Below, one piece after another: positions 1 through 64,000 of a DNA stretch of 64,000 bases. Position numbers and translations under genes: made by a program. The notes under the pieces were generated by a model. The model worked only from the letters and a program-made list of their open reading frames with translations, ran no database searches and had not been told where the DNA came from. Source of the DNA: Paratinospora sagittata (lineage: Eukaryota > Streptophyta > Magnoliopsida > Ranunculales > Menispermaceae); the NCBI GenBank assembly GCA_035771175.1, contig CM069611.1, positions 15,034,366 to 15,098,365 on the forward strand, written 5' to 3'. The number at the start of each line of letters is the position of its first letter. Within the stretch, counting starts at the first letter, position 1.

Positions 1-727
1 TGCAAACTATCTACCATGCGACTAGATATGAATGAAAGCATAGATCTAACATCAAATAAAACATGCATCGAAACATCACAAATAAGAAATATACCTTCTA
101 CGAAGGTCTTTGATGGGGCTGGATCTGGCTTTGTGGCCGCCTTAGCAATCTCTGTGCCGTCTGTTTGTTGTATTAAATTGTATGATGGTGTCATAAGAGG
201 ATTAGGGCACTCAAACTTCTTATGCTCGGCCTAACCACACTGGTAACAAAATAACTGAGGTTCATGGTACAGAAGACCCAGTTTGTGAATAACCTCCTCA
301 CCTTCTGCCTTTGCCTCGGCCTAACTGCGATGGCAATGGTGGTCTCTCTGCACTCTGTGCCTAAGTAGTAATTGGGGCAGGAGGCATAATGATGGGTGAA
401 GATACAACACCAGTCTGGACATGAGGCGCCTCACTGTGAGCACCCTCAAACTGTACTCCTCTCTGAAATTTCCTTTTCTTTACCCCATCTCTTCTCCTTC
501 CAAGAGATCTTCCCACCTGACTCAGCCTGCACCTGCTTCGGTGTGGTAGCCTCTGCCCTCTTCAACAACTCTTGAATATGAGTTGTCTGAACTACCATCT
601 AAGTGGCTTGGGTTGCCATCAAGCGGCCCTATGCAACAACTATCTCCTCCAGTCTCTTAATCCTTTCGTCACTCTCAGATGCATCCATGTGTGTCTGCTT
701 GAGTCTCTCGCTTCTCCTCATAGAACT
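1..727 (-). pseudogene. Tekay-like chromovirus (element A) gag/protease remnant
   Basis: The minus strand matches the gag to protease part of element D2 in this window (about 23624-25040), diverged by perhaps a quarter by eye. Around 1-110 is the start of the protease region. Near 215-255 a zinc knuckle of the form C-x2-C-x4-H-x4-C is readable, with an in-frame TAG at 231-233. From about 520 to 720 the gag N-terminus follows, so the central gag core present in D2 (about 24150-24700) has been lost. Gag would coat the element RNA in cytoplasmic particles and the zinc knuckle would bind that RNA; this copy cannot make a full protein. The fragment ends where the family B LTR begins. The same piece recurs at 7309-7911. 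Confidence 0.8.
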
Positions 728-2094
728 TGTTAGTGAAATCCGCTAGCGCACAGTGTCAAGTTATAGATACCGATGAATATGGAGTGTATCTTCCTCAAGG
801 ATTGATTACTACCACTAATTACCACGTTTATTAACCTTAACTTTATTTAGAAAATCCAATTCGAATGTTCAAGTAAATTAAAAAAAAAACAAACTAAAAC
901 TAACAAGCAATGCAATAGAAATTAAATTAGAAATCAATGGATAAAATGGTCTAGAGGTTTGATTTCATCTCACTCTCAACTATGCCTATACTTGTATTTA
1001 CTATTAATTGAACTTCCTAGTTTATAAGTGAAAAACTTTATCTTCTTTAACTTCCTCTCTCGAGCACCAATTAGAACATATTCCTAGAACTTTGGTTTTA
1101 TTCTTTCGATGGAAACCTAAAATCCTAACAACTCATTACGCTCTATGATTTTCGTCCATGAACTCAAAGGGCCTCAATCTCCTCTCGGTGTCATGATAAC
1201 CTAGGTTATGGCTTCCTTGTTCCGACCTAAAATACCCTCTCTCAAGCACCTACCTTAGATCTACTATCATCCAATCCATGGCTAAGGAATCAAAAGCATT
1301 GAACGCCGAAAAGCATAAATAAACTAGAAACTTTCATTAATAATCAAAGGAATAAAAACTAGAGCATAGCCTTGAGTTTGGATCTATCTACCATCTAGAA
1401 AGAGGATTTAGTTCATAGCTTTAAACATAAAAACATAAAATACTAGTATGAACTTGAATCTAAACAATGAAAACACAAAGAATATAGAATGTTGGAGATT
1501 TTCCTCCTTCGTAGCCGAATTTGATCTTTTCATACGCTTCGTACTAGCCATAACCTTTGTTTCTCCACTTTATCCTCCTCTAGAAACCTTAATTAATGAA
1601 TCATTTATACGTACAAGTCATTAGGGTACCGAAATAGAAGTCCCAAAATTAGATTTCATACTCCCGCAACTTTCCTGCAACAAACACACACCCAGCGCAG
1701 CGGCGCCCTGTCTCTTGTCGATAAGGCTTCCACCACCACCACTCGAAGCCTCGGCACCCATCCTGGACGCCGTAGCACCCAGTCTCAGGTTGGTGGTAGT
1801 TTTCTTTGTTTTTTCGCCCTTTTTTTTTTAGCATAGTGTGGAGTGTTTCTCTATTCTAACTTCTTATAACTTGTTTTTCATCATCCAAATTCACTTTCAA
1901 CTCCTCTAAACACCTACAAAACAAATGAGTAACACACTTATAAATGTGAAAACCAAAATAAATCATCATATACCAAAAATGACTAAACTAACAAATAAAC
2001 CAAAACTAAAACAAACCAACCAAATTAATGAACAAACTAGCCTATAACTCATCTAAAACCTACTCAAAAGCATATCTAAATAGCCAATTTATCA
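728..2094 (-). repeat. Family B LTR, left copy (3' LTR in element sense)
   Basis: The plus strand begins TGTTAGTGAAATCC and ends ATTTATCA, giving TG...CA ends. Near-identical copies lie at 7912-9330 and, in the opposite orientation, at 47214-48660; the last has an exact TSD and fixes both LTR ends. Beyond 2094 lies a purine-rich tract on the minus strand, so this is the 3' LTR of an antisense element. A GC-rich block near 1690-1790 stands out from the AT-rich surroundings. A weak TATA-like sequence lies near 1598-1606 on the minus strand. Confidence 0.85.
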
Positions 2095-3790
2095 AATACT
2101 CCCAAACTTAGAACTTTGATATTCCTGAAAGGGAAAACAAAACTAAAATTGAACTAACAACCCCAACATCACATTCTAAGATCATATTCTAAAACAAATT
2201 AAAATTTGATTTGAAAAACAATATGGATATCAACATCATGGCCTCTAAGATCACATTAAAAAGATAATAACTCGTCGAAAAACTTCAAGAGTGTTAGAAA
2301 TGTCTAGAATTTCAATCCAAAATCTTACCTAGCCTCATCTTCCATTCTCAAACACATAAATGCATAGTCAATCTTATAAAACCACTCACGAATTTCATAG
2401 ACAAATGCAACGAAGTATAAAATACATATGATCTCAAAGTATATATTTTTAAATGAACTCCATAGGCAAGTCTTTCACACCATGCTCTATTAATGTAGAT
2501 CACATACCATTCAGAATTAATAGGTCTTTCATATGTTGTAATGTCAGGCTAACGTTCAAAGGTAGGGAAAATTTGAAAAATTTAGGCTCAAAACACCCCT
2601 AACACTTTGATCATTTTCAAAACACCAAAAACATTATGTATGGAACCAAAAAATCTCAAGTTAAAACACATACCCATCTTCCAATATTCCACTTCTTTCA
2701 CTCAATCCTCATTTTGTTATTCTTTGCTTTTATTCATACTTTCAAGAACAACTACACCTCCAAACTTGTTTCTTTTGAACACATCGGCATAACATTGTTT
2801 TCTTTTCTTTTTTTACATATAAAGCTGATAAAACAAGCAAACTTCCAAACCCAATAATACTCTTCTTTATCACCTTCTTTTCATCCTTGCATTCTCACAT
2901 TCAACCCTCAAAAATATAAACACTTCAATATAATCAAAGTGTGTAAAGATGCATAGGGTGAAAAGCAGGAAATTAAACATATAGGCTCAAGTTAATCATT
3001 TCATAGGTAACAAAGAAAAGGTTAAAAGGCTCAAAATGGGTGACTAGTGTATAATTAAAATATAGGTAGGTTTTATGGCTCGAACTATCCAAACATGACC
3101 TAAATCATCTTCTTCATGACATGTTCTCTAGGATTTTGCCTCGAGTGGTGATCGAATATGTTCTAGAATTCATAGAGATCTAAAAATATAACTTTTTTTT
3201 TGCAAAAGTCCAATCCAAACAAGTCATAATTCCATAATCATAACCATGTTAGACATGTAAAGAATTTCAAACAAAACCAAGCTAAAGGTTGAATCAGGCA
3301 CACAAACTTAGATATTACTCTCTAAATTCACCTAGAGTCATGTTCAAATGAATGCTTTCTTATTATCGGCCATCCATAAAAAGATAGAATCAAATCAAAA
3401 TTTGTGAAAGAATATGACATCCTAGCCTACTTTACACATAAAACAAAATCAAAAATCAAAAATTTTATAACTCTCTCCCCAAAATTAAAACAAGCATTGT
3501 CGTCAATGCTTCACAAGAAACAAAGAAGAAGAGAATAGATGGAAATAAATTAATAAAGGTTTCGAAAAACCACCTTAACCCCAAGGGTTGAAGTCTTCAC
3601 ATAATGCACTCTATCTTCCTCTCCATGTAGCTCGAAAGAGGACCCCCCAAACTTGAGTTAGAATATGGGAAAGAAATAAAAGAAATAAATCAATTAAAGG
3701 CAAGAAAAAATATCTACAAACTAAATGAAAAGAAACAACACAAAAATTAAATAATCCTAAAACCGATGGGTTGCCTCCTAACAAGCATTT
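2095..3790 (-). other. 3' noncoding region and polypurine tract of element B
   Basis: No credible ORF. On the minus strand the tract next to the LTR reads AGTTTGGGAGTA, a plausible plus-strand primer. A second G-rich tract lies at about 3643-3655 (minus strand GTTTGGGGGG), next to a hairpin at 3492-3511. At 2461-2580 is a block also found in elements E and F at a similar distance from their LTRs. Near 3764-3790 the plus strand reads GGGTTGCCTCC followed by AACAAGC, a motif repeated in E at 32627-32650. The whole region aligns in order with 30967-32650 of E. Confidence 0.65.
3492..3511. other. Conserved hairpin, AAGCATTG/CAATGCTT
   Basis: A perfect 8 bp stem with a 4-base loop (tcgt). The same arrangement, with a 7 bp stem TGCATTG/CAATGCA and loop tcct, lies at 32385-32402 in element E, in both cases close to a G-rich polypurine-like tract. 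Role unknown; a regulatory RNA or replication signal is possible. Confidence 0.5.
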
Positions 3791-3827
3791 AGTTTAAAGT
3801 CCTCAACCCTACTATCATCTTCATCTC

Positions 3828-5078
3828 TCAACTTGGATCATCAAGGTACACACTCTCCTCATCCTTGTCTTCTTGGCCATAGTAGTGCTTCACCCGTTGG
3901 CCATTGACTCGAAAAAAAGAACCCTTATTGCTTCGTAACTCCATCACTCCATATGGAAACACCTTTTCAATGGTGAAAGGACCCGACCACCTTGACTTCA
4001 ACTTGCCCGGAAACAATGTCAACCGTGAATTATACAAGAGAACTTGTTGCTTCGGTTTGAACTCACGGTTTGCTATTAGCTTATCATGTCATTTCTTTGT
4101 TCTCTCTTTGTAGATCTTGGCATTCTCATAAGCAACTTGGCATAATTCATCCATCTCATTTAGTTGAAGAAGTCTTTGGTCACTGGATGCCTTCAAATCA
4201 AAATTAAGCATCTTAATTACCCAAAATTGCTCCAACTCAACAGGTAAGTGAAATGCTTTTCTAAACACCAAACGATACAAAGACATCCCAATGAGTGCCT
4301 TAAAAATGGTCCGGTAAGTCCACAAAGCATCATCTAGCTTCAAAGCTCAATCCTTCCTTTTGATGTTGACTGTCTTCTCCAAGATTTGCTTTACTTCCCG
4401 GTTACTAACCTCGGCTTGGCCATTACTTTGGGGATGGTAGGCAAGGGAAACCTTATGCTTCACCCCATACTTGGCAAGAAGAGCATTGAATAGCCAATTA
4501 CAAAAGTGGGATCCTCCATCACTAATGATAGCCTGAGGAGTGCCAAAATGAGTAAATATATTCTTTTGAAGGAATTTCAACACAACCGGTGCATCATTTG
4601 TAGTTGTTGAAATTTCTTCCATCCACTTTGAAAAATAATCAACCACCACTAGAATATGTGTCTTGCCACAAGAAAAGGAAAACGATCCCATGAAGTCTAT
4701 GCCCCAAACATCAAATAGCTCCACCTCCAATATGTTAGTCAATGGTAGCTCATGGTGCCTCAAAATAGTACCAAGGCATTGGTATTGGTTACAAGCCTTC
4801 ACAAAAACATATCTATCCCAAAGCAAAGTAGGCCAATAAAACCCACTTTGAAGAACCTTTGTCGGCGTCCTTGTAGCCCCAAAATGGACACCATATGGAG
4901 AAGAATGACAATCATGTAGAATGGCTTGCACTTCCTCATCCAATACACACCTTCTAATAATTTGATCATTACACTTCTTGAATAGTAAAGGATCGTCCCA
5001 AAGATAAAATCTCACATCATGTAAAAATTTATTCTTCCTTGCATGAGATAAATCTGGAGGTAAGACACCATTAGCCAA
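3828..5078 (-). pseudogene. Element B integrase
   Basis: The minus-strand reading is the C-terminal part of Ty3/gypsy pol. The long ORF (5078-4347) holds the integrase core. Seen in order are a zinc-binding region (HDCHSSPYGVHFG, then CNQYQCLG), the first catalytic Asp in WGIDFMG, the second in IISDGGSHF, and the Glu region in QSNGQAEVSNRE. After a frame break, 4343-4089 continues with the conserved DALWTYRT and [10 protein letters not shown] motifs. A further break leads to the C-terminal LFPGKLKSRWSGPF (about 4016-3975), usual at the end of Athila/Tat integrases. Integrase would insert the cDNA into nuclear DNA. There is no chromodomain, unlike D1 and D2. At least two frameshifts make it inactive. 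Confidence 0.85.
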
Positions 5079-5141
5079 ATAGTTAACACAATTAGCATAC
5101 TATGAAGCTTGACTAATAACCCATATAATTGCTTATCCGGA

Positions 5142-6631
5142 AAGGTTTCTAGGATTAGAGCTCAATCGTCCTTCTCATCAAGTTCCAAATGGGATAAGTG
5201 GTCTGCAACTACATTCCCACTCTCTTTCTTGTCCCAAATTTCTAAATCAAACTCTTGAAGCAAGACTACCCACCGAATCAACTAAGGTTTTGCATCCTTC
5301 TTGTCAAACAAATAGCGAACGACGGCATGTTCGGTGTAGACAATCACCTTACACCCAATGATGTATGATCTAAACTTATCACAAACAAAGACCACCGCTA
5401 ACAACTCTTTCTCGATTGTCTTATAGTTTTGTCGGGCCCCATGAAGAGTTCTACTACCATAATAGATGGCCCGAAACGTCTTCTCTCTTTGTTGCCCAAG
5501 AAGTGCCACAATAGCATAATCACTTGCATCACACATTATTTCAAACGGCTCACTCCAATCCGGTACCACCATGATAGGTGTTGAAATTAAGACCTTTTTT
5601 ATCACTTCAAAAGCTTCCTCACAATGCTCATCAAACACAAAAGGAGCTTCTTTCTCAAGTAGATTGCAAAGTGTCTCAGCAATCTTTGAAAAATCTTTTA
5701 TGAATCTTCGGTAGAAACCGGCATGCCCCAAGAAACTCTGTATGTGTTTTACGTTCTTCTGATGTGGTAGCTTCTCAATAGTCACTATCTTGCCCCTGTC
5801 CACCTCAAACCCCTCAGATGAAACCCGGTGTCCAAGAACAATGCCATCTTGCACCATAAAATAACACTTCTCCCAATTAAGAACAAGGTTATTATCATCA
5901 TCACATCTCTTCAACACAAGGGAGAGGTTATGCAAGCAATGGTCAAAAGAGGACCCAAATACCAAAAAGTCATCCATAAAAACTTTCATAATGTCCTCCA
6001 CCATATAAGAAAAAATAGCCATCATGCACTTTTGAAAAGTCGTCGGCGCATTACACAAACCAAACGACATCTGCCGAAATGCAAATGTACCTTACGGGCA
6101 TGTAAATGCCATATTTTCTTAATCCTCCGGGGCGATGGCAATTTGATTGTACCTCGAATACCCATCCAAGAAGCAAATAGTAATGGAAACCTACCAACCA
6201 ATCTAGCATTTGATCAATAAAAGAAGGGAAAAATGGTCCTTCCTTGTAGCCTTGTTGAATTTTCGATAATCAATACACACTCTCTAACCCGTGACTGTTC
6301 TTGTAGAGATGAGTTCATTATCTTCATTCTTCACTGCGGTGATCCCACATTTCCTCGGCACCACTTGAACCGAACCCACCCACAAACTATCCGAAATGGC
6401 ATATTTAATTCCCGCCTTTAGCCACTTTAAAATTTTAGCTTTGACAACCTTTTTCATAGGAGGATTAAGCCTCTGTTGGTGCTCAATTGAGGGCTTGTAA
6501 GACTCCTCCATCAAGATCTTATGCATGTAAATAGAAGGGCTTATTCCTTTGATGTCGGAGATGGACCACCCCAAAGTGGACTTGTGCTCTCTCAATATAC
6601 GAAGTAGCTTCTCTTCTTCCACACTAGACAA
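5142..6631 (-). pseudogene. Element B reverse transcriptase and RNase H
   Basis: Two minus-strand ORFs (6631-6284 and 6070-5282) plus frame-broken sequence between and after them cover RT and RNase H. Visible are the RT N-terminal region (LGWSISDIKGISPSI), the FGLCNAPTTFQKCM motif and the active site VFMDDF (two catalytic Asp). RNase H follows with IMCDASDYAI and the Glu of ELLAVVF. The RNase H end, NVVADHLSHLEL, is readable near 5195-5230 after a stop. These enzymes would copy element RNA into DNA and remove the RNA. The region 6071-6283 is out of frame and divergent. In-frame stops rule out a working enzyme. Confidence 0.85.
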
Positions 6632-6912
6632 AACTGATGAGACAATAACCGGGGCATAATAGACTTCTCTCCCAAAAAGGCATATCGAAGATGCTCCGGT
6701 AATGGCTTCAACTTCAGTGAAAAAGCTTCAATTTCCTCCACTTTGGCATTTGCACTTTCATGACAATGGGCCTCAAGAGCTAAGGCATAATGTTGAACAT
6801 CTTCATGCACCGCCGCATCTCGAGATATAGAACTCACAAGATATTTTTCTAAAGGATCTTTCGGTATAGACTCATCATGTACCTCGATCACACAATCATC
6901 AAACACATCCAC
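6592..6912 (-). pseudogene. Element B pol N-terminal linker
   Basis: An open minus-strand stretch of about 106 codons overlaps the RT start in another frame. It is acidic and resembles the linker between protease and RT in Athila/Tat pol (for example the KLKPLPEHLRYAFLG segment, a hallmark just before the RT). Protease itself is absent: the next bases upstream in element sense are the truncated 5' LTR. Confidence is good for family membership, low for any function. Confidence 0.7.
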
Positions 6913-6924
6913 AACATCAATACC

Positions 6925-7308
6925 GTGTCAAGTTATAGATACCGATGAATATTGGGTGTATCATCCTCAAGGATTGATTACTACCACAAATTACCACATT
7001 TATTAACCTTAATTTTATTTAGAAAATCCAATTTGAATGTTCAAGTATATTAAAAACCATTAAACTAACTGAAACTAACAAGCAATGCAATAGAAATTAA
7101 ATTAAAAATCAATGGATAAAATGGTCTAGAGGTTTGATTTCACCTCATTCTCAACTATGCCTATACTTGTATTTACTATTAATTCAACTTCCTAGTTTAT
7201 AAGTCGAAAACCTTAACTTCTCTAACTCCCTCTCTCGAGCACCAATTAGAACATATTCCTCGAAGTTTGGTTTTACTCTTTCGATGAAAACTTAAAATCC
7301 TAACAACT
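6925..7308 (-). repeat. Family B LTR fragment (5' LTR side of element B)
   Basis: About 384 bp match 754-1140 and 7938-8325. The first ~26 bp of the plus-strand LTR are missing, and at 7308 the match stops abruptly within the LTR and switches to the A gag fragment. No primer-binding site lies between it and pol. Confidence 0.8.
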
Positions 7309-7911
7309 CTGGCTTTGTGGCCGCCTTAGCAATCTCTGTGCCGTCTGTTTGCTGTATTAAATTGTATGATGGTGTCATAAGAGGATTAGGGCACTCAAAC
7401 TTCTTATGCTCGGCCTAACCACACTGGTAACAAAATAAATGAGGTTCATGGTACAGAAAACCCAGTTTGTGAATAACCTCCGCACCTTCTGCCTTTGCCT
7501 CGGCCTAACTGCGATGGCAATGGTGGTCTCTCTGCACTCTGTGCCTAAGTGGTAATTGGGGCAGGAGGCATAATGATGGGTGAAGATACAGCACCAGTCT
7601 GGACATGAGGTGCCTCACTGTGAGCACCCTCAAACTGTACTCCTCTCTGAAATTTCCTTTTCTTTACCCCATCTCTTCTCCTTCCAAGAGATCTTCCCAC
7701 CTGACTCAGCCTGCACCTGCTGCGGTGTGGTAGCCTCTGCCCTCTTCAACAACTCTTGAATATGAGTTGTCTGAACTACCATCTGAGTGGCTTGGGTTGC
7801 CATCAAGCGGCCCTATGCAGCAACTATCTCCTCCAGTCTCTTAAGCCTTTCATCACTCTCAGATGCATCCATGTGTGTCTGCTTGAGTCTCTCGCTTCTC
7901 CTCATAGAACT
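7309..7911 (-). pseudogene. Second copy of the element A gag fragment
   Basis: Nearly identical to 116-727, including the same zinc-knuckle TAG (7415-7417) and the same internal gag loss. The join at 7308/7309 shares two or three bases (TCT) with both parents, which suggests microhomology-mediated or unequal recombination rather than a new insertion. Confidence 0.8.
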
Positions 7912-9330
7912 TGTTAGTGAAATCCGCTAGCGCACAGTGTCAAGTTATAGATACCGATGAATATGGAGTGTATCTTCCTCAAGGATTGATTACTACCACT
8001 AATTACCACGTTTATTAACCTTAACTTTATTTAGAAAATCCAATTCGAATGTTCAAGTAAATTAAAAAAAAAACAAACTAAAACTAACAAGCAATGCAAT
8101 AGAAATTAAATTAGAAATCAATGGATAAAATGGTCTACAGGTTTGATTTCATCTCACTCTCAACTATGCCTATACTTGTATTTACTATTAATTGAACTTC
8201 CTAGTTAATAAGTGAAAAACTTTATCTTCTTTAACTTCCTCTCTCGAGCACCAATTAGAACATATTCCTAGAACTTTGGTTTTATTCTTTCGATGGAAAC
8301 CTAAAATCCTAACAACTCATTACGCTCTATGATTTTCGTCCATGAATTCAAAAGGTCTCAATCTCCTTTCGGTCTCATGATAACCTAGGTTATGTCTTCC
8401 TTGTTCCAACGTAAAATACCGTCTCTCGAGCACCTACCTTAGATCTACGATCATCTAATCCGTGGCCAAGGGATCATAAACATTGAACGCCGAAAAACAT
8501 AAATAAACTAAAAATTTTCATTAATAATAATCAAAAGATTAAAAACTAAGGCATAGCCTTGAGTTTGGATCTATCTACTATCTAGAAAGAGGATTTTGTT
8601 CATAGCTTTAAACATAAGAACATAAAATACTAGTATGAACATGAATCTAAACAATGGAAACACAAACTAGAATATAGAATGTTGAAGATTTTCTTCCATC
8701 GTAGCCAAATTTGATCTTCTCCTCCGCTTCGTACTAGTTGTAACCTTTGTTTCTAAACTCTATCCTCCTCTAGAAACCCTAATTAATGAAGTATTTATAG
8801 GTACAAGTCATTAAGGTCCCGAAATAGAAGTCCTGAAATCGGATTTCATAATCCCGCAACTTTTTCGCAACACACACACACCCAACGCCGCGCCTCCCAA
8901 CCTTTGGTTGATAAGGCTTCCACCACCACCACCCGGTGTCGTGGCGTCTAGGCACGGCGCCCATCCTGGACGCCACTGTGCCCAGTCTAGTAGACGTTTT
9001 CTTCTTTTTTCGCCCATTTTCTCGCCTTTCCGAGCATAGTCTTGGAGTATTTCTTCATTCTAACTTCTTGTAACTTGTTTCTATCATCCAAATTCACTTT
9101 CAACTCATCTAAACACCTACGAAACAAAACAAAACTAATGAGTAACACACTTTTATAATCAAATTAACCAACTTATAAATGTGAAAACCAAAACAAATCA
9201 TCATATACCAAAAATGAGTAAACTAACAAATAAACCAAAAACTAAAACAAACCAACCAAATTAATGAACAAACTAGCCTAAAACTCATCTAAAACCTACT
9301 CAAAAGAATATCTAAATATCCAACTTATCA
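7912..9330 (-). repeat. Family B LTR, third copy
   Basis: Full length by comparison with 728-2094: plus strand begins TGTTAGTG and ends ACTTATCA. On the minus strand a TATAAATAC box lies at about 8790-8798. The flanking five bases (GAACT left, ACAAG right) do not match, so it is not a clean solo insertion; its right flank is element A LTR sequence. Confidence 0.8.
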
Positions 9331-9533
9331 ACAAGTCCATCCATAAATAGGGTCAACAACCATAAACACATCATCACAAGTCTAAGGCCACATGGCCATC
9401 ATCATAGTGTCATATATAGACATCCTCTCCATCTAGTTAATCATGTGTTATAAGTTTACATATGTACCAAAATAAACAAAACTATACATATGTAAATACA
9501 GTCATCAACAATATGTATAAAAACCCTCACACT
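9331..9533 (-). repeat. Element A LTR, part left of Copia-1
   Basis: AT-rich sequence that ran directly into 38894 before Copia-1 inserted, as shown by the ACACT repeat at 9529-9533 and 38894-38898. It is therefore most likely the end part of the antisense Tekay-like LTR 38894-41379. Direct similarity to the sense copy near 52000 is weak by eye. Confidence 0.5.
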
Positions 9534-9884
9534 TGTTATCTCAATGAACCCCATGATATGAATGTTTTGATGATTCCAAATATCTTCAGTTTGTGTATCT
9601 AATGATCTTGCCAAGTGTTTCAGATATATCAAGAATCAAGATCAAGGAATTGTGCTCACATGCTTATTGAACATCACAAAGTAAAGTTTTGAGTCAATCT
9701 GTACTTAGAATGTAAAGTCTATCGATCAACTTACTCTCAGTAAGATTTTATCGTTTGCATATTTTGATCGTAACATTTTAATCGTACCCTATGATTTCTA
9801 AAGTATTTGATTTGATTAAAAGAAACAATGATGTTTTATCGAGTTTTAATTGAGAAATAAAAAATCGCTTTTATAAAGTCTTTC

Positions 9885-10435
9885 AAGACGCTAATGTTTT
9901 AGTAGCGCCCTCTTGGACTTGATGAGTCAGCACGTTGATAAAATGTTCGGACGCTCAAGGTTGAATTGATCTGATTAATAAGGATGCTCACTTGGTAATA
10001 GCGACCTTTCCTTTATCAACCTTTGAGAATGTCAAGGCGTTGACTTAGTTTCAGCTCGCTAAAAGATCTTTTTGTCTATAAGTGATTTCTATCTTTAAGA
10101 ACGCTGATAAGTTATAAGTTGAATAATTTATCAAGACGCTTCTTGTGTAGGAGCGCCCTCATCTTTAGAATCAACTTAAATAACTTTCAGGACGCTTACC
10201 GTCTGTCAGTGCACTTAACATTATTTTTAAACTATTTTTTATAGTTCAGAATGCTTACTCTTGAGTAGCGCTCTCGTGTGTCAAAAGTTTTAAAACAAAG
10301 CAAAACGCTCATTGCAAAATAGCGCCCTCATGAATTAAGTCATTTTATTGTCAAAGCAAGTCAGGGCGCTTACTATCAGTAGCGCCCTCACTTCATTGTT
10401 CAGTAGGACGTTGATATTCTATGAGCGCCCTCAAA
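9885..10435. repeat. Array of inverted half-sites GGACGCT ... AGCGCCC
   Basis: About ten units of the form CAGGACGCT, 8-25 variable bases, AGCGCCCTC, spaced 40-70 bp apart. The best single unit is 10364-10387, where GGGCGCT pairs perfectly with AGCGCCC plus three further pairs. The array lies upstream of the TATA box, so in U3. Equivalent arrays lie at 37318-37868, 52634-53177, 58525-59072 and, broken and antisense, at 14845-15011 plus 27765-27835. Confidence 0.75.
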
Positions 10436-10709
10436 AGAACAAAATGACAGAAATGATATTTTTTTGTTCTGACATGTACGTCCTTTTAGCCAACTTTTCG
10501 TACAAAATCAATTTTTTGTATTTGTAAGAGATATTCTCTGATTCACGAACCACGTCTTCTAAAACTGTCCTTATTCGTGTATCTGGAGGAAATTAGAATC
10601 TTCATGAAATGTGCAGTTGCTATTTTCGTGATATATTCTAGCTATTGTGAGTAAACGTTCATATTTGAAATTCAAATTCAAATGAACAACAACTTCATCT
10701 CTACAAGTT

Positions 10710-10718
10710 TATAAATAC
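10710..10718 (+). promoter_or_regulatory. Copia-1 5' LTR TATA box
   Basis: TATAAATAC follows a C-rich stretch and lies about 370 bp before the hairpin array. The same box is at 38158-38166 in the 3' LTR and, on the minus strand, at 61561-61569 in the related half LTR. Position and conservation fit an RNA polymerase II promoter that starts the element transcript. Confidence 0.65.
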
Positions 10719-11082
10719 AAACACTTAACAATTTGTTAAGACCACTAAAAATTCTCTAAGCTAAAACACTTTTTGAAAGTTAGTCAAATTTTCATATGAT
10801 TATAGTTTTAAAGTGTTTATTTGAATCATTACTTATTCAAATGATTTTCACACTAAGCTAAGATTCTATCTTTATCTGAAAATTGATTTGAAAGTTTGAA
10901 CTATTTTCACTCAAATTATTCAACACTGTTTTTACTTATATCATTCTTGTTAAAAGAGAAATTTGAGAGATAGTTCTTAGGATACAGTTGTTCTCAATTT
11001 CATATCTTGTATACTGTATCAAGGTTGTAACAGTAGTTAGATAAACTACTGAGTTGATATTCTATATTCAACAAGGTCAGGT

Positions 11083-11239
11083 TTTCTCACACCCGTAAGC
11101 TGAGAAACGGTTCTCACACCCGTAAGTTGAGAAAGCATAGGTTGGTCTCAGGCCTGTAAGCTGAGTAGTGTAACAGTTGTTCTCAAACCCTCAAGTTGAG
11201 AAAAGGTGTAACGGTTTGATTCTCACCCATAAGAGAATC
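11083..11239 (+). repeat. Hairpin array with CCCGTAAG-like loops (Copia-1 5' LTR)
   Basis: Five consecutive hairpins. Stems are TTTCTCA/TGAGAAA (11083-11107), TTCTCA/TGAGAA (11111-11133), CTCA/TGAG (near 11156), TTCTCA/TGAGAA (near 11180) and GATTCTC/GAGAATC (11218-11238). Loops are about 8-11 bases with cores CCCGTAAG, CCTGTAAG, CCCTCAAG or CCCATAA. They lie downstream of the TATA box and before the primer site, so they would be in the RNA leader. Confidence 0.75.
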
Positions 11240-11426
11240 CCTTAGTGACAAGGTTAAAATCTTAACTGAGGAGGTTAGGTAGTTGACGTAGGCAAGTAGC
11301 CGAACCACTATAAATCGACTGTGCATATTTGTTTACTTTCTGCACTTTAATTTTTGCCATTGTAATTATTTTTAAATTGTCTAAGTGTCCAATTCACCGC
11401 TGTCTTGGACATATTTGGCCCAACAA

Positions 11427-11439
11427 TTGGTATCAGAGC
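11427..11439 (+). other. Copia-1 primer-binding site
   Basis: TTGGTATCAGAGC, complementary to the 3' end of initiator tRNA-Met as in most plant copia elements, one base after the LTR end CCAACA. Confidence 0.85.
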
Positions 11440-11481
11440 ATTGTTGCTCTTCAAAGAAACTTCACAATTTATTTGATATCA

Positions 11482-12500
11482 ATGGCAATGACCAAAGGGA
11501 CTATCATAGAAGTAGGTCAACCTTTAGACAGACCACCTCTGTTCAATAAAGACTGGTTTAAAGATTGGATGATAAGGATGAAATCCTTTCTACGATCTAA
11601 GGGTATCAGTCTATGGGAAATGGTTGTAAATGGCTACACCATGGCCAACAAGCCTATTGAGCTATGGACAGATAAGGAAAGACTAAACGAAAAACTTAAC
11701 ACTCAAGCTCTCTATGCCTTGTACTGTTCTTTACCCGAAGAAGAAGTAGAAAGGGTAGTTCATCTTGAGAGTGCCAAAGAAATTTGGGAAACACTCAAAT
11801 CACTTATTGTGAAATGATCAACATTAAAGATGCAAAGCTCAAAGAGTCTGATAGACTATTTGATGCCTTTGAGATATCGGAGAAGGAATTTCTCGATACG
11901 GCATGCAATAGATATCAATCCATTCTTAATGGAATGCAAAAATTGAATCAGGAAATGCCTGCAGAAATATCCGTAGTATATTTCTGTGATAAGCTTCCAA
12001 AGAAATGGAATGATGGGCTGACTATGTTAGTTGAATCTGTTGAACCATGGGAAATGAATTTAAAGGAATTTTGTGATCTCCTGCAAACCGTGGAAAGTTG
12101 GGATGAAACTAGAGACCCAATTAGAACATTAGAAAAACCACTCGCTCAGTTTAGGGTTCTAGAAAATGAGTCAGTTCATGATAACCTGCAACGTTTTATA
12201 CGCCTTGTAAATGAACTTGAATACTTTGGAAAAGTCATGTCTCATTCTACTTTAGTACAATACTTTTTTAATAGTTTTCTTGAGAATTGGAAATATAAAA
12301 TAGATTTTATAAACAAGTTCTCAAATCCATTTGAAATCAGTTTTCAAGAAATTGATTATATTTTGAATGGGTTAGAAACTTCATCTAAGAGAGAAGACAT
12401 TTTTGCAAGTATACCAATCAAGAACGGAAATGAAGTTGTTGTTGATATATATACAATGAGTCAACAATCCTCGGCAAGCACATCCAGGACGCTTAATTAA
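11482..12500 (+). pseudogene. Copia-1 gag, two tandem capsid-like modules
   Basis: The start is taken at ATG 11482, shortly after the primer site. The first frame runs to a stop at 11817 and holds the usual copia gag N-terminus (NKDWFKDWMIRMKSFL, then VHLESAKEIWETLKSL). The protein continues in another frame to 12500. That part contains two similar stretches. One is at its residues about 35-104 (CNRYQSILNG ... LPKKWNDGLT ... EFCDLL), the other at about 129-200 (LQRFIRLVNEL ... FLENWKYKID ... EIDYIL). Both resemble the UBN2-type core of copia gag, which normally occurs once. Gag would assemble the virus-like particle. No zinc knuckle is found after it. The frameshift near 11800 breaks this copy. 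Confidence 0.75.
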
Positions 12501-13292
12501 AGATCTCCTGATAGAATGTCAAGAAAGAAGTCAACATGGAAAACAAAGATAATGAATTATCTCAGCTGCTTCAAAATGAGACAAAGTGCTCAAGTCGAGG
12601 ACTTTGCAATACCTTGAAGTAAAAGTCAAAAATATGCAAAGGTATAAAATTCACTATCTTTTCTTCTATTGCTGGAATATATTCATTAGTGAGTATTTGA
12701 AATTAATGATTATCGTTAATCATGCGTTGCTTAGAATGTTTAAATATTTTCGCTCATGATTAAATTATTGACTGTTGGTTGATGAAATATAATTTGCGAT
12801 ATCATTTATTCAACCATACGATACTTGAGTTTATATTGGTCAAATATACTAAATATTAGAGTGTAAGTATCAATAAGGATGTTAATAGTGTTTGAGGACG
12901 CTAATGTGCCTGATGCCATTAGTTGATCCAAAATTACTCTTCATAAGGAGGACGCTAACATGCATATTAGCTCTAATCGATTAAGAACGTTAGTTAAAAG
13001 AAGGACGCTAATCGGTCAGTATTGCAAATTAAAATTAAACCACCTTTAAAAATAGGAAGTGACATGTGTTGATATGTGTCAGGAACAAGCTTATCGCTTT
13101 CTCTTTAAAGCCAAACCTTTCACTTTTGTGCCCTAGGACGCTTCAAAGAACTTTCCAGGAATCGTTTAAAAAATTACCGTTGAATCTTCATCTTTAACCT
13201 TTGGTAAATTCTGTTCTTTGTTCTTTTCTGAAACTTCTAATTCCTATTGTATCAGTATTTGTGTTGTTGCCTCAGTTCTTCATATTTGTTTT
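12501..13292 (+). other. Copia-1 spacer between gag and envelope-like ORF
   Basis: No credible ORF and no pol motif. AAGGTATAAA at about 12639 could be a splice donor, but nothing proves splicing. From 12890 to 13150 the GGACGCT motif of the LTR array recurs at least four times (near 12896, 12952, 13003 and 13136). The region is AT-rich and ends at the ATG of the envelope-like ORF. Confidence 0.5.
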
Positions 13293-13738
13293 AATGGATC
13301 CCAAACTCAAAAAAGCTTCACCCCTTTCCTACAAGAAAGCAAGTTGTTTCACCATCATCACCTCCAGATAGGAGTGTGTGACCAAGAATTGAATCAACTC
13401 AAGCTGAATTTGCTGAGGAACCCACACCATCTGTACCCACACCTCCTATTGAGACCGCATTCAGACCATCTCACCCACCTTCTTCTTCTCAGATAAGAAG
13501 ATAGGGAAGTAATGCCAAGAAGCTCATAAACCGAGCTATAATTTATGGAAGCTATGTCGATTTTTATTTCTTCATTGACTCCCATCTGGACATTTTCTCT
13601 TTATTTGAATTCCAAGGCTGGGTCGATTTTCTTATCCTCAATTCAAAATGGTACCCAGTCTTGTCAGTCAATTCTATTCAAATCTGGATGACAAACCCGA
13701 CTCTAAATTCTCAAAACAATCTATGGTGAAGGGAGTTT
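13293..13738 (+). pseudogene. Copia-1 envelope-like ORF, part 1
   Basis: Begins ATGGATCCCAAA and encodes a Lys-rich then Pro/Ser-rich N-terminus (TPSVPTPP, HPPSSSQ), followed by a hydrophobic and aromatic stretch (VDFYFFIDSHLDIF). Next comes the first half of a region resembling what databases call the putative plant transposon protein domain (LVSQFYSNLD). At least three frame changes or stops occur. The reading is cut at 13738 by an antisense copia LTR and continues at 28210. Such ORFs lie downstream of pol in SIRE-type elements; a membrane or envelope role has been proposed but is not shown. No signal peptide is evident. Confidence 0.6.
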
Positions 13739-15011
13739 TGTTGGCCCAGATGTGTCCAAGAGGGGGGGTGTGAATTGCACACTCAGCAAATTTTAACCGT
13801 TCTTTTAATTGTGCGGAATAATGAAAAAAGATTAAACAAAGTATATCAATGAGATACAGTAAATGTAAATGGGACAATGCAAGCAAGATTTATAGTGGTT
13901 GGGTTGCGCCTACATCCACTACCTAACCTCCTCAGTTAGGATTTGTTCAAACTCCACTATGGACCTTCTTATGGGTGAAGATCAAACCGGAACACTTTCT
14001 CAACTTATGGGTATGAGAACTACCGTTTCTCAGCTCACGGGTGTGAGAAGACCGTTTCTCTACTTACAGGTGAGAGAGAACCTATTCTCAACTTATTGGT
14101 GTGAGAAGACTGCTTACAACTTTGAGAAACATTTGCTCTAACTCAATGACTTACCCGTTACTACAATCTGATTACAGAATGAGATATGATTCCCTTTACT
14201 CAAAATCAAAGTGATATTTACGACGTTTTGGATTGAACCTTCTGTTGCCACAGATTCAGCGAAATATGTATGATGAAGTTTATGCTGAAAACAGGTTCAA
14301 ATAGCTTTTGTCTTCATTAATGGGTTTTTGAAATAATGAAGAAGAAGATCGATCAACCCAGAAGACTTGAAGTTTTTCTTTCAAAATATCGTAAGATCAA
14401 GCACAAGTGACAGAAGAATAACTTTCAAAAAGTGTTTTGGCACAAACGAAAACTGTCAATACGTTTTGAATGAATATCAGTTTCGCATTTCATTAGTTAG
14501 TTTTTCTACTCTGAGGCAGCACATATATATACTACTAACAGAGGGGCAATGGACTTGGTAATTTTGGCGCTCTAAGTTATTTCAAATATAACGTTAAAAT
14601 TCTTTCCAGAAATGGATCGATTCAACTTAATACATATTACGGTGATAACACCTGAATCATCTGATCCTTTCATGAAAGAGGAATGTTCTGACAAAGTTTT
14701 AGAACGTTTTAAAAAGTTCTGAAAAGTTGTTGTACGATTCTGAAAAGTTTTGAAAAGTATTCGTACGTTTCTGAAAAAGGTTAATAGGAATAGTAGTAAT
14801 GTCAGAACAGCAAAAATATATTTTCTGTCGTTTTGTTCTTTTGAGGGCACTCATAGAACATCAGCATCCTACTGAACAATGAAGTGAAGGTGCTACTAAA
14901 CAGTCAGTGCCCTGACTTGTTTTGACAATTAAACGACTTAAAACATGAAGACGCTACCTTGCAGTAAGCATCCTGCTTTGTTTTAAAAACACAAAACATA
15001 TGAGGGCGCTA
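13739..15011 (-). repeat. Antisense copia LTR inside Copia-1, first piece
   Basis: The plus strand starts TGTTGGCCCAGATGTG, the reverse of a SIRE-type LTR end. It contains the hairpin array in antisense (13990-14115) and a run of AGTTCTGAAAAG-type repeats (14700-14780) as in the Copia-2 LTR, then the start of the GGACGCT array. At about 15011 it is cut by the chromovirus pair and resumes near 27741. Some 300 bp of LTR are missing between the two pieces. No internal sequence follows, so it is a solo LTR or fragment. Flanks (AGTTT and AAAAT) do not match. Confidence 0.75.
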
Positions 15012-17053
15012 CCCAATACCCCGAGGAGATATAATGTTGTTTGGGTTATTATTGATCGCTTGACTAAGTTCGCTCACTTTCTACTGGTGAACACTACGGA
15101 TTCTATGGACAAGCTGGGCAGACTCTATATGCGGGAGATAGTTAAATGTTCATGGACCTGATGCAGAGGGTTTTAGGTAGTATCTGGATAGGTTTGTCAT
15201 CGTCTTCATTGATCACATATTGGTGTATTCCAATACTTGGGCTGAGCATGAGGAACACCTAAGAGTGACCTTGCAGACTCTGAAAGGGCATAGGCTATAT
15301 GCAAAGCTGACCAAGTGCGAGTTTTGGATCACCGAGGTGAAGTTCTTAAGTCATGTGGTGAGTTCTGAGGGGATTTCAGTTAATCCGTCTAAGGTTGAAG
15401 CCATAATCAGTTGGCCTAGGCCTACCACAGTGACCGAGATCAGGAGCTTTCTTGGGTTAGTTGGTTACCATAAGAGATTCGTTCAGGGATTCTCCAAGAT
15501 AGCTACGCCTATGAATTGGCCCACCCAGAAAGATGTGTCCTATGTATGGACTGAAGAGTGTGAGAATGCCTTTTTAGAGCTGAAGAAAAGATTGACATCT
15601 GCTCCAGTGTTGATTTTGCCAGAGCCTGATCAGGAGTTGGTTTTCTACACTGATGCCTCTCGAACTGGCTTGGGTTGCATGTTGATGCAGAAGGACGTTT
15701 ATGGGTTCCCGCAAATTCACGACTTAGACAGAGTGTGCTCTAGAAGACTCACAGATCTCATTATGCTATTCATACTGACACAACCAAGATGTATCATGAT
15801 ATGAAAAGGATGTATTGGTGGCCCGACATGAAGAGAGAGATAGCTCAGTTCATTCAGAGGTGTGAGATCTGTCAGAGAGTCAAAGCTGAGCATCAGAGGC
15901 CTAGACGGAAGATGCAACCACTTGCCATTCCTGAGTGAAAGTGGGAGCATGTCATTATGGACTTTGTTGTGGGATTACCCAACACCCTGAGGAGACATAA
16001 TGTTGTTTGGGTTATTATTGATCACTAGACTAAGTCCGCTCACATTCTACTGGTGAACACTAAGAATTTTATGGACAAGCTGGGCAGACTCTATATGCGG
16101 GAGGTAGTCAGATTACATGGGGTGCCAGTTTCGATTGTGTCAGATAGGGATCCGAGGTTTACATCGATATTCTGGCAGGGGTTGTAGAGGCAGCTCGGCA
16201 CCAAACTAGATCTCAGTACTGCTTTTCACCCTTACACAGATGGCCAGTTTGAGAGGTTGATATCGATTTTAGAGGATATGCTTCGAGCTTGTGTCTTTGA
16301 GTCCAGTAGTAACTGGGAGGAGTACATACATATTTGTGAGTTCGCGTACAACAACAGTTATCAGTCCAGTATTGGCATGACAACTTTTGAGGCATTGTAT
16401 GGTCGACCCTGTAGATCTCCGGTCTGTTGGACGGAGGTAGGGGATATTACAGTGATGGGACCAGAGTTTGTATAAGAACACACGGAGAAGATTAAGCAGA
16501 TCAAGCATAATATGAAGGTAGCCCAAGACAGGCAGAAGAGTTATGCTAATTCCAAGCGGAAGACCATAGAGTTCGAGGTGGGTGACCAAGTTTTATTGAA
16601 GGTCTCACCTCAGAAGGCCAGACTAGATTTGGGATAAAAGGCAAGCTCGCTCCGAGATTTATTGGGTCGTTCAAGGTTTTAGAACGAATTGGGCCCGTCG
16701 CTTACTGATTAGCCTTGCCACCTCAATTAGCAGCAGTCTGCAATGTCTTTCATGTGTCAATGTTGAGAGTGTACAAGAGTGATTTTCATTATGTCTTGAA
16801 CTGAAGAAACATTGAGCTGAGGCAGGATGAGACTTATGATGAGGAACCTATTCAAATACTTGACCGGAAGGTCCAGAGGTTGCGTAACCGCAAGATTCCG
16901 ATGGTTAAGGTGAGATGGCAGTTTCATGGCGAGGAGCAGGTTACTTGGGAGCTTCAGGACTACATGATGGAGCACTTTGCCGAGTTCATGGGCTTAGGTA
17001 ATTTCTTAAGCTTAAAACTTCGAGGACGAAGTTCATTCTAAGGTGGGTGTGAT
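15012..17053 (+). pseudogene. D1: Tekay-like chromovirus pol, truncated and rearranged
   Basis: The first ~140 bp (15012-15153) are an integrase piece (VVWVIIDRLTKFAHF region) that also occurs in its proper place at about 15975-16115. RT follows, with the active-site motif changed from FIDD to FIDH (near 15203-15217), then a tether and the RNase H start ([12 protein letters not shown]). Most of RNase H is deleted; the reading jumps into the integrase zinc-binding region (RCEICQRVKAEHQRP). The core shows [29 protein letters not shown] and FHPYTDGQFERL, with several stops. At 16830-16985 a chromodomain is readable (QILDRKVQRLRNR, VKVRWQ, VTWEL), which places it among chromoviruses. A GGTGGG tract precedes the LTR. 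Inactive. Confidence 0.85.
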
Positions 17054-19830
17054 GTGACACCCCAAAAATTATTTCATGTAGCCCATAACCCAATTGCATT
17101 TTGCCCAAACTATATGTGTTTGCCTTGATATGTTTGGTGTTTGTTTGATGATTGTTTAATGTTTGTATATTTGATGCTTGATAATGTATATAAATATGTG
17201 CATTATAAATTGTATATGGGTCATGTTAAATTAAAGTATAATGCATGTGTTATTATTAATGCATGAGCCCATTAAACCATGAATTGATATGGGTTAGGAT
17301 TGATCAAATAAAAGGATAAATGAGAATGAAAATTTGGTATATTAGATGGATTGGACATTTAAAATACATGGAAGCATGAGGTTGGTTAAAGTAAATGTAG
17401 TTGGTATGGGTAGTATGAGACCAACACATGTCAAGTTGGTGCATGAGAGTGCACAAGTGTCCCATGCCCCATTTATCTTCTCCAACACATGTCAAGTTGG
17501 TGCATGAGAGTGCACAAGTGGCATGCCCATGCCCCATTTCTCTTCTCCAACACATGTCAAGTTGGTTCATGAGAGTGTGTCCCATGCCCACTTCTCTTCT
17601 CCAAGGAAGTCCTAGAGAGTGAGATGAGTGGAGGGAAAGGAAAAAAGAAGACAAAGGAAAGAAGAAGAGAAAGAAAGAGGAAGTTGCTTTGAGGGAAGTC
17701 TCAGCAACGTTTTCATCAAAGAGCTATATCTTGGTGATATATGGTCAGATTGAGCTCCAAGTTTTTCAGCCTGTTCATATCTTATGGTTAGTCATTCTGG
17801 TCGGTGAAGATCTTGATTGGAGTTTTCTTCTGAGAGATATAACCTCCCAAACAAAGCTGGCCGGAAAATCTGAATTTTTCGCGCAGTTTAGATCAAACAG
17901 ATAGATCCCCCAAACCTACAGTTGAATGGATATGATATTTCAGAAGATGGTTTACAACTAATATTTCTGAATTATGAACGGTTAAGATGTTGATGGGTCA
18001 AGCATTTTGTGTGATATAGTCATCTGAGTTCAAGTATTTGCAGCAGGAAAGGAAAAATTGTCTTATTGGAGACTTGTTCATCAAAGAGACTTTTTTCTTC
18101 GGTCCACCATTGGATTGAGCTGATTTTTGACAGAAGGTTTGCTTCTTAACGTACTTCAATCTGTACGGTTGATTTTGTGATTAAAAATTTCTCTTGGAAG
18201 CTTGATACATCTGAACAGAATATTAAATGGAAAATTGGTAAGGTTGTTTGTATTAGACCTACGTTTAGAATATGAACTTAGACCTTTCCAAATAGCTTGC
18301 ATGTCAACTATGTTGATCTAGTTGCCATTGTTGATGAACCCATGATGCAAAATCAGTGAAATGCATGGCTGAACATGGTAACCTAGTGCAAATCGGCAAT
18401 ATGGCCTAAGTATGGAAAATCTCATATTTTAGGGCTTTTGATGCTTTTGGCCTAGAATCATTGAATTAATGCAATTTATGTCTAATTAGGCATGATTAGG
18501 GTTGGTTATGCTACTGATTAGGTGGTTGTAACCATATCATGGGTTAGGCCTACGTGTGATCGAATGGCCCAATTTGGGCATGTTTATGCCTAAGGAATTA
18601 AAAATCAGTATTTTTGATTAATTAAATGGTTTATGAATGAGAACTATGCATTAGAGGCCTAAGGCATGTGATTTGAGTAGAATGATGGGATTAGATGGGA
18701 TTTAGGCCTATTGTCTATATGTGGGTTGATTTAAGGTTGATGTGTAATGTCTATGTGATTGAGCATAGGAATTGATGTATGGTTGGATATTGATGAATGC
18801 TTCAGGACCTCGATTGGGTTGATTTGGTTTGGTGTTCATGTGTGGTTAGATACTCTCGCGAGACTTGGTCGTGAGTAGACTTCATTTATGATTATATCTT
18901 TTTTGTCATCATATCACTTATATATATTATATGTTGAAAGCATGAATGTGTTCTAATGTTTTGAATGATGCATTAATTTGAGAAAACCTTATGACTTTGG
19001 TTGGGCCCATCTATCTGGATAATAGGGAGACTTAACCTTGTCATAGGAGGGTTTTAGAAAGAAAATATTTTGGGATGAGAACGGTACGGTGAAATAGACG
19101 TGCACTAGTAACCCTAATGCATGTGGAATGTGGATCCAAATTGATAGGCTTTTACTTGCATCGAACTTATTATAAATGTTTGATATTTATATGTTATGAG
19201 CTTTTAATCATGCTACACATTGACATGGATACATGATATTTATTAATGAGTATTGATAGCATATTTGAATTCTATTCACTGGGCACCGTTGGCTCACCCT
19301 CATTTTCCTCTTTCAGGTCCTTCCGTCCCAAATAAGGACAAAGGAGTAGTCATATCTTGAGGGCCTTGCCGGCGAGAGAATCCAAGGCCTCGATGTAAGT
19401 TGAGAGACATTTTGATTGAACTATGTTTTAAATTATAATGTATTATATTTTGGACTATGTAATTATAACACTTACCACATTGTAGTATGGGGGAGTTGGG
19501 ACTTGTTAGATAGACCATGTGGGCATATGACGGTTTTTTTTTTGTACCCATAGTTTTGGACTTTATGTGTATGTCCATCTTGATGGACTGTAGGGATTAT
19601 GGTTTTATTTATGGTTCATTTTTATGGATTATCTCTTGTCTTGGATGATTAATGCGGTTGGTAGTTTTGTTTAGTACCTTTTTATATTATGTCGTTGTTT
19701 GGGATAAGGCTCGTAGGGTCTCAACCACCTCACGGTGGTTGAGAAGTGGTTGGAGATGCCTACGCCGGGCGTCCCGCCCCGGCATTCCGCAAGCCATTCC
19801 TTGCGAGGTTGGTGGTCCGGGGTCGCCACA
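17054..19830 (+). repeat. D1 3' LTR
   Basis: 2777 bp beginning TGTGACACCCC and ending GGTCGCCACA, matching the antisense D2 LTR (25256-27740) end to end except for its first few hundred bases. It contains a ~60 bp tandem repeat (17421-17600), a TCTCGCGAGA palindrome (18854-18863) and a GC-rich stretch (19740-19825). Immediately after it, antisense D2 LTR sequence begins, without an identifiable TSD. Confidence 0.85.
17421..17600. repeat. ~60 bp tandem repeat in D-family LTR
   Basis: Three copies (17421-17481, 17482-17546, 17547-17600), each starting CCAACACATGTCAAGTTGG, itself an imperfect inverted repeat. The D2 LTR has three or four antisense copies at 27530-27715, and two lie at 19831-19920. 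They create false ORFs on both strands. Confidence 0.85.
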
Positions 19831-20284
19831 CATGCACCAACTTGACATGTGTTGGAGAAGAGAAATGGGGCATGGGACACTTGTGTACTCTCATGCACCA
19901 ACTTGACATGTGTTGGTCTCATACTACCCATACCAACTACATTTACTTTAACCAACCTCATGCTTCCATGTATTTTAAATGTCCAATCCATCTAATACAC
20001 CAAATTTTCATTCTCATTTATCCTTTTATTTGATCAATCCTAACCCATATCAATTCATGGTTTAATGGGCCCATGCGTTAATAATAACACATGCATTATA
20101 CTTTAATTTAACATGACCCATATAGAATTTATAATGCACATATTTATATACATTATCAAGCATCAAATATACAAACATTAAACAACCATCAAACAAACAC
20201 CAAACATATCAAGGCAAACACATATAGTTTGGGCAAAATGCAATTGGGTTATGGGCTACATGAAATAATTTTTGGGGTGTCACA
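19831..20284 (-). repeat. D2 3' LTR, first 454 bp only
   Basis: Reverse complement of the start of the D1 LTR, ending GGGGTGTCACA at 20284. The other ~2.3 kb of this LTR are missing; the D1 LTR end abuts instead. Confidence 0.85.
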
Positions 20285-21545
20285 TCACACCCACCTTAGA
20301 ATGAACTTCGTCCTCGAAGTTTTAAGCTTAAGAAATTACCTAAGCCCATGAACTCGGCAAAGTGCTCCATCATGTAGTCCTCACGCTCCCAAGTAACCTG
20401 CTCCTCGCCATAGAACTGCCATCTCACCTTAACCATCGGAATCTCGCAGTTACGCAAGCTTTGGACGTTCCGGCCAAGTATCTGAATAGGTTCCTCATCA
20501 TAAGTCCCATCCTACCTCAGCTCAATGTTCCTCCATTCCAAGACGTGATCAAAATCACTCATGTACACTCTCAACATTGACACATGAAAGACATTGTGGA
20601 CTGCTACTAACTGAGGTGGCAAGGCTAATCGGTAAGCGACGGGGCCAATTCGTTCGGAAACCTTGAACGGCCCAATAAATCTGGGGACGAGCTTGCCTTC
20701 TATCCCAAATCTCGTTTGCCCTTCTAAGGTGAGACCTTCAATAAAACTTGGTCACCCACCTCGAACTCTACAGACTTCTTCTTTGCATCAGCGTAACTCT
20801 TTTGCTTGTCTTGGGCTACCTTCATATTATGCTTGATCTGTTTAATCTTCTTTGTGTGTTCTTTGTACAAACTCTGGTCCCATCACTGCAATATCCCCTA
20901 CCTCCGCCCAACAGACCGGAGATCTACAGGGTCGACCATACAATGCCTCAAAAGGAGCCATGCCAATACTGGACTGGTAACTGTTGTTGTACGAGAACTC
21001 ACACAGATGTATTTACTCATCCTAGTTACCACTGGACTCAAGGACACAAGCTCGAAGCATATCCTCCAAAATTGATATCAACCTCTCAGACTGGCCATCT
21101 GTCTGAGGGTGAGTAGCGGTACTGAGATATAGTTTGGTGTCGAGCTGCCTCTGCAACCCCTGTCAGAATATCGATGTAAGCCTCGGATCCCTATCTGACA
21201 CAATCGAAGCTGGCACCCCATATAATCTGACTATCTCCTGCATATAGAGTCTGCCCAGCTTGTCCACAGAATCCCTAGTGTTCACCGATAGAAAGTGAGC
21301 GGACTTAGTTAAGCGATCAATAATAACCCAAACAACATTATGTCTCCTCGGCGTGTTGGGTAATCCCACAAAAAAGTCCATAGTGACATGCTCCCACTTT
21401 CACTCAGGAATGGCAAGTGGTTGTATTTTTCCTCCAGGCCTCTGATGCTCAGCTTTGAATCTCTGACAGATCTCACACCTTTGAATGAACTGAGCTATCT
21501 CTCTCTTCATGTCGGACCACCAATACATCTTTTCCATATCATGAT
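20285..21545 (-). pseudogene. D2 integrase with chromodomain
   Basis: On the minus strand the core begins with MDFFVGLPNTPRRHNVVW (21381) and continues with SAHFLSVNTRDSVDKLGRLY and VSDRDPRLTSIF. A TGA then replaces what is TGG in D1, followed by HPQTDGQSERL (around the catalytic Glu). Frameshifts follow in the C-terminal half. The chromodomain (about 20340-20500) reads as in D1: a QILGRNVQSLRNC-like segment, KVRWQFYGEE and VTWE. Chromodomains are thought to steer integration to heterochromatin marks. The upstream zinc-binding part lies at about 21400-21545. Several stops and frameshifts. Confidence 0.8.
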
Positions 21546-23323
21546 ACATCTTGGTTCAGCCAGATGAATAGCATAATAAGATCTGTGAGCCTCCTGGAGC
21601 ACACTCTGTCTGAGTCGTGGATTTGCGGGAACCAATAAACATCCCCTAAATCTTAAGGCACCATCAGATGACACGTGCCAATCAGTAAAATCACTGCTCT
21701 CAGCCCCAGACTTGTACATCACATAATCAACGTCAAGTCTCTGTTGGTCAATCATTTCCTGGACCTGTGTAGGCTGAGCTCTCATCTGAGCACATATCAC
21801 AATCTGATCTGAAGGGGTAGCACATATACTCATCACTGTAGCCACCTCAAGTAGTCTCCACTCATGAGACATCTGGCATGCTACAATAACTGTCTCTACC
21901 CGTTTCCTGCTCAACGCATTAGCCACTACATTAGCTTTACCATGGTGGTATTCCAATGTAAAATCATAGTCTTTGAGGAGCTCTAACCACCTTCTCTGCC
22001 TCATGTTCAATTCCTTCTGAGATAAAAAATACTTGAGGCTCTTGTGGTCAGAATGCAAAGTGAATCTCTCACCATAGAGATAATGCCTCCAAATCTTCAG
22101 CGCAAAAACCACTGCGGCCAGTTCTAAGTCATGAACAAGATAGTTCTTTTCATGCACCTTCAACTGCCTCGATGCATAAGCAATGACCCTATCCTTCTGC
22201 ATCAACACGCAACCCAAGCCGATACAAGAGGCATCAGTGTAGATAACCAACTCCTGATCAGGCTCTGGCAAAATCAACACTGGCACAGATGTCAATATTT
22301 TCTTGGGCTCTAAAAAGGCATTCTCACACTCCTCAGTCCATACAAAGGACACATCTTTCTCGGTGAGCCTAGTCATAGGCGTAACTATCTTGGAGAATCC
22401 CTGAACGAATTTCCTATAGTAACTAGTTAACCCAAGAAAGCTTCTGATCTCGGTCACTATGGTAGGCCTAGGCCAACTAATAATGGCTTCAACCTTAGAC
22501 GAATCAACTGAAATCCCCTCAGAACTCACCACATGACCTAAGAACTTCACCTCGGTGATCCAAAACTGGTACTTGCTCAGCGTTTGCATATAGCCTATGC
22601 TCTCTTAGAATCTCCCCAAGGTCACTATGAGGTGTTCCTCATGCTTAGCCCGAGTTTTGAAATACACCAATATGTCATCAATGAAGACGATGACAAACTT
22701 ATCCAGATATTGCCTAAAGACCCTCTGCATCAAGTCCATGAACATCGTCGGTGCATTAGTCACACCAAATGGCATCACAAGGAACTCATAATGTCCATAG
22801 CGGGTTCTGAATGTTGTCTTAGGCACATCCTCATCCCTGATCCTCAGCTGATGATACTCGGAGCACAAATCAATCTTCGAAAAATACCTCGCTCCCCTCA
22901 ACTAACCAAACAAATCATCAATCCTTGGGAGAGGATACTTGTTCTTGATGGTCACCCTGTTCAATTGACGATAGTCGATGCACAACCACAAGCTCCCATC
23001 CTTCTTTTTCACAAAAAAATTGGTGCTCCCCAGGGTGACACGCTCGGGCAAATAAAGCCCTTAGTCAATAACTCCTCGAGGTGTCTCTGCAACTCTCTCA
23101 ACTTAGCTGGCGCCATTCTATATGGTGCCATGGAGATAGGCTTCGTGCCAGGGACTAGTTCAATGATGAAATTGATCTCTCGCTTCGTTGGTAATCCTGG
23201 AAGATCCACAACGAACACATTTGGAAAGTCCCTAACAATGGCAATATTCTCAAGTATCGCCTCACTAGTCTCTTCCTCATTAGGCACTAACCCAGCCAAA
23301 ATCTCCCTATCTCCATCAGTCAC
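21507..23323 (-). pseudogene. D2 reverse transcriptase and RNase H
   Basis: RT begins in 23323-23009 ([32 protein letters not shown]), breaks frame, and continues through 22901-22605 with [31 protein letters not shown] and the active site VFIDDILVY. The 360-codon ORF 22589-21507 carries the RT C-terminus ([24 protein letters not shown]), all of RNase H and the start of the integrase zinc-binding domain. RNase H motifs are [41 protein letters not shown] and ANALSRK. An in-frame TAG at 22902-22904 replaces what is usually Gln just before [11 protein letters not shown]. This is the best-preserved pol segment in the window but is not continuous. Confidence 0.88.
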
Positions 23324-23334
23324 AAATCTACCCC

Positions 23335-23793
23335 TCAGACTGTCTGGTCTGAAGCTCTACCATGTAGCGTAAACACTGAGTGTCCTGGGATCTGGAGAAT
23401 AACTTTCTTCGCGAAAGAGTCGACAACTGCATGATAAGCCGCGAGCCAATTAGTCCCTAAAATCGCATGAAACTCTAAAAACTCTAGGACTCGAAAGTCA
23501 ACAGGCATCTCAACATCACCAATCTGAACCACACACTGGCTACAGATCGTGTTCGGGTAGATCCTCTCTCCGGCTACAGTATTCACCACTAACCAAGTAC
23601 TAGCCCTAATGGGAGTCAAATGCAAACTATCTACCATGCGTCCGGATATGAATGATAATGTAGACCCAACATCAAATAGTACATGCATAGAAGCACCACA
23701 AATAATAAGAGTACCTTCCACCAAGGTCCTGGATGTTGTCAAGTCTTTCTCAGTAGCTGCCTTCACTGTTTCTCTGGCACTGGACTGCTGCAC
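23335..23793 (-). pseudogene. D2 aspartic protease
   Basis: A minus-strand ORF of 152 codons covers a retropepsin-like domain: TLVEGTLIICG, then the active-site stretch LFDVGSTLSFIS, then DFRVLEFLEFHAILGTNWL. The usual catalytic triplet is Asp-Ser/Thr-Gly; here it reads Asp-Val-Gly, so activity is doubtful. The enzyme would cut Gag-Pol into its parts. It is continuous with the zinc-knuckle region upstream, and a TGA ends it before RT. Confidence 0.75.
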
Positions 23794-25047
23794 AAATCCC
23801 AGAGCCCTCTGAAGACTCGAACACTCTGACTTCTTATGCCCAGCCTATCCACACTGATAACATATGAACGGAGCCCTAGGCGCAGATGATCCAGTCTGAG
23901 ATATCGCCACATAGCCTCCTCGGCCTTTGCCTCTGCCTCGGCTAGCAGTGCGTGGGAATGGGGGTCTCGGTGCACTCGGTGCCTGAATGGGAATCGGGAC
24001 AGGAGAGGAAACCACTGGTGAGGTCATCACACCACTCTGAATTTGGGATGCCCCACTCTGAGCACCCTCAGACTGTGCTCCTCCATAAAGCTTCATCTTC
24101 TTTTCCCATTTTCCCTTCTTCCATAGAGTTTGGAATTGTCCCCCAGACTTTGCCTATGAAGTTTGTACACTCGAAGCTGCCCGTGTAGACATACCATCAA
24201 CCAGCTCATACTGTTTAGCCCTCTGAACCACTATGGAAAAATCAGTCATCTTCGTCATAGACAAGGCCTGCCGGATTGCAAGCCTTAGGTTCAAAGAGAA
24301 CCTCATAACCTTGTTACTCGGTATCTGAACTAACCCAGGGGCATAAACTGCAAGCTGCCTAAATCTGGGCTCCTACTCCCTGACTGACATGGTGCCTTGT
24401 ACGAGATTCAGAAGCTCGAGTTGCTTAGCCTGCCTTTCAGTCTCTGGAACGTAAGCCTGTAAGAACAACCGTTTGAAGGTGTCCCAACTCTTCACTGCTC
24501 CCTGTGTATCCAGCACTGAAAACCACCAGTCATCTGCATCACTCTTCAGTGTGTGAGCAGCACATATGACCTGAGACTCCTCATCAAGCTCTAAGGAGCG
24601 ACTGATCTTCTCGACATTCTACAGCCAATCTCCGACCTTCTTTAAGTCAACCCCACCAGTGAATTCCTTAGGCTTCAGCTTCATGAACTTCTCTAGTAGT
24701 CTGATCCGCCGATTAGTAGGGTTCTCCGCAACAGTAGGAGCAAGTGTAGGCATAGACTGAGGTACAGCCATCTGAGGTTCTGCTGCCCCTGTAACTCCAC
24801 TAGCCCCGGCCTCCTTGCTCCCACTAGTGCCCGCTTTCTGAGGTATTTTCTGAGGCGACTGTCGAGCAACAGCCTCGACCTGTTGCACCAACGCCTGTAT
24901 CTGTGCAGTCTGGGCTGCCATCAAGCGGCCTTGTGCCTGAATGATCTCCTCCATCCTCCCCATCCGGTCATCATCGGATGGCCCTGTGTGTGGCTGTCTC
25001 AATCTCTCGCTCCTCCTCATGACATTGAGAAGTAGAAATACGAGCAA
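23794..25047 (-). pseudogene. D2 gag
   Basis: Read on the minus strand, gag starts near 25020 with MRRSERLRQPHTGPSDDDR and a Gln-rich coiled stretch (IIQAQGRLMAAQTAQIQALV). The retrotransposon gag core follows (FTGGVDLKKVGDWL, then SDADDWWFSVLD, FKRLFLQAYVPE, RQAKQLELLNL). A basic Arg/Gly segment (SRGRGKGRGGY) and a CCHC zinc knuckle near 23830-23870 end it. In-frame TAG codons occur at 24619-24621, 24373-24375, 24154-24156 and inside the zinc knuckle at 23845-23847; otherwise the reading frame is long and clear. Gag would form the particle and bind RNA. Confidence 0.8.
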
Positions 25048-25240
25048 CCATCACACATTAAAGAATTTAAAACATTAACAAAGCCTCATAACTACCCATA
25101 TTATATAATACACACAGAAAATATGATAGTAAGGCTTTTAAGTTAGTTCTTTTAAGCTTTTTAACCACTTAGTGCTCTCACCCAATTGCTAGGTCAAAGT
25201 CATCTAAGTCCAATACATAGACCAAACCTAGTAAACCCAA

Positions 25241-25255
25241 ATCTCTGATACCAAC
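25241..25255 (-). other. D2 primer-binding site
   Basis: On the minus strand GTTGGTATCAGAGAT directly follows the LTR end GGTCGCCTCA. It is complementary to initiator tRNA-Met, as in Tekay-type chromoviruses. Confidence 0.8.
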
Positions 25256-27740
25256 TGAGGCGACCCCGCACCCCGAACCACCAACCCCGCAAGGAATGGC
25301 GTGAGGAATGCAGGGGCAGGACGCCTGGCGTAGGCATCTCCAACCATTCCTCAACCTCCGAGCCTTATCCCAAACAACGACATAATATAAAAAGGTGCTA
25401 AACAAAACTACCAACCGTATTAATCATCAAAGACAAGAGATAATCCATAAAAATGAACCATAAATAAAATCATAATCACTACAGTCCATCAAGATGGACA
25501 TACACATAAAGTCCAAAACTATGGGTACAAAAAAAAATTGTCATATGCCCACATGGTCTATCTAACAAGTCCCAACTCACCCATACGACAATGTGGTAAG
25601 TGTTATAATTACATAGTCCAAAATATAATACATCATAATTTAAAACACAATTCAATCAAAATGCCTCTCAACTCACATCGAGGCCTTGGATTCTCTCGCT
25701 GGCAAGGCCCTCAAGATATGACTACTCATGTGCCCTTATTCGGGACAGAAGGACCTGAAAGAAGAAAATGAGGGCAAGCTAACTGTGCCCAGTGAATAGA
25801 ATTCAAATATGCTATCAATACTCATCAATAAATATCATGTATGCATGACAATGTGTAGCATGATTAAAAGCTCATAACATATAGATATCAAGCATTTATA
25901 ATAAGTTTGATGCAAGTAAAAGCCTATCAATTTGGATCCACATTTCACATGCATTGGGGTTACTAGTGCACGTCTATTTCACCGTACCGTTCTCATCCCC
26001 AATTATGTTGATTTCGGGTTACTAGTGTACGTCTACTTCACCGTACCGTTCTCATCCCCAAATATTTTCTTTCTAAAACCCTCCTATGACAAGGTAAAGT
26101 CTCCTTATTAGCCAGATAGATGGGTCTAACCAAAGTCATAAGGTTTTCTCAAATCAATGCATCATTCAAAACATTAGAACACATTCATGCTTTCAACATA
26201 CAATATATATATATAAGTGATATGATGACATAAGAGAAATAATCATAAATGAAGTCTACCCACAACCAAGCCTCGCGAGAGTATCTAACCACACATGGAC
26301 ACCAAACCAAATCAACCAAATCAAGGTCCTGAAACATTCATCAATATCCAACCATATATCAATTCCTATGCTCAATCACATAGACAATACACATCAACCT
26401 TAAATCAACCCACATATAGACAATAGGCCTAAATCCCATCTAATCCCATCATTCAACTCAAATCACATGACTTAGGCCTCTAATTCATAGTTCTCATTCA
26501 TAAACCATTCAATTAATCAAAAATACAGATTTTCAATTCCTTAGGCATAAACATGCCCAAATTGGGCCATTTGATCACCTGTAGGCCTAACCTATGATAT
26601 GGTCACAACCACCTAATCAATAGCATAATCAACCATAATCATGCTTAATTAGACATAAATTGCATCAATTCAATGATTCTAGGCTAAAAGCATTAAAAGC
26701 CCTAAAATATGAAATTTTCCATACTTAGGCCATATTGTCGATTTACACTAGGTCACCATGTTCACCAATGTATATCACTGATTTTGCATCATGGGTTCAT
26801 CACCAATGGCAATTAGGTCAACATAGTTGACATGCAAGCTATTTGGAAAGGTCTAAGTTCATATTCTAAATTTAGGTCTAATACAAACAACCTTACCAAT
26901 TGTCCATTTAATATTCTGTTCAAATGTATCAAGCCGCCAACAGAAGTTTTAAATCACAAAATCAACCGTACATATTGAAGTATGTTAAGAATCAAACCTT
27001 CTATCCAAAAATCAGCTCAATCCACAGTGGATTGAAGAGATAGGCTCTTTGATGAACAAGTATCTAATCAGACAATTTCTCCTTTCCTGCTGCAAATACT
27101 TGAACTCAGATGACTATATCACACATAATACTCGATCTATCAACATCTCTACCGTTCATACTGCATAAATATTAGTTTTGAACCATCTTCTGAAGTATCA
27201 TGTCCATCCAACGGTAAGTTTTGGAGATCTATCAGTTTGATCTAAACTGCGCGAGAAATTCAGATTTTCCGACCAGCTTTTTTTGGGAGGTTATATCTCT
27301 CTGAAGAAAACTCTAATCAAGATCTCCACTAACCAGAATCAATAACCATAAGATACGAACTGGCTGAAAAAGTTTGAGCTCAATCTGACCATATATCACC
27401 AAGATCCAGCTCTTTGATGAAAATGTTGCTGTGACTTCCTTCAAAGCAACTTTCTTTTTCTTTATCTTCTTCTTTCCTTTCTCTTTTTTTTCCCTTTCCC
27501 TCCACTCATCTCACTCTCTAAGACTTCTTTGGAGAAGAGAAGTGGGGCATGGGACACTTGTCCACTCTCATGCACCAACTTGACATGTGTTGGAGAAGAG
27601 AAACGGGGCATGGGACACTTGTGCACTCTCATGCACCAACTTGACATGTGTTGGTCTCATGTACCAACTTGACATGTGTTGGAGAAGACAAATGGGGCAT
27701 GGGACACATGTCCATTTTCATTAATTTTGCCAATCCAATC
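25256..27740 (-). repeat. D2 5' LTR, truncated at its start
   Basis: Reverse complement of the D1 LTR from its end to the tandem-repeat zone; the first ~300 bp in element sense are missing. Near 25955-26060 a ~70 bp unit (TTACTAGTGCACGTCT, CACCGTACCGTTC) is doubled, where D1 has a single copy at about 19070-19120. The right boundary is uncertain by about 20 bp. Confidence 0.8.
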
Positions 27741-28209
27741 CAATCCAAGCTCAATTCAACCTTGAGCGTCTTAACATTTTATTAGCGTCCTGACTTATCA
27801 AGTCCAAGAGAGTGCTGCTAAAACATTAGCGTCCTGAAAGACTTTATAAAAGCGGTTTTTGTTTTCTCGATTAAAACACGATTAAACATAAAGTAACCGG
27901 ATTAAAATCAAACATGTAGCCAATCGATTAAAACATGCGGGCATGCATATTGCTAAATCACATGGCATAAAAGGTCTTGCAACCTATCATAATCTAATCA
28001 TACAAATAAACATCTTCAAACGATCATGGTCTTCAAGAAGATCTTTTAATACATTCGCCATGCATCATTGAATCTTTGATACCTTCAAGTGAGATTAAAT
28101 ATGCCATATGTGCAGTAATATCATGAACATAATGTAGTTTTGTAATCATCAAAATCTTTCATAATAAGGACATATTCTCATAAGGGACATGAGGATAATT
28201 GGTTCAACA
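27741..28209 (-). repeat. Antisense copia LTR inside Copia-1, second piece
   Basis: Continues the LTR broken at 15011 and ends GGATAATTGGTTCAACA, the reverse of the Copia-2 type LTR start TGTTGAACCAATTATCC. Carries two GGACGCT-array units (AGCGTCCTGA at 27784 and 27828). Confidence 0.75.
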
Positions 28210-29757
28210 AAAATATGTTGAGATTTCTCCCAGATTCTTTTCTGAAGCATTCTCTTTGCCAAATGATGAGAGTGCCCACATACTTTCATTCACCAAGAAT
28301 AAAGTCCAGTATCCAGGCTATAACAACCTTTCTACTCTCAATCTTGTTTCTAGGAAAATTGGTCACTCGAGTGTAGAGAAGAAACTCTCAAATCAGTCCT
28401 TTGAACTTATTCCCAGAATCATCCACAATATCATTACCCACGTCATTCAGCCTAAGTCCGGTAGCAGGGGTAATGTGAATGAATTAGATTTATTCTTAAT
28501 ATGGTGCATTTTGGAAAAGAAGAAAGTGAATCTCGCCCACATTCTCATGCATATAATGAATATTGTGGTTAGTAGAGGAGGAGGTCTGCCTCTGGGTATG
28601 TACCTCACCACTTTGTTCAAGAAATGTGGTATCGATTTCAGTGGAGAAAGATTCAAGGAGACCAGCAAATATAACTGCATTGGTCGAACCACTATGAAAT
28701 TAATGAGATACACTTATGTTCCTACATTGGACAAATGTCTTCCAATGTTAGAAGTTTCACTTGAGGGAGAATCCAGTGGAAAAGATATAATAAGTGAAGA
28801 AGATGTCTCAGCAATAAAGAAAGAAGTTGCCCAAGCTTCTACTACTGCACAAGAACAGGTTGTTCTAGAAGAAGTTGTTCCCACAGCTAACATTGAACAT
28901 GTTTCAATTGATGATGTGGAAATTGAACATGAAAAGCAAGTTGTTTATGTTGAAGAACAACTGATGGAAGAGGTGATCCAGATTGCTCAGGTAGTTGTTG
29001 ATGAACATCTGCGTGAGTCAGAAATAGTTGATGCAATCTTGGAAGCTATTACCAGAGAAAGAGTCAGTGAGGACTCAGATAAAACCATCTCTAGACCACC
29101 ATCTCCACTTGATATCCCTGTATCAATAGAATCTCAAGACATGCAGAAGAATGAGTCTGATGGTGTACAAAGTAAGGATTCATAGGGCTATGATCTGGCT
29201 ATCATACCCTATAAGGAAGATGACATGAATGAAAAGGTTGATGAAGAGGATCATGTTGAAGATTTTCATGAGGTCAATGTTGAATTTACAACAGAAGATG
29301 ATATGGAAAATGTTTATGAGGTAAGCTCATCTGATCAAGAGTCGCCTTCCTATCCATCTACAAAAAGGCCAACTGATGAATTCTTCAGAGAGGAAGACTT
29401 TTTAAGAAAAGTGAGAGAAGATCAGATTTTTGTCATGTCTCAACTAATGACTCGTTTGGAACATAACCAAATTCTACTGAAGAATGAGACATTGTCAGAA
29501 GTCCGAGAATCTTTCAAATCTCAGGAGAGAGTTGAGATTAATGAGATAAAAGAAGTTAACTCTCACATGATCAAAGCAACTGAACTACTCGAGAAGTTGT
29601 CTCAACAAATGGACAGACTGTTAAGTGTCACGCAGTCCTTGCCTTCACCGAGCTCCACTCCATCATCATCACTTAATGATTTTATGAAGAATATTCAGGA
29701 GGACATGTGACAAGTCAAGAAATTCATAAATGCCTTTGTTGTTGTTGTTCCCCCAAG
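28210..29757 (+). pseudogene. Copia-1 envelope-like ORF, part 2
   Basis: One frame is open to 29185. It starts with the second half of the plant-transposon-protein-like domain (EISPRFFSEAFSLPNDE) and continues through ELDLFLIWCILEKKKVNLAHILMH and a Gly-rich GGGLPLGMYLT segment. A long acidic Glu/Val-rich stretch follows. After a break, 29225-29757 gives another acidic stretch, a likely coiled coil (EINEIKEVNSHMIKATELLEKL), a Ser/Pro linker and a TGA at 29708-29710. The frame then runs into part 3: before element E inserted at ATTGG, the reading passed from 29757 to 35590 without a shift. The protein resembles the downstream ORF of SIRE-type elements; a role at membranes is only a proposal. 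I see no clear transmembrane helix in this part. Confidence 0.65.
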
Positions 29758-29762
29758 ATTGG

Positions 29763-30966
29763 TTTAGATCAAGGATGTCTTAGGTTCTATGATTCATTTT
29801 AATGGATTTCAAAAGGTTTTTAGGTCTCTCGACTCATTACTCTACCCTAGGCTACAAATCCCTTATTCCAATTCGATATCCTCTCTCTCAAGTGATAGAA
29901 ACCAAATCTAAGTTAATTGAAAGAGTGATCAGCAATTTGAAAGCATTAAGCACGAAGAATCATAACTAAACCCAAAAGATTCTTCAAAAACACACAAACA
30001 ATGACTCAATCACAAGATCCAACAAAGCTAAATCAAATATCTAGATTATCTATTTAGTTCATAATCAAATCCATAGATACAAGAGAAAGAGTTAAAGAAG
30101 AAAACATGGAAACAAACTAAGATTAGAAGATAAATGAAGAAACCCCCTTTGTCGATGGTGGACTCTCCTTCTTCTTCTTGTCTCGAACCTGCAACTCTTC
30201 TTCTTCTTCAATCCTTCCCTTGTCTCTCCTTCAAAACCCTAACCTAATCTATTCTATTCTATACTCTACTCTATGGCTACTGTTCTTCTCTCCACTCCGA
30301 TAAGGTGCTAAAAAAACCTAATAAAACCCTAATGAAACCAATTTATAAATCCTAATGCAAAAGACCAAAAAAATCCCATTTCTTTGTCGTCTCGCACCAA
30401 AGAGTGGCACCGCGCTTGTTTTGGGTATCGTAGCGCTACGGCACTACTTTACTATTTCTCCCTCTCACATAACGTAGCGCTGCGGCGCTCCGAGAGCATT
30501 TTCTCTTCTTTTGGCTATTTTGTACTTAGCCATTTTTTTGCATCTTTGGTCCATCTTTTGCAACATGGTTTTGTCACCATTTGATCCACATTCAACTCAC
30601 TTTTAAACTCTTTATTTACCTACAAAACAGAACATAAAACACAAGCAAATGATCTATATTATGTGCAGGTATGTATATGCAAGTATTTATTAACATGTAT
30701 AATTCTATATGCATTATGTATAGCTCGTAAAATATTGGCAAAATTAATATAAAAACGATGCAACTAACTTTAGGAAAAATACCTAAAAATCATTACTATT
30801 TTTCTAAACTAGCCTAATGTATTTTATTCATGAAAATCACTAAAACTAACTTATAAAACTCCTAAAAATATCTAAATGAACCTAAATATATCTAAAAACT
30901 AACTAAATGCACCTAAAAACCCATGAAATTAACATGTAAAATACCAACCTAAAACTCAACTTATCA
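29763..30966 (-). repeat. Element E left LTR, shortened at its outer end
   Basis: Matches 34335-35584 of the right LTR. About 420 bp corresponding to 33918-34335 are missing, yet the TSD base pairs abut the shortened end. A TATA-like TTTATAAATTG (minus) lies near 30340. GC-rich palindromic motifs occur at 30430-30500. Confidence 0.8.
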
Positions 30967-32650
30967 AATTCCCCCAAACTTAAACTTTGATCGTCCCGAA
31001 CAAAGAGAAAAATGAAAGTTGGACACAAAACTTTTCACATGTTCCAGAATGAGCAAAGGTTTGATTTTCAACGATGGATTCAATTGATCTCAAAGACAAC
31101 ACACATTTTATAAGCATAACACAAGGAAATTTCGAAAGTTTAAACTTGTTGTCTAGAATTTCAACCTACATGCCATGTCTTCTTTTCAATCCTCAATGAC
31201 AACCAAGCATAAAAATCATTCAAATGACCACTCATAAATCTTATAGATTGATGCAAGCAAGATAAAAATAATATCTCATAAAACAAAACATGACCCTCAT
31301 AGGCTTGCTTTTCACACTTCTCTCGACTAATGTAAGATTCACACCAATCAAGATCAATAGGTCTTTATTAGGCTTGTAGTGTAAGGTCAAGTGTTTAAGG
31401 TATGTCAAAATAGATAAAAGTTAAGTTTAAAGCACACAAAACATCTTTGATACATATATTTTTCACACACCCAATACCTTATACATGAACCAAGATCACA
31501 TATTATCCAAAACTGGATCTTTCTCATTTTTCATTCACTTAACCACATAAACACCCCCAAACTTATGTAACTTCCCTCATTGATGAAGAAAACATATTTT
31601 TCTTTTCTTTTTATTTTTTCATTCTTTCTCTTTTTATTTCTTTTTCTTTCTCACATGAAACACACATTTTGACCCTTTTGTTATCACCTTCTCAAACATT
31701 TTCATTCCATAGCTCATATTCACATACTTTCCCATGCAAAAATACTTAAACCCAACACAACTCACATTTTTCAAAGAGTTAAGAGTGCTTAGGTAAAAAA
31801 AAGAAAATTTTAATCAAAGGCCTTGGCTAATCAATTTTGGTGACAGTACACAAGGTAAATAGCTCAAAATATGGTGACTAGAGAAATAATTTTGCTAGGC
31901 AGTCTTTATGGCTTAATCAATCCAAAAATGGCCTAAATCATATCTCTCATAGTGTGATTCCTAAGACCTCGCCTCAAAAAGTGATCAAGCAAGTTCTAAA
32001 GTTTAGTTTAAAAATGAGATCTAAAGGTACTTAACTTGCATAATCTCGATTTAAACACACAAGTGGAACTCATGATCCCAATTTCATGCTCAAAAGTCAG
32101 TGAAAATGTCCAATAAATATGACAGAATAGGTTAAGCACACAGACTTAAGAGTACAATCTAGTTTTTTAGGGATTATACGCAAAAATGAGTGCTAAACTA
32201 ATCCTAGATCACCACCCATACAAGATCAAATCAAATCAAAGCTCATAATGGAATATGAAATTATTTATTGATCAAAATGCATGAAAAACAAAAATTTTCA
32301 CTAAAGCTATCACAATTTTCAAAATTTTTCACTAAAGACAAAGAATTTAAACTCCCCCCCCCCCCCCCGCCCAAACTGAAAGTATGCATTGTCCTCAATG
32401 CAAAAACATCCACATATAAAAGGAAAAGTAACGAGACACCCCTAGCCCATATGTGTAGCGCTCCACAATGGCTCTTGCTGCTGGCATCTATAAGGACCCC
32501 CAAACTTGAATTGAAACCTGAGAAGGAACAAGAATGAATATCATTAGTGAAAAAAATAACATAAAAATTCAAAATCTATACTACACTGACTAAAAATAAA
32601 ACAAAACATAAAAACTAAAAATCGGTTGGGTTGCCTCCCAACAAGCGCTT
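30967..32650 (-). other. Element E polypurine tract and 3' noncoding region
   Basis: On the minus strand AAGTTTGGGGGAA precedes the LTR. The block 31292-31405 (containing AATAGGTCTTT) matches B and F. A run of 15 C lies at 32354-32368, followed by the hairpin TGCATTG/CAATGCA at 32385-32402. A second tract (GTTTGGGGG on the minus strand) lies near 32500, and GGGTTGCCTCCCAACAAGC at 32629-32647. No ORF. Confidence 0.65.
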
Positions 32651-32788
32651 TTTTATAGTCTTTAGCTAGACGTTCTCTTCTTATTTGAACCGTGTATGTT
32701 TCCTTATGATTTCAAGCATCCTCCTGTCTTCTTCATTTTTCAGATTTGATGACGGAATCACCAAACTTGTGCACTTCTCCCACAAAAA

Positions 32789-33681
32789 TTAATATGACTG
32801 GTCCGCCGGTGGAAACACAAAGTCCGATGAAGCTTCACTCCCAACATGTGGAGGAATGTCATCGAAATATTCAGTTGGTGCTTTCCAAATGTTTAGGCAT
32901 TGACCTTCAAGCACCTCTAAATGGCTTTCATCATTAACCAATCCAACTTCAACTTGTAGCCCTTGAGCAAACGAATCCTCAAAGTCAAAATTATATTCCT
33001 TGACATCCAAGCACTCTTCCACCTTGGTAGGCACCTCTTCAACATATGGCATATCCATAGGCACCTCTTGATCATCACACTCAAGCACATCCACCTTTTG
33101 AGTATTCTTTTCTTTTCTTTTCAAAGCCTCATATCTTTGTATTTCTTCAAGGATAGTCAATTCTCTTGGTGGTGGTGGTGTCATGTCTTGGCATAGACAA
33201 TCATCCCCTTTAATATTCTCTCCATCATTGTTTGAAGCAAGTGGCCCTTCTTGAACTATCCCATTCATGATTGAACTCAACATCTCCTCCATACACTTCG
33301 ATGTTGATAAAAACTCATCACCAATCTTGTCTAAGGACGGCTTCTTTTCAACTTGATCGTGGGAGTAGTTCTCATGCTCGCAAATTTGATCATACATGCT
33401 CGGTTGAGGTTGCACCCCATTCCATGAATAAGTGTAGGAGTAGTCCTCTTGGTTATGGCTACCCAGATGGTAATGAAATGGTGAAGGATCACCCATATAA
33501 TCATATGCCCAATGGTAACCATATTGAACATGCTCCGTACTTGGACCCATTCTTGCATGGTTGCAACTCTCAATCTTTGGATCGCTTGTTGATTTCTTGC
33601 TTCAACAAGATTTGATACATTTTGGTCAAGACGGGACAATTGACATTGAATGTGAGACATTGTTGCCGATATTTTTGCCAT
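32789..33681 (-). CDS. Element E acidic ORF, function unknown
   Basis: The main ORF (33550-32789, 253 codons) begins in a Tyr/His-rich segment (VQYGYHWAYDYMGD, NQEDYSYTYSW). It goes on through a Pro run (TPPPPRELTILEE) and a short Lys/Arg/Glu helix, and ends in a strongly acidic stretch with repeated VEE/LEV units. An overlapping frame from 33681 (MAKISATMSHIQCQLSRLDQNV) probably supplied the N-terminus before a frameshift. It lies where gag is expected, between primer site and 3' region, and the Tyr-rich part recalls the C-terminal gag of Athila/Tat elements. No zinc knuckle, protease or polymerase motif. It may be a relic of gag or a separate ORF kept by non-autonomous elements. Confidence 0.5.
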
Positions 33682-33894
33682 AGGATCACTTTGCCCAAAA
33701 TCATCTTGTAAATTGAAGTGGTTGTAATTTTACGCCATTTTTACAAAAAGAAAAATCAAATAACACTAAAATCAAATAAAAGAAAAATAAAAAATATAGA
33801 AAAACTATTTTTTTTTATAACAAACAAATAAAATACCTAAATTAAGACCAAAATCACTTCGAATTAGTATTAATAAAAGCAAAATTAATACCTT

Positions 33895-33917
33895 CCCCGA
33901 CAATAGCGCCAAAAACT
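33895..33917 (-). other. Element E primer-binding site
   Basis: On the minus strand TTTTTGGCGCTATTGTCGGGG follows the LTR end by two bases. It resembles the TGGCGCCGTTGCCGGGG primer site of Athila/Tat elements, with a few changes. Confidence 0.7.
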
Positions 33918-35584
33918 TGATAGCGTAAATTTTAAATTCACAAGTGTACGAATTATCAAGTTATAATGCCCATGGTGAGTATATTATCGTATCCACAGAG
34001 AAGGTAATTTTACTAATCTTAATTCCCAATTCTACAATGATTAGTGATTTTATCTAGGTGATAAAAATGGAGTGAATTAAATGATAAAATGCAAGTTAAA
34101 CAAAGGCAAATAAAAACAAACAAGATAAATGGAAATTGAAGAGAAATCAATGAATTTATAGTTCTAGAGTTTAGATCTCACTATGTTGTCTCTCATGATG
34201 TCTAATAATTATGTTAATAAATTAATTTCTGAAATTTATAAATTCTGAATCCTTTTTCATTCAAACCCCTCTCTTCAGTGATAGCTTGAATATCTACTCT
34301 CGATCTATCGATTCCCTCTCTCGAGTGATAAACCTTTAGATCAAGAATGCCTTAGGTTCTATGATCCATTTTAATGGATTTCAAAAGGTTTTGTAGGTCT
34401 CTCGACTCATTACTCTACCCTAGGTTACAAATCTCTTGTTCCAATTCGATATCCCCTCTCTCGAGTAATAGAAACCAAATCTAAGTTCATTCAAAGAGTG
34501 ATCAGCAATTTGAAAGCATTACGCACGGAGAATCATAAATAAACCCAAAAGATTCTTCAAAAACACACAAATAATGACTCAATCACAAGATCCAACAAAG
34601 CTAACCAAATCTCTAGATTATCTGTTTCATTCATAATCAAATCCATAGATACAAGAAAAAGAGTTAAAGAAGAAAATATGGAAACAAACTAAGATTAGAA
34701 GATAAATGAAGAAACCCCCTTTGTCAATGGTGAACTCTCCTTCTTCTTCTTGTCTAGAACCTGCAACTCTTCTTCTTCTTCAATCCTTCCCTTGCCTTTC
34801 CTTCAAAACCCTAACCTAATCTATTCTATTCTATACTCTACTCTACGGCTACTGTTCTTCTTTCCACTCCGATAAGATGATAAAAAAAACCTAAAAAAAC
34901 CAATTTATAAATCCTAATGCAAAAGACCAAAAAAGTCCCTTTCTTTATCGTCTCGCACCAAAGAGTGGAGCCGCGACGCTACTTTACTATCTCTCTCTCT
35001 CACATGACGTAGCGCCGCGGTGCTAAAGGATTAACCACCGCGGCACTCGTTCTTGCTCTCTCTCTCTCATGCACAATACTCTCTCAGAGCACCGCGGCGT
35101 TCCAAGAACATTTTTTCTTCTTTTGGTTATTTTGTACTTAGCCATTTTTCTGCATCTCTGGTCCATCTTTTGCAACATGGTTTTGTCACCATTTGATCCA
35201 CATTCAACTCACTTTTAGGCTCTTTATTTACCTACAAAACAGAACATAAAACACAAGTAAATGATATATATTATGTGCAAGTATGTATATGCAAGTATTT
35301 ATTAACATGTATAATTTTATATGCATTATGTATAATTCGTAAAATATTGACAAAATTAATATAAAAATGATGCAATTGACTTTAGGAAAATACCTAAAAA
35401 TCATTACTATTCTCCTAAACTAGCCTAATGTATTTTATTCATGAAAATCACTAAAACTAATATCTAAATGAACCTAAAACACTAAATGAACTAATTAGTA
35501 CAAGTATATCTAAAAACTAACTAAATGCACCTAAAAACCCATGAAATTAACATGTAAAATACTAACCTAAAACTCAACTTATCA
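33918..35584 (-). repeat. Element E right LTR (full length)
   Basis: 1667 bp, plus strand TGATAGCGTAAATT...AACTTATCA. The outermost 420 bp absent from the left copy include a B- and F-like edge (ACAAGTGTACGAAT, then TCAAGTTATAA). GC-rich palindromic motifs lie at 34970-35100 (GCGCCGCGGTGCT and CACCGCGGCGTT). Confidence 0.85.
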
Positions 35585-36680
35585 ATTGGACGCTCCTCAA
35601 CAATCTCCAGCCATACCTCAAGATCCACAGAGTCACACAATGCCAGCTACGTCAAGTCGTGCTGCCAGTGTTATAACTGGAGAGGCTTTGAAAAAGATTC
35701 TTGAAGAAATTCAAAGCTTGAGAGCTAAAATGGCTGAATCCTCTAAAGATACGTCCATTTCTGAAACTCTACATCTTGGATCAAGTAATGAGCAAGACGA
35801 CGCTTGATCCATTACTTGACCGGTGTTGCAGGCCATCTCTAGTCTAAAAGAGAATCTAGACACTGTAAGGCCAGCACCGAAAAAAGATGATAAACTAACC
35901 AAGATTCTAGACTTGGTTACTCGTGCATTTGAGAAACTACAAAACTTGGAGAACAAGATGCCTTTCCTTGCCACAACCATTATGGATTTGTCTTATACTG
36001 TCATCAAAGCTGCAAATCGAGTGGAAGGAGTCGTAAGCTTCTTTGAAGACCTCTTCAAGGCAATGAACAGTAGGATGCATTCTACTGTTTGGTATATTAC
36101 TTTAAGCATGAAACTTTTTGTTAAGCTCTTTCATCTATTAAAGAAGAAAGGTGTCAAAGTCCCACCTGCACCACGGGCTCCAGCCTTCACACGTCCTCAA
36201 GGACCCCATGAGTCTGACAATCTTCTTCGAATATTAGAATGTGAAGATGAAGATGAATCGGATGAAGAGCCATTACATAGAATCAGTCGAAGAGTGTCTC
36301 CACCCCCAGGTCCCTCATCAGAAACTTTCCCAGATCCAAAATGCAAGCGACTAATCATGCCAGAGTTTGAATGTCACACACTTTCTCCTGAGTTTGGTCA
36401 AGGTCTTGCCGAACGAAAAGCAAAAGGTTTCAAACCTGGTCCACCTCTTTTTCCTTTTATATTTTGTGTTTCCAAGCATGCTCATGAAAAATTCATTGAA
36501 AAATCTAGGAAGGGTATTGTAATTGATGAATTTGTCAGTAGTATGAGACAAAGCACACGTGGTTCTTCAAGACCATAAGCACCAAGGAAACCCAAGAATT
36601 CTGCACCTAGTTCCAGTAGATCCAAGAAGGATGAGGAAGCCGAAAGAAAAAGGAAAGGAAAGGGTCCCAGTACTAGCTAA
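35585..36680 (+). pseudogene. Copia-1 envelope-like ORF, part 3
   Basis: A single frame with premature stops at 35805, 35817 and 36576 runs to a TAA at 36678. Segments are a Pro/Gln/Ser linker, a coiled-coil-like stretch (GEALKKILEEIQSLRAKM), a second helical segment, and a moderately hydrophobic helix (TVWYITLSMKLFVKLFHLL) that could touch a membrane. An acidic patch, a Pro-rich segment and a Lys/Arg-rich tail (EEAERKRKGKG) follow. The order coil, hydrophobic helix, basic tail is what led others to call such SIRE ORFs envelope-like. No fusion peptide or signal sequence can be argued from this copy. Confidence 0.6.
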
Positions 36681-36967
36681 GCCTACCCACTTTTTGATGT
36701 TTTCAAAAGGGGGAGAAGAGAAAATGCAGATATTAAGGCTAAGTTAGCTCTAGAGAGGGAAGCTACGTGTAAGGAGTTCTATCTAAGTTATTGTATTCAT
36801 TCTTGTATATAATACTGTTTGCAACTCATCATGTAAATCTCTATGATTGAAATGAGATAGAACTAATATGTATGCAGATATTGTTCTAAATTTGTTATAT
36901 GTTTAATACATGAATATAATTATCTACATGATCTCTGAGTATTTGAAATCATCAAAATGGGGGAGAT
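36681..36967 (+). other. Copia-1 polypurine tracts before the 3' LTR
   Basis: Two G-rich tracts: AAAAGGGGGAGAAGAG at 36707-36722 and AAAATGGGGGAGAT at 36954-36967, the second abutting the LTR. Multiple such tracts are usual in SIRE-type elements and also occur in Copia-2 (57912-58136). No ORF. Confidence 0.75.
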
Positions 36968-38893
36968 TGTTATCTCAATGAACCCCATTGTATGAATATT
37001 TTGATGATTCCAAATATCTTCAGTTTGTGTATCTAATGATCTTGTCAAGTGTTTTAGATTTATCAAGAATTAAGATCAAGGAATTGTGCTCACAAGCCTA
37101 TTGAACATCACAAAGTAAAGTTCCGAGTCTATCTGTACTTAGAATGTAAAGTCTATCGATCAACTTACTCTCAACAAGATTGTATCATTTGCATATTTTG
37201 ATCGTAACATTTTAATCGTACCCTTTGATTTCTAAAGTATTTGATTTGATTAAAAGAAACAATGATGTTTTATTGAGTTTTAATTGAGAAATCAAAAACC
37301 GTTTTTATAAAGTCTTTCAGGACGCTAATGTTTTAGCAGCGCCCTCCTGGACTTGATGAGTCAGGATGCTGATAAAATGTTAGGACGCTCAAGGTTAAAT
37401 TGATTTGATTAATAAGGACGCTCACTTGGTAATAACGACCTTTCCTTTATCAACCTTTGAGAATGTCAGGAAGCTGACTTAGTTTCAGCTCGCTAAAAGA
37501 TCTTTTCGTCTTTAAGTGATTTCTATCTTTAAGGACGCTGATAAGTTATAAGTTGAATAAATTATCAGGACGCTACTTATGTTGGAGCGCCCTCATCTTT
37601 AGAATCAACTTAAATAACTTTCAGGACGCTTACCGTCTGTCAGCGCACTTAACATTATTTTAAAACTATTTTTAATAGTTCAGGATGCTTACTCTTGAGT
37701 AGCACCCTCGTGTGTCAAAAGTTTTAAACAAAGCAGGACGCTCACTGCAAAGTAGTGCCCTCATGAGTTAAGTCATTTTATTGTCAAAGCAAGTCAGGGC
37801 GCTTACTCTTCAGTAGCGCCCTCACTTCATTGTTTAGTAGGATGCTGATATTCTATGAGTGCCCTCAAAGGAACAAAACGATAGAAATGATATTTTTGTT
37901 GTCCTGACGTGTACGTCCTTTTAACCAACTTTTCAGAATAACTTTTCGTACAAAATCAATTTTTTGTATTTGTAAGAGATATTTTCTGATTCACGAACCA
38001 CGTCTTCTAAAACTTTCCTTATTCGTGTATAAGGAGAAAATCAGAATATTCATGAAATGTGCAGTTGTTATTTTCGTGATATATTCTAGTTATTGTGAGT
38101 AAACTTTCATATTTGAAATTCAAATTCAAATGAACAACAACTTCATCTCTACAAGTCTATAAATACAGGCACTTAACAATTTGTTAAGACCACCGATTAT
38201 TCTTTGAGCTAAAATACATTTTGAAAGTTAGTCGAATTTTCATATGATTCAAAAAGCTTAAGTTATTCTAGTTTCAAAGGATTTATTTGAATCATTACTT
38301 ATTCAAATGATTTACACACTAAGCTAAGATTCTATCTTTATCTGAAAATCGATTTGAAAGTTTGAACTATTCTCACTCAAATTATTCAGCACTATTTTTA
38401 CTTATATCATTCTTGTTGAAAGAGAAATTTGAGAGATAGTTCATAGGATACAGTTGTTCTCAATTTCATATCTTGTATGTTGTATCAAGGTTGTAACAAT
38501 AGTTAGATAAACTATTGAGTTGATATTTTATATTCAACAAGGTCAGGTCGTCTCACACCCATAAGTTGAGAAACAGTAGTTCTCATACCCGTAAGTTGAG
38601 AAAGCATAGGTTGGTCTCACGCCTGCAAGCTGAGCAGTGTAACGGTTGTTCACACCCACAAGTTGAGAAAAGGTGTAACGGTTTGATTCTCACTCGTAAG
38701 AGAATCCCTTAGTGACATGGTTAAAATCCTAACTGAGGAGGTTAGGTAATAGACTTAGGCAAGTAACCCAACCACTATAAATCTACTGTGCATATTTGTT
38801 TACTTTCTGCACTTTAATTTTTTCCATAGTAATTATTTTTAAATTCTCTAAGTGTCCAATTCACCCCCCCTATTGGACATATTCGGGCCAACA
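36968..38893 (+). repeat. Copia-1 3' LTR
   Basis: 1926 bp, same ends as the 5' LTR. Holds the GGACGCT array (37318-37868), TATAAATAC (38158-38166) and the hairpin array (38545-38706). The ACACT TSD follows. Confidence 0.9.
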
Positions 38894-41379
38894 ACACTCA
38901 CATCAAGACCTACACTCTGGTGGCTAGGTCTTCAAGTTATTACAACTTCATTTCCTTTATCAATAGAACCTGAAAGGGGAAAAATAAAGTGAGCCAACTA
39001 TGCCCAGTGAATAGTGTTCAAATATGTCATCAATTATACACCAATATAAATACCATATATGCATGAATGATGCTCATGAGTTTATAAACACATAATACAT
39101 AGTACAACATGCATCCATATATCATCATGCAAGTTTAAAAAACCACGCACATGTTCACCTTCCATTCCAATTCTCTGTTACGTTGACCTACAAGTTGATC
39201 CTCCTATTTTGGGGCATAGCTTTCACATCCATCTCACTCATCCTCATCGTTAAGATGTTAGTGATCATCCCTAGTGAAGTGTTATAACACTTGTGGCCTT
39301 TGGGGTATATCATCATGTCCATCTGAAATCCCTCCTATGGAAGGTCTTGCCATACCTCTAGAGTATTTAGCTTGGCTCTATCGTCTGTAAGGGGTTCTCT
39401 TTAAGAAAAGCAGTCCCAACCCATGCAGTGTTATTAAGCCCAAGCCTTCTAGATAGTCTAAACATACCAACCCATAGGGTTTTACACACATGCACACATG
39501 CAAATTCATAATAAAACATTTCCATGATTTCCAACATAAACATATAATTGAATATGATGACATAAAAGATAAACATAAAGAACATCTACTCACAACCAAG
39601 CCAAACGAGAATAACTACCACACACGCGGTCCAATCACACAAATCCAATCAAGATCCTGTAAACCATATCTATTCACATAATATCAATTATCATGATCAT
39701 TTCCCATATATAGACACTAGGCCCATACACCATCACATTCCAACATAAATCTTAATTCTCATATCACATGCCTCCAATGTCTAATTTCCAACTATAATAT
39801 ACTGAATCAATCATAATTAGGAATATTCAACTATTAGGCATCAACTATGCCTAACTATAATGCTAATTCAACATCTAAGCCTAGGCCAAAGCATAGCCAA
39901 TTATAGGCCAGCTTCAATGTCAATCAACCCAATGCATATCAATTGGATTGTAACCCATCATTCACAATGATTATCATTATTCAAACCATAAACATCAATT
40001 GGGTCTTATAATGAGCTCAAGCCAACAAGTAGGCCTAACCCATAACATGGTTAGCATAGTTTAATTCATGGTGTAATTCAACTCCATTTATTCCCAATTA
40101 GGCACAAATCATCTCAATTGCATACTTCAAGGTCAATTCCATTAAAAGCCCCAAAATTTGAGAACTTCCCATGTTAGGTCATATTGTCAATTTGAACTAG
40201 GTCATCATACACCACCATGTCTAACCTCAAATTGGCATCAAGAATCAGCCCAAAATACTCATTTAGTCAACATAGTTGACATACATACAACCCTAGGTCC
40301 AAGTTCTAGGTTAGGGAATTACAAGGTAACCCCATCAATTTCTTCATGAAAGTTAGGAAAAATGCTACCAAAGTGCTCCACATTACTCTAGATTTCCAAA
40401 TCAAGAACGTGTATTTTGGATTCAAAACCCTAACTTCAAACCTCACCAAAATCATGACGGAAAGCTTGTCATAATGTGTTTTGGCATAGATCAAGGTTAA
40501 AGACGTCAAAACCACCATTATTAAGTCATTTCAAGTTCTAGAAATCAAAACCCTAGGTGGTGAACATCCAAATTTGAAACCCATGGTGAGATTTACACCA
40601 TTAGAAAGCTTGAAACTAACACTAGGAACATTTTCATGGAAGAAAATGGAAGGAACCATCACCTTGGAGCAAAATCTTCAAAGCCTTAGCTCCATCTTCT
40701 CTTCTTCCTCTTCTTTTTCTTTTCTTCTTCTTTTCTCAAACATGAATGGGGAGAGAGAATGAGAGAATGGGCTGTTTTAATGGGATATGTTTTAAATGCT
40801 AGTGATATCATGCACCATGAGTAGAATACTTAGATAACACCATTTCTACACCACCCATTCAAATATTATCACATATATTAATTTGTGCAATAAATGAGGG
40901 CATTTATTGTGGTCTTCTCAATAAGTCCCAAGACATTACCATAACTTGCTCAACAAGTTACATGGTTGTGGCTTCTCCAACAAGCCACCCTTAATATCAT
41001 TAATAACGTTAATGATAATAATGCCCACAATGATAATACTAGTAATAATAATCCTTTCCACAAGCACCGTACACAAACAAACCATCAACATTGCTTAAAA
41101 TATTCTAAAACACTGAACTCAACTATTTCCATCCACATGATCTTAGGCCAGTTCCTTGGGTTCAACCAAACTCGATTATTCTCATGGTATGACTATAGGC
41201 TAATTTCTCGGTTCATTTATAACTTTCATGAAATTCATGGTACACATATATCAAACAATACACAACAATCATGCATCATAACACAACATACCTAAATTTT
41301 CATCTATTACGGGCACGTAGAGTTGGGCACTCATAAAAACAAAACACGGGCTACGAGGAGGAAATTTTGGGGCGTCACA
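38894..41379 (-). repeat. Element A Tekay-like LTR, antisense, right of Copia-1
   Basis: The right edge reads GGGGCGTCACA, reverse of TGTGACGCCCC, a Tekay-type LTR start. Its middle aligns with the sense LTR 50030-52247, for example the block TTTAATGGGATATGTTTTAAATGC at 40775-40798. It would be the 5' LTR of the antisense element whose gag remains at 7309-7911. No ORF of note; an AT-rich (CT)n-like stretch lies at 40695-40740. Confidence 0.75.
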
Positions 41380-41779
41380 AAGTGGGTCATCCTTAGCCCG
41401 ATAAAAGGATTTGAGGTTCTTCCTTATCCCGCAAAAGGAAGTAGAAGATTCATCCTTAGCACGTAAAAGGATAAATTTATCTTGAACCTGTAAAAAGGCA
41501 TTTGTAACGGTTTGATTCACACCCAGTAAGTGAATCTGAGATAGTGGAATCCTAGAGAAGGTTTCTCTAGGTGTCGAGTAGGAAAAGGTTTTTCGAACCA
41601 CGTAAAAACCTTGTGTCTTTGCATTTAAATTTTTGTATTTATCTCTTGCATAAGACATATTTGAACAAATGCCTTAACCAATTCAAGGATAACGTAAGAA
41701 AATATAAAATTGACTAAATTGGTCAAGACACCCAATTCACTCCCCACCCCCTCCCCGCCCCCCTCTTAGGTGACTGACA
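41380..41779 (+). repeat. Copia-3 LTR end fragment with hairpin array
   Basis: Last ~400 bp of a further copia LTR family, ending GTGACTGACA just before a primer site. Four hairpins: ATCCTT/AAGGAT (41389-41410), CTTCCTT/AAGGAAG (41419-41441), ATCCTT/AAGGAT (41452-41472) and GATTCA/TGAATC (41514-41536). Loops share the core CCCG or CACGTAA. Its left part was lost where element A inserted. Confidence 0.75.
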
Positions 41780-41780
41780 A

Positions 41781-41792
41781 TTGGTATCAGAG
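41781..41792 (+). other. Copia-3 primer-binding site
   Basis: TTGGTATCAGAG, tRNA-Met type, one base after the LTR end. Confidence 0.8.
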
Positions 41793-42124
41793 ATATAAGG
41801 CTTAACATCCTTGAGCAAAAGATCAAAATGCTCAATACCTTAGGATTTGACTTAGGTGATAACCTACTATCTGTACTTACGCTTAATGATTATAATTTCA
41901 TATCTTGGAGAATTAGGGTGAGAGCTTTCATAAAGGCTCAATCATTTGATATGTGGGGATATAGTTAGAAATGGACCATTTGTACCCACTAGGATCATAA
42001 ATGGAGTTAAAGTCCCTAAATTAAAGAAGAAATGAGATAGGAAAGAAAAACATTTAGTTACACTTGAGACTCTAGCTAGAGATACATTACTTAGATGTCT
42101 TTCCCAAAATGACATTAATAGAGT
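41793..42124 (+). pseudogene. Copia-3 gag N-terminus
   Basis: Frame-broken copia gag start: LTLNDYNFISWRIRVRAFI is readable near 41880-41935, then stops and shifts occur. It is cut at 42124 by the antisense solo LTR and continues after 46813; the AGAGT repeat on both sides shows the two parts were joined. More of it lies at 46814-47213 and 48661-48930. Confidence 0.65.
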
Positions 42125-45100
42125 TGTTGGCCTAGATTATAGTCCAAGAGGAGGGTTGAATTGGACTTTAGCAGATTTTCCTAAACACCTTACTTAACAT
42201 AATTAGCAAAGATGAAAGTAATATAAAGTGCAAGAAAGAAATCAAAGGACACAGCGATTTAGAGTGGTTTGGATTATTTAAAGCCTACCTCCACTACTTA
42301 ACCTCACCGGTTAAGATTTCCTAAACTCCATTAAACTTGATTCAACTTACGGGTGTGAATCAAACCGATACAACTTGATCCAACTTATGGGTGTGGATCC
42401 TACCTAACTTTGATTCAACTTGCGGGTGTGAATCGAACCGTTACAAACACCATCCTCCGGTTAGGAGACTTCCCACTTGAATAACAAGCCAAGTCAAATA
42501 CAATAGTGTAATAAATGATAGAGAGTTTTGTTACCAAACAACTCTCAAAGATTTAGTACAAATAAAATGAATGGCTCCTTAGATGAATCAGCCAAAATAA
42601 TGAAGTATGAAGTGCAGGCTAGTAATAGAGGTTCCTAGTTGTTTTCTTGACTTGGAAGTGATGTAGATGAAGCACACAAGTCAAAGAACTCCGAAACACT
42701 TGAAATCTCTAAAGAGGATGTTCTCACTAAGTGAGAATGAAAGAACTTAGAGATTTATTTTGAAACACAATAGAGAAAACTTGTTGAAGAGATTTAAAAA
42801 ATACTTTAGCGCAAGAACACTTTCTCTCAAATCAAAATGAACTTAGAATGCTTGCAAACGTTTGAGAGATGTGGAGAACAATAGAGTGCACACACTTCAT
42901 AAATTTTGCAAAAGTTGCTCTCAATGAGCAAAGGAGTTTATTTATAGAAAATTGAAAATCAAAAAAGTAAGAACCATGGTTCTGTACACAGAAACCCGTT
43001 TCTGTTCAAAATGCACTAAAAACAGCTCTCTATTTTTATCATGAAAACGTGTTTCTTTTGAGAGAAGCATGTTTCATTGTGAAATTTCAGAATTGCCCAA
43101 AAAGCAAGAAACGTGTTTCTCTCAGAGGAAATGTGTTTTTGTGTGCATTTCTTGATAGCATTATTCTGGGAATTTTTAAGAAGCGTGTTTCTTAAACAGG
43201 AACGCGTTTTTGCTCGTGTCACGACCCACTATACATGACGTCATGACCAGCACGAAAACCTCCGAGTATACCCTCTGTCGGTACACCCGCCGTCCCGTCA
43301 ACCTAAAACACATATACGAATCTCCTAAAATCAAATACAGTACAATCCTAAAAACATCCATCTAACATGATCATAAATGAAATAAAATATTACATCTCCA
43401 AGTTATCAAATATAAAATTTCAAAGTTTACAAAATACTACAAACCCAACACATCCCAACTATGTGTTAATTATACATATACTAGGTGTTATCATGTACAT
43501 AATTATCAAATTACAAAATCAAATGTACAACACCTACATGAAACAAAAACAAGGAACGTTATGCAGTCAAGCCTTCCCTTTCCTTTTTCTATCAGATCCT
43601 GAAAGAAGAAGGTGAGGTGTGAGCTACAGCCCGCTCAGTGAATGTCATTTACAAGTGGCATATACGTGCATTTAATAAAAACATGATAAGATCATAAATC
43701 ATTGAAATACTATGATGACGAAATAGATTACATACATGCTAACATAATGCATCAAGTCATACATAAGACGATGAATAACATTTGTAGTCATACTCATGCA
43801 ATCCTAACACCTCCTGAGTACGAGGGTTTAAGGCTGATGCGCTACACACAGTACCTGAACACACGCATAATACTCATATCCTAATAGGATTTTTGGGCTT
43901 GTGTAGCACGTCGGATTAGCCTAAACTAACATACCCATACACATGCCATAAAACCCTCTACCAGGTACACAACTGGGATCGCCGCTAGACTTACGAGAAT
44001 TCCCAAAAAGAGAAAACTCCAACTAAGAGCCTCAACCCAAATTGTCATCCCAATGAATTATGCTCAAATGTATTTCATGGAATATTAAACACATGCATAC
44101 CATTATGCATAAGAATTTAAAACATTTCTATACTACAATGCCACATATAAATAATCCAAAAGTAAAAGAACATTCACTCTTGATTGGCTAAGTCTAGCCA
44201 ATCCAATCGCCAAAACTCTCCAATTGACTAAACGAGTTCAAGATCAATCACAAGACCTGAAAATAACATGGTTCACACAACTGAAAATCAGTCATAAAGT
44301 GTATCAAAACCCCATGTTCAAACCCAATCTAAAGTCAATTAGATTCTAAATTGGTTACCCCCTTGAGCCAATTTTCATATTGCCCAATTTGATTATTTAG
44401 ACTCAAATAAACCAAGATTGATCTAAATTGAATGTAATAGGGTGATCCCATGATCCAACCACTAATGTACATGACATTCAATTCTAATTAGGGTCAATTA
44501 GACTATACATCAAGTCAATTTCATCAATTGACGAAGTCTTGGTCAAAATCTCCAATTAGGCCAATATAAAACATAAGGTCAAAATGAACTAAGTCATATC
44601 AATTTAACATAGGTTCTAACATTGTAAACCAATGATTCTATTCAATTTGGGTCCAATGAAACAATCCCCAAGTCAATTTCATAAATTGACTTGATTTGGG
44701 TGAAAAGTCCCAATTTGGGAAAAATTCCCAAATTACATGCAAAATTGCCAAAGTACATGAAAAATGCCAAATACTTAGCCTAGATCAAAATTAGTCAACC
44801 CTAGGGTGTCAAGTATGAGAACCCACTGAATTCTATCATCAACAACCCTAATCATGCCCCGAAAGACCTACATTGCATAATTTTTCAGATTTTCAATCAA
44901 GAGCATCAAAAGCCCCAAATCTGAAAATTTTCATACATAGGCAATATAGCCAATTTTACACTAGGCCACCATACATAGCCACGAAATTTACTGAACTTGC
45001 ACCTTGGGATCATCCACCATGGCTACTAGGTCAACATAGTTGACGTGCAAAGCTTAACTCTAACCCTAAGTCAATGATCCAAGTGTAGGCCATTTGAACT

Positions 45101-46813
45101 AAACTCCAAGATTTCACCATGGAAATCTCTAACCAAAGGCATGGATCAGTTCTTGGTGTTCATAGGTCCAACATAGGTGACATGCAAACAACCTGGAAAA
45201 TTCTAAGGCCATGAACAAGGTATAGGTCCATTTACAAAGAGTTCCACCAAATCCAAAAGAGAAAATGGGGAAAATGGCACCAATGGCCTCCAATCAACAC
45301 TAGGGTTCATAAAAACATGCATGCAATAGAACCCTAGGTCTAAAACAATCCTCAACTGAGAATCCATGGCATATCTTAAGTCAAAATACAACTTGGAAGC
45401 TTAAACTAGAGAGATCAAAGGAAGAAAAGAGATAAACATGCAAACCTCATAGAGTTCTTGAGCAAAAACCTCCAAACCCTAATTTTCCTCTCCTTTTCTC
45501 TTCTCCAGCTCTTCTTCCTCTTTCTCAAGTGCAAAATGTGCAAATGAGCTGAGGAAACCGAGTCAATAGGTTATATAGAAGTGTTTCGGCCCATAACTAA
45601 AAGTTACCAAAAACTGTTAAAAATCAGTTTTCTTATTGCAATACTTGCACTTAGATAGTCAATTTCATGCAAACTACCCACCATATTAACATCCTAACCG
45701 TTCAAACATTGAATGAGTCAGTTACCAATAGTTTGGTAAACTTTCAACTCAATCCAACGGTGGTATTGCAAGACCCAACCATTTGATCAAAACTGCGTAA
45801 GAAAATCCGCAAATCCGTGAAACAGTGTTTGGAGTCTTATAACTCACAGTAAGTAACACCGATCAAGATCTTCACCATTCATAATAAAGACCTATCAGAG
45901 AAAAATGAGCTGACCTAATTTCAGCTCAATCGGACCACGGATCTAGGAGATCAACACATTGATGTATTTTGTCATAAATCTCTTCCTCCGTGGAGCGAGC
46001 TCCACTGGATCCAAAACACCATTTTCGACATGTTTCGACGTCGAACGGGTCTCCGATGGTTTCGAAACTTCATGCGCACTCTCTATGTTCCAAAATCATG
46101 CAAAGACACTCGAACTTACATGCGTCGGGCATCAAAATACATATACACATACGTATACGAAAACATATACGGGTACTCTACGGGTACACTATGGGTCAAA
46201 ATGACGTCACCTAAAGGCACGGGTGCTACTGCTCGACTTAGTGAAATTTTCACTAAGGCCAAAACAAGAAACGCATTTCTGCTTGACTGAGTAAAATTTC
46301 ACGATGTCCATGCAGGAAATGTGTTTCCTTTAAAGGAAACGTGTTTTTGCAATACACAGAAACTCAAACATGTTTTCTTTTGAAATATTTGCGATCAAAC
46401 ATGCTTTCTCGATCAAACAAGTCTAAATACACTTGGATACACTAAACTTGATCAAATTAAGTTAATACAAGAGTTAAACTCATTTTTTATGAAAGTCAAG
46501 ATTTTTACTAAAAGAAAAATCGATTTGACTTTGTTAAAACCAATGATTTCAAAATATGATGCATGCAATGATTTGGTTGATTATACTAAAGAGGAATCTA
46601 CAGCCCTAGATTGAATCTAAGCAAATACATTACAAAAATAGATCTTGATCATTCGTTGCTTTGATTCACTTCGAACGTTGACTTTGATCTTTTAGTTGAC
46701 TTTTGTGATTTGATCATTTTAAGCTAAAACAACTTAGTCAAAGTGATTACTGCTCAGTGGAATGTTGTTTGTAATCATCAAAATATACAAGGGTGAGGGT
46801 CATTACAACAACA
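42125..46813 (-). repeat. Antisense copia solo LTR (family C) with nested solo LTR
   Basis: Plus strand TGTTGGCCTAGATTATAG to CATTACAACAACA, with TSD AGAGT at 42120-42124 and 46814-46818. No internal sequence, so it is a solo LTR made by LTR-LTR recombination. It carries hairpins TTGATTCA/TGAATCAA (42337-42363), GATCCA/TGGATC (42377-42399) and GATTCA/TGAATC (42412-42434). It also has a set of GAAACGTGTTTC-like inverted repeats (42985-43210 and 46265-46365). Without the nested LTR it is about 1.67 kb. Confidence 0.85.
43217..46230 (-). repeat. Chromovirus-type solo LTR nested in the copia solo LTR
   Basis: 3014 bp flanked by an exact GCTCG TSD (43212-43216 and 46231-46235). The left end is TGTCACGACCC; the right end is GGGTGCTACT, one change from a canonical ...CA. 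Layout, including GTCCTGAAAGAAGAAGGTGAG-like sequence at 43595-43615, follows the D2 LTR in antisense. TGACGTCA occurs near both ends (43236-43243 and 46202-46209). It has no protein-coding content. Confidence 0.85.
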
Positions 46814-47213
46814 AGAGTCTCTTCGTGTACTTCATCTAGAGATGTTTGAAATATTTTAGAAGAGCTCCATGATGATTCATGTCTTTCAACATCCTCTTGT
46901 GAAGTTGAAGAAATGTAGAACATGTATGCTTTATTTCAAATATTGATGATTGTTCTACTCACATGAGTGATCTTTCTTTTGATGAGTTATCTATAGTGCA
47001 TATAGACCCTCAAGTTCGATTTGACAAACTCATCCAAAAGAATGAGCAACTCAAGGACATGATAACCAATGCCATGGATGAGTTGGAAACTCCCCAAATT
47101 GAATATGAAAATGTTTTTGAGGAAAAAGAGGTTATTCTTGAAGAAAAGGAAGAAATTGGAAATGATCACATTAGTCTTGAAGAAAAAAATATAAAAGTTG
47201 ACTCAATTAGTAG
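46814..47213 (+). pseudogene. Copia-3 gag, later part
   Basis: Resumes after the solo LTR. The ORF 46963-47232 has SFDELSIVHIDPQ and a Glu/Lys-rich coiled coil (FEEKEVILEEKEEIG), like the spacer between gag core and protease in SIRE-type elements. Its last codons belong to the family B LTR. Broken upstream. Confidence 0.55.
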
Positions 47214-48660
47214 TGATAAGTTGAATATTTAGATATGCTTTTGAGTATGTTTTAGATGAGTTTTAGGCTAGTTTGATCATTAATTTAGTCGGTTTGTTTT
47301 AGTTTTGGTTTAGTTGTTATTTTAGTCATTTTTTATATTTGATTAGTTATTTTTGGTTTTCACATTTATAAGTTTGTTAATTTGATTATGGAAATGTGTT
47401 ACTCATTAGTTTTGTTTTGTTTTGTTTTATAGGTGTTTAAATGAGTTGAAAGTGAATTTGGATGATGGAAACAAGTTACAAGAAGTTGAAAAGAAGAAAC
47501 AAGTCTGAAACCAAGCGCGAAAAAGTGGAGGAATTTGGAAGAAACAAGTGAAGAAAACCACCATCAACCCGAGACTAGGCACAGCGGCGTCTAAGTTGGG
47601 CATTGCAACGCCGGGTGGTGGTGGTGGTGGAGAAGATACCAAGTCGAGACTGGGTGCCGCAGCGTCCACTGTGGGCGTCGCAGTGCCAAGAGCATGTGTA
47701 ATGCGGGAAAGTTGCAAATTTTAGCAACTTGATTTCAAGACTTCTATTTTGGAAACCTAGGCTTGTGCCTATAAATACAACTTTTTTTAGGGTTTCTAAA
47801 GGGGAATAAAGTGAGAAAAAAAAAGATTACGGCTAGTATGAAACAGAGGAGAAGATCAAATTTGGCGACGAAGGAAGAGATTATCCAACATTCTACATTC
47901 TAGTTTGTGTTTCATTGTTGAGATTCATGTTTATACTCTTATTTTATACTTTTATGTTTAAAGTTATGAACTAAATCCTCTTTCTAGAGGATAGATAGAT
48001 CCAAACACAAAGCTATGCCCTACTTTTTATTCCTTTGATTATTATCAATGAGATTTTCTACTTTATTTACGTTCTTCAATGTTTAATGCTTTTGATCCAT
48101 TGGCCACGGATTGGATGATCGTAGATCTAAGGTAGGTGCTCAAGAGAGGAACTTTAGATGGGAACAAGGAAAACATAACCTAGGTTATCATGAGACCGAG
48201 AGGAGATTGAGACCATTTGAAGTCAAGGATAAAAACCATAAAGAGCAATGAGTTGTTATGGTTTTAGGTTTTCATCAAAAGAGCAAAACCAAAGTTCTAA
48301 GAATATATTCTAGTTGATGCTCGAGAGAGAAAGTTAGAGAAGTTAGGGTTTTTGACTTATAAACTAGGAAGTTGAATTAATACTAAGTACACGTACAGGC
48401 ATAGTTGAGAGTGAGATGAATTCGAACATCTAAAACATTCTATCCATTGATTTTCTTATTCAATTTCTATTGCATTGATTTCTAGTTTTAATTAGTTTAA
48501 TTATTTTTAATATACTTGAAAATTTGAATTTGATTTTCTAAATAAAGTTAAGGTTAGTAAATGTGGTAATTGGTGATAGTAATCAAACTTTGAGGATAGT
48601 ACACCGGATATTCATCGGTATTTATAACTTGACACCGTGCGCTTGTGGATTGCACCAACA
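47214..48660 (+). repeat. Solo LTR of family B, sense
   Basis: Begins TGATAAGTTGAATATTT, ends GATTGCACCAACA, with exact TSD AGTAG (47209-47213 and 48661-48665). Defines the ends of the LTRs at 728 and 7912. GC-rich modules lie at 47580-47695. Confidence 0.88.
47770..47778 (+). promoter_or_regulatory. Family B LTR TATA box
   Basis: TATAAATAC, matched by the minus-strand box at 8790-8798 in another copy. Likely transcription start lies 25-35 bp downstream. Confidence 0.55.
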
Positions 48661-48930
48661 AGTAGCTAAGGTTACTAATGAGAAATAGAACTTAGAGCTC
48701 CAATTGAAATTAGAGAAAGATAATATCTCCACATTAGAAAGACAATTAGGCAAACCTAAAGATAGATACTTTGATCCCAAAACATGCCACGGAAAATTAG
48801 AAATCCCTTTAAGGATAGACATCATAGAATGGCATGAGCCCCTAAAGAATTACTCCTAGATGTTAAAATTACAAAATCTAAAGGAGTATGGGTTCCAAAG
48901 GCTATGGTTCACCAAATCACGTAGATTCAC
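48661..48930 (+). pseudogene. Copia-3 gag-pol spacer fragment
   Basis: Starts at the AGTAG TSD. It reads as Lys/Asn/Glu-rich coiled-coil and linker sequence ending in a segment like VWVPKAMVH (near 48888-48914), which precedes protease in copia elements. Stops interrupt it and nothing recognisable follows. Confidence 0.45.
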
Positions 48931-49714
48931 ATTTTTGAACCATACACTAAGTTGTTTGGCCTTAGACACTTAGGCTTTAATCACTTTAGGCATCTTCCAT
49001 GCTTTTATGTCACACATGCTAATTTATATCTTATTTGTGACACTTGGAAGTATTTTAGGCTCAATCAAATTACTTTGATTTATCATGCCTATGCTTGCCT
49101 AAAGTTTTCAATCACATTGAACTCGTTTAATGCTAAATTATATTGTTCAATAATTGATTGATGCAAAACATACCAGTTATGCAGCTAGGGCATATCAGTT
49201 ATGTAGCTAGGAAGTATGAACTTATAAAATTCATATCTATTACTTCCACTATTTCATGTGAACATGTTTCTATTATATATATATTGTTCACTATTTTAAA
49301 AGCATACTTCGTGCATTCACTAGCTCATGACAATTGTATGCTCATACTAAATGGTTTGTGCTTCATGACTTCATTTATGGAATTTCATCCATTTAGTAAT
49401 GTATGAGATTTTATGAACATAGTCAAAATATTGGATTATGACATGAGCTTGCTTAAAATTAAATTTTAATTGCTCATATATGTTCATATGCTCATATTTT
49501 TGGAATTGGACTAGAATTAATGCTTATTGTGTCAAGTCCATCTATCTTGTATTTTAGAAATTAAATGATATATATCATTTAGAAATACAAGATATTGAAT
49601 AGTTGAAGTGGCATAACTTCAAACACTATTCAATTCTTGTCATTCACTATCTTGTTCACTTCCCTGGAGATGATCAAACTGAGTCTAAGAATTTATAATT
49701 CTTAGCAATTATGA
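48931..49714. other. Unassigned AT-rich stretch with a cluster of hairpins
   Basis: No convincing ORF or element match. From 49543 to 49705 three inverted repeats follow one another: TATCTTGTATTT with AAATACAAGATA (49543-49594, with an inner 20 bp palindrome at 49562-49581), ATTGAATAGT with ACTATTCAAT (49594-49634) and CTAAGAATT with AATTCTTAG (49685-49705). Confidence 0.5.
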
Positions 49715-52247
49715 TGTAACGACCCACACTCACATATGATGTTATGATGATGTAGAATATCCAACTCTAGATGCTTGTGTATGATTTGATGTGTACAATA
49801 CTCATATTTTGTACGTATACGGAGTATTTATGTGTATTTTGTTTGCTTGTAGAGCATGCCATTATTAAAATTGGTGGCTTATGGGGATGCCACAAATAAA
49901 TTCTCTTATTTAAAGCTTTGATTATTTGCACCTTGCCAACCTTAGATTTTGGTTATATGTCTAACACATAAATTAAATTTAAATGGGTTGGTGATGTAAA
50001 TGGGTGTAAATAATGTATAAAAATCTTATTTGAATGGGTGGTGTAGAGATGGGGCGTTAGATAAGTATTCTACCCATGGTGCATGGGATTACTAGCATTT
50101 AAAACATATCCCATTAAAACAACCCATTATCTCATTCTCTCTCCCCATTCACGTTTGAGAAAAGAAGAAGAGAAGAAAAAGAAGAGAAGGAAGAGGAAGA
50201 AGAGAAGATGGAGCTAAGGCTTCAAAGATTTTGCTCCAAGGTGATGATTTCTTCCATTTTCTTCCATGAGAACGTTCCTAGTGTTAGTTTCAAGCTTTCC
50301 AATGATGTAAATCTCACCATGGGTTTTAGATTTGGGTGTTCACCACCTAGGGTTTTGATTTCTAGAACTTGAAATGGCTTAATGATGGTGGTTTTGGTGT
50401 CCTTAACCTTGACCTGCACCCAAAACATATTATGACAAGTTTTTCCACCATGATTTTGGTGAGGTTTGAAGTTAGGGTTTTGATGGAAACCCTTGAATCC
50501 GAAATGCACATTCTTGATTTAGAAATCTAGAGTAATGTGGAGCACTTTGGTTGCATTTTCCCCCAACTTTCATGAAGAAATTGATGGGGTTACCTTGTAA
50601 TGCCCTAACCTAGAACTTGGACCTAGGGTTATGCTTGTTGTATGTATGTCAACTATGTTGACTAAATGGGCATTTTGGGTTGATTCTTGATGCCAATTTG
50701 AGGTTAGACATGGTAGTGTATGATGACCTAGTTCAAATTGACAATGTAACCTAACACGGGAAGTTTCCAAATTTTGGGGCTTTTAATGGAATTGACCTTG
50801 AATTATGCAATTGAGATGATTTATGCCTAACTGGACATAAATGGAGTTGAATTACACCATGAATTGACCTACTTGTTGGGTGGAGCTCATAATAATACCC
50901 AATTGATGTTTATGGTTTGAATGATGATAATCATTGTGAAATGGGTGGCTTATGATCCAATTGATATGTATTGGGTTGATTGACATTGAAGTTGGCCTAT
51001 AATTGGCTATGCTTTTGCCTAGGCCTAGATGTTGAATTAGCATTATAATTAGGCATAGTTGATGCCTAATAGTTGAATGTTCCTAATTATGATTGATTCA
51101 GTATATCATAGTTGGAAATTAGACATCGGAGGCCTATGATATGAGAATTATGATTAAATTTGAATGATATGTGGTGTATGGACCTAATTGGTATATGTTG
51201 GGAATTAGCTATGGATTATTTGTGTATTGGGTGTATATTATGGATCATGGAATTGATCTAGAATGTGTCAATTCATATTGATTTCATGACATTGAGATTG
51301 GATTGGTCATATTGGGAGTGGTCAAATTGGGAGTGTTTAGTTTGGTTAATTGGCTTTTGGAGTGGTGGTGAGTATTTCTCACTTTATTTCTCCATTTATG
51401 GCTTTGTATTTATATGAAATTGGCTTGTTGAATGATATGCATTCTATTATGTATGTGCATAGTATTTATGATCATGAACATGGATTTTTATGCATTGGAT
51501 TGCCTTAGGTATTTTGGATTGAATACTTTGGCATTAATTTTCTTTCCACTTACTTGTCCTTTGGGGAAAAGACTTTTCCTTGTTGAGGAATGTAAGGGTG
51601 GAAGGAATTGTGATGGATAATGCGCTGGTTTGAACCCATAGCGCAATAAGGGAAGTATCGGCATGTGTTGTCCTAACACGACCTCCTATTGAGGCTTTTT
51701 CTGCATATTATTATGAAAATGATGTACAAGTCCTATGTTTAGTTCTGAAGCATGTATACTATATTTCATTGATGCATTTGTGTTTATAAATGTTATTTCA
51801 ATGGCATACATGTTTTATAAATGCATATGTCGAGACTTATGTGAGAATTATTCATTGAGCTAGTTGAGCTCACCCCTTTCCCCTTTTTCTCAGGTACAGA
51901 TCCGAAAAGGAAGGGCAAGGCTTCATCAATTTCAAGGGCCTTCTTCTCCTTCTTTTTGGACGTAGGTTTTGTTGGGGACTTGGAAGTATATAGTTTTGAT
52001 ACTTTTGATTATTTTGTTCTTTGGAACTTGTATATAAATTATCACAAGTATATATGTAGATGGACTATATATGACAAATTTTGCGTGTTGGACACTTGTT
52101 TGACTTCAGGTGGATGTTTATATTAGATGTTGAACCATGTGGTATACAGTTTGGATGTGACCTTGTCATATTTATGGATGATGGATTTAAATTTTGGATC
52201 AATTATTTTATGTCATATACAGGTTGTATATTGAGTATTCAGGTTTA
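49715..52247 (+). repeat. Tekay-like LTR, sense, left of Copia-2
   Basis: Starts TGTAACGACCC. From about 50030 it is the inverse of 38900-40860 (element A LTR), though the first 300 bp differ. It probably continued at 60188-60310 before Copia-2 inserted. No gag or pol follows it. The long antisense ORF 50222-50509 is an incidental reading of LTR sequence. Confidence 0.65.
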
Positions 52248-53954
52248 TGTTGAACCAATTATCCTCATGTCCCTCACGAGAATATGTCTCTAATATGAAA
52301 GATATTTTGATGATTACAAACCACATTTTGTTTATGATATTATTGCATACATAGCATATCTAATCTTACTTGAAGGTTTCAAAAGAATCAATGATGCATG
52401 GCAGATATATTAAAGATCTACTTGAAGATCATGATCATTTGAAGATGTTTGGTAGTATGATTAGATTATTATAGGTTGTAGAACCTTCTATGCCATTTGA
52501 TTCAGCAATATGCATGACTGCACATTTTAATCGAATTGATTTTCAATCCTTTGCATATTTGATTTAATCCAAAAATACCATGCCTTATCGAGTTTTAATC
52601 GAGAAATCAAAAATTGTTTTTATAGAGTCTTTCAGGACGCTAATGTTTTGGCAGCGCTCTCCTGGACTTGATGAGTCAAGGTGCTAATACAATATTAGGA
52701 CGTTCAAGGTTGATTTGAACTGATTCATTAGGACGCTAACTCGTAAGAAGCGGCCTTCCTTTTTGTCAACCTTTGAAAGTGTCACGACGCTGACTTAGTA
52801 TCAACTCGCTGGAAGTTCTCTTAGTTTTTAATTGATTTCTATCTTTAAGGACACTAATAGTTACAAGTTGAATAAACTATCCGAATGCTACTTGTATGGG
52901 AGCACCCTCATCTATAGAATTACCTTAATAACTTTCACGATGCTTATTGTCATTCAGCGCACTTAATCGTGTTTTAAAAATATTTTTCAAATTTCAGGAT
53001 ACTTACTTGTGCCCTTGTGCGTATACGTGTTTTAAAAATAAGCAGGACGCTAACTGTCGAAGTAGCGCTCTCATGATTTGAGTCGTTTAATCGTCAAAGT
53101 AAGTCAGGACACTTACGATTAAGTAATGCCCTCCCTTCACTATTCAGCAGGACGCTTATGCTTCATGAGCGCCCTCAATAAACAAAACGACATACTTGAT
53201 ATTAAGCTTCAGGACGCTAATTCAACAATGCTACTGTTCTGACATTGACACTATTTCTATTAGCTTTTTTAGAACCGTACAGAAACTTTTCAGAACGTTT
53301 CAGAACCGTACTAAAACTTTTCAAAACTTTTTGAACGTTCTAATACTCTGTCAGAACATTCCTTTTTCGTGAATGATCAGATGATTCAGGTGCTATCGTC
53401 GTAATATGCACAAAGTTGAATCAATCCATTTGGGAAAGAATGTAGATGTTGTATTTGAGATAACATAGAGTGCCAAAATTCATCAAGTCCATTGCGCCTC
53501 TGTTATTTCTATATATACGTGCTGCCTTAGTGCAGAAAAACTACGAATCAATATGAATACTAATATTCATTCAAAAAACACATTAAACAGTTTTCACTTG
53601 TGCAAAATAACTTTTTGAAAGTTAGTCGTCTTTCATTCCTACTTGAACATGCAATCATTTTGAAGGAAAAACATCTAGTCTTATGGATTGATTGATCTTC
53701 ATCTTCATATTTTTTAAAATACATTGAAGAAGACAAAAGCTCTTTGAACTTGTTTTTCAGCCAAACTTCATCATATATATTTGTTCAATCTATGGTAATA
53801 GAAGGTTCAATCCAAAGCTTTGTAAGTATCACTTTGATTCTGAGTAAAGGGAATCATATCTCATCTTGTATTCAGTTTGTAGTGACTGGTTAGTCACTGG
53901 GCAAGAGCAAGTGTTGCTCAAAGTTGCAACGGTCCTCTCACACCAGCAAGTTGA
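52248..53954 (+). repeat. Copia-2 5' LTR, 3' end missing
   Basis: Matches 58137-59840. It stops inside the first hairpin unit (CTCTCACACC near 53935) and joins gag sequence. Contains the GGACGCT array (52634-53177), AACCGTAC/AACTTTT repeats (53272-53335) and TATATATAC (53510-53518). Confidence 0.85.
53510..53518 (+). promoter_or_regulatory. Copia-2 LTR TATA box
   Basis: TATATATAC, conserved at 59398-59406 in the 3' LTR, in the position matching TATAAATAC of Copia-1. Confidence 0.55.
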
Positions 53955-54540
53955 CTATGTTATCTAGAAAGTTCAACAAGTTACTTAAGAGAAAGAGTAA
54001 GAACAGCTCTTACTCAAGGTTTTACAAAGAAAAGAAACTCTAGTCTAAACTTGTAGAGTTAATATGTTACGGCTGTGACAAACCAGGTCATGTAAAGAGT
54101 GAATGTCCCATTAAGTATAAGAAGAACACCAGCTTGTATAGAAAATACAAGAAAGTTCTCAAAGCTACATGGGATGATTATAGCTCAAGCGAAGATGAAG
54201 TGGATTCAGATCACACTGCTGCATTATGTTTAATGGCAAGCACAGAGGTAAGATCTGAACCCATTGACGAACTTAATGAGCTCTATACTCATATTCAGGA
54301 GCTTAAGACAAAACTTAGTAAAGAGACCAGAAAGAATGAAAAGCTCAAGCATAGTCTTGAAGAAGTTATTGAGGAAATAGAATTCCAATAAGAAGAGCTA
54401 GACGGACATTCTCTAGATAATGAACAACTTAAGAAAGTTGTTAGGAAACTGATAAATGAAAATGAAACCCTTAGAAAAGAAAAGGAAGACCTGAACTGGA
54501 TTGTGATTAAATTCACAAATAGTCAAAAGTTATTTGACAT
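53955..54540 (+). pseudogene. Copia-2 gag C-terminus with zinc knuckle
   Basis: After the LTR join, Lys/Ser-rich gag sequence leads to a CCHC zinc knuckle (CYGCDKPGHVKSEC at 54068-54109). An acidic segment (WDDYSSSEDEVDSD) and a coiled coil (ELYTHIQELKTKLSKETRK) follow to 54391, with a stop, then more coiled coil to about 54540. The zinc knuckle would bind element RNA. The capsid part is deleted. Confidence 0.8.
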
Positions 54541-56240
54541 GATGTTAGGATCACAAAGATGTGCATTCGACAAAGCTGGCCTAGGCTATACACATGGGTC
54601 AAAACAAAAGGAATACAATACTTTACTGACCAACATGCCATAAATGTCATAGGGAAGGTCATACCACACTTAGATGCAATGTCTTATGTAGAAAAAAAAA
54701 GAAATATGCATGGATTGAGAAATCTGTTCTTACTGATGCTAACATGCATGGACCCAAACCTGCATGGGTACCAAAGTCAAAAATATTTTATGTTGTGTAG
54801 ATTTGCAAAAATGAAGATATATGGTATCTAGATAGCGGCTGCTCAAGGCATATGACTGGAGATAAATCTAAATTTATGAGCCTTAAAAAGAAGAAAGGAG
54901 GAAAGGTCACTTTTGGAGACGATAACAAAGGTGACATTGAAGGCATCAGAACTATTGGTAACGATTTTCTATCCATATCTTATGTACTTTACGTTAAAGG
55001 GCTCAAGCATAATCTCTTGAGCATAAGTCAATTATGTGACAAGGGTTATGCCATTTTATTTAAAGCAAATAGGTGCACTATCAAGCATGCAAATAAAATT
55101 GTTCCATTCATGGCTTCTAGACTTAAGAATGTGTATTGCACAAACTTTAATGACATGAAGAAACAAAATGTAACATGTTTAAGTGTTATCTCTTGTAATG
55201 ATGCATGTCTATGGCATAGGAGATTAGCTCATGTTAATATGAACAACATATCTAGAATTGTTAAGCATGATCTCACCAAGGGCATTCCGAAAGGAACTTA
55301 CTCAAATGACAAGGTGTGTGAACCATGTCAACTTGGTAAGCATACCCGATCATCATTTAAGAGCAAGAGGCATCAATCAACCTCTAGAGCTCTCGAACTG
55401 ATTCACATGGATCTTTTCAGACCAACCAAAACCCAAAGCTTAGGTGGCAAGTAATATGCATTTGTGATTGTTAATGACTTTACTCGATTCAGATGGGTAT
55501 TTCTACTAGCTCATAAATCTGATGCATCTGAAACATTTATAAAATTCTGTAAAAAAAAGTCGAAAATGAAAAGGGTTATAAAATCAACATAATTAGAAGT
55601 GATAGAGGTGGTGAATTTGTAAATAAAAATCTCAAAGAATTTTGTAATAATAGAGGTTACCCTCATCATCTATCAGCCCCTAGGACACCACAACAAAATG
55701 GTGTAGTTGAAAGAAAGAAAATAACTCTACAGGAAATGTGTAGAACAATGCTTAATGAGTATAACATTGCAAATCAGTTTTGGGGTGAAGCTATTAACAC
55801 TGCCTGCTATGTAGTGAACTGAGTTCTAATCAGAATAAATTTGAATAAAACTTCATATGAACTATGGAAGGGTAGAACACCCAACATCACTTACTTCTGA
55901 GTATTCGAATGCAAATGTTTTATTCTTAATGATAAAGACAATCTAAATAAGTTTGAACCTAAATCTAACATAGAAATATTCTTAGAAGATTCTTCTCACA
56001 GTAGAGCCTACAGAGTGTTCAACAAATCCAATCAAACTGTAGAAGAATCTATTCACGTAAATTTTGATGAAAGTGAAAATAAGAAAAGTCTTGAAGGTGA
56101 ATTTAAACAATTAAATTTTGATGATGATGAACCCAAGACAACAAAGATTATAGATCTTGAACCTGAAACATCTTTAGAATCTTCTGAAAACTCTAGGCTG
56201 CTTCAAAGTTTTTTCCAAGATCAAATCTTAGGAGATCCAT
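54541..56240 (+). pseudogene. Copia-2 protease and integrase
   Basis: A linker with CAFDKAGLGY (54565) precedes a stop-broken stretch. From about 54825 the protease active site reads WYLDSGCSRHMTG, with canonical Asp-Ser-Gly. The ORF 54852-55454 continues into the GAG-pre-integrase region and the zinc-binding domain of integrase (LWHRRLAHVN and CEPCQLGKHTRSSF). Core residues follow in broken frames: first Asp in VIVNDFTRF (stop at 55453 just before), second in RSDRGGEF (about 55598), Glu in PQQNGVVERKK (about 55690). After 56015 a Glu/Asp-rich linker runs to a stop at 56240. Integrase lies before RT, which defines copia. At least three breaks. Confidence 0.85.
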
Positions 56241-57052
56241 GAAAGGGTGTATCCACTAGAGTTTCAATTCAAAAAGATGAAGGGTTTGTTGCTTTTGTCT
56301 CACAATTTAAACCAATTAAAGTGGAAGATGCACTGAAAGATGAAAACTAGATTCTTGCTATGCAAGAAGAACTAGGACACTTTGTGCGAAACAAAGTATG
56401 GGAATTAGTTCCTAAACCTTTTCATCAATCTATTATGGAACCAAATGGATCTTTAGAAACAAAAAGAATGAACAAGGTATCATTGTCTGAAATAAGGCTA
56501 AATCGGTTGCATAAAGGTACAACCAAAAAGAAGGCATAGACTTTGAAGAAGCCTTTGCACCAGTAGCAAGATTAGAGGCAATAAGGATGCTACTTGCCTA
56601 TACTTGTTACAAGGATTTTTCCTTATACCAAATGGATGTAAATAGTGCTTTTCTAAATGGTTACATCAATAAAGAGGTATATGTGGAACATCCTCCAGGG
56701 TTTGAGGATGCTCAAGACCCGGAATATGTGTTCAAACTCCACAAAGCCTTATATGGATTAAGCCAAGCTCCAAGAGCTTGGTATGATCGACTGAGTTCAT
56801 TCCTTTTAGATCATAAGTTTCAAAAGGGAAAACTTAATCCAACTTTGTTTATCAAACACCATAATGATAATATGCTTATTGTTCAAATATATGTGGACGA
56901 TATCATTTTTGGTGCGTCAAACAAAATATTGTGTGATGAGTTTTCAAAATTAATGCAAAAGGAATTTGAGATGAGTATGATGAGAGAACTTACATTTCTT
57001 TCACATACTTTCTCGGCTTGCAAATTAAGCAAATGCCGAAAGGAACCTTTAT
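56241..57052 (+). pseudogene. Copia-2 reverse transcriptase
   Basis: The N-terminal part (ALKDEN, a stop, then AMQEELG and VWELVPKPF) is broken. The frame 56587-57054 is open: QMDVNSAFLNGYINKEVYVEHPPGF, LHKALYGLSQAPRAWYDRL and the active site YVDDIIFGAS, all canonical for copia. The frame is lost after LTFL near 57000 (a QMPKGTFI-like segment continues in another frame). Would copy the element RNA into cDNA. Confidence 0.88.
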
Positions 57053-57848
57053 AAGCCAATCAAAGTATGCTAAGAAAATGGTTAAAATGCTTTAAATGCA
57101 TAATTTGAAATCGATTGATACTTCTTCTACCTCTACAATCAAATTAGATAAGGATGAAAAAGGCAAATCAATTGATTCAAAACTTTATAGAAGTATGATT
57201 AGAAGTCTGTTGTACTTAACCGCAAGTCGACCTGACATTATGTTCAGCATCTGTCTTTGTGCAAGATTTCAATTAGAACCTAAAGAATCTCATTTAAAGT
57301 GTGTCAAACGAATATTCAGATACATAAATGGCACAACACAATTAGGAATTTGGCATTCCAAAGGTACTACATTTGATCTGAGAAGTTATGTAGACTCTGA
57401 CTATGCTGGTAGTCTAACTGACAGGAAAAGTACCTCCGGATTTTGTCACTTTCTTGGAAATTCTTTAATTTCTTGGTTTTGTAAGAAGCAACACTCAGTG
57501 GCATTATCCACAGCTGAAGCAGCATATATTGCAGTTGGAAGATGTTGTTCTCAGGTTCTATACATGAAACAATTTCGAGATTATCAAATATTTATTCAAT
57601 GTGTTGAGATTTTGTGTGACAATACTAGTGCTATTAAAATATCTAAAAATCTTGTATTGCACTCCCGAACTAAACATATTCAAATAAGACATCACTTTTT
57701 ACGGGATCATGTGCAAAATGGAAAAGTCATATTGTGTCACATTGGAACCAAAGAGCAACTTGTTGACATATTTACTAAAGCCTTACCAGAAGACCAATTT
57801 GTTCATATTCGAAGAGAGCTTGGCATGTTTTCTAAGACTAATCTATGA
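57053..57848 (+). pseudogene. Copia-2 RNase H
   Basis: Open from 57096 to a stop at 57846. The RT connection reads SKLYRSMIRSLLYLTASRPDIMFS. RNase H follows, with its catalytic Asp in YVDSDYAG, Glu in STAEAAYIA and Asp in CDNTSAI, ending TKEQLVDIFTKAL and a typical C-terminus. All key residues are present. Upstream frame breaks mean it could not be made as part of a full polyprotein from this copy. Confidence 0.88.
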
Positions 57849-58136
57849 TACTTACCTCTATTACCTCTATATAGGGGGAGACATATTTCATGATTCTTTG
57901 CTCTTTTTGATATTTCAAAAGGGGGAGAAGCAATATCATTGAAGCATTATATATTCAGGGGGAGTTTAACACTAAGGGGGAGTCTTAGTGGAGTTTTCAA
58001 TACAGTCCTTGGAAATACACTCATATCATATGAAACAATGAACATTAGTACTGCATCTCATACATAATCACATTATTGTATTAGCATGCTTCAAAGTCTA
58101 TAGTAATGTGTTTGAAATCATCAAAAAGGGGGAGAT
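57849..58136 (+). other. Copia-2 polypurine tracts
   Basis: Five G-rich tracts: TATAGGGGGAG (57870), AAAAGGGGGAGAAG (57917), CAGGGGGAG (57957), AAGGGGGAG (57975) and AAAAAGGGGGAGAT (58123-58136), the last abutting the LTR. No envelope-like ORF. Confidence 0.8.
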
Positions 58137-60187
58137 TGTTGAACCAATTATCCTCATGTCCCTCACGAGAATATGTCTCTAATATGAAAGATATTTTGAT
58201 GATTACAAACCACATTTTGTTTATGATATTATTGCATACATAGCATATCTAATCTTACTTGAAGGTTTCAAAAGAATCAATGATGCATGGCGAACGTATT
58301 AAAGATCTACTTGAAGACCATGATCATTTGAAGATGTTCGATAGTATGATTAGATTATGATAGGTTGTAGGACCTTCTATGCCATTTGATTCAACAATAT
58401 GCATGACTGCACATTTTAATCGAATTGATTTTCAATCATTTGCATATTTGATTTAATTCGAAAATATAATGCCTTATCTAGCTTTAATCGAGAAATCAAA
58501 AATCATTTTTATAAAGTTTTTTAGGATGCTAATGTTTTAGCAGTGCTCTCCTCGACTTTATGAGTCAAGGCGCTGATAAAATATTAGGACGTTCAAGGTT
58601 GACTTGAACTGATTCATTAGGATGCTTACTTGTAAGAAGCGGTCTTCCTTTTTGTCAACCTTTGAAAGTGTCAGAACGCTGACTTAGTGTCAGCTCATTG
58701 GAAGTTCTCTTAGTTTTTAATTGATTTCTATCTTTAAGGATGTTGATAGTTACAAGTTGAATAAACTATCAGGATGCTACTTGTATGGGAGCGCCCTCAT
58801 CTTTAGAATCAACTTAATAACTTTCACGACGCTTACTGTCATTCAGCGCACTTAATCGTGTTTTAAAAATAGTTTTCAAATTTCAACACGCTTACTTGTG
58901 AGTAGTGCCCTTGTGCGTATATGTGTTTTAAAAACAAAGCAGGACGCTAACTGTCGAAGTAGCGCCCTCATGATTTGAGTCGTTTAATTGTCAAAGTAAG
59001 TCAGGACGCTTACGATTTAGTAGCGCCCTCAATTCACTGTTCAGCAGAACGCTTATGCTTCATGAGCACCCTCAAGGAACAAAATGACAAAGATGATATT
59101 AAGTGTCAGGACGCTAATATAACAATGCTACTATTCTGTCACTGACACTATTTCTATTAGCTTTTTCAGAACCGTACAAAAACTTTTTAGAACGTTTTAG
59201 AACCGTACAAAAACTTTTTGAACGTTCTAATACTCTGTCAGAACATTCTTTTTTCATGAATGATCAGATGATTCAGGTGTTATTGTCGTAATATGCACAG
59301 AGCTAAATCGATCCATTTCAGGAAAGAATGTAGACGTTGTATTTGAGATAACCTTGAGTGCCAAAATTCATCAAGGCCATTGCGCCTCTATTATTTCTAT
59401 ATATACATGTTGCCTTAGTGTAAAAAAACTACGAATCAATACGAAAACTGATATTCATTCAAAAACGCATTAAACAGTTTTCACTTGTGCAAAATAACTT
59501 TTTGAAAATTAGTCGTCTTTCATTCGTGCTTGAACTTCCAATCATTTTAAAGGAAAAACATCAAGTCTTCTGAATTGATTGATCTTCATCTTCATCTTTT
59601 TCAAAATCCATTGAAGAAGACAAAAGCTCTTTGAACTTGTTTTTCAGCCAAACTTCATCATATATATTTGTTGAATTTGTGGTAACAGAAGGTTCAATCC
59701 AAAGCTTTGTAAGTATCACTTTGATTCTGAGTAAAGGGAATCATATCTCATCTTGTATTCAGTTTGCAGTGACTGGTTAGTCACTGGGCAAGAGCAAGTG
59801 TTGCTCAAAATTGTAACAGTCCTCTCTCACCTGGAAGTTGAGAAATTGTCGTCTCACTCCCGTAATTTGAGAAACGGTCTTCTCACACCTGTAAGATGAG
59901 AAACGGTAGTTCTCAAACCCATAAGTTGAGAAAGTGTACCGATTTATTCTTCACCCGTAAAAAGGTCCATAGTGGAGTTTGAACAAATTCTAACTGAGGA
60001 GGTTAGGTAGTGGACGTAGGCGAGGTCGAATCAGTATAAATCCTAATTGCATTGTCTCATTTACATTTACCGTATCTATTTGCTATGCTTTGTTTAATCT
60101 GCTTTCACTAATCCGCACATTACCAAGAAAGGTAAAAATTTGCTAAGTGTCCAATTCTCCCCCCTCTTGGACATATCTGGGCCAACA
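58137..60187 (+). repeat. Copia-2 3' LTR
   Basis: 2051 bp, TGTTGAACC...GCCAACA, full length. GGACGCT array 58525-59072, TATATATAC 59398-59406, hairpin array 59816-59950 with stems such as TTCTCA/TGAGAA and loops CCCATAAG, CCTGTAAG and CCCGTAAT. Confidence 0.9.
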
Positions 60188-60811
60188 ATTTATTGTTTAG
60201 GTTTTCTCCAAGAGGCTTAATAGTGTCTCAGGTTTTGTCCTGGAGCGGCATGTCTGGGGTACCGTGTCGATCCTGACGCTACTTGGAGAGGGGTATCGAC
60301 ATATGAGATGGCCTCAAAGGTTATGTCTTAATCTCAACCAAGGAAACCCCACTTATATAACCCTAGGCTTAGCAATAATTTTAAGATACATCAAAGAAAA
60401 GGGTTTGTAAGGATAAGATAAGTTGATTCTCATTTGAGCATAAATTAAACATATATTAAGGATCAAACAAGGTAAAATTAAAAATGATCTTCTTAGAGAC
60501 TTTGAATTAGAATCAAATCATTTGTCTCTAGAAATCATTAGTCATTCTTTAAGAATAAGACTCGTATTATATTAATCTAAAATATCTTATTTTCTTAAGA
60601 ATAACTCATTAACTAAGCCTTCACATAATTTATAAAATTCCACATGGCTTAGATCTCGCTTGCTCTATTTGAATGAATATCATATGCTTAATTTCATATT
60701 TCTTAATATTCATTCCTTTAGAGATAAGTTCAGTCCAAATGACTAAAAGAACTTTACTTCTTCATTCATAATTAATCTTAGTCATTTACTTGGACAAATC
60801 AACATGTTAGT
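60188..60811. other. Probable end of the sense Tekay-like LTR, then unassigned DNA
   Basis: The first ~120 bp, with a GC-richer TCTGGGGTACCGTGTCGATC stretch, would continue the LTR cut by Copia-2. From about 60310 to 60811 I see no ORF and no element match. Imperfect inverted repeats occur, for example ATGACTAA at 60739 against TTAGTCAT at 60779. Confidence 0.4.
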
Positions 60812-61827
60812 ATTGGCCCAGATATGTCCAAGAGGGGGGTGAATTGGACACTTAGTCAATTTAAAAGTAAATGCAATGGCAAAATAAAAGTGCGGAAAAT
60901 AAATAAAACTTGCACAGTCGATTTATAGTGGTTCGGCTACTTGCCTAGGTTCACTACCTAACCTCCTCAGTTAGGGTTTTAAACGTTACCACTAAGGGAT
61001 TCTCTTACGGGTAAGAATCAAACCGTTACACCTTTTCTCAACTTCTAGGTGTGAGAATAACTGTTACACTGCTCAACTTGCAGGCTTGAGACCAACCTAT
61101 CTCAACTTCCGCGTGTGAAACAAACCTAAAGACTTGACTTACCGGTGCAAGACAACCTATCTCAACTTACGGGTGTGAAACAAACCTAAACTTGTTGAAT
61201 ACAAGAATATCAACTCAGTAGTTTATCTAACTACAGTTACAACCTTGATACAATATACAAGATATGAAATGAAGTACAACTGTATCCTATGAACTCTCTC
61301 AAATTTCCCTTTCAGCAAGAATAATATAAGTTAAAATAGTGCTGAAAAATTTGAGTGAAAACTGTTCAATCTTTCAAATGGATTTTCAGACAAAGATATA
61401 AAATTAGCTTACTATGAAAATCATTTGAATAAACTGAGTTTCAAAGGCAACGATTTGAAATAAAAATAGTTTAAACTTTTAAATCAAGTAAAAATTCGAC
61501 TAACTTTCAAAAGTGTTTTGGCTTAATGAATTTTCTGTCTTAGCAAATTGTTAAGTGCTAGTATTTATAGACTTGTAGAGATGAAGTTGTTGTTCATTTG
61601 AATTTGAATTTCAAAGATGAACGTTTACACTCAACAGCTAGAATGTATCACAAAAATGGCAATTGCACATTTTATGAACATTCTGATTCTCTTCAGATTC
61701 ACAAATAAGGAAAGTCCAAAAGGACGTGGTTCATGAATAAGAAGATATATCTGACAAATCCAAAAAGTTGATTTTTGTAAGAAAAGTTGTTCTAAAAAGC
61801 GGTTCAAAAAGATGTATGTGTCAGTTT
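60812..61827 (-). repeat. Half of a Copia-1-type LTR, antisense
   Basis: Begins TATTGGCCCAGATATG, one change from the expected TGTTGGCCC. Contains the hairpin array in antisense (60990-61190, with extra divergent units) and the minus-strand TATA box 61561-61569. Cut at 61827 by element F at the point matching about 10485 in Copia-1. Confidence 0.8.
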
Positions 61828-63252
61828 TGCGATAAAATTCAGATTCGCAAGTGTACGAATAGTCAAGTTATAATAAATTCGAGGTGAGTCGGGTAATCGT
61901 ATCTACAAGGATTATTTACCTCACCAATTATCATTTTCACTAATTTCTAACTTTATCTACTAATCAAACTATAGAGATTTAAATGAATTAAAAATCAAAT
62001 GTAACTAATTTAAACTAAACAAATTATGATAAAAGCCAATATATGCGAAAATCTAGAGAATCAACTTCACCTAACCTTTCAATTATGTAATTTAGATGTG
62101 TCTAGTATCAAATCAATTTCTTAGTCTATAAGTCAAAATCCTCTCGTCTCTAATTCCCTCTCTCGAGTGTCGAATTAAACCGTATCATTAAGATTAAGAT
62201 TCGATCTCTCGATAAAACCCTAATTCCTAACAACCCATTAAACTCTGTGATTTTCCTACAACTTCATGAAACCTTGTAAACCTCTTGATTCTACAACAAA
62301 TTCATGTCATAATCCCCTAGTTCCAACCTAGAAAGCCCTCTCTCGAGTGTAGCCTTCCAATTCTAGAATCATTCGATTTGTGGCCAAGAAACCAAAAGCA
62401 TTAAGAATATGGAATTATAAATAAACTATGGAAATTTCATTGATAACAAATAAAATCTAATATTAAATCATAATATTCAAGTTAGGATCTGTATCCTCTT
62501 TACAACAATAGATTGGTTCATACTTTGAATGATCAAAGCACAAAGCATGGAGAAAAACTCTAAAGTAAACATGAATAGCAAACTAGAAATATTGGAACTT
62601 GAATCTTCCTCCTTGCTTCCAAACCCAAATCTTCGTGTTCCTTCACTCCTAGCCTTCTTGTTCTATTCTCCAGTGTGTTCTCCCCCGAAAGGCCCTAAAA
62701 TTTGATATATTATATGCCCCTTTCATTCAAAATCCAAATTAGAAAGTCCTAAAAAAAATCGCCCAAATTGAAATCATAACATAGGCGTGCCGGCGCTACG
62801 TTAACTTTTTCCAACGCCGCGGCGCCCAGTCCCTCAACATTTCAGCACATTTCAGTGTCACGGAGCCCAGAGCCTCACTTTTCACTGGTTCCAGCGCCGT
62901 GGTGCCCAAAACCTCAACTGTTGCGCCTGATTCTTGGACTTAGCCAATTTTTGCCTCTTTTCTACTTAGGCTTTTCATTTTTCTCCTTTGCCACTTTTTG
63001 TACGTGTTCATCCAAATCCATGACTAATGCATCCAAACACCTACAAAAACAAAGAAGATTAAATTAATAACTCACTCAAATATAAATTAAATCAAATTTA
63101 TTAACTAATCAACTAAAATAATGCATAAAAACAAAATTAATCCTAAACTAACAAATATATTAAAACTAACATAAACCTATCAAACTAATGCATGAACTGT
63201 CCTTAATACACCTAAAACATGCTCTAAAACCAATCTAAATATGCAGCTATCA
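61828..63252 (-). repeat. Element F LTR (Athila/Tat type), antisense
   Basis: Plus strand TGCGATAAAATTC...GCAGCTATCA. Its first 60 bases align with the right LTR of E (ACAAGTGTACGAAT corresponds to GCAAGTGTACGAAT). GC-rich palindromic motifs lie at 62783-62915. The element continues rightwards out of the window. Confidence 0.8.
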
Positions 63253-64000
63253 AATACCCCCAAACTTAAGACTTTAATCGTCCCGAGCAAAGAGAAAACA
63301 AAACTAAAACTCATGATTATCATAACCATTCTACAGTCACACTCTCGCACAATTAAAGACTTAACTCAACGTTATAAACATATGCATGGCCTCCAAGATC
63401 ACACCAAAAGAATATTTACTTCTAGGAAGAATTTCAAGAGTATAAAATTGTCTAGAATTTCAACCCAACTCTCACCAAGTTTTGCCTTTGATTCTTTCAC
63501 ACATGAGTACATAGCTAATCTCATCAGACCAATCATGCAAATCATGAACAAGGGCAAGCAAGTGTTAAGTGTAGGATCTCAAACTATATAATTTATGTTG
63601 GAACTCCATAGTTAAGTCTTTCACACCACTCTCCACTAATGTAGATCACACACCATTTAGAATCAATAGGTCTTTCATAGGTTGTAATGTAAGGCTTAGG
63701 TTCAAAGGTAGGAAGAATAGAAACATTATAGCTCAAAACACCCTAAACACTTTGATCAATTACTAACATCCACTACATTGCATTTGAAACCAAAACCTCT
63801 TTTCAACACATATATCTCTCAAATATTCTCATTCTCATTCTTTTGTTTGCTTTTTATCATCATTCACTTTTCTTTTATAGAATGATACACCCCCCAAACT
63901 TGCTTCTTTTCACACATAGATGTAACATCCTTTTCTTCTCTTTTTCATCTTCTTTTCTTTTTCTTCTTTTTCTTTCAATACTATTCATAAGCAAACTAAA
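63253..64000 (-). other. Element F polypurine tract and 3' noncoding region, cut by window end
   Basis: On the minus strand CTTAAGTTTGGGGGTA precedes the LTR. The conserved block shared with B and E lies at 63607-63720. A CT-rich low-complexity stretch closes the window. The plus-strand ORF 63241-63591 has no family match and lies across the tract, so it is not taken as a gene. Confidence 0.65.

What the first reader, a model, noticed from the sequence alone, without database searches (positions are those of the whole stretch)
41389..42434. Copia LTR leader hairpins whose stems covary around a constant CCCGTAAG-like loop
Neighbouring LTRs carry short hairpins with different stem sequences that remain paired: ATCCTT/AAGGAT, CTTCCTT/AAGGAAG, GATTCA/TGAATC (41389-41536), and TTGATTCA/TGAATCAA, GATCCA/TGGATC, GATTCA/TGAATC (42337-42434, read antisense). 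Loops keep a CCCG(T/C)AA-like core. Changes on both sides of the stem, some within one LTR (GATTCA to GATCCA with TGAATC to TGGATC), are what selection on RNA or cruciform structure would leave. They sit after the TATA box and before the primer site, so in the genomic RNA leader. Packaging, dimerisation, translation control or binding of a host protein are possible roles. I do not know of a described element of this form.
Basis: partly seen in the sequence, partly recalled or inferred. Interest (0 to 1): 0.78.

Follow-up and report, generated by a model that had tools for sequence, protein, structure and literature searches.

The report
Covarying hairpin array in retrotransposon leader
Several related plant jumping genes in this stretch of DNA carry, in the untranslated start of their RNA, a row of small hairpins whose stems change letters in matched pairs while the loop stays nearly the same, which suggests a selected RNA signal of unknown role that I found no description of.

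Summary
All six hairpins are at the stated coordinates. Similar arrays, mostly with other stems, sit at the matching place in six more Copia LTRs or LTR pieces of the window: 35 units in 8 LTRs. Loop consensus is ACCCGTAA; 18 different arm pairs occur; the innermost four base pairs form in 34, 35, 35 and 34 of 35 units. Covariation exceeded all 2,000 simulations on a tree. A hairpin just downstream covaries too. The sense strand downstream of the TATA box is purged of ATG (13 against 48 expected in five LTRs); the antisense strand and the region upstream of TATA are not, so the array lies in a 5' untranslated leader of about 700 nt.

Against a stable RNA element: folding energies are ordinary, the antisense strand has the lower energy in 6 of 7 arrays, and 14 of 34 units reach a pair probability of 0.5. 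All data come from one window; no plant genome could be searched.

Best reading: selected weak RNA hairpins whose constant loop is a repeated protein-binding site, perhaps for Gag or a host protein. The partner is inferred. It differs from known Sirevirus palindromes, which lie upstream of TATA.

The parts
41389..41410 (+). unit G1, ATCCTT/AAGGAT, loop AGCCCGATAA
41419..41441 (+). unit G2, CTTCCTT/AAGGAAG, loop ATCCCGCAA
41452..41472 (+). unit G3, ATCCTT/AAGGAT, loop AGCACGTAA
41475..41503 (+). unit G4, degenerate
41514..41536 (+). unit G5 (terminal unit), GATTCAC/GTGAATC, loop ACCCAGTAA
41551..41571 (+). post-array hairpin CCTAGAGAA/TTCTCTAGG
41783..41792 (+). primer-binding site region (GGTATCAGAG) at the end of LTR G
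42412..42434 (-). unit H1, GATTCA/TGAATC
42377..42399 (-). unit H2, GATCCA/TGGATC
42337..42363 (-). unit H3 (terminal unit), TTGATTCA/TGAATCAA, loop CACCCGTAAGT in sense
42297..42315 (-). post-array hairpin of LTR H, CTTAACC/GGTTAAG
42939..42946 (-). TATA box of LTR H (TATAAATA)
42128..42916 (-). ATG-poor leader of LTR H, 4 ATG
11083..11239 (+). array of LTR A, 5 units (TTCTCA/TGAGAA type, terminal GATTCTC/GAGAATC)
11260..11280 (+). post-array hairpin of LTR A (paired part 11261-11279)
10710..10717 (+). TATA box of LTR A; its primer site is at 11429
38547..38709 (+). array of LTR B, 5 units
53932..53960 (+). array remnant of LTR C, one unit
59819..59970 (+). array of LTR D, 5 units
13959..14110 (-). 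array of LTR E, 5 units
60995..61184 (-). array of LTR F, 6 units

Best explanation
In SIRE-like Copia elements of at least three lineages (A-F in two related subgroups, G, H) the 5' untranslated leader, between the TATA box and the end of the LTR and probably in U5, carries 3 to 6 tandem short RNA hairpins of about 6 base pairs, spaced 26-38 nt, each presenting the loop (C)ACCCGUAA(G), followed by one more covarying hairpin. Selection keeps the arms complementary and the loop nearly constant, but not the arm sequence. Shown here: the arrays, the covariation, the loop constancy, the place in an ATG-purged leader. Inferred: the hairpins act as RNA, and the loop is a repeated low-affinity site for one protein. 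The weak stems would let scanning ribosomes pass, while several copies give avidity. I think the element's own Gag (selecting genomic RNA for particles) the likeliest partner, about 0.35, and a host protein for export or translation next, about 0.25.
For: 35 units, 18 distinct arm pairs, pairs 1-4 formed in 34, 35, 35, 34 of 35. Tree-simulated null: paired cells 191 against mean 139, both-sided changes 1141 against 150, mutual information 3.76 against 0.56, each 0 of 2,000 simulations. 25 equal-length units: covariation score 0.300 against 0.141 in shuffles (0 of 500); slid registers at most 0.111. Distinct arm pairs only: 86 of 108 Watson-Crick pairs against 50.4, 0 of 20,000. Complementarity stops after pair 6 (pair 7: 7 of 35 against 13.9 expected). 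Post-array hairpin: 6 pairs in 7 LTRs all paired, 3 pairs with both-sided changes, two U-G, no A-C. ATG purge on the sense strand only: leader 13 against 47.8, CAT 63 against 59.7, upstream of TATA 49 against 45.5. G-U 9 cells, A-C 2 in pairs 1-5 and closing pair.
Against: Array folding energies are ordinary: sense z -1.54 to +0.51, antisense z -0.66 to -3.37, and antisense has the lower energy in 6 of 7 arrays and the lower z in 4 of 7. In context 14 of 34 sense and 11 of 34 antisense units have a pair with probability 0.5 or more. With pair 6 added the G-U to A-C count is 11 to 6. Taken singly, the number paired at pairs 2-6 is not exceptional (reached in 111 to 431 of 2,000 simulations), and the plain count of pair types is not significant (122 of 2,000; 63 of 500). 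In the 25-unit set pairs 2 and 3 vary in one unit each. Neighbouring units can also pair with each other. One window only; copies have decayed since insertion. The alignment was made by hand and the register of G1-G4 was chosen with pairing in view. No protein partner, no RNA data.
Confidence: 0.5

Rival explanations
1. DNA-level element: the dyads are binding sites or cruciforms in an enhancer within the leader, as proposed for the Drosophila copia leader.
For: Antisense folds at least as well as sense. Palindromic repeats upstream of TATA are known in Sireviruses and similar ones are present here. Bousios et al. mention an activator in the 5'UTR of copia (its reference seen in the reference list).
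Against: A protein that reads a DNA palindrome would keep the arms, yet the arms vary and the loop is near-constant. G-U exceeds A-C in pairs 1-5, though less so with pair 6. Cruciforms with 6-bp stems and 8-11 nt loops are unlikely to extrude (general knowledge).
Confidence: 0.17
2. No function: arms are kept complementary by templated correction of imperfect palindromes during reverse transcription or replication.
For: It would also give both-sided changes; inverted repeats with short loops are the substrate (general knowledge; not tested by a call).
Against: It does not explain a near-constant loop, a constant place, or the sharp end of pairing after six pairs with less than chance pairing at pair 7. 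U-G pairs at pair 4 in B4, D5, E5, F1, F3 and G4 are left uncorrected.
Confidence: 0.12
3. Silencing target: hairpins feed small-RNA production, as proposed for maize Sirevirus palindromes.
For: Copia LTR structures in maize go with small RNAs (PMC10760457, passages). The loop CpG appears as CG in 14, TG in 6, CA in 7 and other in 5 of 32 eight-base loops, which fits decay of methylated CpG.
Against: An element should be selected to lose such structure, not to keep it (inference). Whole arrays of 156-201 nt fold at -33 to -51 kcal/mol, so 110-nt windows probably miss the -40 threshold of that study (not computed).
Confidence: 0.08
4. Artefact of tandem duplication, hand alignment and relatedness.
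For: Few lineages in one window; A-F are related to each other; the tree was built from 30 columns.
Against: Six fully complementary different arm pairs against 0.50 expected, maximum 5 in 20,000 shuffles; a search by loop only gives hairpins in the same arrays.
Confidence: 0.06

Closest known systems
Sirevirus LTR repeated motifs (Bousios et al. 2010, PMC2829016; abstract, two of three parts of the Results, the section on their possible role, and passages seen)
   Same: Multi-copy short dyads in LTRs of SIRE-type Copia elements, arms differing between families
   Different: Those lie upstream of TATA, nearly all have a CGG-CCG core, and they form CpG islands; the arrays here lie downstream of TATA in CpG-poor leader (observed/expected 0.42-0.64) and have a near-constant loop with variable arms
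Maize Sirevirus palindromes CACCGGACNNNGTCCGGTG (Bousios 2016; paper not held; seen as cited in PMC10760457, passages)
   Same: Clustered LTR hairpins
   Different: One consensus palindrome with given arms, said to define the cis-regulatory region, discussed in relation to small RNAs
Retroviral leader packaging hairpins (search listing) and the dimerisation and packaging signals mentioned for BARE2 (PMC3735527, passages)
   Same: Signals in the 5' leader of retroelement RNA
   Different: No tandem array with exchanged stems was seen described there; the consensus loop here is not self-complementary; Gag binding unknown
Plant pararetrovirus structured leader recruiting TREX (PMC12786077, passages)
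   Same: A long leader of a plant retroelement (about 482-608 nt in that text; about 680-790 nt here)
   Different: That leader is described as highly structured (upstream ORFs: abstract of PMC5902531 in listing, and recall); this one is ATG-poor with small hairpins

Membership tests
Sirevirus (SIRE-type Ty1/copia) | LTR/internal junction CA/ATTGG/TATCAGAGC | tested here: met
   LTR A at 11429 exact; LTR G at 41783 has TATCAGAGA, one base off. These two of 8 have a primer site by exact search
Sirevirus (SIRE-type Ty1/copia) | C-rich integrase signal near the LTR 3' end | tested here: met
   read by eye in A, B, D, E, G, H; weak in A; not reached for C and F
Sirevirus (SIRE-type Ty1/copia) | conserved cTATAwAwA box mid-LTR | tested here: met
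   A, B, C, D, F, H (A has T in place of the first c); E not examined; G truncated
Sirevirus (SIRE-type Ty1/copia) | RT lineage by phylogeny; multiple PPTs | not tested
   RT of the C/D element matches RVT_2; no tree with reference lineages
Sirevirus repeated motifs (RM) | placed upstream of TATA | tested here: not met
   arrays begin 371-509 nt downstream of TATA in A, B, D, F, H
Sirevirus repeated motifs (RM) | CGG-CCG core, CpG island | tested here: not met
   arms lack CGG/CCG; leader CpG ratio 0.42-0.64 in A, B, D, F, H
Any Rfam family | score above gathering threshold | tested here: not met
   0 matches in the window; 0 at E up to 1 in 41300-43000
Retroviral packaging/dimerisation signal | self-complementary loop (dimerisation) | tested here: not met
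   consensus CACCCGTAAG has no palindromic 4-mer (read from sequence)
Retroviral packaging/dimerisation signal | Gag binding and need for packaging | not testable with these tools
   needs an experiment

The most novel reading that the evidence does not exclude
A new class of cis-acting RNA in plant LTR retrotransposons: a tandem array of stem-swapping, loop-constant hairpins in an ATG-purged leader that serves as a multivalent Gag (or host protein) recognition signal, evolving its stems freely while conserving the loop.
Probability: 0.35. Interest if true: 0.78.

Novelty: new variant of a known kind. Interest (0 to 1): 0.6.

Why it matters
How plant LTR retrotransposons pick their own RNA out of the cell is little known. 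A short, repeated, covarying hairpin with one loop is a concrete candidate that can be tested with Gag pull-down, structure probing and loop or stem mutants in a leader reporter. The ATG purge also gives a sequence-only way to map the transcribed leader of such LTRs.

Tried and rejected
Spacer-loop pseudoknot: the spacer ACGG could pair with loop CCGU; tested against swapped and scrambled loops, upstream 239 against means 251 and 263, downstream 254 against 252 and 249; rejected. Initiator-tRNA anticodon-loop mimicry (CCCAUAA, recalled): the CA variants are better explained by CpG decay, 14 CG, 6 TG, 7 CA and 5 other of 32 loops. Third helix AGTGG/CCACT after the post-array hairpin: by eye it has mismatches in A, B, D and F (sequences); not counted. 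Loop kissing: no self-complementary loop.

Outside data: viral contigs, 6 scans: 14 exact junction matches (about the number expected by chance by my own estimate; not examined further), otherwise no relative or match. Genome contigs, 2 scans: 0 and 16 RT relatives in bacterial assemblies; a scan of these 16 for the loop showed no array, only one lone loop-like site with a 6-pair stem in L023 and one without a stem in L029; they may not reach an LTR. Papers searched by sequence words (40 of 68 listed) and by topic (20 of 432; 20 of 39; 7 of 7; 20 of 537; 1 of 1; 3 of 3): no description of such an array in the titles and abstract starts listed; the unlisted ones were not seen. The 2016 maize palindrome paper is not held.

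Rows dropped: none of the 35 units before counting. The units were collected by hand from the eight arrays. The 25-unit test took the 25 of 35 units of equal length. Pair probabilities left out unit C1 (34 of 35). Folding and the post-array count cover 7 of 8 LTRs (C lacks the region). The ATG count uses 5 of 8 LTRs; partial leaders are given apart. One search had the pairs mis-registered by my error; one search is the right one.

Full report
The six reported hairpins are present at the stated places with perfect arms. The window is a nest of LTR retrotransposons (Pfam); named relatives of the reverse transcriptase of one Copia element are mostly from plants (120 of 7,988 hits listed). The first array belongs to a plus-strand Copia LTR (here G) cut off near 41380 and followed by a primer-binding site at 41783 and what I read as a gag remnant (not confirmed by a family search). 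The second belongs to a minus-strand LTR (H) that, by my reading, sits inside that gag region and has a TATA box at 42939-42946.

The same kind of hairpin occurs in six other LTRs or LTR pieces of the window: A (11083-11239, plus), B (38547-38709, plus), C (one unit, 53932-53960, plus), D (59819-59970, plus), E (13959-14110, minus) and F (60995-61184, minus). I counted 35 units in 8 LTRs. A, B and F are close to each other, as are C and D, with E nearest D. The two subgroups also share stretches upstream of TATA at 80% or more (184-nt family D1, and arms I21), so they are related. G and H stand apart. There are at least three lineages, not eight independent samples. Where it can be seen the order is constant: TATA box, 340-480 nt of leader, array, post-array hairpin, a conserved AACCAC/AAATC stretch, C-rich LTR end.

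Search by loop alone: ACCCGTAA with at most one mismatch occurs 37 times on the two strands; 21 lie in these arrays and 16 elsewhere. A stem of five or more pairs is found at 18 of 21 and 0 of 16; the background rate is 2.6%. The array borders were drawn after seeing the hairpins, so the fairer figure is 18 of 37 against about 1 expected.

Covariation. The units have 18 distinct arm pairs (15 left arms); six are fully complementary and different, from TTCTCA/TGAGAA to ATCCTT/AAGGAT, against 0.50 expected and at most 5 in 20,000 shuffles. Pairs 1 to 6 form in 34, 35, 35, 34, 27 and 26 of 35 units, pairs 7 to 9 in 7, 12 and 17, all below the chance figures of 13.9, 16.8 and 18.5. Simulation of independent columns on a FastTree tree of the units never reached the observed pairing, both-sided change or mutual information in 2,000 runs. 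The plain count of pair types was reached in 122 of 2,000 and is not significant. Taken singly, both-sided change at each of pairs 1-6 was reached in 1 to 40 of 2,000 runs, but the number paired at pairs 2-6 in 111 to 431. For 25 equal-length units the covariation score was 0.300; no shuffle of 500 and no slid register (at most 0.111) reached it; the count of pair types was reached by 63 of 500. The post-array hairpin, aligned by hand, pairs in all six positions in the seven LTRs that hold it (C lacks it), with both-sided changes at three positions.

Place. In five LTRs with a TATA box (A, B, D, F, H) the sense strand from 30 nt after the TATA start to about the LTR end (F only to 60850, D to 60170) has 13 ATG (2, 4, 2, 1, 4) against 47.8 expected from dinucleotides; CAT, its reverse complement, is normal (63 against 59.7), and ATG upstream of TATA is normal (49 against 45.5). 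Partial leaders: G 1 against 6.5, E 2 against 5.8, but C 5 against 7.6, which is hardly a purge. The purge holds before the array (8 against 28.2), within it (1 against 6.0) and after it (4 against 11.8). LTRs A, B and F are related, so these are not independent counts. A published model estimates the R region of Sire LTRs at 10 bp (PMC3601003, passages); if so here, the array is in U5 and occurs in the RNA only at its 5' end.

RNA or DNA. Half-changed pairs in sense orientation, in pairs 1-5 and the closing pair, are G-U in 9 cells and A-C in 2; counting related units once I judge about 7 to 2. With pair 6 the cells are 11 to 6. That leans to sense RNA, weakly. Against it, energies are ordinary for the base composition: sense z -1.54 to +0.51, antisense z -0.66 to -3.37, antisense lower in energy in 6 of 7 arrays. 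Of 34 units, 14 in sense and 11 in antisense have a pair with probability 0.5 or more. The last unit is well predicted in A, B, E and G (0.97-1.00) and fair in H (0.67); it is poor in F (0.40) and absent in D (0.00), where the unit before it scores higher. The post-array hairpin gives 0.14 to 1.00, with 4 of 7 above 0.5.

Mechanism. Near-constant loop, variable arms, fixed stem length, several copies and weak stems in a scanned leader fit repeated protein-binding hairpins better than a rigid fold. Gag is my first candidate because genomic RNA must be picked out and the site is in the leader upstream of the primer site; this step is inference. Templated repair of palindromes, a DNA enhancer and a silencing target are rivals with the weights given.

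Known relatives. Sirevirus repeated motifs lie upstream of TATA, nearly all with a CGG-CCG core, and form CpG islands (PMC2829016). These LTRs also carry palindromic repeats upstream of TATA (AGGGCGCT/AGCGCCCT in A and B; GACGCT and AGCGC words in A-D and AAAC words in H), so both kinds coexist. No Rfam family matches. I saw no description of a leader array of this form in the listings of searches, several of which list only part of their hits; subscription papers are mostly not held.

Limits. One genome window; copies decayed after insertion; units collected and aligned by hand, register of G1-G4 set with pairing in view; plant genomes not searchable, and the search of the window's own genome did not complete.

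Noticed in passing
10740-11422, 38188-38895, 59427-60170, 60850-61540, 42128-42916: Sense-strand ATG purge of long Copia leaders, 13 against 47.8 expected, absent on the other strand and upstream of TATA.
   Followed up: yes
11260-11280, 38727-38747, 13921-13941, 59988-60008, 60956-60976, 41550-41572, 42296-42316: Second covarying hairpin just after the array in seven LTRs.
   Followed up: yes
10363-10388, 37796-37822, 52600-53507, 58480-59396: Palindromic GC-rich repeats (AGGGCGCT/AGCGCCCT and relatives) upstream of TATA, resembling the known Sirevirus kind but with another core.
   Followed up: partly
53932-53990: The 5' LTR of the element at about 52.2-60.2 kb loses its array after one unit, which looks like a deletion into the internal region (read).
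   Followed up: no
L015-L030: Copia reverse transcriptase genes in bacterial genome assemblies, some probably eukaryotic contamination.
   Followed up: no
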